A stretch of DNA of 64,000 nt, taken from positions 124,001 to 188,000 of the forward strand of contig NZ_JAHXBG010000015.1 in the NCBI RefSeq assembly GCF_020103725.1, written 5' to 3'. Position 1 is the stretch's first letter; every line of letters starts with the position of its first letter. The notes beneath the pieces are model-generated. The model had not been told where the DNA came from. It worked only from the letters and a program-made list of their open reading frames with translations, and did no database searches. The translations under genes and the position numbers were made by a program. The stretch comes from Hyalangium gracile. Lineage in GTDB: Bacteria > Myxococcota > Myxococcia > Myxococcales > Myxococcaceae. Positions 1 through 64,000 of this stretch are shown piece after piece.

Positions 1-78
1 CTGCACGAAGCCCAGCCCGGCGATGAGCGGCACCGTCACCGCCACCGCCGTGAGCGCCAGGCGCAGCCGCAGCTTCAC
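1..78 (-). CDS. Sensor histidine kinase, N-terminal fragment cut by window edge
   Basis: A reading frame starts at a GTG (78..76) and runs off the left edge. The 26 visible residues are a basic start (MKLRLRLAL) followed by a hydrophobic stretch (TAVAVTVPLIAGLGFVQ), as expected for the first membrane helix of a sensor kinase. The GTG overlaps the TGA of the upstream response regulator in a GTGA arrangement, which implies translational coupling. The kinase identity is inferred only from this position behind an OmpR-type regulator; no catalytic domain lies in the window. Confidence 0.6.
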   Translation of the reverse strand, partial: MKLRLRLALTAVAVTVPLIAGLGFVQ

Positions 79-749
79 GAGCCATCCCCAGGCACGAGCC
101 GATACCCCACCCCCCACACCGTCTCCACGCACTGCACGGGGCTGAGCTTGCGCCGCAGCCGCGACACATGGACGTCCAGCGTGCGCTCCGTCCCCTCCCG
201 CTCCGGATCCAGCACGTGCTCGACCAGCCACTGCCGCGTCACCGCCTCGCGAGGCCGCCGGGCCAGCGCCGCCAGCAGCTCGAACTCCACCCGCGTCAGC
301 TCCACCACCCGGCCCTGCACCCGCACCTCCCGGGCCTGGAAGTCGAGCCGCAGCGGGCCCACCTCCACGACGGCCTCCTCCTTCTGGAGCGAGGGCCGGC
401 GAAGGCGCGCACGCACGCGCTCGACGAACTCCTCCGGCCAGAAGGGCTTGGTCATGTAGTCATCCGCCCCGAGCTTCAGCGAGCGCACCTTGTCCAGCGT
501 GTCATTGCGCGCGCTGAGGATGAGGACAGGCACCTCGGAGAAGCCTCGGATGGCCTTGAGCATGTCCAGGCCGTACGTCCCCGGCAGCATCAGATCGAGC
601 ACCACGAGGCTCACGTCCGGCAACTCACCCGCCATGAGGCTCCGGCCCTCCTTCCACCACAGGGGCTCGAAGCCCGCGCCGCGCAGGTGCTCCACGATCT
701 GAGCGCCCAGCTGCGGGTCGTCCTCCACCAACAGGATTCGCTCCCCCAT
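75..749 (-). CDS. OmpR/PhoB-family response regulator
   Basis: DNA-binding response regulator of 224 residues. The receiver domain covers roughly residues 1-115, with acidic pocket D10/D11, phospho-acceptor D52 (VVLDLMLP), switch S79 and K101 (MTKPF). A winged-helix Trans_reg_C domain follows (about 128-220), with RTLDVHVSRLRRKL recognition helix and a terminal WGVGYRL wing. I chose the ATG at 749 because it gives MGERILLVEDD and has a GGAGGAGG ribosome site just upstream; a frame-consistent ATG at 815 would add 22 non-homologous residues. It is coupled to the histidine kinase downstream and diverges from a lipoprotein gene. A PmrA-like direct repeat at 817-836 may be its own binding site. 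Confidence 0.93.
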   Translation of the reverse strand: MGERILLVEDDPQLGAQIVEHLRGAGFEPLWWKEGRSLMAGELPDVSLVVLDLMLPGTYGLDMLKAIRGFSEVPVLILSARNDTLDKVRSLKLGADDYMTKPFWPEEFVERVRARLRRPSLQKEEAVVEVGPLRLDFQAREVRVQGRVVELTRVEFELLAALARRPREAVTRQWLVEHVLDPEREGTERTLDVHVSRLRRKLSPVQCVETVWGVGYRLVPGDGS

Positions 750-816
750 GCCACACCTCCTCCCATCCACTGGCCGCGATGGCGCCGCGAGGGATGGATG
801 GAACCGTACCGCCATC

Positions 817-836
817 TTCGTAAGAGGTTCTTAAGA
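817..836. promoter_or_regulatory. PmrA/OmpR-type tandem box between regulator and lipoprotein
   Basis: The sequence TTCGTAAGA (817-825) is repeated as TTCTTAAGA (828-836) exactly 11 bp later with one mismatch. Written as half-sites it is CGTAAG-N5-CTTAAG, close to the PmrA consensus CTTAAG-N5-CTTAAG. OmpR-family regulators bind such head-to-tail repeats one helical turn apart. It lies in the 168-bp divergent region between the response regulator and a lipoprotein, so autoregulation and control of the lipoprotein are plausible inferences. Confidence 0.6.
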
Positions 837-917
837 TCCAGCCACTACCTTGAACATGGGACGCCGAGGGGCCGGTGGCGCTTCCCGGAAGTACCTGTTC
901 CTCACCAGGAGCGTGTC

Positions 918-1919
918 ATGAAGTTCAAGGTACACATCGTTGCCACGGCCGCACTGCTCGCGACCGGTTGTGCGCAGGAAGACGTCACCGAGAACGCCAC
1001 GGTTACCGCCGCGGCCGCCATCACCGAGGCTCAGTCCACCGAGGTGCCCGTCCAGCTACAGCTGGCCATGGTGAACACCCGGCCCGTGGACCTCCGCCGG
1101 TGGACTCACGAGGGCCTCCAGTGCGACACGACGCCCACGAACACCCAGGTGGAAGTCTGCGGCAAGGAGTACCCCTCGGAGATCCACCTGGACTGGAGCG
1201 GCTGCCAGCTCCAGGGCTTCAAGCGCGAGGGTCGCCGAGGCCCCCCGCCCGCCCGAGACGGAAGCCCCCTCTCGAGCGGCGGAGGAGCCACCCGCTCCCC
1301 CGTCACCTCCACTGGAAAGGTGGACGTGGTGAGCACCACCACCGCGCAGGCGGCCTGCAGCGAGAGCACGCGGCTCGACGTCCAGCAGGAGGCCTCCTTC
1401 AACATCCAGCACACCCAGGAGGACGGTGAGCTCACCACGATCTCCGGCACCGTGACGTCCAGCAACTCCCACACCCAGGCCTCCGGCCCCCTGAGCCAGT
1501 CGAGCACCTTCGACACCACCCGGACGCGGGTGGACGCCTCCGGGAACACCGTCGACAGCGTACGCCTCACCGGGACGCTGGAGTCCTCCTTCAGCCAGTC
1601 CGAGGACGCGCGCACGCACACGAGCAACGGCACGCTGACGATGATCCAGGCCGATGGCAGTCACTCGACGGTGACGCTGACGGACGTGGTGCGGGTGCCC
1701 CGAGAGACGTGCGACTGGCCCATCTCCGGCAAGATCGCGCGCATCATCGACGGAGGCGCGAGCGTGCTCGTGTTCGGCCCCGAGTGCGGCCAGGCCACGC
1801 TCGATGGTGAGGCCATCACCCTGCCCTCGCACGGCGGTCCCGGTGGCCCGTGCGGCCGCGGTGACCAGGATGCCGGCGGTCGCGGAGGGCCGGGCGGCAG
1901 GATGGGCGGAGGGCGCTGA
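918..1919 (+). CDS. Putative secreted lipoprotein of unknown function
   Basis: Protein of 333 residues that I do not recognise. A signal peptide (MKFKVHIVATAALLATGC) ends in a lipobox-like ATGC with C18, suggesting export and lipid attachment. The middle (about residues 120-270) is Ser/Thr-rich and beta-like, with many TSS, STFDTTRT and SSFSQSED stretches. The C-terminus is a Gly-rich low-complexity tail (GGPGGPCGRGDQDAGGRGG...). The start ATG is preceded by AGGAG at 907-911. It is transcribed divergently from the OmpR-type regulator and sits next to a PmrA-like box, which suggests it belongs to that regulon, perhaps in envelope stress or metal sensing; this is inference. Confidence 0.75.
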   Translation: MKFKVHIVATAALLATGCAQEDVTENATVTAAAAITEAQSTEVPVQLQLAMVNTRPVDLRRWTHEGLQCDTTPTNTQVEVCGKEYPSEIHLDWSGCQLQGFKREGRRGPPPARDGSPLSSGGGATRSPVTSTGKVDVVSTTTAQAACSESTRLDVQQEASFNIQHTQEDGELTTISGTVTSSNSHTQASGPLSQSSTFDTTRTRVDASGNTVDSVRLTGTLESSFSQSEDARTHTSNGTLTMIQADGSHSTVTLTDVVRVPRETCDWPISGKIARIIDGGASVLVFGPECGQATLDGEAITLPSHGGPGGPCGRGDQDAGGRGGPGGRMGGGR

Positions 1920-1949
1920 TTCGCTGAACCGCTGAACCGGGCCGGGAGG

Positions 1950-1984
1950 AGCCGGACGTGGCGTAGGGGTTACCACGTCCGGCT
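1950..1984. terminator. Convergent hairpin terminator
   Basis: A perfect 12-bp inverted repeat, AGCCGGACGTGG (1950-1961) and CCACGTCCGGCT (1973-1984), with an 11-nt loop. It lies in the 78-bp gap between two convergent lipoprotein genes. No long T-run is present on either side, so efficiency is uncertain. Confidence 0.65.
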
Positions 1985-1997
1985 TCGCTGTCCCGGC

Positions 1998-2756
1998 TCA
2001 GGGCTTCTCTTCGGAAGGCACTTCACCCGTCAGCACGCAGATGAGTGCGACGGGATCGCACTTCACCGGGAAGATTGGGTTGATGCCCGAGCCGCGCAGC
2101 CGGCCCACGCTGAAGTCCGGGTACGGATCGCACGCCGCCTCGTTGGGCTTGCCGCCACTGGCGCATCTCACCACGGGCCAGATGCCCTTCACGCGGTACT
2201 CCGCGCTGCAGCCGTTCTCCGTGTAGCGCAGGTCCGCGACGAACTGCGTCCCGGGGATCGCCGGCGTGTTGTAGATGCGCAGGTTGGACCACTCGTAGCG
2301 GAAGCTCTGGGCCGGCTGACTGTCGGCCTCGGGCACATCGAGGCTCGAGGCCGACAGCTCCGGCACGTCGCAGAAGTTGTCCTCGCCCGGGGACTCGGAC
2401 GCCAGCGCCCCCACCGAGTACGGCTTGCCCAGCGCCTCGAGGTTGTCCTCGGGGGCGTAGTCCTCCGCCAGCCCTCCCAGCCGGGTCGTGCGGATCGCCA
2501 CGGTGTCCGGCGCGGCGGGATCCTGGCTGAAGTACTTCTGCAGGCCCACCGGCTCCGCCGTCAACAGCGTGCACGGCCGGTCGGGGTTCGCCGTCCCTTC
2601 CTTCAACGTATAGGTGGCGGCGAACGAGCCGGTGGAGCCGTCCGACACGGCCCGAGCCACCGAGCACTGCCGCTCCGGATCCTGGGTGTTGCACGCGCTC
2701 AGCACGGTGGCCATGGCCACCGCGCCCACGCTCAGTCCCATCAGTTCACGCTTCAT
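1998..2756 (-). CDS. Lipoprotein paired with TonB-dependent receptor
   Basis: Lipoprotein of 252 residues with a clear signal peptide and lipobox (MKRELMGLSVGAVAMATVLSAC, C22). I do not recognise a named domain. Seven cysteines in the mature part (CSVARAV, PCTLL, NFCDV, ENGCS, VRCAS, EAACD, KCDPVALICV) suggest disulfide bonds outside the cytoplasm. It starts 24 bp downstream of the TonB-dependent receptor gene, so the two are almost certainly co-transcribed. By analogy with SusD-like or other receptor-associated lipoproteins it may bind the receptor substrate at the cell surface, but no SusD similarity is visible and the role is inferred from position only. Confidence 0.75.
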   Translation of the reverse strand: MKRELMGLSVGAVAMATVLSACNTQDPERQCSVARAVSDGSTGSFAATYTLKEGTANPDRPCTLLTAEPVGLQKYFSQDPAAPDTVAIRTTRLGGLAEDYAPEDNLEALGKPYSVGALASESPGEDNFCDVPELSASSLDVPEADSQPAQSFRYEWSNLRIYNTPAIPGTQFVADLRYTENGCSAEYRVKGIWPVVRCASGGKPNEAACDPYPDFSVGRLRGSGINPIFPVKCDPVALICVLTGEVPSEEKP

Positions 2757-2780
2757 GGCAGGTGTTCTCCGGGCAGCAGG

Positions 2781-5700
2781 CTAGAAGCTGATCTTCGCGC
2801 CGAGGCGGATGGACCGCGGCGACTGGTAGGCGATCGGCCGCTTGAAGTTGGGGTTGACCTCATTCGGGGTGATGGGCTTGTCGTTGGCGGTCGCGATCAC
2901 CCTGCAGTTGCCGCCCTCCACCCGGCAGGCCTCCACGTCCGCCAGCTTCTCCCCGTTCTCCAGGGCGTACACGCGGGTGAAGGTGAAGCTCTGGTCCACC
3001 GCCGTGTACTGCTGGAAGTTGAAGACGTTGAAGACATCCAGCGAGAGGCTCAGCACCATGTCCCGCGCGAGCTTCTGGTTGAAGCCCACGTGCGTGTCGA
3101 TGTCGTGCACCCACGGCAGGCGCCCGGCGGTGCCGCGCGGCAGGATGAACGTCTCCGCGCCGCTGCGACGCGGGTGCGCTCCCAGCACGTTGATCACCGT
3201 CCCGGAGCGGCCACGGTAGCTGGCGCCGAGGTTGAGGCTCGTGGCGTTGCCGAAGGCGATCTCGCGCGCCCCGTAGGCCTTGACGTTGTGCGTGCGGTCG
3301 CCGGGCAGCAGGCCGTACCGGTTGGTCGTCAGCGAGAGCAGATCGAAGTCGCGCGTCAGGTTGGGCGACAGCTGGCCGGTGTCCGCGCGGAACAGGCCCG
3401 AGTAGTTCCCCTGCAGCCGCGACCAGGTGTAGCTGGCCTGGGCGAGCCACTGGTTGGAGAAGTTCTTCTGGTAGTAGAGCGACACCCCGTCGTACTTGCG
3501 CACGGCCCGCGGGAAGTCCGTCGAGTACCCCTTGCCGGGGTTGCCGATGAAGAAGGTGCTGCCGTCATCCCGGCTCATGTCCTCGATGACGTCGTTGAGC
3601 GTGCGCCGGGTGTACGTCAGGCCCAGGCGGCCCAGGAGCAGCTCGTACTCACCGCCGACGACGATCTCGTCCATGGACTGGGGCTTGATGTCGGGGTCCA
3701 CGGGCACGCGATCGCCGCCCTCCACGTTCCAGAACTGGTTGGGGCTCTCGTCGTTGCCGATGGCCTGGCGGTACTCGTTGCTGGCGCAGGCCGTCCGCAG
3801 GGACACCGGATCGGCCGGGTTGCACGCCGGCGCGTCATAGGTGGCCGACATGAGCTGCTGCTGCGGGAACGAGAGGTCCGCCATGTCCAGCGTCATGCTC
3901 TCGTAGAAGCGCGCGAAGTTGACGAAGAGCTTGGAGCGGCCCTGCTGGGTGGGATCGTAGATGACGCCCAGGCGCGGGGACCACTGGTTGGGCAGATAGA
4001 GCCCCACCTTCCCGTCCAGCCCCCACACGGTCTGCGCGTCGTAGCGGACACCGACGTTGGCGGTGAACTTGTCGAGCACCGTCCAGCTGTCCTGGATGAA
4101 GCCACCCACCGTCATGGACTTGGAGGTGCCCTCCTTCGTCTCCAGGAAGACGGGCTGGTCCGGCGCGTCCAGGTAGCCGTACTGGGTGGAGCTGAACCAG
4201 CACGTGCCGTTGGTGCACTCCGTCCAGGGCGTCAGGCCGGTGCGCGCGCGGTTGTTGTAGAAGCTCAGCCGCTCCAGATCGAGGCCGGCCTTCACCACGT
4301 GGTGGCCCCGCCACTGGAAGAGGTAGGTGCCCAGCACCTTGCCCTGGATGCGATCCAGCTTCTGGATGCTGATGGTGCCGGGGCCTCCCGTCGAGTACGC
4401 GCTCACCGGGCAGCGCGTCGCGCGGCGGTCCGTCGTGGTGTCGGTGGGCAGCAGCTCCACCGGCGAGTCACACACCGACGGATCGGGAATCTCCTCGAAC
4501 TCGGTGATGCTGTGGAAGTCCCGCCCCACGTCGCCCAGCCTCGTGGCCGGACTGCGGGTGCGCCGGTAGTTGATGCGCGGCATGCTCGACAGGCCCTCGC
4601 CCGAGTTCAGCCCCGAGTCATCCGACGGGAGGATCGTGTCCTCCTGGTGGTGCCAGCCCACCGTGGCGTCGACGAGCAGCTTCTTGCCGAAGAACGAGGA
4701 GGACTGCTTGGCCACCAGGTCCATCGCGTCGTTGCTGCGCAGGGTGGCGATGGAGTCATAGGAGCCCTGCACGAAGCCGGTGCAGGACAGGCCGGCGCAC
4801 ACCTCGGGGTCGCCGTCGTCGCTGAAGGAGTACTTGCCCCGCCCGCCCGACGAGCGCGGCGTGCCGAACACGGAGACCGAGAGGTTGTGGTCCGGGTTGA
4901 AGGCGTAGGTCAGCTTGGCCGTGTACTGCAGGCTCCGCTCGTCCGCGAAGCGCTGGGTCTGGGTGCCCTCGATGGGCGTGGCCAGCACGTACTTCGTCGC
5001 GGGATCCACCCGCGCGGCGCCCACGGAGTTGCAGCCGTTGGGCACATCCACCGCGGTGCAGATGTCCAGCGTGCTGAGCTGGCGCTCCACCTGGATGCGG
5101 TTGAAGGACGGCGCCACGCCCACGTAGAACCAGAACTTGTCCTTGAGGATGGGGCCGCCGAGATCGAAGCCGAAGTCTCCCAGGTTCCACGGCTTGCCCT
5201 GGGCGCTGATGACGGAGCCCGCCTGGAGGATCGCCGTGCCCGACTCCTGCATGAAGCCCGGGGCCACGTTGGCGAAGACGGAGCCGTGGAACTCGTTGGA
5301 GCCGGACTTGGTGACGACGTTGAGGATGCCACCGGTGGAGCGGCCATACTCGGGCATGTAGCCGCTGGTGATGACGTTGACCTCCTGGACGAACTCCACG
5401 GACAGCGGCGTGCCCACCGTGCCCACGCTGGGATCGTTCACGGACAGGCCGTCCACGACGTACTGGCTCTCCGGCGAGCTGCTGCCGCTGACGCTCACGC
5501 CGTAGCGGTCCGAGACGGCGCCGGGGGCCAGCTCGGCCAGCGACTCGAAGGAGCGCGACGCCGAGCCCTTGCTGCCCGGGCGGATGACGGCCACGTTGCG
5601 CAGGAACTCCTCGTCCACGCTGATGCCCACCGCGCTGGAGCCGACGTCCACGGTGAACGGCTGGCTGGAGATCTCGATCACCTCACTGAGGTTCTCCGGG

Positions 5701-6032
5701 AGCAGCTCGACGTTGACGCGGATGGTGCGGTCGATGCGCAGCGCGACCTCCGAGCGCGCGAAGGGCTTGAACTCCGCGGCCTCCACGCGGAGCGTGTACT
5801 GCCCCGGCGGCAGCTGCGAGATGCGGTAGGCGCCCGCGGCATCCGTGACGACGACCCGCTCGCCCTGGAGCTGGGGTGCGGTGGCCGTGATGACGGCGTC
5901 CGCGATCGGCTGCTTGGACTCCGCGCTGACGACGGTGCCGATGATGACCGAGTTGCCCTGGGCGAGCGCCCCGGACCCCAGCAGCATGGCGACGAGACAC
6001 AGGCCCCGAGCCAGATACGCACGTTTCGACAA
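2781..6032 (-). CDS. Oar-like TonB-dependent receptor with carboxypeptidase-regulatory domain
   Basis: Large outer-membrane receptor of 1083 residues. A signal peptide (SKRAYLARGLCLVAMLLGSGALAQG) is followed by a CarboxypepD_reg beta-sandwich (about 25-110, SVIIGTVVSAESKQPIADAVITATA), a plug domain (QYVVDGLSVNDPS, YGRSTGGILNVVTKSGSNEFHG) and a long beta-barrel ending in LGAKISF with the terminal Phe needed for barrel assembly. This architecture matches the Oar family, known in Myxococcus for development and protein export. I chose a TTG start at 6032 because GGAGGGG lies 7 nt upstream and it directly yields the signal peptide; an ATG at 6161 would put 43 unrelated residues in front. It heads an operon with the lipoprotein at 1998-2756. 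Confidence 0.88.
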   Translation of the reverse strand: MSKRAYLARGLCLVAMLLGSGALAQGNSVIIGTVVSAESKQPIADAVITATAPQLQGERVVVTDAAGAYRISQLPPGQYTLRVEAAEFKPFARSEVALRIDRTIRVNVELLPENLSEVIEISSQPFTVDVGSSAVGISVDEEFLRNVAVIRPGSKGSASRSFESLAELAPGAVSDRYGVSVSGSSSPESQYVVDGLSVNDPSVGTVGTPLSVEFVQEVNVITSGYMPEYGRSTGGILNVVTKSGSNEFHGSVFANVAPGFMQESGTAILQAGSVISAQGKPWNLGDFGFDLGGPILKDKFWFYVGVAPSFNRIQVERQLSTLDICTAVDVPNGCNSVGAARVDPATKYVLATPIEGTQTQRFADERSLQYTAKLTYAFNPDHNLSVSVFGTPRSSGGRGKYSFSDDGDPEVCAGLSCTGFVQGSYDSIATLRSNDAMDLVAKQSSSFFGKKLLVDATVGWHHQEDTILPSDDSGLNSGEGLSSMPRINYRRTRSPATRLGDVGRDFHSITEFEEIPDPSVCDSPVELLPTDTTTDRRATRCPVSAYSTGGPGTISIQKLDRIQGKVLGTYLFQWRGHHVVKAGLDLERLSFYNNRARTGLTPWTECTNGTCWFSSTQYGYLDAPDQPVFLETKEGTSKSMTVGGFIQDSWTVLDKFTANVGVRYDAQTVWGLDGKVGLYLPNQWSPRLGVIYDPTQQGRSKLFVNFARFYESMTLDMADLSFPQQQLMSATYDAPACNPADPVSLRTACASNEYRQAIGNDESPNQFWNVEGGDRVPVDPDIKPQSMDEIVVGGEYELLLGRLGLTYTRRTLNDVIEDMSRDDGSTFFIGNPGKGYSTDFPRAVRKYDGVSLYYQKNFSNQWLAQASYTWSRLQGNYSGLFRADTGQLSPNLTRDFDLLSLTTNRYGLLPGDRTHNVKAYGAREIAFGNATSLNLGASYRGRSGTVINVLGAHPRRSGAETFILPRGTAGRLPWVHDIDTHVGFNQKLARDMVLSLSLDVFNVFNFQQYTAVDQSFTFTRVYALENGEKLADVEACRVEGGNCRVIATANDKPITPNEVNPNFKRPIAYQSPRSIRLGAKISF

Positions 6033-6220
6033 GTCGACCCCTCCGGAAATGGCGGGCGCACTTTGTCTCAAAGCGGACGGAAGCCCAAATCCCATCTGAG
6101 GACCGGTGGAAAAAGGGAAGTTGGGATGCGCTGCGGCAACGCCGGAGCGAAAGAGCCACACCCCTGGTGAGGCTCTGCTGGTACATCCAGGGCTCCACCA
6201 CCCCTCCGAGGAGCCCGGGC

Positions 6221-8386
6221 ATGGCCAAGCGCGCCTCCAACGGCCGAGGCAGCCAGAAGACCATCGAGCGAGACGTCATCCCCGAGGGGGTGGACGTGCC
6301 GGACCGGGCGCTGTTCTTCAACCGGGAGCTGTCCTGGCTGGCCTTCAACGATCGGGTGCTGCAGCTGGCCGAGGGCAGCTCGGTGCCGCTGATGGAGCGC
6401 GTGAAGTTCTGCGCCATCTACGCGCGCAACCTGGATGAGTTCTTCATGATCCGGGTGGCCCGACTGCACGAGCAGCACCGCGCGGGCGTCTCCCGGCTGG
6501 TGCCGGATGGGGCCACGCCGGGAGAGACGCTCGACAAGCTGCACGAGGGCATCCGGGCCCAGGGGCGGCGTCACAGCGACTGCTTCGAGCGGGTGCTGCG
6601 TCCGGCGCTGGCGGAGAAGGGCCTGCGCATCCTCTCCATGAAGGAGCTGGACACGGAGGCGCGGGCGCAGATGGACCAGCGCTTCCGCGAGCAGATCTTC
6701 CCGGTGCTGACGCCCCTGGCGATCGGGCTGGGACGGCACTTCCCGTACATCTCCAACCTCTCGGTGAGCCTGGCGGTGCTGCTGAGGGATCCGGTGGCGG
6801 AGGTGGAGAACGTGGCGCGGGTGAAGGTGCCCAAGGAGCTGCTGCCGCGCTTCGTGCCGCTCAAGAGCGGAGGCGGGACGGCGTTCGTGCCGCTCGAGGA
6901 CATCATCGCCTGCCACCTGGGCACGCTGTTTCCCGGCATGGAGGTGCTGGACTACGGGCTGTTCCGGGTGACGCGGGACGCGGACTTCACGGTGTCCGAG
7001 GACGCCGAGGATCTGCTGGTGGCGGTGCAGGACGAGCTGCGCCAGCGCCGCTTCGGGGACGTCATCCGCCTGGAGCTTCAGGCGGGGATGAACCGGAAGC
7101 TGTGCGAGCCGCTGGTGGAGGCGCTCGGGCTGGAGCCTCGGCAGGTGTACGAGGAGCAGGGGCTGCTGGCGCTGGCGGATCTGCACGCGGTGGTGTCCAC
7201 GCCGGGCTTCTCCGAGCTGAGGGATCCGCCGTGGACGCCCGTCACCCAGCCCCGGCTGCGCCCGGACCCGGACGCGGAGGGCGGCACGACGGTGATGGCG
7301 GCGATGCGCCGGGGCGATCTGCTGGTGCACCACCCCTACGAGTCCTTCACCACCTCGGTGGAGCGCTTCGTGACGGAGGCGGTGGAGGATCCGGACGTCC
7401 TGGCCATCAAGCAGACGGTGTACCGCACGTCGGACAAGTCACCGCTGGTGCCGGCGCTGATCCGCGCCACGGAGGGCGGCAAGCAGGCGGTGTGCATGGT
7501 GGAGCTCAAGGCCCGCTTCGACGAGCGCACCAACATCCAGTGGGCGCTGGCGCTGGAGGAGGCGGGCGTGCACGTGGTCTACGGCATCCCCGGGCTGAAG
7601 ACGCACGCCAAGGCGATCCTGATCGTCCGCCGCGAGGGAGAGAAGATCCGCCACTACGTGCACATCGGCACGGGCAACTACAACCCGAAGACGGCGCGGC
7701 TCTACACGGACATGGGGCTGTTCACCACGGACCCGGAGCTGGGCGCGGACGTGGCGGACCTGTTCAACTACCTGACGGGGTTCGCGCGCCCGCAGACCTT
7801 CCGCAAGCTGCTGGTGGCGCCCATCAACCTGCGCGAGGGGCTGCTCGCGGAGGTCCGCCGCACGGTGGCCGCGCACTCGAAGGACAAGCCCGCGCGCATC
7901 CAGATGAAGATGAACGCGCTGGTGGATCCGGTGATGATCCGGGCGCTGTACGACGCCTCGCGCGCGGGCGTGAAGGTGGACCTCAATGTGCGAGGGATCT
8001 GCTGCCTGCGTCCCGGGGTGCCCGGGGTGTCGGAGAACATCCGGGTGGTGTCGCTCCTGGGACGCTTCCTGGAGCACCCACGCATCTATCTGTTCGAGCG
8101 CGGCGGCGAGGCGCGCTGCTTCATCGGCTCGGCGGACCTGATGCCGCGCAACCTGGACCACCGCGTGGAGGCGCTGGCGCCCGTGGAGGACGCGCAGCTG
8201 CTGGCCCAGGTGCGCGACGTGCTCGAGCGGTGCTTCGCGGACAACACCCACGCCTGGGAGCTCGCGGCGGACGGCACCTGGCGCCGCCGCAAGCAGCAGG
8301 ACGGAGAGAAGCGCTGGGCTCAGGGCGAGCTGATGGAACGCGCGGTGCGGCTGGCACAGGCCGCCACGGGCCGCCCGATGCCTTGA
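6221..8386 (+). CDS. ppk1: Polyphosphate kinase 1
   Basis: Cytoplasmic enzyme that reversibly transfers the gamma-phosphate of ATP onto inorganic polyphosphate. It has 721 residues, normal for PPK1. The N-terminal domain begins FFNRELSWLAFNDRVLQLA, the classic PPK1 opening. The phospholipase-D-like catalytic half contains GLKTHAKAILIVRR with H462 as the likely autophosphorylated histidine, then HIGTGNYNPKTARLYTD and FIGSADLMPRNLDHRVE. The start ATG at 6221 has GAGGAG 7 nt upstream; an in-frame ATG at 6167 lacks such a site. It is transcribed divergently from the Oar-like receptor and ends 13 bp before the convergent epimerase gene, so it appears monocistronic. Confidence 0.95.
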   Translation: MAKRASNGRGSQKTIERDVIPEGVDVPDRALFFNRELSWLAFNDRVLQLAEGSSVPLMERVKFCAIYARNLDEFFMIRVARLHEQHRAGVSRLVPDGATPGETLDKLHEGIRAQGRRHSDCFERVLRPALAEKGLRILSMKELDTEARAQMDQRFREQIFPVLTPLAIGLGRHFPYISNLSVSLAVLLRDPVAEVENVARVKVPKELLPRFVPLKSGGGTAFVPLEDIIACHLGTLFPGMEVLDYGLFRVTRDADFTVSEDAEDLLVAVQDELRQRRFGDVIRLELQAGMNRKLCEPLVEALGLEPRQVYEEQGLLALADLHAVVSTPGFSELRDPPWTPVTQPRLRPDPDAEGGTTVMAAMRRGDLLVHHPYESFTTSVERFVTEAVEDPDVLAIKQTVYRTSDKSPLVPALIRATEGGKQAVCMVELKARFDERTNIQWALALEEAGVHVVYGIPGLKTHAKAILIVRREGEKIRHYVHIGTGNYNPKTARLYTDMGLFTTDPELGADVADLFNYLTGFARPQTFRKLLVAPINLREGLLAEVRRTVAAHSKDKPARIQMKMNALVDPVMIRALYDASRAGVKVDLNVRGICCLRPGVPGVSENIRVVSLLGRFLEHPRIYLFERGGEARCFIGSADLMPRNLDHRVEALAPVEDAQLLAQVRDVLERCFADNTHAWELAADGTWRRRKQQDGEKRWAQGELMERAVRLAQAATGRPMP

Positions 8387-8399
8387 CGAGCGACGCGCT

Positions 8400-9377
8400 T
8401 CAGGTGCTCGCCACCCGCGCGGCCACGGGCTGAGCGGCGGGCCGCATCGCCGCGAGCGTCTGGCGGATGCCCTCCTCGTAGGGCGTCTTGCGCACCTCTC
8501 CCAGCAGCCCGCGCAGCGCCGAGTCGTCCATCAGCACCGGCGTGGTCTGCAGGTAGTGCATCTCGACGAGCTCGCGCATGAGCGGGTTGAACAGCCCCAG
8601 GGCCCGCACCAGCAGCGGGCCGGCGACGCGGAGCTTCGGAGGGCGCCCCACCTCCGCGAAGATGCGCTCCACGAGCGCTCGCTGCGTGATGACGCCCGCC
8701 CCAGCCAGGTTCCACGTCCGGCCGTAGGCGCGCGGCTCCTGCATGAGCGCGGTGACGACAGGCCCCACGTCGGGGACGAAGACGAACTCATGCGGGGTAT
8801 CGATCGGCCCGATGAGGTTGGCGCGGGTGCCCTCCACGGCGGCCTTGAAGGCGCCGTGAAGCAGGCTGCGCTCGACTCCCGGCCCGTAGAAGTCCGGCAG
8901 CCGCAGGATGGTGGTCTGGAGCCCGCCGCGCCCGTGGGCCTCGAGCACCAGATCCTCCTGCTGCTTGCGCATCTGCCCCTTGAAGGTGTGGGGCTCGCGC
9001 GGGTGCGCCTCGGTGACCTTCTCGGTCTGGGGACGCCCGAAGGGATACACCGTGCCGATCTGCACCAGGCGGGAGACTCCCGCCGCCACTGCCCCCTCGA
9101 TCGTCTGGCGCATGATCACCGGGTGGAGCTTGAACTCCCAGTAGGGCACGCCGACCAGGTAGACGAGCGTGTCCACACCCTGCGCCGCCGCACGCACGGA
9201 GGCGGGCTCGTCCGGGTTCCACGTGACGATCTCCGCCAGGGGATCGGCGCCGAACTCGGCCTGCAGCGAGCCTCTCGAGCGCCCCACCACCCGGTAGGGT
9301 TGGCCGGCTGCCCGCAGCGCCGCTGCCACACTCCTCCCGATAGCTCCCGCTGCTCCAACCAGTGCGACCTTGCCCAT
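8400..9377 (-). CDS. NAD(P)-binding epimerase/reductase family protein
   Basis: Atypical or extended SDR of 325 residues. The N-terminal Rossmann fold starts KVALVGAAGAIGRSV (GxxGxxG motif). The body resembles nucleoside-diphosphate-sugar epimerases (VDTLVYLVGVPYW, RLVQIGTVYPFG, ILRLPDFYGPGVE), but the usual YxxxK is not obvious: the nearest candidate region is YPFGRPQTEKV. Substrate unknown. The ATG at 9377 has GGAG upstream; an earlier ATG at 9419 would extend over the operator. It diverges from a TetR regulator whose two tandem operators lie just in front of this gene, so it is very likely the repressed target. Confidence 0.85.
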   Translation of the reverse strand: MGKVALVGAAGAIGRSVAAALRAAGQPYRVVGRSRGSLQAEFGADPLAEIVTWNPDEPASVRAAAQGVDTLVYLVGVPYWEFKLHPVIMRQTIEGAVAAGVSRLVQIGTVYPFGRPQTEKVTEAHPREPHTFKGQMRKQQEDLVLEAHGRGGLQTTILRLPDFYGPGVERSLLHGAFKAAVEGTRANLIGPIDTPHEFVFVPDVGPVVTALMQEPRAYGRTWNLAGAGVITQRALVERIFAEVGRPPKLRVAGPLLVRALGLFNPLMRELVEMHYLQTTPVLMDDSALRGLLGEVRKTPYEEGIRQTLAAMRPAAQPVAARVAST

Positions 9378-9411
9378 GACCTGCTCCTTCTTTCGAACAC
9401 CCAAGAGAAGA

Positions 9412-9439
9412 GTGAACACCGTTCACTGAACGCCGTTCA
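9412..9439. promoter_or_regulatory. Tandem TetR-type operators
   Basis: Two copies of TGAAC(A/G)CCGTTCA lie side by side (9413-9425 and 9427-9439) separated by one base. Each is itself a palindrome, TGAAC-NNN-GTTCA. The first extends to GTGAAC-ACC-GTTCAC. The pair sits in the 106-bp divergent region between the epimerase and the TetR gene. Such short palindromes are typical TetR-family targets. The centres are 14 bp apart, so two dimers could bind to offset faces of the helix. Confidence 0.85.
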
Positions 9440-9483
9440 TTTAATGTTGGCCGTTCTGTTCGTCAAGCCTTAGAGTTCAGCCC

Positions 9484-10131
9484 ATGGGCAGCGCCGAGCG
9501 AAAGCAGAGGCAGAAAGCGCAGTTACGCGAGCAGATCCTGGCAGCGGCGCGGGACATCGTGGTGCGGGAGGGATTCCGCGGGCTGTCGATGCGCAAGCTG
9601 GCGGACGCGGTGGAGTACGCGCCGGCGACGCTGTACCTGCACTTCCAGAACCGGGATGAGATCGCCCAGGAGCTGTGCGCGGGAGGCTTCCAGGAGCTGT
9701 GGAGCTTCCTGGAGCCCGCGGCCTCGGTGGCGGATCCGCTGGAGCGGCTGCGCGTGGCGGCCGAGCGCTACGTGCGGTTCGGCGTGAGCCATCCGGAGAC
9801 CTACTCCTTCATCTTCCTGGAGGATCCGAAGATCACCAGCGCCGTGCTGCGAGGTACTCCCAAGGAGGGAGGCGAGCGGTCGTTCCACCTGCTGATCGGA
9901 GCCTTTCAGGAGCTCCACACCCAGGGCCGGCTGGCACCCGGCGCGGACCCGCAGCGGCTGGCGGAAGTGCTCTGGGCGGGGCTGCACGGGGTGGTGAGCC
10001 TCGAGCTCACGTGCTCGGACTTCCTTCAGACGCCGGCCGAGGTGCTCTCCGCGAGCATGCTCCAGAGCCTGCTCACCGGGATGCTCCTGCCGGGTTCTGA
10101 CGCTCGAGCCGCCCGGACGCCTGGCTCCTGA
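9484..10131 (+). CDS. TetR-family transcriptional regulator
   Basis: Repressor-like protein of 215 residues. The N-terminal helix-turn-helix is typical of TetR (REQILAAARDIVVREGFRGLSMRKLADAVEYAPATLYLHFQNRDEIAQEL, about residues 15-63). The C-terminal ligand domain contains LWAGLHGVVSLEL, matching the WHG-type (PF13305-like) TetR C-domain. It diverges from the epimerase gene with two tandem palindromes between the two starts, implying autoregulation plus control of the epimerase. The inducer is not predictable. Confidence 0.93.
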   Translation: MGSAERKQRQKAQLREQILAAARDIVVREGFRGLSMRKLADAVEYAPATLYLHFQNRDEIAQELCAGGFQELWSFLEPAASVADPLERLRVAAERYVRFGVSHPETYSFIFLEDPKITSAVLRGTPKEGGERSFHLLIGAFQELHTQGRLAPGADPQRLAEVLWAGLHGVVSLELTCSDFLQTPAEVLSASMLQSLLTGMLLPGSDARAARTPGS

Positions 10132-10209
10132 CGGGCGAGGCGGCGAGCAGGCACCTGTTCCCGCGCGTAGGCGCCCCTCCTCTCCTCCGAACCCGCTACG
10201 CTCGGGTCC

Positions 10210-10920
10210 GTGAGCGAGTACGTCACCCACCGCGACGCGCTGACGGGCCCCCGGCTGGAGTCCCTCCGGGAGGCCCTGCTGGCGTCACGCTTCGTGGCAC
10301 GCAGCCCGCTCATGGGGACGTTCCAGGCCAGCAAGGGCTTCGCCTTCATCTTCACGGAGGCGGGCCAGGCCACGCTGCTGGAGCGCTTCCCCTTCCTGAG
10401 CGCCTACCTCTCGCTGGTGCAGAATCCGGCGACGACGCGCGGACTGCTGCCGTGGCGCGAGCGACTGTTCGGCGCGCGCAAGGATCGCCTCCGGCCGAAC
10501 GCCTTCTATCTGAACCTGCTGCTGCTCGAGGCCGGCAAGAGCGTGGGGCGCCACATCGACGCCACGCTCCAGGATCCGAGCGGCGTTCCAGGCGCGGTCC
10601 CCGAGCACGTCAGCGTGCTCTACCTGGAGGTGCCGACGGGGGCCCAGGGCGGAGCGCTGCACCTGCTGAGGGAGGACCAGTCGGTGGGCAAGGTCCATCC
10701 CCGCCGCGGGCTCCTGGTGCAGTTCCGCGGTGACCTCCAGCACGAGGTCCAGCCCTTCACGGGCGGCCCGGAGGGAGCGCTCCGGGCGAGCCTCGTCTGC
10801 GAGCAGTACGCGTTTGGCCCGGAGGCGCTGGCGCGCATCCCAGCGTTCCGGATCCAGTCCAAGGCAGGCTTCGCCGCCTACCTGGACGCGCATCGAGATC
10901 GCGAATCGGCAACACAGTAG
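10210..10920 (+). CDS. 2-oxoglutarate/Fe(II)-dependent oxygenase family protein
   Basis: Protein of 236 residues with the double-stranded beta-helix signature of 2OG-Fe(II) oxygenases: metal ligands H115 and D117 (GRHIDATL) and H178 (LQHEVQPF), and R192 (ALRASLVCEQY) as the likely 2-oxoglutarate carboxylate anchor. The sequence between them (VSVLYLEVPTGAQGGALHLL) fits the core strands. Substrate is unknown; relatives include prolyl hydroxylase-like and small-molecule oxygenases. The start is a GTG with no clear ribosome site, so the N-terminus is less certain. A remnant of an unrelated gene follows directly after the stop. Confidence 0.8.
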   Translation: MSEYVTHRDALTGPRLESLREALLASRFVARSPLMGTFQASKGFAFIFTEAGQATLLERFPFLSAYLSLVQNPATTRGLLPWRERLFGARKDRLRPNAFYLNLLLLEAGKSVGRHIDATLQDPSGVPGAVPEHVSVLYLEVPTGAQGGALHLLREDQSVGKVHPRRGLLVQFRGDLQHEVQPFTGGPEGALRASLVCEQYAFGPEALARIPAFRIQSKAGFAAYLDAHRDRESATQ

Positions 10921-10931
10921 ATGCGCTCTAG

Positions 10932-11105
10932 GCCGCCAAGGCGGACCGCATCGCCTGGGTGGCGTACCCGAAGGCGGGACAGCTCGGGACGGATCTCAAT
11001 CGGGATGTGCTCTGGAAGCACCTGCTGAAGGAAGGCATCCAGGGCGTGCGCCAGGTCGCGCTCGATCCCGTCTGGAGCGCCATGCGCTTCCGCCCGGGGG
11101 CGTGA
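10932..11105 (+). pseudogene. C-terminal remnant of a DUF3052-like gene
   Basis: After an in-frame TAG at 10929, 57 codons remain open to a TGA at 11103. They translate to KADRIAWVAYPKAGQLGTDLN...RDVLWKHLLKEGIQGVRQVALDPVWSAMRFRPGA, which reads as the conserved end of DUF3052-like proteins (the xxVWVAYPK...TDLNRD...W...VDxxWSAxRFRP pattern). There is no start codon or upstream half; the preceding 11 bases join straight to the oxygenase stop codon. This looks like a deletion scar. The family name is from memory of the pattern and not verified. Confidence 0.65.
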
Positions 11106-11132
11106 GCAACAAGCGCCCCACGGCAGGCGTCC

Positions 11133-11645
11133 TCAGCGAAGCGACGCGACGAGCTCGTCGAGCTGGTCCATCGTCTCGCGCATGCCGTGCTCCATGCCCG
11201 AGGCAAGAGCCCCCTCGCGAGCCTCCTTCGACGGATACAGCTCGTGCGAGACCAGGTGCGTCTTGCCATTGCGCTCGGTGAGCGTGACAGTGACGACCAC
11301 CGGCGAGTCCGGGAACGGCTCGAAGATCTGCGTGTACACCAGGCGCGAGTGCGGAGTGAGCTCGGAGTACTCGCCATAGAACGAGAACTGGTCGCCCGTG
11401 TCGCGCCGCAGGGTGTAGCGATACTTGCCGCCCACCCGGACGTCGGCCTCGCACCCGACGACTTCGACGCAATGGGACTTGGGCGCCCACCACCGCTTCA
11501 CCAGCTCGGGTCGCGTCCAGGCGTCGAACACGATGCGTGCCGGCCCGTTGAACGTGCGCGAGATGATGATCTCGCGCTCGGCCTTGAGCTCCATCGTGGT
11601 GAGGTTTCTCGGGGCGGCGGTCTCACTGCTAACGCTTGCGATCAT
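11133..11645 (-). CDS. SRPBCC/AHSA1-like domain protein
   Basis: Protein of 170 residues with an activator-of-Hsp90-ATPase-like START-type fold: LKAEREIIISRTFNGPARIVFDAWTRPELVKRWWAPKS at the start, VGGKYRYTLRR and FYGEYSELTPHSRLVYTQIFEPFPDSPVVVTVTL in the middle, and a final helix (EGMEHGMRETMDQLDELVAS-like). Such proteins bind hydrophobic ligands. The start at 11645 overlaps the end of the arsR gene by 17 bp and has AAGGAG 7 nt upstream. The ArsR plus SRPBCC pairing is a widespread operon type in which the regulator controls both genes. Confidence 0.92.
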   Translation of the reverse strand: MIASVSSETAAPRNLTTMELKAEREIIISRTFNGPARIVFDAWTRPELVKRWWAPKSHCVEVVGCEADVRVGGKYRYTLRRDTGDQFSFYGEYSELTPHSRLVYTQIFEPFPDSPVVVTVTLTERNGKTHLVSHELYPSKEAREGALASGMEHGMRETMDQLDELVASLR

Positions 11646-11964
11646 CGTCCTTCTCCTTGTCCTTGAGCTCTTCAATGAGCTCGTCCAGTTCCCCGAAGCG
11701 CGCATCCCAGAGCTGGTGATAGCGCTCGAGCCATTCATGAAGTTGGCGGAGAGGCTCCGCGCGCAGCTCGTAGAGCCGCTGCTGGGCGCGCGGCTGCACC
11801 TCGACGAGCCCCGCCTCCTTCAAAACGCGTAGGTGCTTCGAGACCTGCGGCTGGTTGAGCTGCAGCCGCTCGCCGATCTCGTTCACGGGGCAAGGCCCGG
11901 AGCGCAGCAGCTCGACGATTCGGAATCTATTGGGCTCGGCAAGAGCCGCGAACGTCTCGACCAT
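11629..11964 (-). CDS. ArsR-family regulator
   Basis: Winged-helix repressor of 111 residues. It reads MVETFAALAEPNRFRIVELLRSGPCPVNEIGERLQLNQPQVSKHLRVLKEAGLVEVQPRAQQRLYEL, a full ArsR helix-turn-helix and wing. No CxC metal site is present, so it is probably not an arsenic sensor but the type paired with SRPBCC proteins. I start it at the ATG at 11964, since the promoter -10 ends only 6 nt before this codon; upstream in-frame ATGs at 12000 and 11970 would lie inside the promoter. The message is therefore probably leaderless. The C-terminus is charged (ELKDKEKDDDRKR). Confidence 0.92.
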   Translation of the reverse strand: MVETFAALAEPNRFRIVELLRSGPCPVNEIGERLQLNQPQVSKHLRVLKEAGLVEVQPRAQQRLYELRAEPLRQLHEWLERYHQLWDARFGELDELIEELKDKEKDDDRKR

Positions 11965-11970
11965 GATGCA

Positions 11971-12007
11971 CATATGCCCATTCAGGCATATGCCTGTCAA
12001 GGCATAT
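11971..12007 (-). promoter_or_regulatory. arsR promoter with nested palindromic operator
   Basis: Reading the minus strand, a perfect TTGACA (-35, 12000..11995) is followed after 18 bp by CATATG (-10, 11976..11971). The spacer holds the perfect palindrome AGGCATATGCCT (11984-11995). In addition CATATGCC (11971-11978) and GGCATATG (11985-11992) form an inverted repeat, and AGGCATAT recurs at 12000-12007. An ArsR dimer bound here would block RNA polymerase. The ATG at 11964 begins 6 nt after the -10. Confidence 0.8.
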
Positions 12008-12386
12008 TCTAAAATGGGGGGACAGCCGAGCGAGCGCGCGCCCCTACCCCACCCGGATGCGAACCACGCGCGAGCCGCCCGCGATGAGGTCGTGCTTGCC
12101 CTGGCGGAGCGGGATGGAGCGGAGCGTCACGCTGATCACGATCCATCTGAAGACGCGAGCGGAAGCCACGGTGACAAGCATGGTTCTGGGGACCTCCTTG
12201 AACCGGCCCGACACCACCGAGGGGAGTTCTTCTCGAAGGGACTGCTTCCCGAGGACCGAAACCCGGGAAAGGTCCTGGCCTACGCGGTGGCCTGAGTCAT
12301 TCCGAAGAAGAGCATGCATCCTGGAGGGAGGCGCCTGAGCCAAGACAACTGCCCGGCCAAGGAGGCACCCTGTGAGCGAACCGGTA
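12008..12386. other. Gene-poor stretch between arsR and kinase remnant
   Basis: No gene that I can support lies here. A minus-strand frame (12044-12403, 119 codons) is open, and its last 60 or so codons (RFKEVPRTMLVTVASARVFRWIVISVTLRSIPLRQGKHDLIAGGSRVVRIRVG, broken here only by reading) look somewhat protein-like, possibly the tail of a decayed gene. Its only start lies inside the repeated hairpin at 12387-12414, so I do not call it as a gene. Confidence 0.4.
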
Positions 12387-12414
12387 CCGAACTGGTATGA
12401 CAAGAAGACCAGTT
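12387..12414. repeat. Dispersed hairpin repeat, copy 1
   Basis: The 18-mer CCGAACTGGTATGACAAG (12387-12404) is identical to 35290-35307. Here AACTGGT pairs with ACCAGTT (12408-12414) to give a 7-bp stem. The opposite arm of copy 2 is found in inverted form just upstream (CGAACCGGTA, 12377-12386). It lies immediately next to the edge of a duplicated kinase segment. Confidence 0.6.
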
Positions 12415-12634
12415 AGTACGAGGGATCCGGCTGAGGCGGGGACGTCAGCTTGAATGCCGCGAATACCACGAGCCCTCCCACCACCGCCGTCGCACTGGCC
12501 GAGAGCCACCACGGGACGACGAGGATGAGCCCGAAGGAGCCTCTGTCATGGCACTCTCGATCAAGACCGTCCGCGAGCGGCGACCTCCCCTGCCATGCAA
12601 GGCGTCGGAGGCCTATCAGGATACGCCGGCTCAT
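12413..12634 (-). pseudogene. Internally deleted copy of the adjacent Ser/Thr kinase
   Basis: A 73-codon open frame joins a piece of the kinase N-terminus to its membrane helix. Residues 29-37 (HDRGSFGLI) match the glycine-rich loop of the full kinase, and residues 40-73 (VPWWLSASATAVVGGLVVFAAFKLTSPP...) match its transmembrane segment. The whole catalytic domain between them is absent. The frame is still intact, and its ATG overlaps the kinase stop codon in an ATGA, so it could be translated as a small membrane protein. I classify it as a relic of a tandem kinase duplication; expression would change that view. Confidence 0.75.
12415..12514 (-). repeat. 100-bp duplicated kinase segment
   Basis: Positions 12415-12514 match 12954-13053, inside the intact kinase gene, with no gaps and five mismatches by eye. 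A second, shorter match follows (12524-12559 to 13898-13933, near the kinase start). The order shows that a tandem copy lost about 840 bp of catalytic-domain sequence. Confidence 0.9.
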
Positions 12635-14001
12635 GGCTCTCCCGAGGTGGGCTGGCGGGGAGCATCGTAGACAGGCATGTAACAGCCGCCCTCGTAGTCC
12701 ACAGCGGTGGGTCCGCATGGTGGCTTCGCGGTCCCGATAGGTACCCAGCATCCACCGTTGATGACGCGCTGCAGGCGCGGCTCGCAAGGCGGCTTGCGCT
12801 GACCCGGTAATGGCGTGTTGGGCATTTTCGCTCCGAGCACATAGGAGGGCATCACCACTCGGCCCACATCATGCGCGCTCGACAGCACCTCATCCGCCAC
12901 GCCGGCATCAGGGATCTCTGGAGAGGGCGATTGCCGCTGCTGTTCCACTACGAAGTACGAGGGATCCGGCTGAGGCGGGGACGTCAGCTTGAATGCCGCG
13001 AACACCACGAGCCCTCCCACCATCGCCGCCACGCTGGCCGAGAGCCACCACGGAATAACGAACTCCGGCGGCGGGCCCGGCTTGGATGCGCGCTCCGTCT
13101 TGGCTGCGGAAGTCGTTGGGACAATGGGCTTGGAGGCGTCCTTGTCGCCGGCCGCTTCCAAGAAGCCGACGGCCAGAGCCTGTGCTGGTGGGCGCGAGTG
13201 CCGCTCTTCGGAGAGCGCTGACAGAACAAGCCGCTCGAGGCCCTTGCTCACCGTGGCCAGGTCGCCAGGCGGAAGCACCCGCCGCTGCGGACCAGAAACC
13301 TCCTCAGGGACTGGCGGATACATGCGGGTGCACATCCGGTAGGCCGCCACTCCCAGCGCGTAGATGTCATCCGGAGGGCCGGCCTCGTAGGGCTCCCCTG
13401 TCTTCCGGTGCGCCCAGACCCAGCGGTGGGCCTCGGGCGTGCGGTAGCTGCTGGTGCCCGGAGGCAAGACCGAGTCCGTCAGTTCCTTCGCTCCGGCATA
13501 GGTGCCGCAACCCCAATCGAGCAGGACGGCGCGTCCCTCGACCGTGACGAGCACGTTGTTTCCCTTCACGTCGCGGTGCAGGCCGTCGGCGGCGTGCGCC
13601 ACAGCCAGGGCCTCCGCCAGTTGCGCCAGGAGTTGCAGCACCTCTGCCGACGTGCGCGGTCGCTCACGCGCCCAGTCGTACAGGAGCACTCCCTCCACCC
13701 ACTCCATGACGACATAGGGGAACAGCAACCCCTCCTCCCCCGTCCACCAGCCCCGATCCTCGAAGCGAGGCACCGAGGGATGCACCACGCGCTGCAACAG
13801 ATCCACCTCGCGCACGAAGCGCGGGTCGTCGGGATGCAGGGCCAGCTTCAGCGCGAAGCTGCCGGCTTCGGGGTGGCCGGCTCGCTCCACTCGAAAGATG
13901 AGCCCGAAGGAACCCCTGTCATGCCGCTCTCGCACCACCCACGGGCCTATCCCCACTCCGGGGACCATCTCGGGATGCGGACGCGTGTCGCGAAGAGTCA
14001 T
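12631..14001 (-). CDS. Membrane-anchored Ser/Thr protein kinase
   Basis: Hanks-type kinase of 456 residues. The glycine-rich loop region is ERHDRGSFGLIFRVE, the ATP-binding Lys lies in FALKLAL, the catalytic loop is H142-R143-D144 (GLHRDVKGNNVLV), and the metal motif is DWG (LLDWGCGTY) in place of DFG, as in many myxobacterial kinases. PPDDIYALGVAAYRM follows. A single membrane helix starts near W318 (PWWLSASVAAMVGGLVVFAAF), leaving about 115 residues outside the cytoplasm with Cys pairs (KPPCEPR, GGCWVP, KPPCGP, GGCYMP). The ATG at 14001 has GGGAGG upstream; an ATG at 14043 is less likely. A shrunken copy of the same gene follows, overlapping the stop codon. Confidence 0.9.
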   Translation of the reverse strand: MTLRDTRPHPEMVPGVGIGPWVVRERHDRGSFGLIFRVERAGHPEAGSFALKLALHPDDPRFVREVDLLQRVVHPSVPRFEDRGWWTGEEGLLFPYVVMEWVEGVLLYDWARERPRTSAEVLQLLAQLAEALAVAHAADGLHRDVKGNNVLVTVEGRAVLLDWGCGTYAGAKELTDSVLPPGTSSYRTPEAHRWVWAHRKTGEPYEAGPPDDIYALGVAAYRMCTRMYPPVPEEVSGPQRRVLPPGDLATVSKGLERLVLSALSEERHSRPPAQALAVGFLEAAGDKDASKPIVPTTSAAKTERASKPGPPPEFVIPWWLSASVAAMVGGLVVFAAFKLTSPPQPDPSYFVVEQQRQSPSPEIPDAGVADEVLSSAHDVGRVVMPSYVLGAKMPNTPLPGQRKPPCEPRLQRVINGGCWVPIGTAKPPCGPTAVDYEGGCYMPVYDAPRQPTSGEP

Positions 14002-14140
14002 GGCTGCCCTCCCAGGTCGGCAGCTCATGACCCTACCTCGCAAGGTGGGTCAGGCACCAGATGCGGCCCACGAGCACTGGGACGGGAGGGACCACAGCCT
14101 CGATCCCAAGGTGATTCCCCGAGGAGAAGCCCCTGAAACT

Positions 14141-14175
14141 GAAAACCCCGGTCTCCAGCGAGCTGGAAACCGGGG
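14141..14175 (-). terminator. Rho-independent terminator of tRNA-fMet copy 1
   Basis: A stem of CCCCGGT/ACCGGGG and TCCAGC/GCTGGA with a GA loop and one internal mismatch (14146-14175). Reading the minus strand it is followed by TTTTC. It begins 16 bp after the 3' end of the tRNA gene. Confidence 0.8.
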
Positions 14176-14190
14176 CCTCAGGACTGCGGA

Positions 14191-14265
<75 letters not shown>

Positions 14266-14295
14266 ACACTGTGCTGCGACTCTCAGTAGAACGAC

Positions 14296-14329
14296 GGAGC
14301 CCCTTCCGGTCATTCCCGGAAGGGGCTCC
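14296..14329 (-). terminator. Hairpin after tRNA-fMet copy 2
   Basis: A perfect 14-bp stem, GGAGCCCCTTCCGG and CCGGAAGGGGCTCC, with a 6-nt loop. It lies between the two tRNA genes. The T-tail is weak (CGTCGTTC), so some read-through into copy 1 is likely; copy 1 shows no strong promoter of its own. Confidence 0.7.
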
Positions 14330-14339
14330 GGTGCTTCCA

Positions 14340-14414
<75 letters not shown>

Positions 14415-14428
14415 ACAAAGGCGAGGGC

Positions 14429-14457
14429 TAAGTACCGCCCTCCCCCCAGTGCGTCAA
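14429..14457 (-). promoter_or_regulatory. Sigma-70-type promoter of the tRNA genes
   Basis: On the minus strand TTGACG (14457..14452) is separated by 17 bp from TACTTA (14434..14429). The tRNA 5' end follows 14 nt after the -10. The spacing and position are ideal for a tRNA promoter. It lies in the 66-bp gap downstream of the S1-domain gene. Confidence 0.75.
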
Positions 14458-14480
14458 CACCTTTTTCCGGAGCCCACCCC

Positions 14481-16547
<2,067 letters not shown>

Positions 16548-16763
16548 TGCCGAGACCTTCCTGAAGGAAATCCTGGCCAGGTTTCAGGCCAAACGGGGCT
16601 GCTGAAAAAGGCGGCGCACTCTACACGGGCTCCACGCTCGGACGGAAGTCGCTTGAAGCGATTCGCATGCACCGCATCCGTTGCCCAACGCCGGAGGCCT
16701 GCCGCTCCATCCTTATGAAGCGTAAAGAATCCAGCCGTCCGGCTCCCCGCCTGCCCTCCGGGA

Positions 16764-18437
16764 CTACCGCTTCACGAGCCTCCGGAACCGACGGAACACC
16801 GCGAGGGCCTGGGGCATGCCCAGGGCCGCCGTGAGAGCGAAATAGACGATTCCAAAGGGAAGAATGACGCCAGCGGCCGTGATGACCGGGTGCAGCGCGG
16901 GAGGTACGAGCACGCCCCCACCCCACTCCTCCGCCACCCCCGCCATGGGCCCCAGCAACCGCGCCAGCAGCAGCTTGACGCCCAGCGCCACGAGCCCGGC
17001 CCCGGCGGCACAGGCCCACAGCTTCGGCAGCAGCCCAGGAGGTGGACCTACATGGCCCCCTATGCGCCCAGCCAGGCTCCGGCGCAGCAGCCACGCCTCC
17101 AGCCAGGCGACCGCGCCCGAGACGCCCGTAATGAAGAAGCCACCCAGGTGCCGAGGCAGCCCCAGCAGGCCAGGCAGGTACAGGCCCAGGGCCCAGGTGA
17201 GGCCCGCGCTCACGGCCACTCGGAGGACAGCGAAGCGCAGGGGCGTGTTGGGATCCTTCAGCGCGTAGAAGGCGGAGGAGTAGAGCCGGCCCACCGTGGA
17301 GGACACCAGGCCCACCGCCGCGCCCATCAACAGGTACCAGACGAAGCGCGAGTCCGCGGCGGTGAAGCGACCCGTCTGCAGGAGCGTGGCGCCCACCACG
17401 TCACCAATGAAGAGGAACGCGGCGGCCGAGGGCACGACGAAGAAGGCCACCCGGCGAGAGGCGGCGTCCAGGCGCTCGCGCAGCTTCGCGCTCACCTCCT
17501 CGGGGGCCGCGCCGCCGGTGGTGCGAGACATCTCCGGCAGCTCGGCGGCGGACACCGCCATGCCGAACAGGCTCACGGGGATGAGGTAGATCGTCTGCGC
17601 GTAGAAGAGGGAGGACAGGGTCCGCTCGGACAGCAGCGACGCCACGGCCGTGTCCACATAGGCGCTGATCTGCACCACGCCCCGGCCAATCACCACCGAG
17701 ACGAAGCTGCGCAGCACCCGGCGCACCGAGGCGCTCGCCACGGAGAGCGCGGGCCGGAACCGCCCCAGCAGCCGCAGCACGGACGGCACCTGCACGGCGA
17801 ACTGGAGGAAGCTGCCCAGCACCACCGCATGGGAGAGCCACTCCACCAGCCGCTGCTCGCCGCTGCGCCCGCCCATGGCCACCAGCGTGGCGATGAGGAC
17901 GAGGTTCCACGCCACCGGCGCCAGGTAGGACAGCAGGAAGCGGCGATGGCTGTTGAGGATGCCCAGGCACCACGCCGACATCACCAGCAGCCCCGTGCCG
18001 GGGAAGATGATGCGCACCAGCTGGATGGCCAGCGCGCGGGACTCGCCCTCGAAGCCCGGGGCGATGAGGTCCACGAACAGGGGCGTGGCGAGCATGCCCA
18101 CCGCCACCACCGCGCTGACGGCCACCGCGAGCAGCCCGAAGATGGCCCCCGCCAGCCGGTCCGCCTCCTCCTGCTTCTTCTCTCCCAGGAGCTGGGCGTA
18201 CACCGGGATGAAGGAGCCGGAGAGCACCCCCTCGCCGAAGAGGTTCTGCAGGAAGTTGGGGATGCGCAGCGCCGCTCGGAAGACGGCCGCCGCCTCCGCG
18301 TTTCCCAGGTAGTGGGCGAAGACGCGCTCGCGCACCAGGCCCATCAGGCGCGAGGCGAGGATGCCGGCGGCGACGAACAGCGCACCCCGGCCACTGCCCT
18401 GCTCGGGCTTCTGGGCGGTCGGAACGGAAGTGGTCAA
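16764..18437 (-). CDS. murJ: Lipid II flippase MurJ
   Basis: Integral membrane protein of 557 residues in the MurJ/MviN family that flips the peptidoglycan precursor lipid II across the inner membrane. Early residues show the family signature (ILASRLMGLVRERVFAHYLGNAEAAAVFRAALRIPNFLQNLFGEGVLSGSFIPVYAQLL), with the Arg residues of the central cavity. Fourteen or so hydrophobic segments follow. The GNAEAAAVFRAA variant replaces the usual GAGxxADAFxxA. It diverges from encB across a 106-bp region. Downstream (16548-16763) a 216-bp gap separates it from the S1 gene; I see no gene in that gap. Confidence 0.94.
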   Translation of the reverse strand: MTTSVPTAQKPEQGSGRGALFVAAGILASRLMGLVRERVFAHYLGNAEAAAVFRAALRIPNFLQNLFGEGVLSGSFIPVYAQLLGEKKQEEADRLAGAIFGLLAVAVSAVVAVGMLATPLFVDLIAPGFEGESRALAIQLVRIIFPGTGLLVMSAWCLGILNSHRRFLLSYLAPVAWNLVLIATLVAMGGRSGEQRLVEWLSHAVVLGSFLQFAVQVPSVLRLLGRFRPALSVASASVRRVLRSFVSVVIGRGVVQISAYVDTAVASLLSERTLSSLFYAQTIYLIPVSLFGMAVSAAELPEMSRTTGGAAPEEVSAKLRERLDAASRRVAFFVVPSAAAFLFIGDVVGATLLQTGRFTAADSRFVWYLLMGAAVGLVSSTVGRLYSSAFYALKDPNTPLRFAVLRVAVSAGLTWALGLYLPGLLGLPRHLGGFFITGVSGAVAWLEAWLLRRSLAGRIGGHVGPPPGLLPKLWACAAGAGLVALGVKLLLARLLGPMAGVAEEWGGGVLVPPALHPVITAAGVILPFGIVYFALTAALGMPQALAVFRRFRRLVKR

Positions 18438-18543
18438 GAGCGCGCGGCAATCTACGCGGGACGTTCACCGCCATGAAGCAAGAAGACAGCCTGCCACTGT
18501 TTTCCTTGACGGTGCCCCCTGCAGGCCGCAATGGTCCGGCCCG

Positions 18544-19032
18544 ATGGCGGGTCCCGCGGACAGCGATCTGTTGAATGACGTGGCGCGCATCCGGCGTGTG
18601 CTGGCGCGCGAGCTGGAGACCATCAACGAGTACGAGGCGTTCGCCCAGGCCTCCTCGCACCCCGAGGTCCGCGCCTTCTTCCTGCACCTGGCCGCCGAGG
18701 AGAAGGAGCACGTCTCCGAGGCCACCCAGATGCTGCGCATGCTGGACAGCGCGCAGAACGCCCACTTCGCCAATCCCATCGAGCCGGGCCACTTCCAGAA
18801 GGCCATCGGCGCGGCCACCGCTCCCTCGGCTGCCACCTCTCCTCCCCCCGCGCCCACGCCTGCTGGCGGCGGGAACACCGCGGGCCGTCCTGTCGAGCCC
18901 ATCTCCCACCTCCCCCCTCAGCGCGTCATCTACGGTCTGACCGCTCCTCCCTCCGAGAACGCCTACCCGCTCACCGTGGGTTCGCTCAGGCGTCCCGGCG
19001 GCGGGGGCGGTGGCCGGGGTGGCGGTCGCTGA
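18544..19032 (+). CDS. encB: Encapsulin cargo protein, ferritin-like (EncB type)
   Basis: Protein of 162 residues that loads into encapsulin nanocompartments. The N-terminal two-helix ferritin-like part (MAGPADSDLLNDVARIRRVLARELETINEYE...) carries E53-x-x-H56 (AAEEKEHV) and Glu residues 29 and 31 on the first helix, fitting a ferroxidase centre formed by oligomers. A Pro/Ala linker leads to the cargo-loading peptide LTVGSLRR at residues 143-150, the same signature used in Myxococcus. Unusually 12 more residues follow (PGGGGGGRGGGR). Iron enters and is oxidised inside the shell; role is iron storage and oxidative-stress protection. It lies 27 bp before encA. No strong ribosome site precedes the ATG. 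Confidence 0.93.
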   Translation: MAGPADSDLLNDVARIRRVLARELETINEYEAFAQASSHPEVRAFFLHLAAEEKEHVSEATQMLRMLDSAQNAHFANPIEPGHFQKAIGAATAPSAATSPPPAPTPAGGGNTAGRPVEPISHLPPQRVIYGLTAPPSENAYPLTVGSLRRPGGGGGGRGGGR

Positions 19033-19059
19033 CGATTTCTCCTCTAGAGGAGCTTGCCG

Positions 19060-19926
19060 ATGCCTGACTTCCTTGGACATGCAGAGAACCCGCTCCGTGA
19101 AGAGGAGTGGTCCCGCCTCAATGAGACCGTGATCCAGGTGGCGCGCCGCTCCCTGGTGGGCCGCCGCATCCTGGACATCTATGGTCCGCTGGGCGCGGGC
19201 GTGCAGACGGTGCCCCACGACGAGTACCAGGGCGTCTCCGCGGGCGCGGTGGACATCGTCGGCGAGCAGGAGACGGCCACCGTCTTCACGGATCAGCGCA
19301 AGTTCAAGACGATCCCCATCATCTACAAGGACTTCCTGCTGCACTGGCGCGACATCGAGGCGGCCCGCATCCACAACATGCCGCTGGACGTGTCGGCCGC
19401 GGCCGGCGCCGCCGCCCTCTGCGCACAGCAGGAAGACGAGCTCATCTTCTACGGCGATCCCAAGCTCGGCCACGAGGGGCTGATGACGGCCACCGGCCGG
19501 CTCACCGTGCCGCTCGGGGACTGGACGAACCCGGGCGCCGGCTACATGGCCATCGTCGAGGCCACCCGCAAGCTCAACGAGCACGGCCACTACGGCCCCT
19601 ACGCCGTGGTGCTCTCGCCGCGCCTGTACTCGATCCTGCACCGCATCTTCGAGAAGACGGGCGTGCTGGAGATCGAGACCATCCGCCAGCTCGCCTCGGA
19701 CGGCGTGTTCCAGTCCAACCGGCTGCGCGGGGACTCGGGCGTGGTGGTGTCCACCGGCCGCGAGAACATGGACCTGGCCGTGGCCATGGACATGGTCACC
19801 GCCTACCTGGGCGCCTCGCGGATGAACCACCCGTTCCGCGTGCTCGAGGCGCTCATCCTGCGCATCAAGCACCCGGACTCCATCTGCACGCTCGAGGGCG
19901 CCACCCCTCCTCCGCAGCGCAAGTAG
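19060..19926 (+). CDS. encA: Encapsulin shell protein EncA
   Basis: HK97-fold shell protein of 288 residues that assembles into an icosahedral nanocompartment. From start ([50 protein letters not shown]) to end ([26 protein letters not shown]) it reads as an almost colinear homologue of Myxococcus xanthus EncA. The start at 19060 has GAGGAG 7 nt upstream; a TTG two codons earlier is not needed. The order cargo-shell and the close spacing indicate one operon. The NtrC-type regulator begins 22 bp downstream and may be in the same transcript. Confidence 0.97.
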
Positions 19927-19948
19927 GCCCGGGAAGCAGCACGCGCCC

Positions 19949-21400
19949 ATGGTCAAGGTCCTGGTCCTCGACGACGAGGCGAACCTGCGCAAGGTGCTCG
20001 CCGCCATGCTGCGGCGAGAGGGCTATGACGTCACCGTCGCCATGGACGGCGAGCAGGGCCTCGCCGAGTTCCAGAAGAACGGCGCGGACATCGTCGTCAC
20101 CGATCTGGTGATGCCCAAGGTGGGCGGCATGGAGGTGCTGTCCACCATCAAGGGCGCCAACCCGGACGTGCCCGTCATCATCATCACCGCCCACGGCACG
20201 GTGGACTCCGCCGTGGAGGCCATCAAGGCCGGCGCCTTCGACTACATCACCAAGCCCTTCGATCAGGCGGAGCTGTCGGCCGTCATCGCCAAGGCCTCCA
20301 AGGCCCACGAGAGCAACCGGCGCTCGGTGCGCCCGGACATCAAGGCGCGCGCGGCCATCATCGGCGAGTCCGCGCAGATCCAGGACGTCTACAAGATCAT
20401 CGACAAGGTGGCGGACACGCCCTCCACGGTGCTGATTACGGGCGAGAGCGGCACGGGCAAGGAGCTCATCGCCACCGCCCTGCACGGCGCCTCCAGCCGC
20501 CGGGACAAGCCCTTCATCAAGATCAACTGCGCGGCCATCCCGCACAACCTCATCGAGTCCGAGCTGTTCGGCTACGAGCGCGGCGCCTTCACCGGCGCCG
20601 TCACCTCCAAGCCCGGCCGGTTCGAGCTGGCCGACGGCGGCACGCTCTTCCTGGACGAGATCGGCGAGATCCCCGTGGAGATGCAGGTGAAGCTGCTGCG
20701 CGCGCTCCAGGAGGGCGAGTTCGAGCGCGTGGGCGGCATCAAGACGACGCGGGTGGACGTGCGCCTCATCGCCGCCACCAACCGCGATCTCCAGGCGGAG
20801 ATCGAGGCCGGGCGCTTCCGCAAGGATCTCTACTACCGGCTGGCGGTGGTCCCCATCGGGCTGCCCGCCCTGCGCGAGCGCCGCAGCGACATCCCCATGC
20901 TCGCGCGGCACTTCGTGGACAAGTACAACCGCCGCCTCAACAAGAAGATCGAGGACATCGGCGACGACGCGATGGCGCTGCTGCAGGCCTACAACTGGCC
21001 CGGCAACATCCGCGAGCTGGAGAACCTCATCGAGCGCGTGCTGCTCTTCGCGGACGGGCCGCTCATCACCGCCAGGGATCTACCGGAGCCGGTGCGGCAG
21101 GGCGCGGGTGCCCCGCATCCAGGCTCGCCCGCCAGCTCCTCGGGGGTGGAGGCGCCCACGGGTGAGGCAGGGCTCAAGGACATCATCCGCATGAAGGCGG
21201 CCGAGCTCGAGAAGGACCTCATCACCAAGGCCCTCGAGGAGACCGGCGGCAACGTGACGCGAGCGGCCAAGCTGCTGCAGATCAGCCGCAAGAGCCTCCA
21301 GACGAAGATGAAGGAGTTCGGCCTGCGCGACACCGCCCCCGAGGGCAAGGACGAGGGCAAGGACGAGGGGCCAGGCAAGGACGAAGGTCCGGACGAATGA
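19949..21400 (+). CDS. NtrC-family sigma-54-dependent response regulator
   Basis: Transcription activator of 483 residues. The receiver has acidic residues D8/D9, phospho-acceptor D52 (VVTDLVMP) and KPF. The AAA+ domain has Walker A GESGTGKE, the sigma-54-contacting GAFTGA loop ([13 protein letters not shown]), Walker [10 protein letters not shown] and an arginine-finger region (FRKDLYYRL). A Fis-type helix-turn-helix closes the fold ([27 protein letters not shown]). An acidic/lysine repeat tail ([19 protein letters not shown]) is added. It lies 22 bp after encA, but no partner kinase is adjacent. Control of encapsulin by this regulator is possible but not shown; no sigma-54 promoter was recognised near encB. 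Confidence 0.94.
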
Positions 21401-21409
21401 ACGGCAGTC

Positions 21410-21443
21410 GCCGAAATATCCCCGCGAAGACGGGGGTTTCGGC
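21410..21443 (+). terminator. Hairpin after the NtrC-type regulator
   Basis: GCCGAAA (21410-21416) and CCCCG (21420-21424) pair with CGGGG (21431-21435) and TTTCGGC (21437-21443). The hairpin starts 9 bp after the stop codon at 21400. It separates the encapsulin operon from the peptidase gene. Confidence 0.6.
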
Positions 21444-21473
21444 CCGGCGTACCGCTCGACACAGGGAGCCAGC

Positions 21474-22508
21474 ATGCGGCCGTCTCTTCCCACACTCGGT
21501 GAACCCCCGAAGCGCAGCCGCTTCGGCTCCGTCGTCGTCTTCTCGCTGATTCTGGGCGGGGCGGCTGGAGGCGTGTGGTGGTGGAAGCAGAACAAGGGCG
21601 CGCTGCCGCTCCAGCAGCCCCCTGCCGCCGTCGCCGTCTCCCCGCAGGACGCGGGCACGACGACCGCCGCGGCGCCCACGCCTCCTCCGGCGCCGGTGGA
21701 TCCGCTCGTCGCGGCCGGCCTGCAGCGCGCCTCGGTGAAGATCGACGGTCCGCTGGAGACGGCGCTCGTCCAGGCCTCAGGGCCCACGGTGGGACCCGCG
21801 CTGGCGCAGGTGGTGACGCGCAGCCTCGTGTGGTGGGTGCGGGTGCCCAACGAGATCCTCCGTGGGGACACCCTGGACGTGCTCTACCAGCCGCGCGAGG
21901 GCGAGGAGCCGCTCGTGCACGCCGTGCGCTTCGTGAGCGGCAAGACGGGCCAGACGCACCGCGCCTACCGCTTCGTGGTGGACGCCACCGCCCGCTTCTA
22001 CCAGCCGGACGGCCAGGAGATGGAGGAGCGCCTGGAGCACTCGCCGCTGGACGACTACGAGCAGGTGACGTCCCTGCTGCGCGACGGCCGAGGCCACAAG
22101 GGCGTGGACTTCAAGGCGCCGGTGGGCACGCCGGTGAAGGCTCCCTTCACGGGAGTGGTGAAGCGCAAGAACTGGAACTTCAGCAGCAACGGCAACTGCA
22201 TCGAGTTGGAGGAACTCGGCGGCAAGCGGCGGCGTGCGCTCTTCCTCCACCTCTCGGAGCTGCCGAAGAGCCTCAAGGCCGGCGCGCGCTTCTCCCTGGG
22301 CCAGGTCATCGCCGAGAGCGGCAACAGCGGCCGCTCCTACGCCCCGCACCTGCACTATCAGCTCATGACGCAGGATGACCGGGTGATCGATCCGTTCGAG
22401 AGCCACCGGACCTACCGGCGCACCCTGGACGCGGACCGGCGCTCGGCCCTCGATGCCGAGATCCGGCGGATGGACTCGCTGCTGAGCCCGCCCGTGGCTG
22501 GCAACTGA
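21474..22508 (+). CDS. M23-family (LytM-type) peptidase
   Basis: Membrane-anchored peptidoglycan endopeptidase or regulator of 344 residues. One N-terminal membrane helix (about 17-37, [21 protein letters not shown]) places the rest in the periplasm. A Pro/Ala-rich linker follows, then an N-terminal domain resembling the peptidase-associated OB-like/LysM-substitute region ([24 protein letters not shown]). The M23 catalytic fold has [15 protein letters not shown] (zinc ligands H and D) and [10 protein letters not shown] (HxH motif), so the zinc site is complete and the protein is probably active. Its start lies 73 bp after the regulator stop, beyond a hairpin. Confidence 0.9.
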
Positions 22509-22518
22509 GACCCATTTC

Positions 22519-22547
22519 TTGACACCCCTGCGCATGGCGGCTAGCGT
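22519..22547 (+). promoter_or_regulatory. Sigma-70-type promoter of outer-membrane protein gene
   Basis: TTGACA (22519-22524) is followed by 17 bp and TAGCGT (22542-22547). This predicts a 5' leader of about 105 nt before the ATG at 22659. The -10 is weak (T1, A2 and T6 only), but the -35 and spacing are ideal. Confidence 0.5.
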
Positions 22548-22658
22548 CGCTGCCAATTTCTCAACAGTTCTCAGGGGTTAGGCCACCGTCGTCCGCAGTC
22601 CCGAGGGGCTGCCGACATCCGCGGGCCCTGGGAGCTCCTAGGGGTTTTCGGAGGTCGG

Positions 22659-23948
22659 ATGTCGAGGCTTCGCGCCACTCTCGCCGCGCTGCTGCTGGGC
22701 GCCCCGCTGGCAGCTCATGCCGCGGATGTCACCCGCATTGCTTCCTCGTTCGACGAGGACGATCCGTTCGATCTGTTCCTCGACGTCTCCTTCGAGCGCA
22801 CGCAGACCCGCTCCAAGATCACCCGCGAGCAGCTCGATCCGCTGGGAGAGAACGGGCGCGCGGATGTCTCGGAGGTCTGGCACAAGAGCACCGACTCGCG
22901 CCTGAACCTCCGGATGGCGATCGGGCTCTACAAGGACCTCGAGCTGTCCTTCGGGCTGCCGCTCATCCTCCAGCAGAACGACAGCTACAGCTTCGTCTCG
23001 GGGACGAGCGCGGAGAATTCCACCCTCGTCCGCAACTGCATCAACCCGGACGGCACGATCATCGATCCCAACTGCACGACGGACCGCACGGGTGAGCGCG
23101 CCCTCTTCACGGTCCCGTCCACGCACAAGCGCGGCGGCCTGGGCAACATGCACTTCGGCCTGGCGTACGCCTTCTTCAACCAGCAGCGGGACGAGACCAA
23201 GCCGATGTGGATCGTCGGCCTGGACTACGAGGCGCCCACCGCCAAGATGCGCGATCCGAGCGAGAACAACACGGGCGACGAGCGCGGCAACGTGGGCGAC
23301 CGCGTCCACAAGTACACCTTCTACACGACGCTCTCGCGGAAGATGGGCGTGGCGGAGCCGTACTTCAAGGTGCACTACACCCTGCCGGTGCAGGGCCCGG
23401 GCATCTACTCGAACTGCTTCAACCCGGAGACGCAGGGTCGCCCGGAGAACTGCTTCCAGGACCCGTGGAGCCGCAAGGAGACCGGCATCCAGGCTCCGCA
23501 GACGGGCGGCTTCCTGTTCGGCACCGAGTTCACCCCGTTCAACGACCGGACGAAGAACCAGAAGTTCGCGCTCGATTTTCGCATCATCGGCAACTACGTG
23601 GGCGATGGGCGCTACTACAACGAGCTGAGCGCGGGCCTGGGCAGGCTGCTGGCCACGCAGGACTACTTCCAGGTGGGCGGCCGGCTGGGCGCAGTGGCGA
23701 GCGCCGGTGAGGCCTTCACGCTGCGCGCCTCGGGCATGTTCCTCTACAACACGGACCACACCCTCACCAACGAGACCATCGGCCAGGATCGCGACCGCAA
23801 TGGCGGGGTGGACGTGAACGGCGAGGGCGAGCCGTCGCCCGAGGTGAACCCCAACTTCGACTTCCGCACGGACCTGGTGTCCCGTCGCTTCCGGGCGACC
23901 GAGTCGAAGGTGTTCCGCCTCGAGCTGTCCGCCTCGTTCGCGTTCTGA
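22659..23948 (+). CDS. Predicted outer-membrane beta-barrel protein
   Basis: Protein of 429 residues with a cleavable signal peptide (MSRLRATLAALLLGAPLAAHAADV). The mature part alternates polar loops with short amphipathic strands (RLNLRMAIGLYKDLELSFGLPLIL, KYTFYTTLSRKMGVAEPYFKVHYTLP, LRASGMFLYN) and ends FRLELSASFAF with a terminal Phe, the outer-membrane assembly signal. Four cysteines in two loops (NCINPDGTIIDPNC, NCFNPETQGRPENC) have the same CN-type spacing and may form disulfides. I do not recognise a named family; transporter-like or structural roles are possible. It converges with rsmI, 6 bp away. Confidence 0.8.
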   Translation: MSRLRATLAALLLGAPLAAHAADVTRIASSFDEDDPFDLFLDVSFERTQTRSKITREQLDPLGENGRADVSEVWHKSTDSRLNLRMAIGLYKDLELSFGLPLILQQNDSYSFVSGTSAENSTLVRNCINPDGTIIDPNCTTDRTGERALFTVPSTHKRGGLGNMHFGLAYAFFNQQRDETKPMWIVGLDYEAPTAKMRDPSENNTGDERGNVGDRVHKYTFYTTLSRKMGVAEPYFKVHYTLPVQGPGIYSNCFNPETQGRPENCFQDPWSRKETGIQAPQTGGFLFGTEFTPFNDRTKNQKFALDFRIIGNYVGDGRYYNELSAGLGRLLATQDYFQVGGRLGAVASAGEAFTLRASGMFLYNTDHTLTNETIGQDRDRNGGVDVNGEGEPSPEVNPNFDFRTDLVSRRFRATESKVFRLELSASFAF

Positions 23949-23954
23949 GGCGGC

Positions 23955-24782
23955 TCAGCGCTTGAGGTTCAGGCCCAGGCGGTAGACGTCCTGGCCGGAC
24001 CAGCCCGCGCGGCGGGCCAGCTCGGTGCTCAGCGCCTTGAGCTTCTCGCCGCGCGCCAGGCCCTCCTCCAGGGCCCGCCGCAGCTCCTCCTCGGACCAGC
24101 GGCGCTCACCGGTGCGCCCCTCCACCAGCACCACCACCTCGCCGCGGGGCTCCTCCGCCCCGTAGCGCGCGGAGAGCTCCGAGAGCGGGCCCCGCACGAA
24201 CTCCTCGTGCACCTTGGTCAGCTCCCGGGCCACACAGGCGCGGCGATCGCCCCAGGCCTCCAGCAGATCCGCCAGCGTCTCGCCCAGCCGGCGCGGGGAC
24301 TCGTAGAGCACGAGCGTGGCCGACAGCTGGGCCACCTCCTCCAGCATGGCGCGGCGCTCGGGGCCCTTGCGCGGCAGGAAGCCCAGGAAGTGGAAGCGCC
24401 CCGTGGGCAGCCCGGACGCGCTCAGCGCCGCCACCAGGGCCGTGGCGCCCGGCACCGGCACCACGGACACGCCTCGCTCCAACGCCTCGGCCACCAGGCG
24501 CTCTCCCGGATCGCTGATGCCGGGGCTGCCGGCGTCGGTGATGAGGGCGCAGTCCTCCCCGGCGGCGATGCGATCGAGGATGCGCCCGGCGCGCTGGCCC
24601 TCGGCGAAGGCGGGCAGGCTCACGGTCTCCGGAGCGAGGCCGAAGTGCTCCAGCAGCACGCGCGAGTGCCGCGTGTCCTCGCAGGCGACGAAGGCCACGC
24701 GTTTGAGGACCTCCAGGGCCCGGGAGGTGATGTCCCCCAGGTTCCCGATGGGCGTGGCCACGAGATAGAGCGTCCCGGACAT
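23955..24782 (-). CDS. rsmI: 16S rRNA (cytidine-1402-2'-O)-methyltransferase
   Basis: Enzyme of 275 residues that 2'-O-methylates C1402 in the 16S rRNA decoding centre using SAM. Typical RsmI motifs are present in order: LYLVATPIGNLGDITSRALEVL, ACEDTRHSRVLL, ALITDAGSPGISDPGERLV, PGATALVAALSASGLPTGRFHFLGFLP and TLVLYESPRRLGETL. It belongs to the tetrapyrrole-methylase fold. It is 3 bp downstream of the yraN-like gene, an arrangement common in bacteria. Confidence 0.96.
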   Translation of the reverse strand: MSGTLYLVATPIGNLGDITSRALEVLKRVAFVACEDTRHSRVLLEHFGLAPETVSLPAFAEGQRAGRILDRIAAGEDCALITDAGSPGISDPGERLVAEALERGVSVVPVPGATALVAALSASGLPTGRFHFLGFLPRKGPERRAMLEEVAQLSATLVLYESPRRLGETLADLLEAWGDRRACVARELTKVHEEFVRGPLSELSARYGAEEPRGEVVVLVEGRTGERRWSEEELRRALEEGLARGEKLKALSTELARRAGWSGQDVYRLGLNLKR

Positions 24783-24785
24783 GCG

Positions 24786-25163
24786 TCACATCCCCGCGTC
24801 GAAGGCGTTCGGAATGTGCTCCACGGTGGCCTTCTCCCCGTGGCCCACGACCGAGACGACGTCGAAGCGCATCATCTTCTCGCGCAAGTCATGCGCGAAG
24901 AGGTAGTGCAGCGCGGCTTTCACCACCCGACGCTGCTTGGAGAAAGACACCGTGTGCGAGGGGTCTCCCCACACGGCCGTGGAGCGCATCCGCACCTCCA
25001 CGAAGCAGACGGTGTCGCCATGCTCTGCCACGATGTCCAGCTCGCCGTAGCGGCACCGGAAATTACGAGCGCGGATGCGGTAGCCCCGCGCTTCCAGGAA
25101 GCGGACCGCCGCCGCCTCGGCCTCGTTCCCATAGCTCCGCCTGTCCACCATCGCCCGTCCCAT
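24786..25163 (-). CDS. yraN: YraN-family (UPF0102) predicted endonuclease-fold protein
   Basis: Protein of 125 residues in the UPF0102/YraN family. It has the family core SYGNEAEAAAVRFLEARGYRIRARNFRCRYGELDIVAEHGDTVCFVEVRMRS, which includes the E...D...ExK-like residues of a restriction-endonuclease-type fold; here the usual VEVK is VEVR. Function is not established in the family. I chose the ATG at 25163, with GGAGGAGG about 5 nt upstream; the long frame extends further but its N-terminal 50 codons look non-coding. It sits directly before rsmI. Confidence 0.92.
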   Translation of the reverse strand: MGRAMVDRRSYGNEAEAAAVRFLEARGYRIRARNFRCRYGELDIVAEHGDTVCFVEVRMRSTAVWGDPSHTVSFSKQRRVVKAALHYLFAHDLREKMMRFDVVSVVGHGEKATVEHIPNAFDAGM

Positions 25164-25233
25164 CCGCCCTCCTCCCATCTCCCATCCAGGCCCGCCCTGA
25201 CGGGCAGGACATCTATCACAGTACACTGATGGG

Positions 25234-26256
25234 GTGCGCCGATCCGAGTTAGCACTGGCCCTCATCCTGCTGGTCCTGCTGCCCATGTCCTGCTTCGTCC
25301 TCTGGTTCGACATCCAGACGACGTACGACGTCGTGCGGCAGTTCCGCTCCGTGAGCTACCCGAGCGTCCCGGGAACCATCACCGTCAGCGAGCTGGACGC
25401 GTTCCGGAAGCCCAAGGGCGGTGGCCAGGCCTACGCCTTCCGGGTGCGCTACACCTACGAGGTCGGCGGCCAGAAGCTCGAGGGCAGCCGGGTCCGCTAC
25501 GTGACGGGGCGCTCGCGCGAGCACGCCCCCGCGAAGGCCCTGTCCAAGCGCTTCCCGCTGAACGCCCAGGTGCCGGTGTACTACGACGCGGACGATCCCA
25601 AGGACGCGCTCCTGGATCCGGGCGGGAACGGACCGGACCTGCTGTACCCCATGTATCCCGGGCTGTTCACCATCCTGACGCTCATCGGCTGGTGCCTCGC
25701 GGCGATGATGCGGCGCGAGCCCACGGACATCCCCGAGTTCGAGCGCAACGGCCGCATCCACCTCACGGTGTTCGCCCTGCCCCCCTCCCTCATCGGCGTC
25801 TTCGGGGCGGGGATTGCCGTGTTTGTGGGGATGGGCTTCTGGTTCAGCGACTCCGTGTTTCCGATCTCCACGGCCATCACCATCTGGGCGTCCGTGTTCC
25901 TCGCCGGAGGAGCCGCGGCGCTCGTGCAGAAGCTTCGCCTGCGCTCGGGTGTGTACGACGTGATCCTCGACGATCAGACGGTCTCCCTGCCCGCGACCCA
26001 TGGCCGGCGGCGGAGGGTCCAGGTGCCGCGGCAACAGATCGTGACGGTCAGCCTCGATCGCCAGGGCCAGCAGAAGAAGGCCTACCGTCCCACGCTGGAG
26101 TTCCTCCACCCGGGCGGAGGCTCTCGCCTCGAGCCCATCGGCCCGTGGATGACGGACCAGGACAAGGCCCAGGCTCTGGCGGACGCGCTGAAGATCCGGC
26201 TGAGGCTCATGGAGCGTCAGGCGAAGGCAGCTGCGCCGGCCCGCTCCGCCCGCTGA
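25234..26256 (+). CDS. DUF3592 membrane protein
   Basis: Protein of 340 residues with a GTG start. The first helix is residues 5-24 (ELALALILLVLLPMSCFVLW). A DUF3592 domain follows (SYPSVPGTITVSELDAFR...YAFRVRYTYEVGGQKLEGSRVRYV...VPVYYDADDPKDALLDPG), an extracytoplasmic beta domain of unknown role. Further helices lie near 138-157 and 180-225. The C-terminal part (VYDVILDDQTVSLPATHGRRRRVQVPRQQIVTVSL) is cytoplasmic or PH-like. It ends 3 bp before the convergent DUF2156-like gene. Function unknown. Confidence 0.85.
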   Translation: MRRSELALALILLVLLPMSCFVLWFDIQTTYDVVRQFRSVSYPSVPGTITVSELDAFRKPKGGGQAYAFRVRYTYEVGGQKLEGSRVRYVTGRSREHAPAKALSKRFPLNAQVPVYYDADDPKDALLDPGGNGPDLLYPMYPGLFTILTLIGWCLAAMMRREPTDIPEFERNGRIHLTVFALPPSLIGVFGAGIAVFVGMGFWFSDSVFPISTAITIWASVFLAGGAAALVQKLRLRSGVYDVILDDQTVSLPATHGRRRRVQVPRQQIVTVSLDRQGQQKKAYRPTLEFLHPGGGSRLEPIGPWMTDQDKAQALADALKIRLRLMERQAKAAAPARSAR

Positions 26257-26259
26257 GCC

Positions 26260-27249
26260 TCACTCCAGGAAGGTGCGGCGGAGGATGCCCGTGAACGGCA
26301 CGCGGCAGGCACGCAGCAGCGCCAGGAGTGTCGTCACGGCCCACGGGGACGGCGTCACGAAGTAGCGCTGGGGCGTCAGTCCCGGGAAGGCCTCCTTCAT
26401 CGCCCGGAGTCGAGCCAGGTACTCGATTCCGGCGAGCTGGCGCTCCATCCAGCGCACCTGGCGAGCCAGCACGGGCGAGCAGCCCTCGGTGTCCACATCG
26501 ACGAGCGGGCAGAACCCCAGCGAGAGCTGTCGGAGGCCCTCCTCCCTCAGGAGCGAGGCCAGCGTCGAGACAGCCGAGTAGTACACCCCCCACAGCCGGG
26601 TCCGCTCGAAGCGGATGAGGTTGAGCAGGTAGCCCTGGATGCGGCCGCCATCGAAGTACGGGTCGAGCACCGCGTAGCCGAACACCTGTCCCTCGGAGCC
26701 CTGCCGCAGGACGAACAGGCGGGCGAGCCCGTCATCGTCGAACGACAGCGGGCGGTTGAGGAAGTGCATCTCCACGGGCACCGAGCTCCGGCGCAGGTAG
26801 CTGCGAGTGATGGACTCGAGCCTCCCTCGCTCCTCGGCGCTCAGGGTGGCCGGTCGGACCTCGCGAACCTCGAAGCCGCCGCGCGAGGCCTTCTTGAGCG
26901 CTCCCCTCACCCTCGGGTGGACCTCCGAGCCGGAGGGGTCGAGCGCCATCACCTTGTCCACCCCCATGCCGCTGACGCGAAACCGGGGGCCTCCGCGCTC
27001 GGCCACGAGCATCGCGACGTCCCGGGGCACGTAGAAGAACAGCGGGCTGCGGCGGCTGCTCAGGAAGCGCTGGATCATCTCCGCGCGATCGCCGCTCGCG
27101 CAGACGGGAGGTCCGAGCGTCAGGTCGAACCCGAAGGCACGCTGGAAGGCCACATAGCCGAAGGAGGTCTCGAAGTAGGAGAGCCCGGCCTGGAGCGTCG
27201 AATAGGAGATCGGATCCGAGCCATGGGCTCGCACCAGGTTGTGCCTCAC
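26260..27249 (-). CDS. DUF2156/GNAT-like protein (lysyl-PG synthase C-terminal fold)
   Basis: Protein of 329 residues resembling the DUF2156 family, the double GNAT fold found in phosphatidylglycerol lysyltransferases. It reads HNLVRAHGSDPISYSTLQAGLSYFETSFGYVAFQRAF..., then FRVSGMGVDKVMALD and ALKKASRGGFEVREV, and later QGYLLNLIRFERTRLWGVYYSAVSTLASLL. There is no membrane flippase domain, so it would be a soluble transferase, possibly using aminoacyl-tRNA or acyl donors. The start is probably the GTG at 27249, which overlaps a TGA in a GTGA after an 11-codon mini-frame; this is uncertain. It diverges from the B12-radical SAM gene and may belong to the same pathway. Confidence 0.7.
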   Translation of the reverse strand: MRHNLVRAHGSDPISYSTLQAGLSYFETSFGYVAFQRAFGFDLTLGPPVCASGDRAEMIQRFLSSRRSPLFFYVPRDVAMLVAERGGPRFRVSGMGVDKVMALDPSGSEVHPRVRGALKKASRGGFEVREVRPATLSAEERGRLESITRSYLRRSSVPVEMHFLNRPLSFDDDGLARLFVLRQGSEGQVFGYAVLDPYFDGGRIQGYLLNLIRFERTRLWGVYYSAVSTLASLLREEGLRQLSLGFCPLVDVDTEGCSPVLARQVRWMERQLAGIEYLARLRAMKEAFPGLTPQRYFVTPSPWAVTTLLALLRACRVPFTGILRRTFLE

Positions 27250-27420
27250 GCCTGCACCAGAGCTCCGAAGTCGGCGGTCATCCGCTGGGAGTGAGTTTCG
27301 TTGACGCTCCGTCCGATGAGCAAGCCCGCCCTGCCCCACCGCCAAGCAAGGGGCCAGGAGGTTGCGGTATCGTTAGAGCACTCACGCCTCGACTCCTTCG
27401 GGGCGGTTCAGGGGGAAGTA

Positions 27421-29010
27421 GTGAAGCGCCTCAAGGTCGGCGTCGTGGAGCTGCTGGCGCACTCGGTCACCACTCCGCACCTGCGCCGCCGCGTCATCGC
27501 TCCCGGGACGGCCTCGGTCATGCCGCAGGCCGTGGCGGTCTGGGCGGAGGAGCTCGGCTGCGAGGTGCATTACGCCGTCTGGACCGCGCAGGAGGCGCTC
27601 CTCCGGCTGCTCCCCGAAGAGATGGACGTCGTCTTCATCTCCGCGTTCACGCGAGCGTCGTTCGTCGCGTATGCGCTCTCCGGCCACCTGCGCTCGAGAG
27701 GCACGGTGACCGTGCTGGGAGGCCCCCACGCCCACGCCTTCGCGGAGCACGCGCGCGATCACTTCGACTACATCTGCCAGGTCACGAATCGCGAGCTGAT
27801 CGCCGACCTGCTCCGAGCCCCCGAGCGCCAGGAGCGCGGCGTAGTCCTGTCCGCCGACGAGGGCCCCACGGACCTGCCCGGCGTCATCCAGCGCACGCGG
27901 TTCATCGACCACTGCATCCAGAAGGGCTCGGGGGTGCTGCGGGTGGTGCCGATGCTCGGCAGCCTGGGCTGTCCGTACACCTGCAGCTTCTGCGTGGACG
28001 CGCCCACGCGGTGGCGAGGACTGCCGGTGCAGCCCCTGATCGAGGATCTGCGCCACATCGAGCGCCGCTGGGGCGAGGACACGTTCGTGGGCTGGCACGA
28101 CCCGAACTTCGGTGTCCGCTTCGATGAGTACCTGGGAGCCATCGAGGCCTCGGCCACGCGGCTGGGGCACGGCGCCCACATGAGCCTGTCGCTGATGAGC
28201 GGAGCGAATGCGCGCCGGCTCGGGCAGGCGCGGTTCGGGCTGCTGGGGCCGGGCGTCGAGTCGTGGTTCGACTTCTCCGACAAGTCGGGGCGCGCGCGGC
28301 TGCTGGGAGAGTCCAAGGTCCGCCACGTCGCCGAGACCCTGAACACCGTCCAGGCCGAGGTGCAGCACGTCCAGACGAACATGATCGTGGGGCTGGACAC
28401 GGACCAGGGCGACCTGCCCTGGGAGCTGACGAAGCGGCTCGTGGAGCTCTCCCCGGGCATCTACCCGACGTACTTCCTGGTGACGAACTTCTACAACGCG
28501 CCGCTCAGCCGCGAGCTGCACGCCTCCGGACGCACGCTGGCCATGCCGTTCCCGCTGCTGGACACCAACTGCTTCGGCAACGTGCGACCGCTGCACTACT
28601 CCCCGACCGAGCTCTACGACCGGCTCATCGATCTGTACGAGTTCGCCTACTCCTGGCGAGCCGTCCTCCGCCGCACGCGAGTGACGCCCGGTGGCTGGGG
28701 GAAGGTGGTGAACTTCGGCCGCAGCGTGGACGAGGGGCGAGGCTTCATCGACTTCCACAAGCGCATCCGCGCGCGCCTGGACACGGACCGCGAGCTGCGC
28801 GAGTTCTACGAAGGCGCGCGCGAGGCACCGCCCACGTCCTTCATGAACGAGGTGAAGGAGCAGCTCGGGCCCTACCGCGAGCTCCTCCCCGAAACGCTCT
28901 TCTGGCCCGAGCGCTACGCCGAGTCGTTCCGGGCCTCCGCCGAGGCAGCCGTGCGAACGATCCGCGAGCCCATGGCAGGCACGGTTCCCCGGGAGCGCGC
29001 GGCCTCGTGA
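27421..29010 (+). CDS. B12-binding-domain radical SAM enzyme
   Basis: Enzyme of 529 residues. The N-terminal third looks like a cobalamin-binding domain (LKVGVVELLAHS...PQAVAVWAEELGCEVHYAVW...DVVFISAFTRASFVAYALSGHLRSRGTVTVLGGPHAHAF), and the radical SAM core has C184-x3-C188-x2-C191 (LGCPYTCSFCVD) for the 4Fe-4S cluster, then a TIM-barrel-like part (VQTNMIVGLDTDQG) and a C-terminal extension. Such proteins methylate unactivated carbons or rearrange substrates; no reaction is predictable here. The GTG at 27421 follows AGGGGGAAGTA. It is followed by a minus-strand unknown gene and an operon that includes a second radical SAM gene. Confidence 0.9.
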   Translation: MKRLKVGVVELLAHSVTTPHLRRRVIAPGTASVMPQAVAVWAEELGCEVHYAVWTAQEALLRLLPEEMDVVFISAFTRASFVAYALSGHLRSRGTVTVLGGPHAHAFAEHARDHFDYICQVTNRELIADLLRAPERQERGVVLSADEGPTDLPGVIQRTRFIDHCIQKGSGVLRVVPMLGSLGCPYTCSFCVDAPTRWRGLPVQPLIEDLRHIERRWGEDTFVGWHDPNFGVRFDEYLGAIEASATRLGHGAHMSLSLMSGANARRLGQARFGLLGPGVESWFDFSDKSGRARLLGESKVRHVAETLNTVQAEVQHVQTNMIVGLDTDQGDLPWELTKRLVELSPGIYPTYFLVTNFYNAPLSRELHASGRTLAMPFPLLDTNCFGNVRPLHYSPTELYDRLIDLYEFAYSWRAVLRRTRVTPGGWGKVVNFGRSVDEGRGFIDFHKRIRARLDTDRELREFYEGAREAPPTSFMNEVKEQLGPYRELLPETLFWPERYAESFRASAEAAVRTIREPMAGTVPRERAAS

Positions 29011-29034
29011 CGGCGGGCACGAGCCCCGGAAGGC

Positions 29035-29661
29035 TCATCCGCCTGGCGTCGGGGCCAGCTCCGGCTCCACGGGAAGCTGGAGGCAGTACCGCCCGAAGCC
29101 GATGAGCGAGCTGAAGTGAGGATGGAGATCCGCCGGGTACTCGAAGCGACGGGCGGCTCGGGCGAGGTCCGCGAGGTGGCCGTGATACCCGCCAGCGATG
29201 GCCGAGAGCATGAACGCCAGAGGGTCCTCCCCGGAGGCAACCTGCTCCGCGGAGCGCTCGAGCAGCTCGAGTCCTCCGGGGTACGACTGGAGCAGCTGCA
29301 GGTCGTAGGCAATCACCCCGTCCTCATGGAAGGCGGACAGCAGGTGCCTGACCAACGTGTCCGGAGTGGCGAGCAACCCGTTCCAGACAATCGCCTGCTG
29401 CGGGCAGTAGAGGAGCTGCAGCGGCACCCGCAGCGGCACGTAGCCCCAGAGGCTCTGACGGTTGGCGGCGTGCTCGATGGGCGTCTCGTTGAACGCGAAC
29501 GGCACCATCTCGACGGTGGCGAGCGTCACCTGCTTCGGATGAGGCACCGCGTCCAGCAGCCCATGCGAGACGAAGAACTGGAACCGGGCCTGCCAGCCAT
29601 CGGCCTGCCACAAGCCGAGCCGATGCCCCAGCTCGAACCACCGCTGCACCTTGGATGTCAT
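29035..29661 (-). CDS. Conserved protein of unrecognised family, paralogue A
   Basis: Protein of 208 residues that I do not recognise. It is clearly related to the protein encoded at 31374-31991: shared features are a start FFVSHG, VPLRVPLQLLY (79-85 for VPLQLLY), PxxxIRH/VRHLLS, FHED (111-114), AYDLQLLQS (119-126) and PGGLELL, then a Tyr/His-rich GYHGHLADL and FxSLIGFGRYC. The conserved His and acidic residues could be ligands for metal or a reaction site. No signal peptide or membrane helix. It is transcribed toward the B12-radical SAM gene and divergently from the SDR operon across 44 bp. Confidence 0.75.
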   Translation of the reverse strand: MTSKVQRWFELGHRLGLWQADGWQARFQFFVSHGLLDAVPHPKQVTLATVEMVPFAFNETPIEHAANRQSLWGYVPLRVPLQLLYCPQQAIVWNGLLATPDTLVRHLLSAFHEDGVIAYDLQLLQSYPGGLELLERSAEQVASGEDPLAFMLSAIAGGYHGHLADLARAARRFEYPADLHPHFSSLIGFGRYCLQLPVEPELAPTPGG

Positions 29662-29705
29662 GGGAAGTTTGTCGCGCCTGCCCCCCTACTCTAGAACAGG
29701 GAGCC

Positions 29706-30488
29706 ATGAGCCGAGAACCCCGCGTGCGGATGTACAGGACGGCGCTCGTCACCGGCGCCTCGAGCGGAATCGGGCGCGGGCTCTCGGCCTGGCTCGCCCG
29801 CCGTGGAGTGAAGGTGTTCGGCGCGGCCCGTCGCATGGAGGAGCTCGAAGCGCTCGCGCGGGAGCTCCAAGGACAGGGAGAGATCGTCCCGGTACGGATG
29901 GATGTGGCCAACGCCCAGGAGACCCGCGAGGCCATCCGCGCCATCGATGAGCAGTGTGGTGGGCTCGAGCTCGTCGTGGCGAATGCCGCGGTCGCGCCGG
30001 AGACGCCCGGGGATGCGCTCGACTGGAGCGCACTGGAGCAGATCCTCGACGTCAACGTGCGCGGGGCCGCCGCCACCCTGAGCGCGGTGGCGGATCGGAT
30101 GGTGTCGCGAGGAGCGGGCCACCTGGTGGGCATGTCATCCCTCTCGGACGTGCGAGGGATGCCGCACAATGGCGCCTACAGCGCGTCCAAGGCCTTCCTC
30201 TCCACCTTCTTGGAGGGACTGAGAGTCGATCTGGCCCCTCGGGGAGTGAAGGTGACGACCATCCGCCCCGGGTTCGTGAAGACGCCCGGCACCGAGGGCA
30301 ACCACTTCAAGATGCCCTTCCTGCTCGAGCTCGACGACGCCGTCGATCGCATCGGCCGAGCCCTGCTGCGCGGCGTGTCCGAGCACTCGTTCCCCTGGCA
30401 GGCAGCCACCGCCGCCAGGCTGTTCCAGGTGATTCCGAACGGGCTCTGGGACCGCGCGGCGCGCGGCTTCGACCCCGAGCGCGAGTAA
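29706..30488 (+). CDS. Short-chain dehydrogenase/reductase
   Basis: Classical SDR of 260 residues. The cofactor motif is TALVTGASSGIGRGL (TGxxxGIG), followed by VVANAAVAPE (NNAG equivalent), Ser in MSSLSD and the catalytic Y-x-x-x-K in YSASKAF. An Arg after the first strand (AARRMEELE) suggests NADP(H) preference. The ATG at 29706 has AGGGAG upstream. It is the first gene of the operon that continues with a diiron protein, paralogue B, a PlsC-like acyltransferase, a HemN-like radical SAM enzyme and a zinc-ribbon protein. Likely role: keto or hydroxy group chemistry in the same pathway. Confidence 0.93.
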   Translation: MSREPRVRMYRTALVTGASSGIGRGLSAWLARRGVKVFGAARRMEELEALARELQGQGEIVPVRMDVANAQETREAIRAIDEQCGGLELVVANAAVAPETPGDALDWSALEQILDVNVRGAAATLSAVADRMVSRGAGHLVGMSSLSDVRGMPHNGAYSASKAFLSTFLEGLRVDLAPRGVKVTTIRPGFVKTPGTEGNHFKMPFLLELDDAVDRIGRALLRGVSEHSFPWQAATAARLFQVIPNGLWDRAARGFDPERE

Positions 30489-30522
30489 CGCACGAAGGAT
30501 CCGTGGCATAGTCTCGGGGGAG

Positions 30523-31374
30523 ATGAAGGGGGCAGAGTTGAAGACGAACGCACGGGCGTCATCTGGCGCGGGCCACTCCCCGGATGAGCCGCCGGATCCC
30601 TACCTCGAGCGCCTGTGCGAGCTGGCGGCACGCGATCAGTGGAAGCTCGAGGAGCTCGACTGGAGCTCGCTCGATCTCCTGTCCCTCCCTGAGCTGTTCA
30701 GGCAGACCGCGGCGGATGGCTTCGCCCAGCTCCTCTGGGGCGAGCGGACCGCGGAGCTCGCGGCGTCGCGCTTGATGGAGCTCCTCCCCGACGGCGCCGC
30801 TCGGACGTTCATCGCGACGCAGCGGACGGATGAGGCTCGCCACGTCGCCTTCTTCGAGCGGGTCATCCACCTCCTCGGCTGCGAGGGGCGGACGCGGCCC
30901 TCGGTCCAGCGGCTCATGCGCGAGGTGCAGGAGGCCGAGACGCCCGAGGAGCTGATGCTGGGCATGCAGATCCTCATCGAGGGCATCGCGCACTCCCTGT
31001 TCCTGGAGGCCGCGCGAGTGGTGGGCTCCTTCGGAGAGGGAGACGAGCTCGACCGGCCGCTCCAGGCGCTGAAGACGGTGATCGGCGGGTGGATGCCGCG
31101 GCTGCTGGCGCGCGACGAGAGCCGTCACATCGCGTTCGGGTTGCACGCCCTGCGCCAGAGCATTCCCCGGCTCGACCGCGCGGAGCGCCTCCGTCTCGAG
31201 GAGAAGGTGACGCTCTGGGGAGCGCTGGTGCTCGAGCAGGCGCGAGATCCGGACCTCGTCTACGGCGTCGGCGTGGATGGCGAGGAGGTCTGCCGGCGGC
31301 TGATCGACGATCTGAACCTCCGCATCGGTCAGGTCGGGCTCGAGACGCGGATTGCGCCCTTGAAGGCGGCGTGA
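30523..31374 (+). CDS. Ferritin-like diiron oxygenase-type protein
   Basis: Protein of 283 residues with a four-helix diiron signature: E74 and E78 (LLWGERTAELAA), E104-x-x-H107 (QRTDEARHVAFF), E153 with H157 (ILIEGIAHSLFLEAARV) and E199-x-x-H202 (LARDESRHIAF). The spacing of Glu and ExxH pairs matches R2/AurF-like oxygenases and ferritin-like enzymes rather than storage ferritins. It could hydroxylate, N-oxidise or desaturate a substrate. The ATG at 30523 has GGGGAG directly against it, so a TTG at 30538 is an alternative start. Its stop overlaps the next ATG (TGATG), so translation of the two is coupled. Confidence 0.85.
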   Translation: MKGAELKTNARASSGAGHSPDEPPDPYLERLCELAARDQWKLEELDWSSLDLLSLPELFRQTAADGFAQLLWGERTAELAASRLMELLPDGAARTFIATQRTDEARHVAFFERVIHLLGCEGRTRPSVQRLMREVQEAETPEELMLGMQILIEGIAHSLFLEAARVVGSFGEGDELDRPLQALKTVIGGWMPRLLARDESRHIAFGLHALRQSIPRLDRAERLRLEEKVTLWGALVLEQARDPDLVYGVGVDGEEVCRRLIDDLNLRIGQVGLETRIAPLKAA

Positions 31375-31991
31375 TGGGCACCGAGCACCTCCTCCAGGAG
31401 CGGATCGGCTTCTTCGTCCAGCACGGCTACCTGAAGCGCGTGCCGACGCCATGGCAGGTCAAGGTGGGCTGGTTCGCGATGCTCCCCGTCACCCTGAGCG
31501 AGAGCGATCGGGAGCGCGAGCGCAGCCGGAGCACGCTGATGGGTCAGGTGCCGATCCGCGTGCCGCTGCAGCTCCTCTACAACCCGCGACAGCTGCTCGT
31601 GGACACGGGGCTCACCAGCCGCCCGGAGCACATCATCCGGCACGTGCTGAGCGTGTACCACGAGGATGCATTCCTCGGTTACGACCTGCAGCTGCTGCAG
31701 TCCCACCCGGGCGGCCTGGCGCTGCTGCGCGAGGAGGCCACCAAGGTCGTCGAGGGCAGGACGCTCTGGGCGCCCTATCTGCGCAAGCTGGTGGGCTGGC
31801 CGGGCTACCACGCGCGCCTGGCCGAGCTGACCGAGGACGCCGAGCGCTTCATCTATCCGGACCCGCTGGACGTGGATCCGCGCTTCGCGTCGCTCGTGGG
31901 CTTCGCGGAGTTCTGTAACTCGATGCCCGACTGGCCCGAGCGTGGGTTCTACGGCTTCGATCTCGAGAGGATTGTCTCCCGGTGGAAGTGA
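31374..31991 (+). CDS. Conserved protein of unrecognised family, paralogue B
   Basis: Protein of 205 residues related to the protein at 29035-29661. Shared elements are GFFVQHGYL, VPIRVPLQLLY (VPLQLLY at 63-69), RPEHIIRHVLSVYHED (YHED 95-98), GYDLQLLQSHPGGLALL (YDLQLLQS 103-110) and GYHARLAEL...FASLVGFAEFC. No known domain is recognised. It overlaps the diiron gene upstream (TGATG) and the acyltransferase downstream (10 bp), so it is tightly coupled in the operon and may form a complex with either product or with paralogue A. Confidence 0.78.
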   Translation: MGTEHLLQERIGFFVQHGYLKRVPTPWQVKVGWFAMLPVTLSESDRERERSRSTLMGQVPIRVPLQLLYNPRQLLVDTGLTSRPEHIIRHVLSVYHEDAFLGYDLQLLQSHPGGLALLREEATKVVEGRTLWAPYLRKLVGWPGYHARLAELTEDAERFIYPDPLDVDPRFASLVGFAEFCNSMPDWPERGFYGFDLERIVSRWK

Positions 31992-32773
31992 AGCCCGGCG
32001 ATCTGGAGGCGTGCGATCCGGAGTTCCAGCGGCGCCATGCCGGCTGGATCACGCGCGCCCTGCACACCTGGTTCCGGGTCGACGTGCGAGGCATGGAGCA
32101 CCTGCCCCAGGGTCCGTTCGTCGGCGTGGGCAACCACGGCGGCGCGGCCCTGATTCCGGACACGCTGGTGTGGGTGGGCACGTACCACACGTCGGGCCGC
32201 AAGCCGCCGCTGGTGACACTGGCCCATGACGGGATGTTCGACGCGTACCCGCGGCCGCTCGCGAGCGCCCTGGCGAAGCTCGGGGCCGTGCGAGCCCGGC
32301 GGGAGATCGCGGTCGAGGCGCTCCGCCGAGGCTACGCGGTGCAGGTGTACCCGGGAGGAGACCACGACGCGTGCAGGAGCTTCTTCCGGAGGAACGAGAT
32401 CGTCTTCGCCGGACGCAAGGGCTACGTCGAGCTGGCGCGTGAGGCCGGCGTGCCAATCGTGCCGGTGGTCTCGGTGGGCGGGCACGAGGCGCTGATCGTC
32501 CTCTGGGACGGAGTGCCGCTCGCGAGCAGGCTCGGACTGGACCGCCGCTTCCGCCTGAAGGCGTTCCCGCTGACCTGGAGCCTCCCGTGGGGGCTGTGGC
32601 TGGGGCCGCTGCCGGGTTACCTGCCGCTGCCCGCGAAGATCCGCGTGCGAGTGCTGCCGCCGATCTTCCCCGAGGGTGACGACATCGACGCAATTGACGC
32701 CCGCGTGCGAGCATCCATGCAGCACGCGGCCAACGAGCTGGCGAGGGAGCAACGCTTCCCATGGATCGGATGA
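31982..32773 (+). CDS. PlsC-like (lysophospholipid/DGAT-type) acyltransferase
   Basis: Acyltransferase of 263 residues. The catalytic block is GVGNHGGAALIPDT, where the usual HX4D is replaced by H followed by D at +8, as in some actinobacterial lysophospholipid acyltransferases. Further blocks match that family: TLAHDGMFDAY, LGAVRARREIAVEALRRGYAVQVYPGGDHDA, FAGRKGYVELAREAGVPIVPVVSVGGHEAL and LPWGLWLGPLPGYLPLPAKIRVRVL. It should transfer a fatty acyl chain to a glycerolipid or related hydroxyl acceptor at the membrane. A GTG start overlaps paralogue B by 10 bp, and the gene overlaps the HemN-like gene by 13 bp. Confidence 0.88.
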   Translation: MEVKPGDLEACDPEFQRRHAGWITRALHTWFRVDVRGMEHLPQGPFVGVGNHGGAALIPDTLVWVGTYHTSGRKPPLVTLAHDGMFDAYPRPLASALAKLGAVRARREIAVEALRRGYAVQVYPGGDHDACRSFFRRNEIVFAGRKGYVELAREAGVPIVPVVSVGGHEALIVLWDGVPLASRLGLDRRFRLKAFPLTWSLPWGLWLGPLPGYLPLPAKIRVRVLPPIFPEGDDIDAIDARVRASMQHAANELAREQRFPWIG

Positions 32774-34239
32774 AGCTCTTCAGGTTCGACGAGGCGCTGG
32801 ACGTGAACACGGCGACGGAGCGCGAGCTCGGGGCGCGGCTGGAGCGGCTCTGGGACAAGGAGCCGCTGCTGCGTCCGCGGCCGGAGATGCATGACTACCA
32901 GCTCACCTACCCGCCCGCGGTGCAGATGGAGAAGCGCGAGGGGTACCGACGCGCGCCGAGTGACGAGGAGTACCTGCGCGACGCGGTGGGCGCCTTCGAC
33001 GCGGCCGGCTACTACTTCCACTTCGGCTTCTGCAAGTACCGCTGCCGCTACTGCTTCCACTACGAGCTGCTGACGAAGCACCAGGACGCGCTGATGGCGC
33101 GGTATGTGGATGCGCTGTCGCTGGAGATGCGGCGCGTCCGCGAGCTGACGCCCACGATCAAGCCCGCGCTGTTCTTCCTGGGAGGCGGCACGCCCACGGC
33201 GCTGCCCACGTACCTGCTGGAGCGGTTCCTGCGAAACCTGCTGTTCCACTTCGGGCCACCGGCGACGACGATGAGCACCGTCGAGGCGAAGCCGGTCACG
33301 GCCTCGGACGACAAGCTCCAGGCGCTGGTGCAGGCGGGCTTCCGGCGCATCAACCTCGGGGTGCAGACGCTGGACCCGGAGCTGTACGCCTTCCACCACC
33401 AGAAGGAGGAGATGCGCGTCGCGCTCGACGCCATCGAGCGGGCCCGGCGCAGCGGGTTCGAGTTCATCAACATCGACATCATGACGGGGCTGGAGCGCCA
33501 GACGCCCGAGTCCTGGCGGAAGACGCTCGCGGAGCTGGAGCGGCTGGCGACGAGCGGCGCGGTGGACAGCGTCTTCATCTACCCGTACCACGACGATCCG
33601 CGCAGCGGCACCTACGGCAAGCCGGGGGCGGTGCCCTCCTTCGTGCAGACGGCGCACAGCGACGCGCAGGCGCGGGCGCTCTTCACGCGGCTGGGCTGGA
33701 AGGAGCTGGGAGCGCGGTTCTACCGCTCGCCCCGGCACGTGAGGCGCGAGCTGTTCGAGCTGGCCAGGGTGCGCGTGAACCCCGCGTATGGCGAGGTGCT
33801 GTACCACGGGCTGGGAAACTCCAGCTTCTCGATTGGCGACCGGGCCACGTTCCTGAACCACCGCGACGTGAACGACTACTGCACGGCGGTGGAGAAAGGC
33901 GGGCTGGGCATCGCGTACTGGCGGACGCTGGATGATTCTCAGCGGGCGACGCGGGATGTGACGTTCGACCTGCTCTACAGCCCGTTCACGCGGGTGCGCT
34001 CGCGCGCGAAGAAGTATGGCGCGGAGACGATGGCCCACCATCGCAAGCAGCTCGAGCGCTGGGCGGAGCTGGGGCTGGGCGAGGAGAACCGGCTGCTCGG
34101 CACGTTCTCGCTGACGCCCCTGGGCAAGCTGGTGCACCAGCAGATGCTCCCGCAGCACTACCTGGCAGAGGATCGCCGCGAGTTGGACGAGGCCATGCAG
34201 CAGCGCCAGCAAGCAGGCCGGCGCTACCGCGGCTACTGA
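32761..34239 (+). CDS. HemN-like radical SAM enzyme
   Basis: Enzyme of 492 residues in the HemN-like radical SAM superfamily. The cluster motif C91-x3-C95-x2-C98 (HFGFCKYRCRYCFHY) is followed by FFLGGGTPTALPTYLL, STVEAKPVTASDDKLQALVQAGFRRINLGVQTLD and FINIDIMTGLERQTPESW, all typical of the family. HemN-like proteins include coproporphyrinogen dehydrogenases, haem chaperones and class C radical SAM methylases or cyclopropanases. In this context, away from haem genes and next to an acyltransferase, a tailoring role is more likely. The ATG overlaps the acyltransferase; a zinc-ribbon gene follows 14 bp later. Confidence 0.9.
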   Translation: MDRMKLFRFDEALDVNTATERELGARLERLWDKEPLLRPRPEMHDYQLTYPPAVQMEKREGYRRAPSDEEYLRDAVGAFDAAGYYFHFGFCKYRCRYCFHYELLTKHQDALMARYVDALSLEMRRVRELTPTIKPALFFLGGGTPTALPTYLLERFLRNLLFHFGPPATTMSTVEAKPVTASDDKLQALVQAGFRRINLGVQTLDPELYAFHHQKEEMRVALDAIERARRSGFEFINIDIMTGLERQTPESWRKTLAELERLATSGAVDSVFIYPYHDDPRSGTYGKPGAVPSFVQTAHSDAQARALFTRLGWKELGARFYRSPRHVRRELFELARVRVNPAYGEVLYHGLGNSSFSIGDRATFLNHRDVNDYCTAVEKGGLGIAYWRTLDDSQRATRDVTFDLLYSPFTRVRSRAKKYGAETMAHHRKQLERWAELGLGEENRLLGTFSLTPLGKLVHQQMLPQHYLAEDRRELDEAMQQRQQAGRRYRGY

Positions 34240-34253
34240 CGCCAGACCACCAC

Positions 34254-35258
34254 ATGACACGCATCATCGAGGACACCCTGCAGTGTTTCGTGTGCGGCGC
34301 GAAAAGCCAGCAGCGACAGCTCGCCAGCACCCACGAGCACGGCTCCCCCGACCTGGACGGCAGGCCCGCGGAGGAGGCGCGCTCGACCATGCCCGAGTGG
34401 GTCCAGACCTGTCCCCGGTGTGGATACTGCGCGCCCGAACTCTCTCGGGGCCACGAGTCCTCACGAGCCCTGGTGCGCAGCCCGGCTTACCAGGCGCAGC
34501 TCCGCGCACAGGACTCCCCGTTGCTCGCGAACCGCTTCCTCTGCGCGGCGATGGCGTGTGACGCGGCAGGGCGGGACGTGGATGCCGCCCATCACCGCCT
34601 GCACGCGGCCTGGGTCGCGGACGATGAAGGAAGGCCCGAGCTTGCCCGCCAATACCGCTCCGCCGTCGCGGACGCGTTGCTCGCTCGACGAGAAGCCCTA
34701 CGCGCATGGAGGGCGGGCGATGGCGACTGGAAGGGCGCCGAAGTGACCTTCCTCGTGGACGTGCTGCGCAGAGCCGGCCGTTTCCAAGAGGCCCTGCGCG
34801 AACTGGAGAACGCGCTCCAGAAGGGAGTCTCCAGCATCGTCCGGGAGATCCTTCGCTTCGAGCGCTCGGCCATCGAGCGGGGTGATGCGGGAGGCCATCG
34901 CCTGGCCGAAGCCCTCTCTGGTTCCGTCCTGCGCGAGGATCCGCGCGACGACGACCCTCTGCTCGGCTACCTCCTCTCGCACTGCGGCGACTTCGTTACT
35001 CCACAGGAGAACAAAGCAGCCTTCACCGGAACGCTGCGGACACCCGAGGGCGAGCGCTGGGCCACGGATGATCCCCAGGTGCTGACGCTGCTGGCCCACG
35101 GAAAGAAGGCCTTCACGGCCGCTCTCGAGAAAAGGTTGCTCGCGGACCACCCGGACAAGGTCGTCATCAACCGCTGCCCGAAGTGTGGCGGCATCGCCCG
35201 GACGCCCAAGGCCCGGCAGTGCCGCTTCTGCCACCACTCCTGGCACGACAAGCGCTGA
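34254..35258 (+). CDS. Zinc-ribbon protein of unknown function
   Basis: Protein of 334 residues with a zinc ribbon at each end: CFVCG (11-15) with CPRCGYCAPE near residue 54, and CPKCGG...QCRFCHHSW at the C-terminus. The middle is helical and TPR-like (RPELARQYRSAVADALLARREALRAWRAGDGDWKGAEVTFLVDVLRRAGRFQEALRELENALQ). It resembles DUF2225-type proteins only loosely. Spacing of 14 bp after the HemN-like gene places it last in the operon; a dispersed hairpin follows. Cytoplasmic, with a scaffold or nucleic-acid role inferred only from fold type. Confidence 0.7.
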   Translation: MTRIIEDTLQCFVCGAKSQQRQLASTHEHGSPDLDGRPAEEARSTMPEWVQTCPRCGYCAPELSRGHESSRALVRSPAYQAQLRAQDSPLLANRFLCAAMACDAAGRDVDAAHHRLHAAWVADDEGRPELARQYRSAVADALLARREALRAWRAGDGDWKGAEVTFLVDVLRRAGRFQEALRELENALQKGVSSIVREILRFERSAIERGDAGGHRLAEALSGSVLREDPRDDDPLLGYLLSHCGDFVTPQENKAAFTGTLRTPEGERWATDDPQVLTLLAHGKKAFTAALEKRLLADHPDKVVINRCPKCGGIARTPKARQCRFCHHSWHDKR

Positions 35259-35289
35259 GCCGGGAGGCTCGACCCGCCGAGGACCTGTT

Positions 35290-35319
35290 CCGAACTGGTA
35301 TGACAAGCATACCGGTTCG
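35290..35319. repeat. Dispersed hairpin repeat, copy 2
   Basis: The arm CGAACTGGTATG (35291-35302) and the arm CATACCGGTTCG (35308-35319) pair over 12 positions, one being a T-G wobble in RNA, with a 5-nt ACAAG loop. The first 18 bases are identical to 12387-12404. It lies 31 bp after the zinc-ribbon stop codon, where a terminator is expected, but no T-run follows. Confidence 0.75.
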
Positions 35320-35357
35320 TGCGGACCGAGCCCGACGAGGCGCCTCCCGGGCCGCGC

Positions 35358-37313
35358 TCAGATGTTCACGGTCCCCTCGGCCAGCTGCGGCAGGCCGGGG
35401 TGGTTCGTGACGAGCAGCACCTGAGTCAGCGTGCCCAGGTGCTTGAGCATCCGGCCGATCAGCGGCAGCTTCACCTCGTCCATGCCGGCGAACGGGTGCT
35501 CCAGGATGAACGGGTACTTCACCCGGGCGCTCACCTTCTCCACCACCGTCATCCGCAGCGCCAGGTAGTACATGTCCATGTCTCGAGGAGGGATCTCCCC
35601 CACCCCGAGTTGCTGGCCCGGCACGAACACCGAGCCCAGGCCGTCCTTGTCCCACTCGACGCCCAGGTAGCGCCGATCCGTGAGGGCGCTCAGGTACTGG
35701 GTGCACCGGTCCCGCAGCAGCCCCGCCACCGTGGGCACGTCCATGGACAACAGATCCGCGGCCACCTTCATCAGCACCGGGGACGGGTCCTCCATCGGCC
35801 CCGAGGCCGCCCCCATGCCAGGATCCGCGGCTCCCGCCGCCATGGGCACCGCTCCGGACTTCGCCAGCGCGATGGACTCCTTCGTCCGGGAGAGCTCCCG
35901 CTCCACCTCGCGCAGATCGCGCACGAACGAGCCCTTCTTCCCGATCTCCGCGTTGAGCTGCTCGATCTGCTCCTTGATGGAGTCGCGCTGCTGCCCCGCT
36001 GCCACGTACTCCGGATCGGACTCCATGGCCGTGAGCTGATCGCGCAGCTCGGTGAGCCGCTGCTCCAGCAGCCCCTTGCGCTCGAACATGGCGGGGATCT
36101 CCTCGGGCGTCTCCACATCGAGCGCCTTCAGAGCCCTGCGCACCGGCGCGGCATCGACCTCGAACTCCTCGAGGATCTTCTTCTCGCGCGCGGAGAACAT
36201 GCCCTCCTTGCTGCGCACATTCGACGTCTTCGACAGATCGTCCACGTACCGCAGCGCCACCATCGCCGCCCACCCGAAGGCGGGGATGTCCAGCAGCGTC
36301 AGGTAGCGCCACCCCGTGTCCAGCACCGCGCCCAGGATGATGCCCATCAGCAGGAACAGCGATCCGGCGCCCACCCCCACCCAGAAGAGGGGGTTCTTCT
36401 TCAACGGCTCCACGGCCACGGGCGCCGCCTGCGCCTCCTGCTCGCGCTCCTGCGCCAGCCGGTTCAGCGCATCCTCCCGCCGAGCCACCGCCTTGGGGTA
36501 GCGCTCCACGCGGGTGAGGATGTCGGCCGGCAACCCCAGCGACTCAGGCGTGGGCGCCGCGTTCCACGCGTTCTCCGCGTCGCGCACGGCCACCCGGAGG
36601 CCCTCGGTGCTCTTCAGCTTCCGCTCCACCTCGAAGAGCTGCGAGTTGAGGCCGTCCAGCTTGAACTGGAGATCCTCCATCACTCGCGACTTCACGAGCT
36701 CCTCCTCCAGCTCCTTGAGCTTCGCCTCGGCAGCGGGGATGTCCTCCGCGGGCGCCACGGCCTGGGTGCTGGCCAGTCCAGACAAGGAAGGGTTGCTGCC
36801 CAGGGCGGGCATGCCGGGATGACTCCCGCCCACGCCCGGCAGCGACGGACGCTTCAGATCCGGCTTGGAGGTGCGCACCCGTGGCTTGCGTGAGGGCATC
36901 TGCCCGGGCGTCAGCGAGTACACGTGCTCCCAGGCCGTGCGCGACGGCAGGCCCACCTGCGCTCGCAGGAACTGGGCGATCTCCGTCGAGTCCTGGGACA
37001 CCAGCTCCGGCGGTTGGCCCGGCGCCGTCTGCTTGTGCAGCGTCCCCACCCCGCCCAGATCCCGCAGCAGGCGGTAGGTGAGGTTGTCCTGGCCCACCAG
37101 GGTGAGGGCCGCCTTGGCGGCCTTCTGGCCCTGTGCCGCGAACCGGGCGTCCTCGCCGCGCCCATCGGCATACAGGAGCGCCAGCGAGAGCGCCGCCAGC
37201 GGGCTGATCTCACCACCGGGCGGCTTGAGGACGAGGAAGCCCTGCTTGAAGGGGAAGCGGCCCTGCGGGGAGAAGCCCCGGACGTTCTGGACGGCGACCT
37301 CGGTGAAGTGCAT
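35358..37313 (-). CDS. SMC-like coiled-coil protein lacking Walker A
   Basis: Protein of 651 residues shaped like a small SMC/RecF-type ATPase. The N-terminus (MHFTEVAVQNVRGFSPQGRFPFKQGFLVLKPPGGEISPLAALSLAL) aligns with the opening strand of such ATPases, but the GxxGxGKS loop is replaced by KPPGGEISP. The C-terminus keeps a Walker-B-like segment (FILEHPFAGMDE, LLVTNH). Between them are coiled coils (AAEAKLKELEEELVKSR..., RLTELRDQLTAMESD...) and two membrane helices near 310-360 (PLFWVGVGAGSLFLLMGIILGAV). A membrane-bound, nucleotide-binding-deficient relative is the best reading. Start could also be the ATG at 37325. Confidence 0.75.
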   Translation of the reverse strand: MHFTEVAVQNVRGFSPQGRFPFKQGFLVLKPPGGEISPLAALSLALLYADGRGEDARFAAQGQKAAKAALTLVGQDNLTYRLLRDLGGVGTLHKQTAPGQPPELVSQDSTEIAQFLRAQVGLPSRTAWEHVYSLTPGQMPSRKPRVRTSKPDLKRPSLPGVGGSHPGMPALGSNPSLSGLASTQAVAPAEDIPAAEAKLKELEEELVKSRVMEDLQFKLDGLNSQLFEVERKLKSTEGLRVAVRDAENAWNAAPTPESLGLPADILTRVERYPKAVARREDALNRLAQEREQEAQAAPVAVEPLKKNPLFWVGVGAGSLFLLMGIILGAVLDTGWRYLTLLDIPAFGWAAMVALRYVDDLSKTSNVRSKEGMFSAREKKILEEFEVDAAPVRRALKALDVETPEEIPAMFERKGLLEQRLTELRDQLTAMESDPEYVAAGQQRDSIKEQIEQLNAEIGKKGSFVRDLREVERELSRTKESIALAKSGAVPMAAGAADPGMGAASGPMEDPSPVLMKVAADLLSMDVPTVAGLLRDRCTQYLSALTDRRYLGVEWDKDGLGSVFVPGQQLGVGEIPPRDMDMYYLALRMTVVEKVSARVKYPFILEHPFAGMDEVKLPLIGRMLKHLGTLTQVLLVTNHPGLPQLAEGTVNI

Positions 37314-37342
37314 GCGCGGCCCCATTCTAGCGCACAAAAGCA

Positions 37343-37374
37343 GAGAGGAGCGTCCTGGAACGGACACTCCTCTC
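37343..37374 (-). terminator. Rho-independent terminator of the ribosomal operon
   Basis: GAGAGGAG (37343-37350) pairs with CTCCTCTC (37367-37374), and GTCC/GGAC extends the stem after a C-A mismatch. Reading the minus strand it is followed by TGCTTTTG. It lies 46 bp after the rplS stop codon. Confidence 0.8.
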
Positions 37375-37420
37375 GGTACCGCGAAAGGCTGTGACGTGGG
37401 GCCGTGAGGACCCCGGCCGA

Positions 37421-37828
37421 CTAGGCCCCGGCGGCGGGCTTGGTGGCCTTCTTGCCCTCGGCGGACGGCGCCGGGGTGTTGTCCTCCTGCACGTCCACGC
37501 GGGAGGCCTTGCCCTTGAGGTCGCGGAGGTAGAAGAGGCGGTTGCGGTTCACGCTGCCGCGCGAGAGGACCTCGATCTTCTCGTAGCGGGGGCTGTGCAG
37601 CGGGAAGATGCGCTCCACGCCGACGCCGAAGGACACCTTGCGCACGGTGAAGCTGGCGCGGTTGTTGCCCTTCTTCTTGCGGATGACGACGCCCTCGAAA
37701 GCCTGGACGCGCTCCTTCTCACCCTCCTTCACCTTCCAGTGAACTCGAACCGAGTCGCCGGTCCGGAAGTCGACCAGCTCCTTGCGCAGGTGCTTGGCTT
37801 CGACGTACTCGATGGCGCTGTGACGCAT
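37421..37828 (-). CDS. rplS: 50S ribosomal protein L19
   Basis: Ribosomal protein of 135 residues located at the 30S-50S interface. It has the L19 core: [86 protein letters not shown]. About 20 extra residues at the C-terminus ([25 protein letters not shown]) are beyond the usual family end. It is last in the operon, 131 bp after trmD; this longer gap may hold an extra promoter. Confidence 0.97.
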
Positions 37829-37959
37829 GACGGACTCCAGAAATCTTGTGGTGCGAAAGACCAGTAAGAGGGGGGCCTAGTAGCAGAGAGAGGCGAGTCG
37901 GACAAGTCCGCAGATCGTCCTGTGTTTCGCCCTGCCCGTCCCGGAGTCCAACCCCGGCG

Positions 37960-38694
37960 CTACAGGTCTTCCTCCCTCAGGTTCAGCAGCTTCTGGTCCG
38001 CTGGCCCGAGCTCCAGGCGGGCGAAGAGGTCCGGCCGGCGCTCCCGGGTGAGCATCAGGGCCTTCCAGCGCCTCCAGCGGGCAATCCGGGCGTGATCCCC
38101 GGACTGGAGCACCGCGGGCACCTCCGCGCCCCGGAACACGGGCGGCCGGGTGTACTGGGGGTGCTCCAGCAGCCCCTCCTCGAAGCTCTCGCTGACGTGG
38201 GACGCCTGGTTGCCCAGCACCCCAGGGAGCAGCCGGGCCACCGCGTCCACCACCGCCAGCGCCGCGATCTCCCCGCCCGTGAGGATGAAGTCCCCCAGGG
38301 ACAGCTCCCCGTCCAGGTACCCCATCACCCGCTCGTCCACGCCCTCGTACCGGCCGCAGATGAGGATCAGCCCCGGCGCGTGGCTGACGAGCTCGCGCGC
38401 CCGGGCCTGGGTGAACGTGGGCCCCCGAGGGCTCATCAGCAGCACCTTCGCGCCCGGGTTTCGGGCCCGCGCCGCCTCGATGGCCGCCACCAGCGGCTCC
38501 ACCTTCATCACCATGCCCGCGCCGCCGCCGTAGGGCGTGTCGTCCGTGACGCGGTGCTTGCCCTCGGCGTACTCGCGGATGTCCGTGGCGGTGACGGCCA
38601 GCTTGCCCCGCTCTCGCGCCTTGCCGAGGATGCTCTCGCTCACGTACCCGGACACCATCCCAGGGAAGAGCGTGAGGATCTCCACCGGGTACAT
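37960..38694 (-). CDS. trmD: tRNA (guanine-N1-)-methyltransferase TrmD
   Basis: SPOUT methyltransferase of 244 residues that makes m1G37 in tRNAs, which prevents +1 frameshifting. It shows the SAM-knot region ([54 protein letters not shown]) and the substrate-recognition Asp segment ([29 protein letters not shown]). The ATG overlaps the rimM stop by one base (TGATG-type coupling). The C-terminal portion ([20 protein letters not shown]) is complete. Confidence 0.97.
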
Positions 38695-39221
38695 CAGCCC
38701 TCCTCCTCCCCCACGTACTCGGGCGGCTTGATGACGATCCGCCCTCCCGGCACGTCCACGGAGGGGACGAACTCATCGGCGAAGGGGACGATCAGCTCGG
38801 GCTTGCCCGGCCCTTGGATGACGAGGTTGGGCACCTCGCCGGTGGCCCAGAGCTCCACCACCTTGCCCAGCTCCTGGCCCGCCTCGTCCACGGCGGTGAG
38901 CCCCACCAGATCGCCCTGGAAGTACTCGCCCTCGGAGGGAGGCTCCAGATCCTCGCGGTAGACGAACACCGTGGAGCCGACCAGTCCCTCGGCGTCCTCG
39001 CGCGTCTCCACTCCCTCGAAGGCGATGATGTCCTCCTTGGGCGTGGGCCGCAGGGACTCGATGCGCAGCTCCCGCTCCTGGCCTGCGCGGGTGCGCACGC
39101 GCACGCGCTCCACGGCCGCGAGCGTCTGCGAGCCGGGATCGAACGGGCGCACGGCGATCTCGCCCCGGATGCCATGGGCCCGGGCCACATAGCCCAGCTC
39201 CAAGAGAGGCCGGGGCGTCAC
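38694..39221 (-). CDS. rimM: Ribosome maturation factor RimM
   Basis: 30S assembly factor of 175 residues that binds S19 and helps mature the 16S rRNA head. The N-terminal beta-barrel reads [25 protein letters not shown]..., and the PRC-barrel reads [59 protein letters not shown]. It is coupled to trmD downstream and overlaps khpA upstream by 4 bp. Confidence 0.96.
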
Positions 39222-39511
39222 TGGGCGTCGGGGGCGGGAGGCGCCGCGGGAGCCGCCACCGGGGCGGGCGCCGCGCGCCGATCGTCGAGGATCTCGAGGC
39301 GGACCTTCTGCCCTTGCTTCTGGGCGGCGGCGCTCAGCAACGTCCGGAGGGCATTCACGGTCCGCCCGTCACGGCCGATCACCTTGCCGACGTCCTCGGG
39401 AGCGACCTTCAGCTCATAGAGCCGGGCGCCGTCCACCTCGGACACACGCAGGCCCACCTGGTCTGGTTGGTCGACCAGGGCCCGCGCGAGATAAGTGAGA
39501 AGTTGCTCCAC
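39218..39511 (-). CDS. khpA: KH-domain RNA-binding protein KhpA
   Basis: Small RNA-binding protein of 97 residues with a KH fold: LRVSEVDGARLYELKVAPEDVGKVIGRDGRTVNALRTLLSAAA, including the GxxG loop as IGRDGR. An Ala/Pro-rich tail ([19 protein letters not shown]) is unusual for the family. Position between rpsP and rimM is the classical bacterial arrangement. It overlaps rimM by 4 bp. Confidence 0.95.
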   Translation of the reverse strand: MEQLLTYLARALVDQPDQVGLRVSEVDGARLYELKVAPEDVGKVIGRDGRTVNALRTLLSAAAQKQGQKVRLEILDDRRAAPAPVAAPAAPPAPDAQ

Positions 39512-39533
39512 GTCCGGTCAGATCCGGTCGGGA

Positions 39534-39791
39534 TCAGGCCGTGGGAGGCGTGGCCTTGGCCGCGCGCTTGATGAGCTCGCCCACCGTCTCGGAAGGCGTC
39601 GCGCCCGTCTTCAGCCAGTACTGGAGCCGCTCCTGGTTGAACTCCACCTTCGGGGGGTTCAGGTTCGGATCGTAGGCCCCCACGGCCTCGATGAACTTGC
39701 CATCCCGGGGGTTCCGGGAGTCGGTGGCAACCACGTGGTAGTACGGCTTCTTCTTGGCGCCCGCGCGGGCGAGACGGAGGACGACGGCCAT
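39534..39791 (-). CDS. rpsP: 30S ribosomal protein S16
   Basis: Ribosomal protein of 85 residues required for 30S assembly. The sequence MAVVLRLARAGAKKKPYYHVVATDSRNPRDGKFIEAVGAYDPN is diagnostic; normal family length. It is the first gene of the rpsP-khpA-rimM-trmD-rplS operon. The 78 bp upstream hold the operon leader, before which rlmN ends. Confidence 0.97.
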   Translation of the reverse strand: MAVVLRLARAGAKKKPYYHVVATDSRNPRDGKFIEAVGAYDPNLNPPKVEFNQERLQYWLKTGATPSETVGELIKRAAKATPPTA

Positions 39792-39869
39792 TGAACAGAC
39801 TCCAGTGAAAACAGCAGGTAACGAAAATTTGTAGGAGGGCGCGCTATTAGCGTCCCTGCCTCGGGATTG

Positions 39870-41018
39870 TCAAGGAAGCTCGGTAGCTTGCGTCGCCTGC
39901 GAGGCATCCTGCCCGCCCCGGTTGGCGAGCTGCCCACAGGCGCCGGCGATGTCCCGGCCTCGATTCTGTCGGATGAAGGCGGCGATGTGGCCCTCGGCGA
40001 GGATGGCGCGGAAGGCCTCCGCCCGCTCCTCCATGGTGGTCTGGAAGCCCAGGCCGGGGTTCTCGTTGTAGGGGATGAGGTTCACCTTGGCGGGGATGCC
40101 CTTGAGCAGCTCGATGAGCCGGTAGGCGTCCTCGTCGCTGTCGTTGAAGCCCCTCAATAGTACGTACTCAAACGTAATCCGCCGGCCCTGGCGCAGGGGG
40201 AACTTGCGGCACGCCTCCAGCAGGGCGGCGATGTTCCACTTGCGGTTGACGGGCATCGTCTTGCTGCGCTGCTCGTCGGTGCTGGCGTTGAGCGAGATGG
40301 CCAGCTTGACGTCCGTCTCCTGGCCGAAGCGCTCGATCATGGGCACCAGGCCCACGGTGGAGACGGTGATGTGGCGGTGGGAGAAGTTGGGCCCTTCCTC
40401 GGACTGGAGGATGGAGAGCGCCGTCTTGAGGTTCTCGAAGTTGTGGAGCGGCTCGCCCATGCCCATGAACACCAGGTTGCTGAGCGGGCGGTAGGTCTCC
40501 AGGCCCTCGAGCTGGCGCACCTCGCGGTTGACGCGGTGCACCTGGGCGACGATCTCTCCGGGGGTGAGGTTGCGCTTGAGCCCCAGGGTGCCCGTCATGC
40601 AGAACGAGCACGCCATGGCGCAGCCCACCTGGGTGGAGACGCACAGCGTCTTGCGGTCCTCGGAGGGCATGTAGACGGACTCGATGTAGCGTCCATCGCG
40701 CGTCTTGAAGCGGTACTTGATGGTGCCATCCATCGAGCGCTGCTCGAGATCCTTCTCGAGCGGGACGATCTCGGCGCGCTCCTTGAGCTTCTGGCGCAGG
40801 GCCTTGGACAGGTCCGTCATCTCGTCGAACGAGGTGACGCCGCGCTGGTGGATCCAGCGGAAGACCTGCCCGGCGCGGAAGGCGCGCTCGCCCAGCTGCT
40901 CGGTGAGGAAGCGGGTCAGTCCCTCCAGCGTGAGGCTGGACACGTCGACGAGCTTCGCCGGCGCGGGCGCGGGCAGCGGCGTGGTGTCAGGAGTGGTGAC
41001 GGAGGGCTCGGACATCAT
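39870..41018 (-). CDS. rlmN: Dual-specificity 23S rRNA/tRNA methyltransferase RlmN
   Basis: Radical SAM methyltransferase of 382 residues that makes m2A2503 in 23S rRNA and m2A37 in some tRNAs. The 4Fe-4S motif is CAMACSFC (CX3CX2C). The methyl-carrying C-terminal Cys lies in GRDIAGACGQLA. Other family motifs are TLCVSTQVGC, NLVFMGMGEPLHNF, VKLAISLNAS, FEYVLLRGFND and NLIPYNENPG. I start at the first of two adjacent ATGs (41018); codons upstream look non-coding. Confidence 0.95.
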   Translation of the reverse strand: MMSEPSVTTPDTTPLPAPAPAKLVDVSSLTLEGLTRFLTEQLGERAFRAGQVFRWIHQRGVTSFDEMTDLSKALRQKLKERAEIVPLEKDLEQRSMDGTIKYRFKTRDGRYIESVYMPSEDRKTLCVSTQVGCAMACSFCMTGTLGLKRNLTPGEIVAQVHRVNREVRQLEGLETYRPLSNLVFMGMGEPLHNFENLKTALSILQSEEGPNFSHRHITVSTVGLVPMIERFGQETDVKLAISLNASTDEQRSKTMPVNRKWNIAALLEACRKFPLRQGRRITFEYVLLRGFNDSDEDAYRLIELLKGIPAKVNLIPYNENPGLGFQTTMEERAEAFRAILAEGHIAAFIRQNRGRDIAGACGQLANRGGQDASQATQATELP

Positions 41019-41164
41019 CAGGGTTCTAACGAGGGGTGTAGGGGGGAGCCTTCCCACATCTGGGGGCGGCAAGTCAAAGGCGCGCTCGCCAGGTCGCCAG
41101 CAGCCCCGCGAATTGGGAGAATGCGCCGCCGCCCTTCCCCGCCGTCCAGGAGCCAACCCACCTC

Positions 41165-41731
41165 ATGAGCCAGGAAACCATCCACCTCGTGCAGAAGGCC
41201 TTCGAACTCACGATGAAGCGCGACATGGAGGCGCTGCGCGAGCTCGTCACACCGGACTACCACCTCTGGACCACCTACCCCGCCCACCTGCCCTTCAGCG
41301 GAGAGGCGCGGGGCCCGGAGGACAGCGCGGCGCTGATGCTGCGCCTGACCAATGCGTTCGAGATTCTCGGCGCCGAGGTGAGGGGCATCGTCACGCAGCC
41401 GGACATGGCCGTCGTCATCGTCGAGGAGAAGCTGCGCTCGAGGGAGACCGGGAAGACGACCACCAACAACGTCGTGAGCGTCATGACGCTGCGGGACGGC
41501 AAGCTCGCCTCCTCGCGCATCTTCGCGGACACCTTCGCCATCAGCGAGGTCCTCCGCCAGGACGCGCCCCCCGAGCGCGCCTCCCGCCCCAAGAAGAGCC
41601 CGGCGAAGAAGAACACCGTGAAGGCGGGCAAGAAGGCCGCGGCGCCGGCGAAGAAGAACACCGTCCGGGCGGCCAAGGCCCCGAAGGGCGCGGCCCGGGG
41701 CAAGAAGAGCACGGCCCGGGCTCGCGCCTGA
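41165..41731 (+). CDS. NTF2-like domain protein with histone-H1-like basic tail
   Basis: Protein of 188 residues. Residues 1-125 look like a SnoaL/NTF2-type cone fold (IHLVQKAFELTMKRDMEALRELVTPDYHLWTTYPAHLPFSGEARGPEDSAALMLRLTNAFEILGAEV...VVSVMTLRDGKLASSRIFADTF). Residues from about 137 are a Lys/Ala/Arg tail with repeated AKKNTV (PAKKNTVKAGKKAAAPAKKNTVRAAK), much like the basic tails of histone H1 or bacterial nucleoid proteins. The pairing suggests DNA or RNA association. It converges with ndk. Confidence 0.8.
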   Translation: MSQETIHLVQKAFELTMKRDMEALRELVTPDYHLWTTYPAHLPFSGEARGPEDSAALMLRLTNAFEILGAEVRGIVTQPDMAVVIVEEKLRSRETGKTTTNNVVSVMTLRDGKLASSRIFADTFAISEVLRQDAPPERASRPKKSPAKKNTVKAGKKAAAPAKKNTVRAAKAPKGAARGKKSTARARA

Positions 41732-41778
41732 GCGCGGGCACCGGGCCGTAGGTCCCATCGACATCGGGGCAGGAAGGA

Positions 41779-42222
41779 CTACTTCTTGCCCTGGTACTCG
41801 TACGAGTGGATCTCGGTCTCGCGGAAGAAGTAGGCGACCTCGATCTTCGCGTTCTCGAGGCTGTCCGAGCCGTGCACCGTGTTCTTGTCGATGCTGGTGG
41901 CGAACTCCTTGCGGATGGTGCCCGGGGCGGCGTTGGCCGGGTTGGTGGCGCCCATGATCTCGCGGTTGGCGGCCACGGCGTTCTCACCCTCCAGCACCAT
42001 CAGCACCACGGGGCCAGAGATCATGAAGCTGACCAGATCCTTGAAGAAGGGGCGCGCCTTGTGCACGGCGTAGAAGCCCTCGGCCTGCGCCTGGGACAGG
42101 TGCTGCAGGCGGATGGCGACGGGCTTCAGGCCCTTCTCCTCGAACTTGGAGATGATCTTGCCGATGATGCCCTTCTCCAGCCCGTCCGGCTTGATGATGG
42201 AAAGCGTACGCTCGATGGCCAT
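41779..42222 (-). CDS. ndk: Nucleoside diphosphate kinase
   Basis: Enzyme of 147 residues that equilibrates NTP pools through a phospho-histidine. The catalytic His lies in [20 protein letters not shown], and the nucleotide-binding start is [29 protein letters not shown]. Normal length. It follows sucD by 37 bp and is likely the last gene of sucC-sucD-ndk; the succinyl-CoA synthetase makes NTP that this enzyme exchanges. Confidence 0.97.
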
Positions 42223-42259
42223 GTGGTGGTCCTCGTGTCTTGAGTGAGAGGTGGAACGG

Positions 42260-43162
42260 CTAGCGGTTCTTCTTGGGGGCGCCGCGCTTGAGCGCCTCCT
42301 GGAGCGTGGTGCCCAGCTCCGTGGGGCTGGCGGCCATGAGGAAGCCGGCGGCCTCCATGGCCTTGATCTTCTCCGAGGCGGTGCCCTTGCCGCCGGAGAT
42401 GATGGCGCCCGCGTGGCCCATGCGCTTGCCCGGAGGCGCGGACTGGCCCGCGATGAAGCCGGCGATGGGCTTGGTGAACTCGCGCGCCACGTACTCGGCG
42501 GCGGCCTCCTCGGCGCTGCCGCCGATCTCGCCGATCATGATGACGGCGTCCGTCTCCGGATCGGCGTTGAACAGCTTGAGGCAGTCGATGAAGTCCGTGC
42601 CGTTGACCGGATCACCGCCGATGCCCACCGCGGTGCTCTGGCCCAGGCCCAGCTGGGTGAGCTGGTGCACGGCCTCGTACGTCAGCGTGCCCGAGCGCGA
42701 CACCACGCCGATGCGGCCCGGCTTGTGGATGTGGCCCGGCATGATGCCGATCTTGCACTTGGCGCCCGGGGTGATGACGCCGGGGCAGTTGGGGCCGATG
42801 AGGCGAATGCCCGGCTTGCCCTGCAGGTAGCGCTTGGCGCGCACCATGTCGTTGACGGGGATGCCCTCGGTGATGGTGATGATGAGGGCGACGCCCGCAT
42901 CAGCGGCCTCCATGATGGAGTCCGCGGCGAACGGCGGCGGGACGAAGATGACGGAGGTGTTGGCGCCCGTCTGCTTCACCGCGTCGGCCACGGAGTTGAA
43001 GACGGGGACCTTGCCCTCGAAGTCGGTGCCGCCCTTGCCCGGGGTGACGCCGGCCACCAGCTTCGTGCCGTACTCCAGCATCTGCTTGGAGTGGAACGAG
43101 CCCGCCGAGCCCGTGATGCCCTGGCAGAGGACCTTCGTGTTCTCGTTGACGAGGATGCTCAT
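42260..43162 (-). CDS. sucD: Succinyl-CoA synthetase subunit alpha
   Basis: Alpha subunit of 300 residues of the TCA enzyme that couples succinyl-CoA hydrolysis to NTP formation. The CoA-binding Rossmann region is [35 protein letters not shown], and the phospho-His loop is [21 protein letters not shown]. The start at 43162 gives [12 protein letters not shown], the family N-terminus. It follows sucC by 35 bp. Confidence 0.97.
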
Positions 43163-43197
43163 GAGGTGACTCTCGTAAAGACGGGGTGACGGAGGGG

Positions 43198-44358
<1,161 letters not shown>

Positions 44359-44509
44359 CGAGGCTCCGAGTGAACGGCCTTGGCTTGAGGCGTCAAGCGC
44401 GGGCTGCGTATTCGCGCAATCCGCGCCTGAGTGCAAGGACGTTCACCAGCCTGGGGTGACACGACCCCCTATGTAGGCATGAGCGGTGCTTCCCAGGTCC
44501 CCTTCAGAA

Positions 44510-46507
44510 TCAACTGGCGGCCCGCATGGGCTCGAGGCTCCAGGGCCTGCTCACCGAGGAGCACAGCGAGCGCGGAAAGCGGAACTCGAACTCCGTTCCA
44601 TGCCCTGGCTCGCTGCGGATGTGGATCGTCCCCCCCATCCGCTGGCATGCGGACCGGACGACGCCCAGCCCGATGCCACGCCCGGAGATGTCGTTGGGCG
44701 ACTTCTTCGTCGAGAGCCCGTCGAAGAAGAGCGCCTCCAGCAGCTCCTCCCGCGTCTGGGCGGGCAGCCCCATCCCCCGAGCAGCTTCCCGCACCGACTC
44801 CCAGTCGATCCCACGGCCATCATCGGCGATCACGAGCCTCACCTGGTCAGACACGCAGTCCATCTTCAGGCGGAGCTGTCCCTTGGGGCCCTTTCCGCGC
44901 GCCACGCGCTCGCCGCGGTCCTCCAGACCGTGATCCACGGCGTTCCGGGTCACGTGGACGAAGCTTCCCCAGAAGTCCATCCACGGGCCCTGCGGCAGGT
45001 GAAGCCGGCCCGAGTCGACGATGACCTCGATCGGTCCCTTGCCCAGCCTGTCGGCCAGCGCCCTGGCCTGGTCGGCGATCCGGTGGAGCCGCTGGGCCGC
45101 GGGCTCGTCCTTCCAGGACTCGATCATCTGCGCGATCTCGGCCCGGTCGCCCCCCTTGCGGAGGGCGGCGAGGACCTCCTGCAGCTCGTCCGCGTCGACG
45201 AAGATCGGCGCGCGCTCCCCTTGCCCGATGAACCCGAGGATCCTCGAGGCCGCTCCGTCCCAGGCCTCGCCCAGTCGTCCCCGCTCGCTCGCGCTGAGCG
45301 CGCGGTCGCGCTCGAGCTGCTCTTCCATCTCCTGGCAGAGCCGCGCCACGCCGGTGATCCCGAAGAGCGCCGCATTGGCCTTCAGGGTGTGCACGGCGCG
45401 GTAGGTCTCCGCCACCGAGAGGGCCTGGGACGAGTCGCGGAGCACTCCGACCAGCGCTCGCGCCTCGGTGAAGAACTCCAGGAAGCCGACGCGGTCTCGA
45501 CTCAGCCCCTGGAAGATGTGGATCAGCTCCCGCTGCTCGTTCTCGAACCGCTCGCGCTCCAGCCGAGCGGTGACGTCCGAGACGACGACCAGGAAGCTGC
45601 CGGTCGACGGGATCGGCTTGAACCCGAGCAGCAACTCCCGGCCCTGATGCCGCATCCGCTTGGGAAGGGCCTCGAGCACCGCGTCCGCGTCGACGATCCC
45701 GTCACCCAGCAGAGGCCAGGCGTCCTCCAGCTCGCGGCCGAGCTCCGGGTCCACGGCCCCCAGGTACTCCCAGAGGCTCATGCCGCCGCGGATCTTCCCC
45801 AGCCAGGTCTCGAGGATCCGGGAGAACGCGGGCGCCACCCTCCCGCTCGCGCTGACGGTCATGAACCCCTGATCGACGTTGTCTAGGATCAAGCGAAGAT
45901 CCTTGTTGCGGGCGTCCAGCTGCCGGGTCCGCCGCTTGACGATCTTCTCCAGCCCCACGACGTTGAGGAAGAAGCCGCGCGCCGCGAAGGACGCCGCAAC
46001 CGTCGCCAGCAGGATGAAGACAGCATGGACCGCCACGGCCCACAGCGAGGCCTGATAGTTGAACACGCTGCGCGGCAGGATGAGGAAGAAGAGCAGGTGG
46101 TGCGCCACCACCGCCAGGGCGGCGACGACGATGACGAGAGGGTTGGCGAACACCACCATCAGCGCCAGGGAGACGAGGAAATAGAAGTGCATCTCGATTT
46201 CCATCGGTCCCTGCCCGAAGTGGACCAGGAGCCCGCCCATGAACACCGAGGCCAGGCCCATGACGAGCGAGACGTGGCGAGGGTTCGAGAAGGTCTTGTA
46301 GGCGAGCAGCGGCCCGACGAGCACCAACCCAGAGAGGCCCAGCGCGTACACGGGCCCGGTCTCCGCGAGGAAGGCCACCCCGGCGAACACCGGCGGGTGC
46401 ACGAGGAAGAAGAAGAGGGCTATCCGATTGACCTTGTGGAGGTAGCCTCTCTCGAAGTCGCTGATCTCCTCGGGGAGGATGACCTGCTCCAGCAGTCGCC
46501 TCATCAT
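44510..46507 (-). CDS. Membrane-bound CheA-like histidine kinase
   Basis: Kinase of 665 residues. Six or seven membrane helices occupy about 25-185, then a PAS domain (RLILDNVDQGFMTVSASGRVAPAFSRILETWLG). An HPt domain carries the phospho-acceptor H373 (TYRAVHTLKANAALFGITGVARLCQEMEEQLE). The ATPase domain has an N-box VTRNAVDHGLED, DDGRGIDWESV and GRGIGLGVV. This is CheA's P1 and P4 order, but the CheW-like P5 and receiver-binding P2 are absent, and there is no DHp helix pair. It ends the operon that begins with the receiver at 49975 and probably phosphorylates it. It overlaps the upstream gene by 4 bp. Confidence 0.88.
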   Translation of the reverse strand: MMRRLLEQVILPEEISDFERGYLHKVNRIALFFFLVHPPVFAGVAFLAETGPVYALGLSGLVLVGPLLAYKTFSNPRHVSLVMGLASVFMGGLLVHFGQGPMEIEMHFYFLVSLALMVVFANPLVIVVAALAVVAHHLLFFLILPRSVFNYQASLWAVAVHAVFILLATVAASFAARGFFLNVVGLEKIVKRRTRQLDARNKDLRLILDNVDQGFMTVSASGRVAPAFSRILETWLGKIRGGMSLWEYLGAVDPELGRELEDAWPLLGDGIVDADAVLEALPKRMRHQGRELLLGFKPIPSTGSFLVVVSDVTARLERERFENEQRELIHIFQGLSRDRVGFLEFFTEARALVGVLRDSSQALSVAETYRAVHTLKANAALFGITGVARLCQEMEEQLERDRALSASERGRLGEAWDGAASRILGFIGQGERAPIFVDADELQEVLAALRKGGDRAEIAQMIESWKDEPAAQRLHRIADQARALADRLGKGPIEVIVDSGRLHLPQGPWMDFWGSFVHVTRNAVDHGLEDRGERVARGKGPKGQLRLKMDCVSDQVRLVIADDGRGIDWESVREAARGMGLPAQTREELLEALFFDGLSTKKSPNDISGRGIGLGVVRSACQRMGGTIHIRSEPGHGTEFEFRFPRSLCSSVSRPWSLEPMRAAS

Positions 46508-47169
46508 GGCGCGGCCTCCGGCTCTGGTGTGTATTTCAGCCCGAGAGGATCCACCTCTCGCTGAAGCTCTCTGGAGAGCGCGCAGCCATACAGGGGCAGC
46601 GCCCCCGGGCGCCCGCCGCTCTCGACGGCGCGAAGGATGGCGACATCCTCCAGCGTCCCCTGCCTCCTGCGGGAATAGCCCCCTGAGTACTCCAGCCGCC
46701 CCTCGTCTCCGAGCACCAGCATGAGCGGCGCGCCCTCGATGGCATAGCGGGCCTTCAGCTCCTCCGAGCTGATGCTCTCGAAGCCGAAGCCCCGGGCCGT
46801 GAGCCGTTCGCCGATGCCCTCATCGCGGCCGATCAGCAGGACCTTCTCCGCGTAGGAAGGCTGGGGCCCACGCAGCAGCAGGTGCTCGAGCACCCGCTGC
46901 GAGCAGCGACACCCGCTGGCGAGCACGTGGAGGACGTAGCCCGCTCCCGGGCGGCCCTCTCGCGCCGCGTCGGCCTGGAGCCGTCGCGTCAGCTCCGCCG
47001 CCGAGGTGGGCTCTGGCAGCGTCAACAGGTGGCCCGCCGTGAGCAGGCTGACGGGAACGAGCATCGCGGGGATCCACACCCCCACCAACACGCGGCCCAA
47101 CCAGCGAGCCACTCTCTGGGACGCCACGGAAATCGTGCGAGACCGTTCCATGGAGCGCATGGGCATCAT
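46504..47169 (-). CDS. Membrane-anchored thioredoxin-like protein with a CxC motif
   Basis: Protein of 221 residues with one membrane helix (about 23-48, WLGRVLVGVWIPAMLVPVSLLTAGHL). The rest resembles a periplasmic thioredoxin-like fold: YVLHVLASGCRCSQRVLEHL occupies the active-site position, with CRC replacing CxxC, then AEKVLLIGRDEGIGERLTARGFGFESIS and APLMLVLGDEGRLEYSGGY. Another Cys pair candidate lies near LYGCALS. It may form disulfides or bind metal. Both ends overlap neighbours by 4 bp (ATGA), so it is an integral part of the chemosensory-type operon. Confidence 0.75.
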   Translation of the reverse strand: MMPMRSMERSRTISVASQRVARWLGRVLVGVWIPAMLVPVSLLTAGHLLTLPEPTSAAELTRRLQADAAREGRPGAGYVLHVLASGCRCSQRVLEHLLLRGPQPSYAEKVLLIGRDEGIGERLTARGFGFESISSEELKARYAIEGAPLMLVLGDEGRLEYSGGYSRRRQGTLEDVAILRAVESGGRPGALPLYGCALSRELQREVDPLGLKYTPEPEAAP

Positions 47170-47639
47170 GCCTGTCGGAGAGCCAGGTGCAGCGAGAGCG
47201 GACCCGCCGAGGTGTTGAGCGACACGGTCAACGTGCGCTCCAGCAGCTTTTCCGCCGAGGTGGCGAACTCCGCCTTGGGTGGAGACAGATCCACCGGATA
47301 GCCCGCCTTGAGGAGGGCGTCGGTGGCGTTGCCCACCACGATGTTGGCGACCTCCGAGACGGCGTCCTTGACCTCGGCGGTGTCATAGGGAGGGGAGCTG
47401 GCGTTACCGAGCATCCTCGCCGTGATCTCCCCGGCAACCCCGGGGGTGAAACTCCAGATCGTCGGCCCGAACAGGGGCCCCCGGATCTGGATGCTGACGA
47501 CGAAGGTGGGAGGCGGAGGCAGCTCGGTGGTGAGCGTGAGCGGGCTCAGCTCGCCCTTCAAACCCGTCGCGGCCTGGAAGATGTTCACCAGGGACGAGAC
47601 GAATGCATTGACCACCTCGGCGCTGATCGCGGTCGACAT
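47166..47639 (-). CDS. CheX-like chemotaxis phosphatase
   Basis: Protein of 157 residues in the CheC/CheX/FliY family. It has MSTAISAEVVNAFVSSLVNIFQAATG at the start and the conserved block TARMLG...KDAVSEVANIVVGNATDALLKAGYPVDLSPP, containing the E-x2-N phosphatase motif (EVAN). It should remove phosphate from a CheY-type receiver. I chose the ATG at 47639 because AAAGGA is 8 nt upstream; an ATG three codons earlier (47648) overlaps the ATPase stop as ATGA and is also possible. Confidence 0.88.
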   Translation of the reverse strand: MSTAISAEVVNAFVSSLVNIFQAATGLKGELSPLTLTTELPPPPTFVVSIQIRGPLFGPTIWSFTPGVAGEITARMLGNASSPPYDTAEVKDAVSEVANIVVGNATDALLKAGYPVDLSPPKAEFATSAEKLLERTLTVSLNTSAGPLSLHLALRQA

Positions 47640-47644
47640 GTCGA

Positions 47645-49240
47645 TCATCCTTTCGTCACGCGAATGACTTCTTGAAGAGTCGTCACACCCGCGCACAAGG
47701 CCCTCATGGCCTGGAACCACATGGCGCGGAACCCGCTCGCGACCGCGAGCGCATGCAGCTCGTCGACCTGTGCTCCCCTGGCGATGGCCATCCGCAAGCT
47801 GTCGTTGAGCTCGAGGATCTCCCGCACGGCGATCCGGCCGCGATACCCCGTGTTCTGACACCGCGCGCAGCCGCGACCGCGGCAGAGCCTCACCTCCGGC
47901 GGGAGCGCGGGGAGCCCGAGCGAGGCCAACTCCGACGCGCTCACCTCGTGCGGCTCGGCGCACTCGGTGCACACCTTGCGAACGAGCCGCTGCGCGACGA
48001 CTCCCATCAGGGCCGGAGCGACGAGGCATGGCTCGATCCCCATCTCCGTCAGGCGCATGATCGCGCTCGGCGCGTCATTGGTGTGCAGGGAGGCCATGAC
48101 CAGGTGGCCGGTGAGCGAGGCCTCGACGGCGATGGCCCCCGTCTCCCGATCCCGGATCTCCCCCACCAGGATCACGTTCGGATCCTGGCGGAGGATGGAG
48201 CGCAGCGCGAGCGCGAAGGTCAGCCCACGCCGGGTGTTCACCTGGACCTGGTTGATCCCCGGCAGCTGGTACTCGACCGGATCCTCTACGGAGACGATGT
48301 TGACCTCCGGGCTGCGCACCGTGTTGAGCGCCCCGTACAGCGTGGTGCTCTTGCCGCTCCCGGTGGGGCCGGTGACGAGGAGCAGCCCGAATGGCATCCG
48401 CAACAACCGCTCGAAGGTGGCCATCTGGCCCGGCTCGAACCCGAGCTCGCTCAGGGGCAGACAGGCCCTCGAGTTGTCGAGGATGCGGCAGCAGACCTTC
48501 TCGCCGAAGTAGGTCGGCAGGATCGAGACGCGCAGGTCGATGTCGTTGGTGGTCCGCTGAAGCTTGATCCGACCATCCTGCGGCACGTTGCGCTCGGAGA
48601 TGTCGAGCTGCGCCATGACCTTGATGCGCGAGACGATGGCCGCGTGCCGCTCCAGGGGGATGGTCTGATCGACGCGCAGCATTCCGTCGATGCGGTAGCG
48701 GATGCAGGTCTCCTTCTCGCCAGCCTCGATGTGGATGTCGCTGGCGCGCAGCTCCACCGCCCGGAGGATGACGTGGTTCACGAAGGCCACCGCCTGCTGG
48801 GCGGCCACCAGGCTGACGCTGAGCGCCTCTTCCCTGGCCTGCTCGAGGACCCGAAGCGGCTCGTAGAGCCGCTTGATGCCACGGACGATCTCCTGCGGAG
48901 ACGAGACGACGGTGATGACCTGCCGCTTCAGCTCGTGGGAGAGCCAGTCGAACAGCTCGAGGCGGGCGGGCTCCGCCGTGGCGATGGTGACCTCGTCCTC
49001 GGAGACGAAGACGGGAACCAGCTTGTGACGCTCCGCGAGCGGGCGCGGGATGACCTCGGCCAGCGAGGGCACCAGGTCCACCTGATCCAGCTCCAGCCTT
49101 GGCAGCTTGAGCTGCTCGGCGACGTAGCGCGCTACCTCTTCCGTGCTCTCGAACCCCAGGGAGCGCAGATCCGCGATGGGGATCTCGTCGCACCGCTTCA
49201 GCAAGGCGAGCGCCGTCGCCTTCGCGGAGGTGGCGCTCAC
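47645..49240 (-). CDS. PilB/GspE-type secretion ATPase
   Basis: Hexameric ATPase of 531 residues in the type II/IV secretion family. It has a T2SSE N-domain (about 20-120), Walker A GPTGSGKST with K297, Asp box (VSVEDPVEYQLPGINQVQVN), Walker B (ILVGEIRDRETGAIAVEASLTGH) and a Cys4 zinc module (KVCTECAEP...CRGRGCARCQNTGYRGR) typical of extension ATPases. No RLG-type MshEN c-di-GMP motif is seen. No pilin, inner-membrane or outer-membrane partner gene is adjacent; its neighbours are a receiver, zinc ribbon, CheX and CheA-like kinase. It overlaps both neighbours by about 4 bp. It may drive a distant pilus or an unknown machine. Confidence 0.92.
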   Translation of the reverse strand: MSATSAKATALALLKRCDEIPIADLRSLGFESTEEVARYVAEQLKLPRLELDQVDLVPSLAEVIPRPLAERHKLVPVFVSEDEVTIATAEPARLELFDWLSHELKRQVITVVSSPQEIVRGIKRLYEPLRVLEQAREEALSVSLVAAQQAVAFVNHVILRAVELRASDIHIEAGEKETCIRYRIDGMLRVDQTIPLERHAAIVSRIKVMAQLDISERNVPQDGRIKLQRTTNDIDLRVSILPTYFGEKVCCRILDNSRACLPLSELGFEPGQMATFERLLRMPFGLLLVTGPTGSGKSTTLYGALNTVRSPEVNIVSVEDPVEYQLPGINQVQVNTRRGLTFALALRSILRQDPNVILVGEIRDRETGAIAVEASLTGHLVMASLHTNDAPSAIMRLTEMGIEPCLVAPALMGVVAQRLVRKVCTECAEPHEVSASELASLGLPALPPEVRLCRGRGCARCQNTGYRGRIAVREILELNDSLRMAIARGAQVDELHALAVASGFRAMWFQAMRALCAGVTTLQEVIRVTKG

Positions 49241-49575
49241 GGCTCATCCCCGAAGAGCTTGTCCAGCTCGCTCTGGGACACCTCCCCCTGGAGGGGCTGT
49301 GGAGGCTGGGGTGTCGACGTGACCAGCAGATCGCGCATCTCGAGGAAGCTGAGATTCCGGATGGCTTCCATCTTCTCGGAGCCCGAGCGGAGCTCGGCCG
49401 GAGCCTGACTCGCTCGCACCTCCACGATCTTCTGGCCGCAGCCCCCACAGAAGAGGTCCGAGGGCGTGTTGAAGAAGGAGCAGCGCGAGCAGGCACTGGC
49501 GAGCGTGCCCCCACACCGGCCGCAGTAGCGGCGGGAATTGGCGTTCTGAGCCTGACAGCCGCGACAGGTGATCAT
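49237..49575 (-). CDS. Double zinc-ribbon protein with C-terminal SQxELDxLF motif
   Basis: Protein of 112 residues. Four CxxC pairs (CRGC, CGRC, CSRC, CGGC) form a double zinc ribbon (residues 4-48). A linker leads to a C-terminal SQSELDKLFGDEP. This resembles the N-terminal CheY-binding peptide of FliM (SQxEIDALL). In this operon a CheY-type receiver is encoded directly upstream, and the ATPase overlaps its stop by 4 bp. An adaptor joining receiver and ATPase is an attractive inference, not shown by sequence. Confidence 0.85.
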   Translation of the reverse strand: MITCRGCQAQNANSRRYCGRCGGTLASACSRCSFFNTPSDLFCGGCGQKIVEVRASQAPAELRSGSEKMEAIRNLSFLEMRDLLVTSTPQPPQPLQGEVSQSELDKLFGDEP

Positions 49576-49579
49576 GAGC

Positions 49580-49975
49580 TCAGTCCTCCGCCAGCTGGGG
49601 CTGAGCGAGCTCCAGGCCGAAGACCCTGCGCACCATGGTGGCGAGGCTCTCGGCGGTGAAGGGCTTGAGGATGAAGTACTTCACCCCGGCGGCCCGGCAC
49701 GCGAGGATCTTGTCGCGCGCGGTCAGCGAGCTGCACATGACCACGGTGGCCTCGGGGTGCTTCTGGAGCAGCTGGGTGGCGGCCGTCACCCCGTCCATCT
49801 CCGGCAGGATGATGTCCAGCATCACCAGGGCGGGGCGATGCTTCTCGTACAGCTCCAGCGCCTGGTCTCCCCTCTCGGCCTCGGCGACGACCTGAAAGCC
49901 CAGATTCGTCAGCTCGGTCCTGAGGCGAATCCGAATCACCCTGGAATCATCGATCACGACGGCGGTGCGTCTCAT
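49580..49975 (-). CDS. CheY-like single-domain response regulator
   Basis: Receiver of 131 residues with no output domain. D9/D10 are the acidic pocket, D54 (ALVMLDIILPEMDG) is the phospho-acceptor, and SSLTARDK and FILKPFTAESL provide the switch Ser/Thr and Lys. The ATG at 49975 has GGAG 8 nt upstream and opens MRRTAVVIDDS; a longer frame upstream is not credible. It is the first gene of a six-gene operon with CheX and a CheA-like kinase, suggesting a complete phospho-relay. Confidence 0.94.
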   Translation of the reverse strand: MRRTAVVIDDSRVIRIRLRTELTNLGFQVVAEAERGDQALELYEKHRPALVMLDIILPEMDGVTAATQLLQKHPEATVVMCSSLTARDKILACRAAGVKYFILKPFTAESLATMVRRVFGLELAQPQLAED

Positions 49976-50165
49976 GTGCAGGCTCCATCGTTGTGGTATC
50001 AAGCACGACCTGTCCCAATGCCTTGCATCGAGCAAGCCAGTCTCGGAACAGCGACTCCCGAGCGGTTGGCCACCACGGAGCAGACGGAGCGCGTCGCGAA
50101 ACACGACACCGTGGCGGAACCCCATGCGGCTGCGGGGCTCGGCGGACGAGCCCCGGCCGCCGCCG

Positions 50166-53048
50166 TCACGGACAGAGGGTGCGCTCGTTCAACGGCTTGA
50201 TGCGACCCGCGGCCGTGCCCGTCAGCGAGACGGCATAGACGGCACCTTCCCAGTTGCCGTTGCTGAACGACATCCGGGCATAGGGCGCCAGCACCGTCCC
50301 CTGGAAGCCGAAGCTGGAGGCGGAGATCGCCGTGGTGTCCACGAAGTTGTAGAGGATGTTGGACGCGTCGACGCCGCTGAGCGAGTAGCCGAAGTTCTGG
50401 AACGTGGCCGAGGCGCCGCGGATGTTGATCAGCACGAACGAGCCGGCCGGCACGTCGATGGTGAACCGCGCCGCGCCCGTGAATCCGCTGGCGGGCACGT
50501 TGAAGACGTTCACCCCCGTACGCGTGCCGGTCAGCTTGATGCCGCCCCAGGACTCACGCGTGTAGGTGCCATTGGCCGTCAGGCCGGCGAGCTGCGCGGA
50601 CAGACTGCGCAGCTGGGTGAACCGGGCCGCGAAGTCGATGGGCGTGCCCCGGGACGCGGCGCCGCGAACGAAGGAGACGGTCTGGTTGGTGGTGTAGGTG
50701 CCCCCATAGTGGGCGTTGCCATAGACGCTGCCGTTGGAGAGCGTGAGGTTCTTGCCGGCCACCAGCACGTTGGAGGTGTCGCTGGCCAGCAGGTGGCTGC
50801 CCACCGAGAAGCTCTGCAGGGAGATGTTGCCTCCCGCCGCCACCTTGCCCCGCACGTCCGGGCCCAGGTTGTAGTCCTCGAGGAGGAAGAGGTTGTAGTC
50901 GTTCAGCCGCACGGAGACGCAGGTGGTGCAGGGGCCGACCACCGAGAGCGGGCGGGTCGCGGTCCCGACGTTGCCGGCGGCATCCGTCACCCGGTAGGTG
51001 ACCGTGTACTGGCCGATGCGCGTCTGGTCCAGGTTGCTGGAGGCCGTGATGCTCGAGGTCAGGGTGCCCGCGCACGTATCAGTGGCCGTGGCTCCCGGGT
51101 CCACGTACGGCGTGCCATTGCACTGCACGGAGGACGGCCCCGAGACCACCTGGATCCGCGGCGCCACCGTATCGCGCACCGTCACGATACGCTCGGCCGT
51201 GGCGGAGCGCCCCCGCCCGTCGTCGACACTGTAGCGGAGCGTCTGGGCGCCGAGCGCCTTGTTGTTGAGGGTCCCCGTCTTCACGATGGAAGCAGTGCGG
51301 CTGCCAGCACACTGATCCGTGGCCGTGGCTCCCGGGTCGGTGAACAGCAGGCCGCACTCCAGGGTCTGCGTGGCCGAGCCATTGAGCGTCAGAACCGGAT
51401 CCAGAGTGTCGGCCACGGTCACCGTGCGCGTCATGGGCTGTGACACGTTGCCGAACGCGTCGGTCGCGACGTAGGTGAGCGGATAGGAGCCCGGCGTCCC
51501 GATGGTCACCGCTCCGCTCCGCTGGACACTGCCTGCCGACAGCGGCCCCTCGCATGAATCGCTCGCGGTCGCGCCCGGATCGGCATAGGAGCCCCCCGCC
51601 ATGCACTCCAGCTGGAGGGCAGCCGGGCCGTTGAGGGCCACCACCGGCGGCACGACGTCCGTCACCGTCACCACGCTGGTACATGAGGCCACGTGGTTGG
51701 CTTGGTCCAGGCACGTCAACATCACCGTCGTGCTGCCGATGTCGTACGGGCCGGCCGGGCTCTGCGTGCACTCCACCAGGTCGCCATCTGGATCGAAGGA
51801 GCCGTCGTTGATGCTGGCGGAAGCACCACAGGCCAGATCGGCGACCACCGTCACGTCCTGGCAGCGCGCCTCCGGCGGCTGGCCGGAGCCGGCGGGCGAC
51901 AGATTGGGAATCTTGCAGAACGCGGTGCAGGTGCCCAGGGAGCCGGCGCTGTCCTGGGCGCGGCCGTTGCCGATTCCGAGATCGCACTCCTCCCCCCACT
52001 CCGCATCCACATGGCCATCGCCACACCACTGGCGGTGGCACGACCAGGAGCAGGTGTTCGCGCCTTGTTCCTGCCTCATCGCGGGCTGGCCGTTGAGCCA
52101 GTCCCCGTTGTCGCACTCCTCACCCTCCGGCGGAGCTTCGGGGTAGCCACACCCCGCTCCCAGCGGCATGGCCCCACTCACGAGAATGTATGGGGTGCCC
52201 ACGAAGTGCGTCTCCTCCTCCGGAATGAAGGTGAAGTCCGAGTAGCTCCGCTGGCCAGGAACCGACGCCACGGAGGAGTTCATCGCGATCGCCGCGAACG
52301 AGAAGTTGCGGCGCGGATAGGAGGTGAAGACCGAGCGTGCCGCGCACCCTCCGGAGCCAACGAGCAACTCATCCCAGAAGTCGCGCGAGAGCATGTTGTT
52401 GTTCATCTCGAACATGTGCGCGGAGTCGGCGCAGCCCGGCAGGCCCTGGACCTTGAAGGTGCCGAACGGCTCCAGCAGCGGCACGGGCGTGTCGGCCGGG
52501 GCGTTCTGGTACGCGCATCCCAGGGCGATGTACATGCCGGTCCGCCACTGCACGGAGTTGAGCGCGTATCGGACGCCATTCTCCACCAGCACAGGCGTGT
52601 CACTGGAGGTGGGATCCGAGGCGATGATGACGACATCGCCATCGACGACCGCGCCCCAGGTATCGCGGGTGTCGATGGCGGCCTGGAAGGCGGCGGTGCC
52701 ACTCTGGCAGGCCGCGTCGCCGATGATGATGGCGCGGTAGGCCATGAACTGCTCGGCCGTCATCGCCTTCCAATGAGCCGGAGAGACCACGTCGATCTGC
52801 GTCTCCGGGCTGTAGGCCACCACGGCCTGCGCCTCGCGGCTGTTGCGTCCTCCCGAGACGCTGCTGGCCAGGATCAGCACCTTGTTGGAGCTTCGACTCG
52901 CCTGGTCAATCCCACCCGCGCCCGGAGTTGGCCCCCTGCCCCGTGCCTCTGCCTCGCCACAGCCCAGAATCACCGCCAGGGCAATTCCCAGCATCGAGAA
53001 ACCTGCATACAGCCGTGACAAAGACATACCTCTCGGGTCAGCCCTCAT
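50166..53048 (-). CDS. Cell-surface lipoprotein with Myxococcus Cys-rich repeat, Ig-like repeats and choice-of-anchor A domain
   Basis: Protein of 960 residues. A signal peptide ends in the lipobox ILGC (C30). The N-terminal half has an Ala-rich, possibly Rossmann-like segment (KVLILASSVSGGRNSREAQAV...YRAIIIGDAACQSG). A CGDGHVDAEWGEECD unit matches the Myxococcus-type Cys-rich repeat. Three or more HYR/DUF5011-like repeats follow, each with DPGATATDxC (e.g. YVDPGATATDTC, LFTDPGATATDQC, YADPGATASDSC). The C-terminal 240 residues match the choice-of-anchor A domain (LNDYNLFLLEDYNLGPDVRGKVAAGGNISL). The ATG at 53048 has AAGGAG 5 nt upstream; ATG at 53027 is an alternative. Role: surface adhesion or matrix, by inference. 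Confidence 0.85.
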   Translation of the reverse strand: MRADPRGMSLSRLYAGFSMLGIALAVILGCGEAEARGRGPTPGAGGIDQASRSSNKVLILASSVSGGRNSREAQAVVAYSPETQIDVVSPAHWKAMTAEQFMAYRAIIIGDAACQSGTAAFQAAIDTRDTWGAVVDGDVVIIASDPTSSDTPVLVENGVRYALNSVQWRTGMYIALGCAYQNAPADTPVPLLEPFGTFKVQGLPGCADSAHMFEMNNNMLSRDFWDELLVGSGGCAARSVFTSYPRRNFSFAAIAMNSSVASVPGQRSYSDFTFIPEEETHFVGTPYILVSGAMPLGAGCGYPEAPPEGEECDNGDWLNGQPAMRQEQGANTCSWSCHRQWCGDGHVDAEWGEECDLGIGNGRAQDSAGSLGTCTAFCKIPNLSPAGSGQPPEARCQDVTVVADLACGASASINDGSFDPDGDLVECTQSPAGPYDIGSTTVMLTCLDQANHVASCTSVVTVTDVVPPVVALNGPAALQLECMAGGSYADPGATASDSCEGPLSAGSVQRSGAVTIGTPGSYPLTYVATDAFGNVSQPMTRTVTVADTLDPVLTLNGSATQTLECGLLFTDPGATATDQCAGSRTASIVKTGTLNNKALGAQTLRYSVDDGRGRSATAERIVTVRDTVAPRIQVVSGPSSVQCNGTPYVDPGATATDTCAGTLTSSITASSNLDQTRIGQYTVTYRVTDAAGNVGTATRPLSVVGPCTTCVSVRLNDYNLFLLEDYNLGPDVRGKVAAGGNISLQSFSVGSHLLASDTSNVLVAGKNLTLSNGSVYGNAHYGGTYTTNQTVSFVRGAASRGTPIDFAARFTQLRSLSAQLAGLTANGTYTRESWGGIKLTGTRTGVNVFNVPASGFTGAARFTIDVPAGSFVLINIRGASATFQNFGYSLSGVDASNILYNFVDTTAISASSFGFQGTVLAPYARMSFSNGNWEGAVYAVSLTGTAAGRIKPLNERTLCP

Positions 53049-53292
53049 CAGAACTCCTTGATAATTCTTTAGAAAATCAGTGGCCCCACCCCCTCCGGTG
53101 ACTCACGAAAAGAAATGTCCGTGAGGCAGTAGAAATTCAACATGAATCAAAAAACATGTATCGGCAGATGTCTCAGCGTGAGACATGGTCGGACGACCAC
53201 TTGTCACAGGCTCACGAATGCGTGGGAGGGCTTCAGGAGAGCGCCATGAGCTCACTCACGAGGCGCTTCGCAGAGACCCGGCGGACATGACA
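53049..53292. other. AT-rich intergenic region
   Basis: The first 110 bp or so are clearly more AT-rich than the rest of the window (runs such as ATAATTCTTTAGAAAAT and AATCAAAAAACATG). It holds the promoter region of the surface lipoprotein. CTCACG (53102-53107) and CGTGAG (53120-53125) form an inverted repeat, and a perfect palindrome lies at 53168-53186. No gene is supported. Confidence 0.5.
53168..53186. promoter_or_regulatory. Perfect inverted repeat, candidate operator
   Basis: ATGTCTCA and TGAGACAT flank GCG, a perfect 8-bp inverted repeat with a 3-bp spacer. It lies about 120 bp upstream of the surface-lipoprotein start. No T-run follows in either direction, so an operator is more likely than a terminator. 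Confidence 0.5.
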
Positions 53293-53330
53293 CGGCCCTG
53301 CCTCGGGGCCATGGGCTCCGAGTGCAGGGC
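53293..53330 (-). terminator. Terminator hairpin of the sdhAB operon
   Basis: GGCCCTGC (53293-53300) pairs with GCAGGGCC (53323-53330), continued inward by CTCGG/CCGAG and GCC/GGC. It lies 26 bp after the sdhB stop at 53357. T-run absent. Confidence 0.7.
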
Positions 53331-53356
53331 CGCTTGAAGCGAGATGCGTGGTCCGG

Positions 53357-54160
53357 CTACCCCGGACCCGAGGCGCGCTTGTGCTCCTCTTCCTTGAAGA
53401 AGATGTCCTTCACCAGCACCTTGGTCACCTCGCGGTTCATCACCGCGATGGACGAGGTGAGGGGGATCTCCTTCGGGCACACCTTCACGCAGTTCTGTGC
53501 CTTGCCGCAGTCCTGGATGCCACCCGGCCCCATCAGCGACCGGGTGCGCTCCTCGGCGTTCATCTTCCCCGTGGGGTGCATGTTGAAGAGCCGCGCCTGG
53601 CTGATCGCCGCCGCTCCCACGAAGTCGTTGTCGATCGTCACCTGCGGGCACGCCTCCAGGCAGCTCCCGCACGTGATGCACGTGGACAGCACGTACGTCG
53701 TCGCCTGATCGTGCGGAGACTGCCGCGGGCCCGGCCCCAGGTTGTGCGTGCCGTCCACCGGGATCCACGCCTTCACCCGCTTGAGCGCCTCGAACATCCG
53801 GTGGCGGTCCACCGTGAGATCCCTCACCACCGGGAACTTCTTCATCGGCTCCAGGGTGATGGGGTGCTCCAGCTTGTCGATCAGCGCCGAGCAGGCCATC
53901 CGCACCCGCCCGTTGATGTTCATCGCGCAGCTGCCGCACACCTCCTCGAGGCATGCCGCGTCCCACACCACCGGGGCTACCTTCTTGCCCTGCACGGTGG
54001 TGGGGTTGCGCTGGATCTCCATCAGGCACGAAACCACGTTCGCGCCCTTGGTGTACGGAATGCGGAACTCGTCATAGTGGCCCTCCCCGTTCGGCCCATC
54101 CTGGCGCCAGATGCGGAAGGTCACGGTCTTGGTGGTAGCGCTTGCCTGTGCGGTGTCCAT
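53357..54160 (-). CDS. sdhB: Succinate dehydrogenase/fumarate reductase iron-sulfur subunit
   Basis: Subunit of 267 residues that carries electrons from FAD to quinone. Cluster ligands are visible: 2Fe-2S (CLEEVCGSCAMNINGRVRMAC), 4Fe-4S (STCITCGSCLEACPQ) and 3Fe-4S (DCGKAQNCVKVCPKEIPL). The start MDTAQASATTKTVTFRIWRQDGPNGEGHYDEF fits the class with the Bacillus/Wolinella-type order. It follows sdhA by 15 bp. No cytochrome b subunit (SdhC/D) gene is next to it. Confidence 0.96.
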   Translation of the reverse strand: MDTAQASATTKTVTFRIWRQDGPNGEGHYDEFRIPYTKGANVVSCLMEIQRNPTTVQGKKVAPVVWDAACLEEVCGSCAMNINGRVRMACSALIDKLEHPITLEPMKKFPVVRDLTVDRHRMFEALKRVKAWIPVDGTHNLGPGPRQSPHDQATTYVLSTCITCGSCLEACPQVTIDNDFVGAAAISQARLFNMHPTGKMNAEERTRSLMGPGGIQDCGKAQNCVKVCPKEIPLTSSIAVMNREVTKVLVKDIFFKEEEHKRASGPG

Positions 54161-54175
54161 GATGAGTTCCCCTGA

Positions 54176-56053
54176 CTACGCGTACCAGCGCGGCTCCGGA
54201 TCCAACACCGGCGTGGCGATGGGCTCGTAGGAGATCTTCGGCCCCTCTCCGGTGTACGCCGCCATCGTCGTCTTCGCCCACTTCTCGTGGCGCTTCTTCC
54301 ACAGCTCCATCCACGCCGGATCCTCGGTCGGGTTCACCGTCTTCGGCTCCGGCAGCGAGAACTCGGGCTTGTAGTGCGCGCCCCGGCTCTCGTCGCGCAG
54401 CAGCGCGCTGGTGGCGATCACCTCGCCCAGCTCCAGCATGTTCCACAGCTGGTTGGTGAAGGACAGCGAGCGGTTCGCCAGGTTGCCCGTGTCGAGCACG
54501 TTGCAGTTCTTCCAGCGCTCCTTCATCTCGCGGATCTTCTCGACCGACTTCTTCAGCCTGTCGTTGTAGCGGACGACGGTGCAGTTCTCCGTCATCAGCT
54601 CGCCCAGCTCCTTGGAGATCTGGTACGGGTTCTCCGAGCCGGCCATCTTCTTGATGGTGGCGAAGCGGTCCTCCCAGTACTTCTTCGCGTCGTTGAAGTA
54701 CTTGTCCGCCCGGTCCGCCGCCTTGGCCTCCTTGCTCTTGGCGTAGTTCGCCATGGCCGGCCCGCCGATCATCCCCGAGTAGATGCAGGACAACAGCGAG
54801 TTCGCACCCAGCCGGTTGGCGCCGTGGAAGGCGTAGTCCGCCTCGCCCGCGGCGTACAGGCCCGGGATGTTGGTGGACTGGTTCTTCGGGCTGCCCTCGG
54901 CCGGCGTCTGCGTCTTCGAGTCCGCCTCGAACGTCACATACAGGCCGCCCATCGAGTAGTGCATGCCCGGGAAGATGATCATCGGCGTGTGGCGCGGATC
55001 GTCTCCCACGAACTTCTCGTAGATCTCCATCACGCCCTTGATCTTCGCGTCGAGCGTGGGCGCGGGGATGTGCGTCACGTCCAGGTACACGCCGTCCCGG
55101 CCGCCGATGCCCATGCCCAGATCCCGGCAGACCATGAAGATCTCACGGGTGGCCACGTCGCGCGGCACCAGGTTCTTGTACTTGGGGTACTTCTCCTCGA
55201 GGAAGTACCAGCGCTCGCTCTCGGGGATGTCCCGCGGCCCGCGCGTGTCGCCCTTCTTCTTCGGCACCCACACGCGGCCGCCCTCGCCACGCACCGACTC
55301 GCTCATCAGGCGCAGCTTGTCCTCACCCGGAATCGAGGTGGGGTGCACCTGGATGAACTCGCCGTTGGCGTAGATGGCGCCCTCCATGTAGGCGCGACCC
55401 GCCGCGGTGCCCGTGTTGATGATGGAGTTCGTCGAGCGCCCGAAGACGATGCCCGGACCACCCGTGGCCAGGCACACCGCCTCGGCCGGGAACGTCCGGA
55501 TCTCCATGGTGCGCAGGTCCAACGCCACGCTGCCGATGCAGCGGCCGTCCGAGTTCTTCACCGTCCCGAGCCACTCCCAGTACTCGTACTTGGTGACCTT
55601 GCCCTCGGACTCGTAGCGGCGCACCTGCTCGTCCAGCGCGTACAGGAGCTGCTGGCCGGTGGTGGCGCCCGCGAAGGCCGTGCGGTGGTGGAGCGTGCCG
55701 CCGAAGCGCCGGAAGTCCAGCAGGCCCTCGGAGGTGCGGTTGAACGTCACCCCCATGCGGTCCAGCATGTAGATGATGCCCGGGGCCGCGTAGCACATGC
55801 CCTTCACGGACACCTGCTCGGCCAGGAAGTCGCCGCCGCGCAGCGTGTCCTTCACGTGGATGTCCGGGTGGTCACCCTCGCCCTTGGTGTTCACCGCGCC
55901 GTTGATGCCGCCCTGGGCGCAGACCGAGTGAGAGCGCTTCACCGGAACGATCGAGAGGACATCGACCTGGTGGCCGGCCTCGGCCAGCTTGATGGTCGTC
56001 ATCAACCCCGCCAGCCCACCACCCACCACTGTGAACCGCGCTGCTGCTGCCAT
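54176..56053 (-). CDS. sdhA: Succinate dehydrogenase/fumarate reductase flavoprotein subunit
   Basis: Flavoprotein of 625 residues. The FAD-binding start is FTVVGGGLAGLMTTIKLAEAG, the covalent-FAD His lies in KRSHSVCAQGGINGAVN, and TGGPGIVFGRSTNSIINTG and GLYAAGEADYAFHGANRLGANSLLSCIYSG follow. The substrate Arg/His region RDIPESER...HYSMGGLYV is present. Length and motifs fit the group with SdhC encoded separately or as one b-type subunit. It is first in the operon with its own palindromic promoter (56148-56175). Confidence 0.96.
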   Translation of the reverse strand: MAAAARFTVVGGGLAGLMTTIKLAEAGHQVDVLSIVPVKRSHSVCAQGGINGAVNTKGEGDHPDIHVKDTLRGGDFLAEQVSVKGMCYAAPGIIYMLDRMGVTFNRTSEGLLDFRRFGGTLHHRTAFAGATTGQQLLYALDEQVRRYESEGKVTKYEYWEWLGTVKNSDGRCIGSVALDLRTMEIRTFPAEAVCLATGGPGIVFGRSTNSIINTGTAAGRAYMEGAIYANGEFIQVHPTSIPGEDKLRLMSESVRGEGGRVWVPKKKGDTRGPRDIPESERWYFLEEKYPKYKNLVPRDVATREIFMVCRDLGMGIGGRDGVYLDVTHIPAPTLDAKIKGVMEIYEKFVGDDPRHTPMIIFPGMHYSMGGLYVTFEADSKTQTPAEGSPKNQSTNIPGLYAAGEADYAFHGANRLGANSLLSCIYSGMIGGPAMANYAKSKEAKAADRADKYFNDAKKYWEDRFATIKKMAGSENPYQISKELGELMTENCTVVRYNDRLKKSVEKIREMKERWKNCNVLDTGNLANRSLSFTNQLWNMLELGEVIATSALLRDESRGAHYKPEFSLPEPKTVNPTEDPAWMELWKKRHEKWAKTTMAAYTGEGPKISYEPIATPVLDPEPRWYA

Positions 56054-56147
56054 GCATCGTCTCCTTCACTGCCAGGAGCCAGGGGGCCGCCGGCTCACCA
56101 GGAGCGGCGAGCGCACCACCCCGACCCCCGGTGCGGGTTCTTCAGGC

Positions 56148-56175
56148 TAGATAACTTGGCGGAATTCCGCCGCAA
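56148..56175 (-). promoter_or_regulatory. sdhA promoter with embedded palindrome
   Basis: On the minus strand TTGCGG (56175..56170) is separated by 16 bp from TATCTA (56153..56148). The spacer is filled by the perfect 14-bp palindrome GGCGGAATTCCGCC (56158-56171). This would allow repression by a dimeric regulator. The leader would be about 90 nt before the sdhA ATG. Confidence 0.6.
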
Positions 56176-56219
56176 TCTCGGAGGCACGCGCGATAAGCGC
56201 ACGCCATTCCGGACATAAG

Positions 56220-56250
56220 GCCCGCCCTACCCAGGAAGTCCCGGGCGGGC
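56220..56250 (-). terminator. Terminator hairpin of icd-mdh
   Basis: GCCCGCCC (56220-56227) pairs with GGGCGGGC (56243-56250), a perfect 8-bp GC stem. It lies 17 bp after the mdh stop at 56268. The T-run is weak (CTTATGT). Confidence 0.65.
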
Positions 56251-56267
56251 AGGCCTCGGCTGCTGGA

Positions 56268-58528
<2,261 letters not shown>

Positions 58529-58566
58529 CTTGGAGAGCTCCTGGATAGGTGTGACCGTGTATGCAG

Positions 58567-58603
58567 GGGGGCGGATAGTCCGGAACCCGCCCCCTCCAGT
58601 CAA
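58567..58603 (-). promoter_or_regulatory. icd promoter with flanking inverted repeat
   Basis: On the minus strand TTGACT (58603..58598) is followed after 17 bp by GACTAT (58580..58575). An inverted repeat GGGGGCGG (58567-58574 on the plus strand) and CCGCCCCC (58587-58594) surrounds the -10. This arrangement suggests repression, but it differs from the sdhA palindrome in sequence. Confidence 0.55.
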
Positions 58604-58715
58604 GCTGTTTGGCCGCTGACCAGACGGCTCTGGCTTATCGAAGCCAGAGCCCTGACGCAGGTTGACCGGGTCCCCCCGGGCCGGCCGTGGTTTCATGCCG
58701 CCGGGAGGATGGTTC

Positions 58716-59237
58716 ATGACACGTACGGCTTCGAAGGCGCTGTTCCTGGCTCTGGCGATGGCTCTCGGGGCGCTGCCCACCTCGAGCGAGGCCCTCTCGC
58801 CCGCCATCCCGGATGAGACGTTGATCCGCCAGCTCATCGATCAGCAGACCCGCGCCTGGAACGACCATGACGCGACGGCCTGGAGCAAGGACTTCGCCCC
58901 GGACGCGGACTTCGTGAACATCGTCGGGACCGTCTTCTCGGGACGGGCAGAGATCGAGAAGCGTCACGCGGGCATCTTCGCCAGCATCTTCAAGACCAGT
59001 CAGTCGCGGGTGACGGTGCGCCGGCTCGTGTTCGTGGGGCCCGACGTCGCCGTGGTCGACATGGACCACGAGGTGACCGGGCACAGCGGGCTGCCTCCCG
59101 GCGTGCAGAACACGGATGAGTCCGGAGTGCTGCGTACCCGGATGAAGTACGTGCTGCGCAAGAGCGACGGGAAGTGGCAGATCGTCTCGGGACAGAACAC
59201 GGACGTGAAGCCCGCTCCCAAGAGCCCGAAGAAGTAG
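58716..59237 (+). CDS. Secreted SnoaL/SgcJ-like NTF2-fold protein
   Basis: Protein of 173 residues with a signal peptide ([26 protein letters not shown]). The mature part matches SgcJ/EcaC-type NTF2-like proteins: [60 protein letters not shown] and [21 protein letters not shown]. Catalytic function, if any, is unknown. Start chosen at 58716 with GGAGG upstream. It diverges from icd. Confidence 0.88.
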
Positions 59238-59411
59238 CCGCCCGGCACCGCGACGCGTCATGGGCCGTGCCGAGGATGCGTTCGATTGCCTGCAGGGAGA
59301 ACGTCCGGAAGACGTCAGGCCCCCCGTGTATCAACGCGAGGCGTCGTGATTTCTGGAGATCCCTGAATCATCATGCCGCGCTCACGTGTTCTCAAACGGG
59401 GGTGCTGTCCC

Positions 59412-59606
59412 ATGGAATGGCTCGAGTTCAATCGGTGGTCACAGGAAGTGCAGAAGCGCCTCGCGGCCCAGGCCGCTCGCCTGCACGAAGTCTCGCAGCA
59501 CCTGCCCACGCCGCACGTCACCGCGGCGCAGGCCTACCACCTGCAGTCCATGCTGCGGCGGCACTCGCCCACCAATCCCTGGGGACACCCGTCCGCCGAG
59601 TGCTGA
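59412..59606 (+). CDS. Small hypothetical protein
   Basis: A 64-codon frame: MEWLEFNRWSQEVQKRLAAQAARLHEVSQHLPTPHV... It is amphipathic and helix-rich in the first 30 residues, with no known family. Codon-position composition looks coding. It lies between the NTF2-like gene and the convergent menE gene (21 bp). GGGGG lies about 8 nt upstream of the ATG. Could also be non-coding; evidence is limited. Confidence 0.45.
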   Translation: MEWLEFNRWSQEVQKRLAAQAARLHEVSQHLPTPHVTAAQAYHLQSMLRRHSPTNPWGHPSAEC

Positions 59607-59627
59607 GTCGTGGCACCCCAGCGCGCC

Positions 59628-61070
59628 TCAGCCGTTCGTGGCGCGCTGCCGGAGCACCGTGCGCTCCACCTTGCCCATCGCGTTGCGGGGCAGTGCATCG
59701 ATCGCCAGGAAGCGCGCGGGGACCTTGAAGCCCGCGAGTGAGCGCCGGCACCAGCCGTCGAGATCCGCCGGGAATGCGTGCCCGGCACGGAGCGCGACGA
59801 AGGCCACGGGCACCTCGCCCCAGCGCGCGTCCGCCACTCCCACCACCGCGACCTCCTGCACCGCCGGGTGCGCGGCAATCACCGTCTCGATCTCCATCGG
59901 GTAGAGGTTCTCCCCTCCCCGGAGGATGAGGTCCGTGCGGCGGGAGAGCACCGTCAGGCGCCCGCGCTCGTCCAGCATCCCCACATCCCGGGTGCGCAGC
60001 CAGCCGTCCCGGAACGCCTCGCGCGTTGCCTCCGGGCGGTTCAGGTAGCCCGCCATCACCGTGGGGCCGTGAACTTCGATGTCCCCTTCCCTCCCTGTTC
60101 CCAGTACTTCTCCCTCGGGACCGACGATGCGCACCGACAGGCCGGGCAGCGGTGGGCCCGCCGTGCGCCCGTCGGCCTCGGAAGGACGCTCGGTCGTCAC
60201 CTGGGAGCAGGCCTCCGTCAGCCCGTAGGTCTGCAGTGCCAGCAGCCTCGCCGCGCGGGCCCGCTCCAGCAGCGGCGTTGGCACCGGGCCTCCGCCAATC
60301 AGTGCCAGTCGGAAGGACTCGGGAAGCGGTCGGTCCTGGCGATCCTCGAGGACCCGCTCCAGCGTGGTGGCCACGAAGCTGGCATGCGTGGCGCCCTCGG
60401 CGTCGATGGCCCGGTTCACGGCCGTCGCGTCGAAGCGGTCGTGCAGCAGCAGGCAGCCTCCGTCGTAGGCGCAGCGCGTGAGCATCGCCAGGCCTCCGAC
60501 GTGGAAGAGCGGCAGCGTGCCCAGCCAGCGTGGCGCGGGGTGGGCTCCCAGGTTCGCCGCCGAACAGCGAGCGGACGCGCGAAAGTTTCCCTCCGTGAGC
60601 ACGGCCCCCTTGGGGCGTCCCGTCGTCCCGGAGGTGAAGAGCACCACACGCGGAGCCGAGTCCTCCAGCGGCTCGCACGTTGGCGAGGGTTCACGCACGG
60701 ACTCCGCCCAGGTCTCCAGGGGCTCGGCACCGGGGAGCCGCTCCTTCAGCGAGCTCAACGCCAGCGTCAGACGTGGAGAGATGTCCTCGATCAGCGGCGC
60801 GAGCTCCGCGGCGGTCAGCCGGGCATTGAGCGGCGCGAGCAGCGCTCCCAGCCTGCCGAGGGCGAAGAACAGGAACACGCAGCTCGCGTGATTGCTCGAG
60901 AGCAGGGCGACTCGATCCCCCGCTCCGATGCCGCGAGCCTGGAGCGCGGCCACCCAGCGACCGATCTCCGCGTCCAGCGTCCGGTACGTCCAGCTTCGGC
61001 CGGCGAAGGTCAGGGCCTCGGTGTCGGGCCAGCGCGAGGCGCCTTCGCGGACGGGACAGCTTCCCTTCAT
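59628..61070 (-). CDS. menE: o-Succinylbenzoate-CoA ligase
   Basis: Adenylate-forming enzyme of 480 residues that activates o-succinylbenzoate for menaquinone synthesis. It has the P-loop (VVLFTSGTTGRPKGAVLT), YGLTEACSQVT, the hinge region (RRTDLILRGGENLYPMEIE) and the catalytic Lys near the end (NAMGKVERTVLRQ). The identity as MenE rather than another acyl-CoA ligase rests on its place at the end of a men operon. It overlaps menC by 4 bp (ATGA). Confidence 0.93.
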   Translation of the reverse strand: MKGSCPVREGASRWPDTEALTFAGRSWTYRTLDAEIGRWVAALQARGIGAGDRVALLSSNHASCVFLFFALGRLGALLAPLNARLTAAELAPLIEDISPRLTLALSSLKERLPGAEPLETWAESVREPSPTCEPLEDSAPRVVLFTSGTTGRPKGAVLTEGNFRASARCSAANLGAHPAPRWLGTLPLFHVGGLAMLTRCAYDGGCLLLHDRFDATAVNRAIDAEGATHASFVATTLERVLEDRQDRPLPESFRLALIGGGPVPTPLLERARAARLLALQTYGLTEACSQVTTERPSEADGRTAGPPLPGLSVRIVGPEGEVLGTGREGDIEVHGPTVMAGYLNRPEATREAFRDGWLRTRDVGMLDERGRLTVLSRRTDLILRGGENLYPMEIETVIAAHPAVQEVAVVGVADARWGEVPVAFVALRAGHAFPADLDGWCRRSLAGFKVPARFLAIDALPRNAMGKVERTVLRQRATNG

Positions 61071-62206
61071 CTCGGAAGCCCAAGCCCGGGCGCGTCCGGC
61101 AGTTGGATGCGGCCTCCCACGGGGCGGTAGAGCGCCTCCGCCGGATCCTCCGCCTTGAAGAGCTTCCCCACCCCGAGCCCCGCGGCGAGCTTCCCTGACG
61201 GCAGCGCCGCCGCCAGGTGGGCCGCGCCCGCGCGCGAGACGATCCCATCGAGCGAGCTCGTCACGAACGCCTCCAGGCCTCGCTGGTGCGCCTGGCGGGC
61301 GAACATCAGCGCGGGCAGCAGCCCTCCGAGCACCATCGGCTTGAGGACGAAGGCCCTGGCGGCCGGCATCCGCTCCTCGGAACCTCCCAGCAGGACGGGG
61401 ATGGCCTCCGGATTCGCGAGCGCCTCATCGGCGGCAAGGGGGAACGGGGCGCGCCGCTGCAGCCGCCACAGCGCTCGCAGATCCCCCGGCGCGACGGGCT
61501 GCTCGCACAGCTCGAGCCCGTACCAGCCCAGCCGATCCACCGCGAGCAGGGCCTCCTGCTCCGACCATCCACCGTTGGCGTCCACCCGGATGTTCACCTC
61601 GGGGCCCACGGCCTCGCGGACCGCACGAAGGCGCGCCTCGTCCTCATCGAGCGGCCGGCCCGCCACCTTCAGCTTGAGCGTCCGATAGCCCTCGGCCACG
61701 GCCTTGCGGGCCTCTTCGGCCAGCTCCCGCGGGTCCTCCGCCGTGAGCAGCGCGTTGACCTGGACCTCCGAGCGCGCGGCCCGGTTGAGCAGCCGGCTCA
61801 GCGGAATCTCCCGGCGCTGCGCGAGCAGATCCAGCAGCGCCAGCTCCACCGCGTGATCCGCCGCCGGAGCCTCCGGGAGATCGTCCTCCACGCGCAGGCA
61901 GACGCCCCGCCACTGCGACGGCTCTCCCCGGGGAACGGCGAAGGCATCCTCGATGGCGTCCAGGCTGTCGCTGAGCACCTGATCCCTGAGCGCCTTGAGG
62001 TGGCTGCGTATCACCTGCTCGCTCGTCTCGAGCGACTCGGTGCCGAACTCCGGCAGAGGCATCGCCTCGCCCAGCCCCACCCGCCCCTCTTCGTCCACGA
62101 GCTTGACGAGGAAGCCCTGCCGCTCCGTGTAGGTGGCTCGAGCCGTCTTGAGTGGACGGATGAGTTCCAGCCTCGACGGCGTCAGCCTCGTCTCGGTGAT
62201 GTGCAT
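61067..62206 (-). CDS. menC: o-Succinylbenzoate synthase
   Basis: Enolase-superfamily dehydratase of 379 residues that makes o-succinylbenzoate from SHCHC. The catalytic KxK is in TLKLKVAG, metal ligands lie in RVDANGGW, CEQPVAP and LAADEALAN, and the second Lys in FVLKPMVLGG. These are complete. It follows menA by 7 bp and overlaps menE by 4 bp. Confidence 0.94.
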   Translation of the reverse strand: MHITETRLTPSRLELIRPLKTARATYTERQGFLVKLVDEEGRVGLGEAMPLPEFGTESLETSEQVIRSHLKALRDQVLSDSLDAIEDAFAVPRGEPSQWRGVCLRVEDDLPEAPAADHAVELALLDLLAQRREIPLSRLLNRAARSEVQVNALLTAEDPRELAEEARKAVAEGYRTLKLKVAGRPLDEDEARLRAVREAVGPEVNIRVDANGGWSEQEALLAVDRLGWYGLELCEQPVAPGDLRALWRLQRRAPFPLAADEALANPEAIPVLLGGSEERMPAARAFVLKPMVLGGLLPALMFARQAHQRGLEAFVTSSLDGIVSRAGAAHLAAALPSGKLAAGLGVGKLFKAEDPAEALYRPVGGRIQLPDAPGLGLPR

Positions 62207-62213
62207 CCGCTAC

Positions 62214-63161
62214 TCACCTCAGGTAGAGACCCAAGGCGAAGAGTAGCCCGAACACGAGCTGAAGGCGCGCCGTTCCCCCGAGCGCCGCGTTCAGCGCCGC
62301 CCCCTCGGCCCTCAGCACGAGTTTCAACGGACCCACCCCCAGCGGAGCACTGAGGAGTGCGAGAAACACCCACGCGCTGGCCAGCCCGAGCCCGAAGAGG
62401 ATGAACGGGGTGGCGAACGAGGCGGCCAGCAGCACCAGGTACTCCACCTTCCCCGCCCGGGTGCCCAGGCGCACGATCAGGGTGCGCTTGTTGGCCTTCA
62501 CGTCCGTGTGCGCGTCGCGCAGGTTGTTGACGACGAGCAGCGCCGTGCCCAGCGCGCCCACGGGGATGGCGGCCCACCACGCCGCCGGGCTCACGGTGAG
62601 GGCCTGCACGTAATAGGTGCCCGTCACCGCCACGAGCCCGAAGAAGACGAAGACGAACACGTCTCCCAGCCCGTGGTAGGCCAGGGGCACCGGCCCGCCC
62701 GTATAGGCATAGCCGCACAGCACCGACGTCAGGCCGATGGCCACGATGGGCCACCCTCCCACCCACACCAGGTAGATGCCCGAGAGGATGGCCAGCCCGA
62801 AGCAGGCCATCGCCCCCGCCAGCACCGTGCCCGGGGAGATGAGCCCGCTCTGCGTGACGCGCACGGGCCCCAGGCGCTCGGCGGTGTCCGCGCCCTTCTT
62901 GAAGTCGTAGTAGTCGTTGGTGAGGTTGGTGCCGATCTGGATCAGCAGCGCCCCCACGAGCGCCGCGATCGCCGGCAGCCACCGCCCCACCTGCTCGCCG
63001 AAGGCCAGCCCCGTGCCCACCGACACCGGCATCAGCGAGGCCGTCAGCGTCTTGGGGCGGACAGCCATCACCCATGCCTTGAGCGTGGGGCGAGGACGGC
63101 CCTCGGATCCCAGCACGGGGGCGGTCGGGCTCAGGGAGGGCGCGGCGGCGTCGGGCTTCAT
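62214..63161 (-). CDS. menA: 1,4-Dihydroxy-2-naphthoate polyprenyltransferase
   Basis: Integral membrane prenyltransferase of 315 residues that attaches the isoprenoid tail. The UbiA-type Asp motifs are TNLTNDYYDFKKGADT and VNNLRDAHTDVKANKRTL. About eight or nine hydrophobic helices follow the basic start (KAWVMAVRPKTLTASLMPVSVG). The ATG at 63161 yields MKPDAAAPS, with a Pro/Ala-rich lead of about 30 residues before the first helix. It lies 8 bp after menH. Confidence 0.95.
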   Translation of the reverse strand: MKPDAAAPSLSPTAPVLGSEGRPRPTLKAWVMAVRPKTLTASLMPVSVGTGLAFGEQVGRWLPAIAALVGALLIQIGTNLTNDYYDFKKGADTAERLGPVRVTQSGLISPGTVLAGAMACFGLAILSGIYLVWVGGWPIVAIGLTSVLCGYAYTGGPVPLAYHGLGDVFVFVFFGLVAVTGTYYVQALTVSPAAWWAAIPVGALGTALLVVNNLRDAHTDVKANKRTLIVRLGTRAGKVEYLVLLAASFATPFILFGLGLASAWVFLALLSAPLGVGPLKLVLRAEGAALNAALGGTARLQLVFGLLFALGLYLR

Positions 63162-63169
63162 GGGGTGAC

Positions 63170-64000
63170 TCACAGGTGGACTTCGAAATCGGGCGCTTCG
63201 TACCAGGGGGTCTGCAGGAAGGAGCGCACCTCGCGCGCGTAGTCCTCCGGCGCCTCCAGGTGCGGCGCGTGCCCGCAGTTCGGGAAGGTGTGCCGCCAGA
63301 CCACGGGCAGCTCGGTCGCCATCTTGCGCGCGATGTGCGTGAACTTGTCGTCCAGCCCGCCGGTGAGCAGCAGCGTGGGCAGGCGCTGGCGGTGCAGCTC
63401 CGGCCAGTAGTCTGGCTGGAAGCCGAGCCCCAGGCGCCCCAGCGCGCCCACGAGCCCGTCGGCCGTGCACTGCCTGCGGCGCTCTCTCAGGGCCGAGAGC
63501 CGCTCTGGAGGCAGCCGCTTGAGGCTGTCGAACAGGGGCTGGGACTCCCAGTGCTCCACGAAGGCCTCGACGCCCTTGGAGCGCAGCAGCGTCGCCAGCC
63601 GGCCGTCCGACTCGCGTCGCTCGGCGCGCTCCATGCGGCGGTGCAGGCCCGGCGAGCCGCTCTCCAGGATGACGCGGCCGAAGCGCACCGGCGTGTGGAG
63701 CGCGGCCGCGAGCGCGATGCGCGCCCCCATCGAGTAGCCCAGCACATCCACCGAGGGCACACCGAGCTCCTGCACCAGCTTGACGACCGCCTCCACCGTC
63801 TCGATGAAGCCCTCGCGGCCCTTGCGCTGGGGCAGCGGCGTCTCGCCATGGCCCGGCAGATCCACCGCGATCGCCTTCACCGCGCCGCCCAGCAACGGGC
63901 GCAGGTGATCGAAGGAGGAACGGTTGCCCGTGAAGCCGTGCAGGAGCACGAGAGGCCGAGAGCCCTCTCCCCAGGTGCTGTATGCCAGGGTCACGCCCAT
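63170..64000 (-). CDS. menH: SHCHC synthase-like alpha/beta hydrolase
   Basis: Alpha/beta-hydrolase of 276 residues (at least) in the MenH position. The nucleophile elbow is GYSMGAR, the oxyanion loop LLHGFTGNRSSFD, the acid D in GGLDDKFTH and the His in NCGHAPHLEAPEDYA, so the triad is complete. MenH cleaves SEPHCHC to SHCHC in menaquinone synthesis. The ATG sits on the last base of the window, so the true start may lie outside. It is upstream of menA in the same operon. Confidence 0.9.
   Translation of the reverse strand: MGVTLAYSTWGEGSRPLVLLHGFTGNRSSFDHLRPLLGGAVKAIAVDLPGHGETPLPQRKGREGFIETVEAVVKLVQELGVPSVDVLGYSMGARIALAAALHTPVRFGRVILESGSPGLHRRMERAERRESDGRLATLLRSKGVEAFVEHWESQPLFDSLKRLPPERLSALRERRRQCTADGLVGALGRLGLGFQPDYWPELHRQRLPTLLLTGGLDDKFTHIARKMATELPVVWRHTFPNCGHAPHLEAPEDYAREVRSFLQTPWYEAPDFEVHL

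Follow-up and report, generated by a model that had tools for sequence, protein, structure and literature searches.

A conserved four-gene core in a patchily distributed myxobacterial locus, with a possible role in making a small acylated metabolite

Between positions 26260 and 35258 of the window (the whole stretch analysed, 64,000 nucleotides of Hyalangium gracile DNA) lie nine genes that a sequence-only reading had taken for a single locus making or tailoring a lipid-like molecule. Do these genes belong together and, if so, what might they make?

Gene content of the locus

All nine open reading frames claimed for this region exist. A gene caller based on third-position GC chose eight of them, and parB was read separately from the open reading frame data.

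26260..27345, minus strand: lpgC, standalone LPG_synthase_C/DUF2156 transferase, core (PF09924, 89.1 bits)
27301..29010, plus strand: B12-binding-type radical SAM enzyme, accessory (conserved part starts at about 27424)
29035..29661, minus strand: parA, second paralogue of a helical family, accessory (45–49% identical to parB sequences)
29706..30488, plus strand: short-chain dehydrogenase/reductase (SDR), accessory (PF00106, 5e-44)
30523..31374, plus strand: AurF-type diiron protein, accessory (PF11583, 35.7 bits versus 29.6)
31374..31991, plus strand: parB, predicted all-helical protein, core (family without a Pfam or NCBIfam model)
31982..32773, plus strand: PlsC/DAGAT-type acyltransferase, core (PF01553, 46.9 bits; PF03982, 28.3 bits)
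32761..34239, plus strand: HemN-like radical SAM enzyme, core (PF04055, 71.9 bits; C91-C95-C98)
34254..35258, plus strand: zinc-ribbon protein, bystander outside the conserved unit (four CXXC motifs)

Pfam bears out the DUF2156/GNAT-like, SDR, PlsC-like and HemN-like assignments made from the letters, with cut-offs of 27.5 bits for PF09924 and 29.5 bits for Radical_SAM, and the HemN-like CX3CX2C motif lies at residues 91–98 as described. The close packing of 29706–35258 is real (spacings of 34, −1, −10, −13 and 14), but the run holds six genes rather than the five counted earlier. Overlaps of 10 and 13 bases within parB-PlsC-HemN are found in both the window and genome G002. No Rfam family or tRNA was found within 26260–35258, no promoter-like sites were seen at the locus versus 0.4 expected, and the promoter/terminator scan gave results at chance level. 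Strongly hydrophobic segments are absent from the cluster proteins, with PlsC alone showing two marginal windows. The zinc-ribbon protein has the CXXC motifs ascribed to it but not the membership in the pathway: it occurs in one of nine loci, that of the window, and tblastn found no counterpart in the stretches examined of the other eight.

A core of four genes and its distribution

Nine cluster-bearing genomes have four genes in common: lpgC, parB, the PlsC/DAGAT-type acyltransferase and the HemN-like radical SAM enzyme. Of 195 Myxococcota genomes, the same six contain close homologues of the HemN-like protein, parB and lpgC, which score above 1100, 370 and 625 bits, respectively; the HemN-like score in any non-carrier is at most 108 bits. 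The distribution of PlsC was assessed within the fetched loci rather than across the 195 genomes. Three further cluster loci come from MAGs. All three carry parB and the HemN-like gene, two also carry PlsC and lpgC, and identities are 61–72% (about 42% for lpgC). Counting all loci, parB and the HemN-like gene are present in nine of nine (the latter 67–90% identical to the window copy), PlsC in eight of nine, and lpgC in all eight whose contig reaches its position. In each of the eight loci whose contigs permit the test, lpgC and PlsC adjoin the HemN-like gene. At locus L074, whose contig begins at parB, the gap between parB and HemN has no PlsC, and the 10 kb examined contain no lpgC or PlsC at all. 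One genome (G011) has a lone lpgC relative (54%) without the rest of the core. Among the carriers of the core genes is a named strain, Myxococcus vastator AM301. The contig scan relied on two short peptides (YYFHFGF and YAFHHQK) as patterns, so that more distant members may have been missed; the whole-genome searches covered Myxococcota only.

The remaining genes are less constant. The diiron protein was found in five of nine loci, the B12-radical-SAM enzyme in three, and the SDR and parA in two. With four of the nine genes optional and one specific to the window, a nine-gene unit is rejected, and the earlier description overstates what is conserved. A check of gene neighbourhoods had been proposed as one way to judge the locus. 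Here the core proved to be syntenic in nine genomes, while the full set did not hold (both paralogues together in two of nine, the diiron protein in five, the B12 enzyme in three). The genes are not scattered in relatives: the core genes co-occur in conserved order, and their products diverge in step. The locus is a core of four genes plus up to four optional ones, kept together in scattered myxobacteria.

Distance matrices for the four core proteins (eight taxa) are correlated at 0.87–0.98, values that no more than 14 of 5000 permutations reached, although shared species history alone can give rise to such correlations. For all eight cluster genes, dN/dS values (versus G002 and/or G109) are 0.16–0.39, and all eight are under purifying selection. 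In G000 and G002 the cluster sits at the junction between an SMC-like gene and yraN; of five other genomes of the same genus, four have this junction closed. The cluster is either present or absent as a block at this one site. In a plasmid collection, parB was not found, HemN-like matches in 397 records never covered 80% of the query, and DUF2156-type matches in nine records showed 22–29% identity.

Protein families and the readings they allow

lpgC aligns over most of its length with the solved synthase domains of MprF/LpiA and AlaPGS, with which it shares the catalytic PF09924 domain. The relationship is distant (PDB E values of 1e-7 to 7e-3), and invariant K292 and R302 coincide with Lys and Arg in the MprF/AlaPGS domains. 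The true start probably lies within the open reading frame, since conserved homology begins only at about residue 32. These relatives are aminoacyl-phosphatidylglycerol synthases and an acyltransferase lies nearby, as would be expected of a membrane-lipid remodelling operon in which a glycerolipid is aminoacylated by lpgC and re-acylated by PlsC, with the radical SAM enzymes acting on its acyl chains, so altering the bulk membrane. That lpgC is the sole LPG_synthase_C match in the window genome is in line with such a role; five of the six carriers hold a second, higher-scoring match elsewhere in the genome. However, unlike MprF, lpgC lacks the flippase part (no 19-residue window exceeds 1.6 hydropathy), adjoins a radical SAM gene and reaches just 27.3 of the 600 bits set for the NCBIfam MprF equivalog. 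The patchy distribution (6 of 195) also better suits a specialised product, and we consider bulk remodelling unlikely.

The acyltransferase motifs NH(S/G)GxxxIPD and YPGGD are invariant in eight aligned sequences, and no PDB relative was found by sequence. PlsC-type enzymes act in housekeeping lipid synthesis too, which counts against a specialised reading. In ornithine and glycine lipid synthesis (OlsBA, GlsBA), a GNAT-fold transferase is paired with a PlsC-type acyltransferase. Here, by contrast, the transferase belongs to PF09924, and neither the Pfam nor the NCBIfam scan brought up an OlsB-type family. To our knowledge, those systems have nothing that corresponds to parB or to the radical SAM enzymes.

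The HemN-like enzyme shares the CX3CX2C and GGGTPT motifs with HemN, NocN and STM4012, and its PDB profile matches include HemN (1olt, 5e-25) and the methyltransferase NocN (9p2u). Yet it scores below each equivalog and forms its own subfamily: 114.2 of 324.95 bits for TIGR00538 (HemN), 133.8 of 380 for NF006067 (STM4012 family) and 112 of 400 for HutW. Its AlphaFold model was poor (pLDDT 57) and was set aside. The likeness to HemN could be taken to mean that the protein handles porphyrin and that its neighbours are fortuitous. Such a haem-related operon is very improbable given the shortfall against the HemN threshold, the lack of any haem gene in the core and the constant adjacency of lpgC and PlsC. 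Moreover, HemN-like matches are found in 189 of the 195 genomes, and each of the six carriers has two or more in addition to the cluster copy.

parB and parA are indeed paralogues of an unrecognised family, as had been noticed. Among 14 aligned sequences, H90, H96, D104, H146, R52 and R62 are invariant; with these His and Asp residues, parB is probably a metal-dependent enzyme. No Pfam or NCBIfam model matched more than one of the 14 members, the best E values (0.0063 for Pfam EAD2, 0.002 for an AmpC model) being chance-like. Searched with the AlphaFold model (pLDDT 73), Foldseek gave 73 matches at E ≤ 10 but not one at E ≤ 0.001, and the best VIA Z was 3.3; a PDB sequence search yielded no credible relative. 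Seven genomes contain distant parB relatives without the core. Six of these were aligned (27–32% identical), and the seventh (G045), a contig-end fragment, was excluded. The stretches examined around them (3,981 to 17,001 bases, some short) contain no further core gene. Two of these relatives (L033, L034) adjoin a GntR/FCD regulator and one (L035) lies near an acyl-CoA dehydrogenase, which is a hint only.

Among the accessory proteins, the diiron protein has the full ligand set reported for it (E74, E104, H107, E153, E199 and H202), invariant in eight aligned sequences, and belongs to the broad AurF-type ferritin-like class. Its PDB profile matches are chains labelled as ribonucleotide reductase small subunits (1e-9), R2lox (7qbk, 8e-6) and a VlmB homologue (6d9f, 7e-5), and it stays below the threshold of the NCBIfam R2lox equivalog (at best 25.2 of 194 bits). 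Distant relatives of this protein are common, with 11 of 20 relatives matched. As the gene is missing in at least three of nine loci, it is not core. For the B12-radical-SAM enzyme, the predicted CX3CX2C motif is present (residues 183–190 when read from base 27424, earlier given as 184–191) and invariant in five homologues, but both Pfam domains fall short of their gathering scores (B12, 24.5 of 32.1; radical SAM, 21.8 of 29.5). Homologues (43–51%) stand outside any cluster in three other genomes, and the distant relatives L092–L094 had no other window-gene match in the stretches examined. The copy in G110 reads through one TGA and was excluded from the alignment. No PDB relative of this enzyme was found by sequence. 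The SDR has a close homologue (77%) in one other locus.

What the core might make

We tentatively propose, at somewhat less than an even chance, that the locus is a patchily distributed biosynthetic operon whose core makes a small acylated metabolite. We infer every chemical step, and likewise that tRNA is required and that the product is a lipid. lpgC would transfer an aminoacyl group from aminoacyl-tRNA, as in its characterised relatives, to a small acceptor; the PlsC-type enzyme would attach a fatty acyl chain; and the HemN-like enzyme would carry out the radical chemistry. For this last reaction, an oxidative C-H step or the transfer of a C1 unit, by methylation or cyclopropanation, seems most likely. 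parB would contribute as a probable metal-dependent enzyme. Lineage-specific tailoring could come from the diiron oxidase, from the SDR with parA, and from the B12-radical-SAM enzyme, which would carry out a second C-methylation. The product is probably a fat-like small molecule made by unusual radical chemistry, and it may be aminoacylated as well as acylated. Of the original lipid-tailoring idea, two bases are left, the acyltransferase and the distant DUF2156 likeness to aminoacyl-phosphatidylglycerol synthases; the nine-gene set as a pathway is not. No described pathway with this gene content was found in open-licence papers, and the sequence-only reading had known of none.

Among the rivals, a divergent N-N bond or azoxy pathway is the most interesting. 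In such a pathway, lpgC would act as a VlmA-like aminoacyl-tRNA transferase on a hydroxylamine, parB, with its His/Asp site, would replace the membrane protein VlmO as hydrazine synthase, the diiron protein would be a VlmB-like oxidase, and the HemN-like and PlsC enzymes would tailor an aliphatic chain. According to PMC9379638 and PMC11705231, VlmA is modelled by PF09924, VlmB/Ady8 is a diiron/ferritin-like protein, and mutagenesis of VlmO implicates D51, H82, H110 and D114, beside which the four invariant His/Asp residues of parB can be set. The valanimycin (vlm) and azodyrecin (ady) systems resemble the locus in their LPG_synthase_C-type transferase, a match at family level rather than a direct comparison with VlmA, and perhaps in their diiron/ferritin-like oxidase, the chain 6d9f being labelled 'putative VlmB homolog'. 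However, the R2lox-labelled chain outscores that homologue, the diiron gene is optional here, and HemN-like and PlsC genes form part of the core. A Pfam scan of the ten proteins of 25234–35258 revealed no flavin monooxygenase of the VlmH/VlmR type, and parB has no hydrophobic segment. DUF4260 (PF14079, VlmO-like) is absent in six of six carriers, although Ady6 itself matches DUF4260 only weakly (PMC9379638). We consider an azoxy pathway improbable.

A bolder form of our proposal is unlikely: the core would define a class of lipid natural products, so far undescribed, that depend on aminoacyl-tRNA, with the HemN-like enzyme building or alkylating the acyl chain and parB founding a new metalloenzyme family, possibly as a soluble counterpart of VlmO. 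In any case, the four genes offer a compact, genetically testable target, in which an acyltransferase and a transferase from a tRNA-dependent family come together with an unclassified HemN-like radical SAM subfamily and with proteins that no family model covers. Should the product prove to be a radical-modified lipid that is also aminoacylated, HemN-like chemistry would be extended to lipids; should it instead be an N-N compound, the locus would provide a soluble alternative to VlmO.

Gene content of the locus

The sequence-only reading had placed nine genes at 26260-35258, and nine ORFs are indeed present. Third-position GC picks eight of the nine in this window of 68% GC, with parB being read separately. 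The ninth gene encodes a zinc-ribbon protein; the other eight are as follows.

26260-27345, -: lpgC, LPG_synthase_C (DUF2156), by Pfam
27301-29010, +: B12/radical-SAM gene; Pfam matches below gathering scores, CX3CX2C invariant in five homologues
29035-29661, -: parA, paralogue of parB, without a credible Pfam or NCBIfam match
29706-30488, +: SDR, by Pfam
30523-31374, +: diiron protein (AurF), by Pfam
31374-31991, +: parB, without a credible Pfam or NCBIfam match
31982-32773, +: PlsC/DAGAT acyltransferase, by Pfam
32761-34239, +: HemN-like protein (Radical_SAM), by Pfam

The full Glu/His ligand set ascribed to the diiron protein was found (E74, E104, H107, E153, E199, H202) and is invariant in eight sequences, but the tight run described as five genes counts six. 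The overlaps of 10 bases (parB-PlsC) and 13 bases (PlsC-HemN) in the window recur, as read from match ends, in the same-genus genome G002. For all eight genes besides zinc-ribbon, dN/dS is 0.16-0.39 between the window and G002, G109 (another genome carrying cluster genes) or both.

Elsewhere in the window, a tandem tRNA-Met pair with equal Rfam scores lies 74 bases apart on the minus strand (14191-14265 and 14340-14414). ARAGORN also calls a tRNA-Ala (GGC) at 42292-42386 (+), within a predicted ORF of high third-position GC (42273-42830); as Rfam has no match there, this is probably a false call.

Co-occurrence and putative insertion site

Profile searches covered 195 Myxococcota genomes, with PlsC counted at fetched loci instead. 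The HemN-like profile exceeds 1100 bits in six genomes and reaches at most 108 bits in every other; the same six hold parB (>370 bits) and lpgC (>625 bits). A solitary lpgC relative (435 bits) occurs in one genome (G011), and distant parB relatives occur in seven further genomes, with no other core genes near them in the examined stretches. Two of these relatives (L033 826-2543, L034 8056-9848) adjoin GntR/FCD regulators that are 47% identical. Three of the six carriers have the B12 enzyme, as do three genomes that lack the cluster, and distant relatives of the diiron protein are widespread, with matches at E<=0.001 in 11 of the 20 near relatives searched.

A wider contig scan of 84,980 species returned six loci. 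Three came from new carriers, which are MAGs with the labels Proteobacteria, Sandaracinaceae and Polyangiaceae; two came from carriers already known (a Myxococcaceae MAG and Myxococcus vastator); and the last is a Bacteroidetes match (25% over a stretch of 181 residues) with no further cluster genes. Among the nine carriers, HemN-like and parB genes occur in 9/9, and PlsC and lpgC in 8/9. The sole carrier in which PlsC and lpgC were not found is the Polyangiaceae MAG (L074), whose contig begins at parB and has no PlsC between parB and HemN. About 24 bases after its HemN-like gene lies an acyl-carrier-protein-phosphodiesterase-like gene (2180-2806; PF04336, 23.3 of 27 bits). The association proposed for the nine genes thus held for the four-gene core, which is kept together across genomes, but not for the full set: the diiron protein is present in 5/9 carriers, the B12 enzyme in 3/9, parA and the SDR in 2/9 each and the zinc-ribbon protein in 1/9. 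At its simplest, the cluster reads lpgC-parB-PlsC-HemN, all on the same strand; L072 and L073, the most distant of the complete carriers, have this arrangement. Core-protein distances (four proteins, eight taxa) correlate at 0.87-0.98, with no more than 14 of 5000 label permutations reaching the observed value, although common species history by itself also yields such values. A conserved functional gene unit very probably exists here.

In two genomes of the genus holding the M. vastator contig, a FAD-binding oxidase and SDR pair adjoins the cluster (L029 3053-5206, L030 3878-6034). By eye, we take this pair to resemble DprE1/DprE2; its SDR is only 31-34% identical to that of the window.

The cluster of the window genome is flanked by an SMC-like gene and yraN-rsmI, and so is that of G002. 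Four of the five other same-genus genomes (G001, G003, G004, G005) have SMC and yraN matches that overlap or are 12 bases apart, and no SMC, yraN or rsmI matches were seen beside the cluster in the examined stretches of other carriers. By the simplest account, the lineage of the window genome and G002 would have acquired the cluster by insertion here. At the G006 junction there is a pair of unrelated genes whose products look, by eye, like a FAD-dependent oxidoreductase and a TetR-type regulator. Counting G006 and the two cluster-bearing genomes, three of seven same-genus genomes have additional genes at the junction (L095 3372-5234 compared with window 25313-35358), so insertions may recur at this site.

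Core proteins and the proposed product

parB is all-helical in its predicted structure, which gave no usable match in a fold search, and no hydrophobic segment was found in it. Conservation of H90, H96, D104, H146, R52 and R62 in 14 aligned family members, down to 27% identity, suggests a catalytic or metal site. All families in the cluster are already known except parB, its newest part, and no paper on this gene set was found by title or abstract opening in open-licence literature, where few subscription papers are covered.

Most of lpgC can be aligned with the LpiA/MprF and AlaPGS synthase domains in the PDB, where a Lys and an Arg occupy the positions of the invariant lpgC residues K292 and R302. 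MprF has a flippase part whereas lpgC has none, and a role for the cluster in membrane remodelling seems unlikely. The HemN-like profile matches both HemN and the radical SAM methyltransferase NocN, and the protein falls far under every NCBIfam cut-off shown; a haem role is very improbable. In excerpts of PMC9692996, class C (HemN-like) radical SAM methylases act on sp2 carbons, and class B (B12) ones on sp3 carbons as well.

VlmA of the valanimycin pathway, for which one study uses PF09924 as family model, moves the seryl group of seryl-tRNA onto a hydroxylamine (excerpts of PMC12945691, PMC9379638). An azoxy/N-N pathway, with lpgC VlmA-like, parB in place of VlmO and the diiron protein VlmB-like, is attractive because VlmA belongs to PF09924 as lpgC does, the oxidase VlmB is of the diiron type, and VlmO relies on two Asp and two His (excerpts of PMC9379638, PMC11705231). 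However, no flavin monooxygenase was found among the ten proteins scanned at 25234-35258, and the diiron protein lies outside the core; this reading is decidedly doubtful. Tentatively, we favor a biosynthetic operon whose product would be a small molecule, acylated and probably aminoacylated, with a radical step that may be a C1 transfer or a C-H reaction, and with further tailoring in some lineages.
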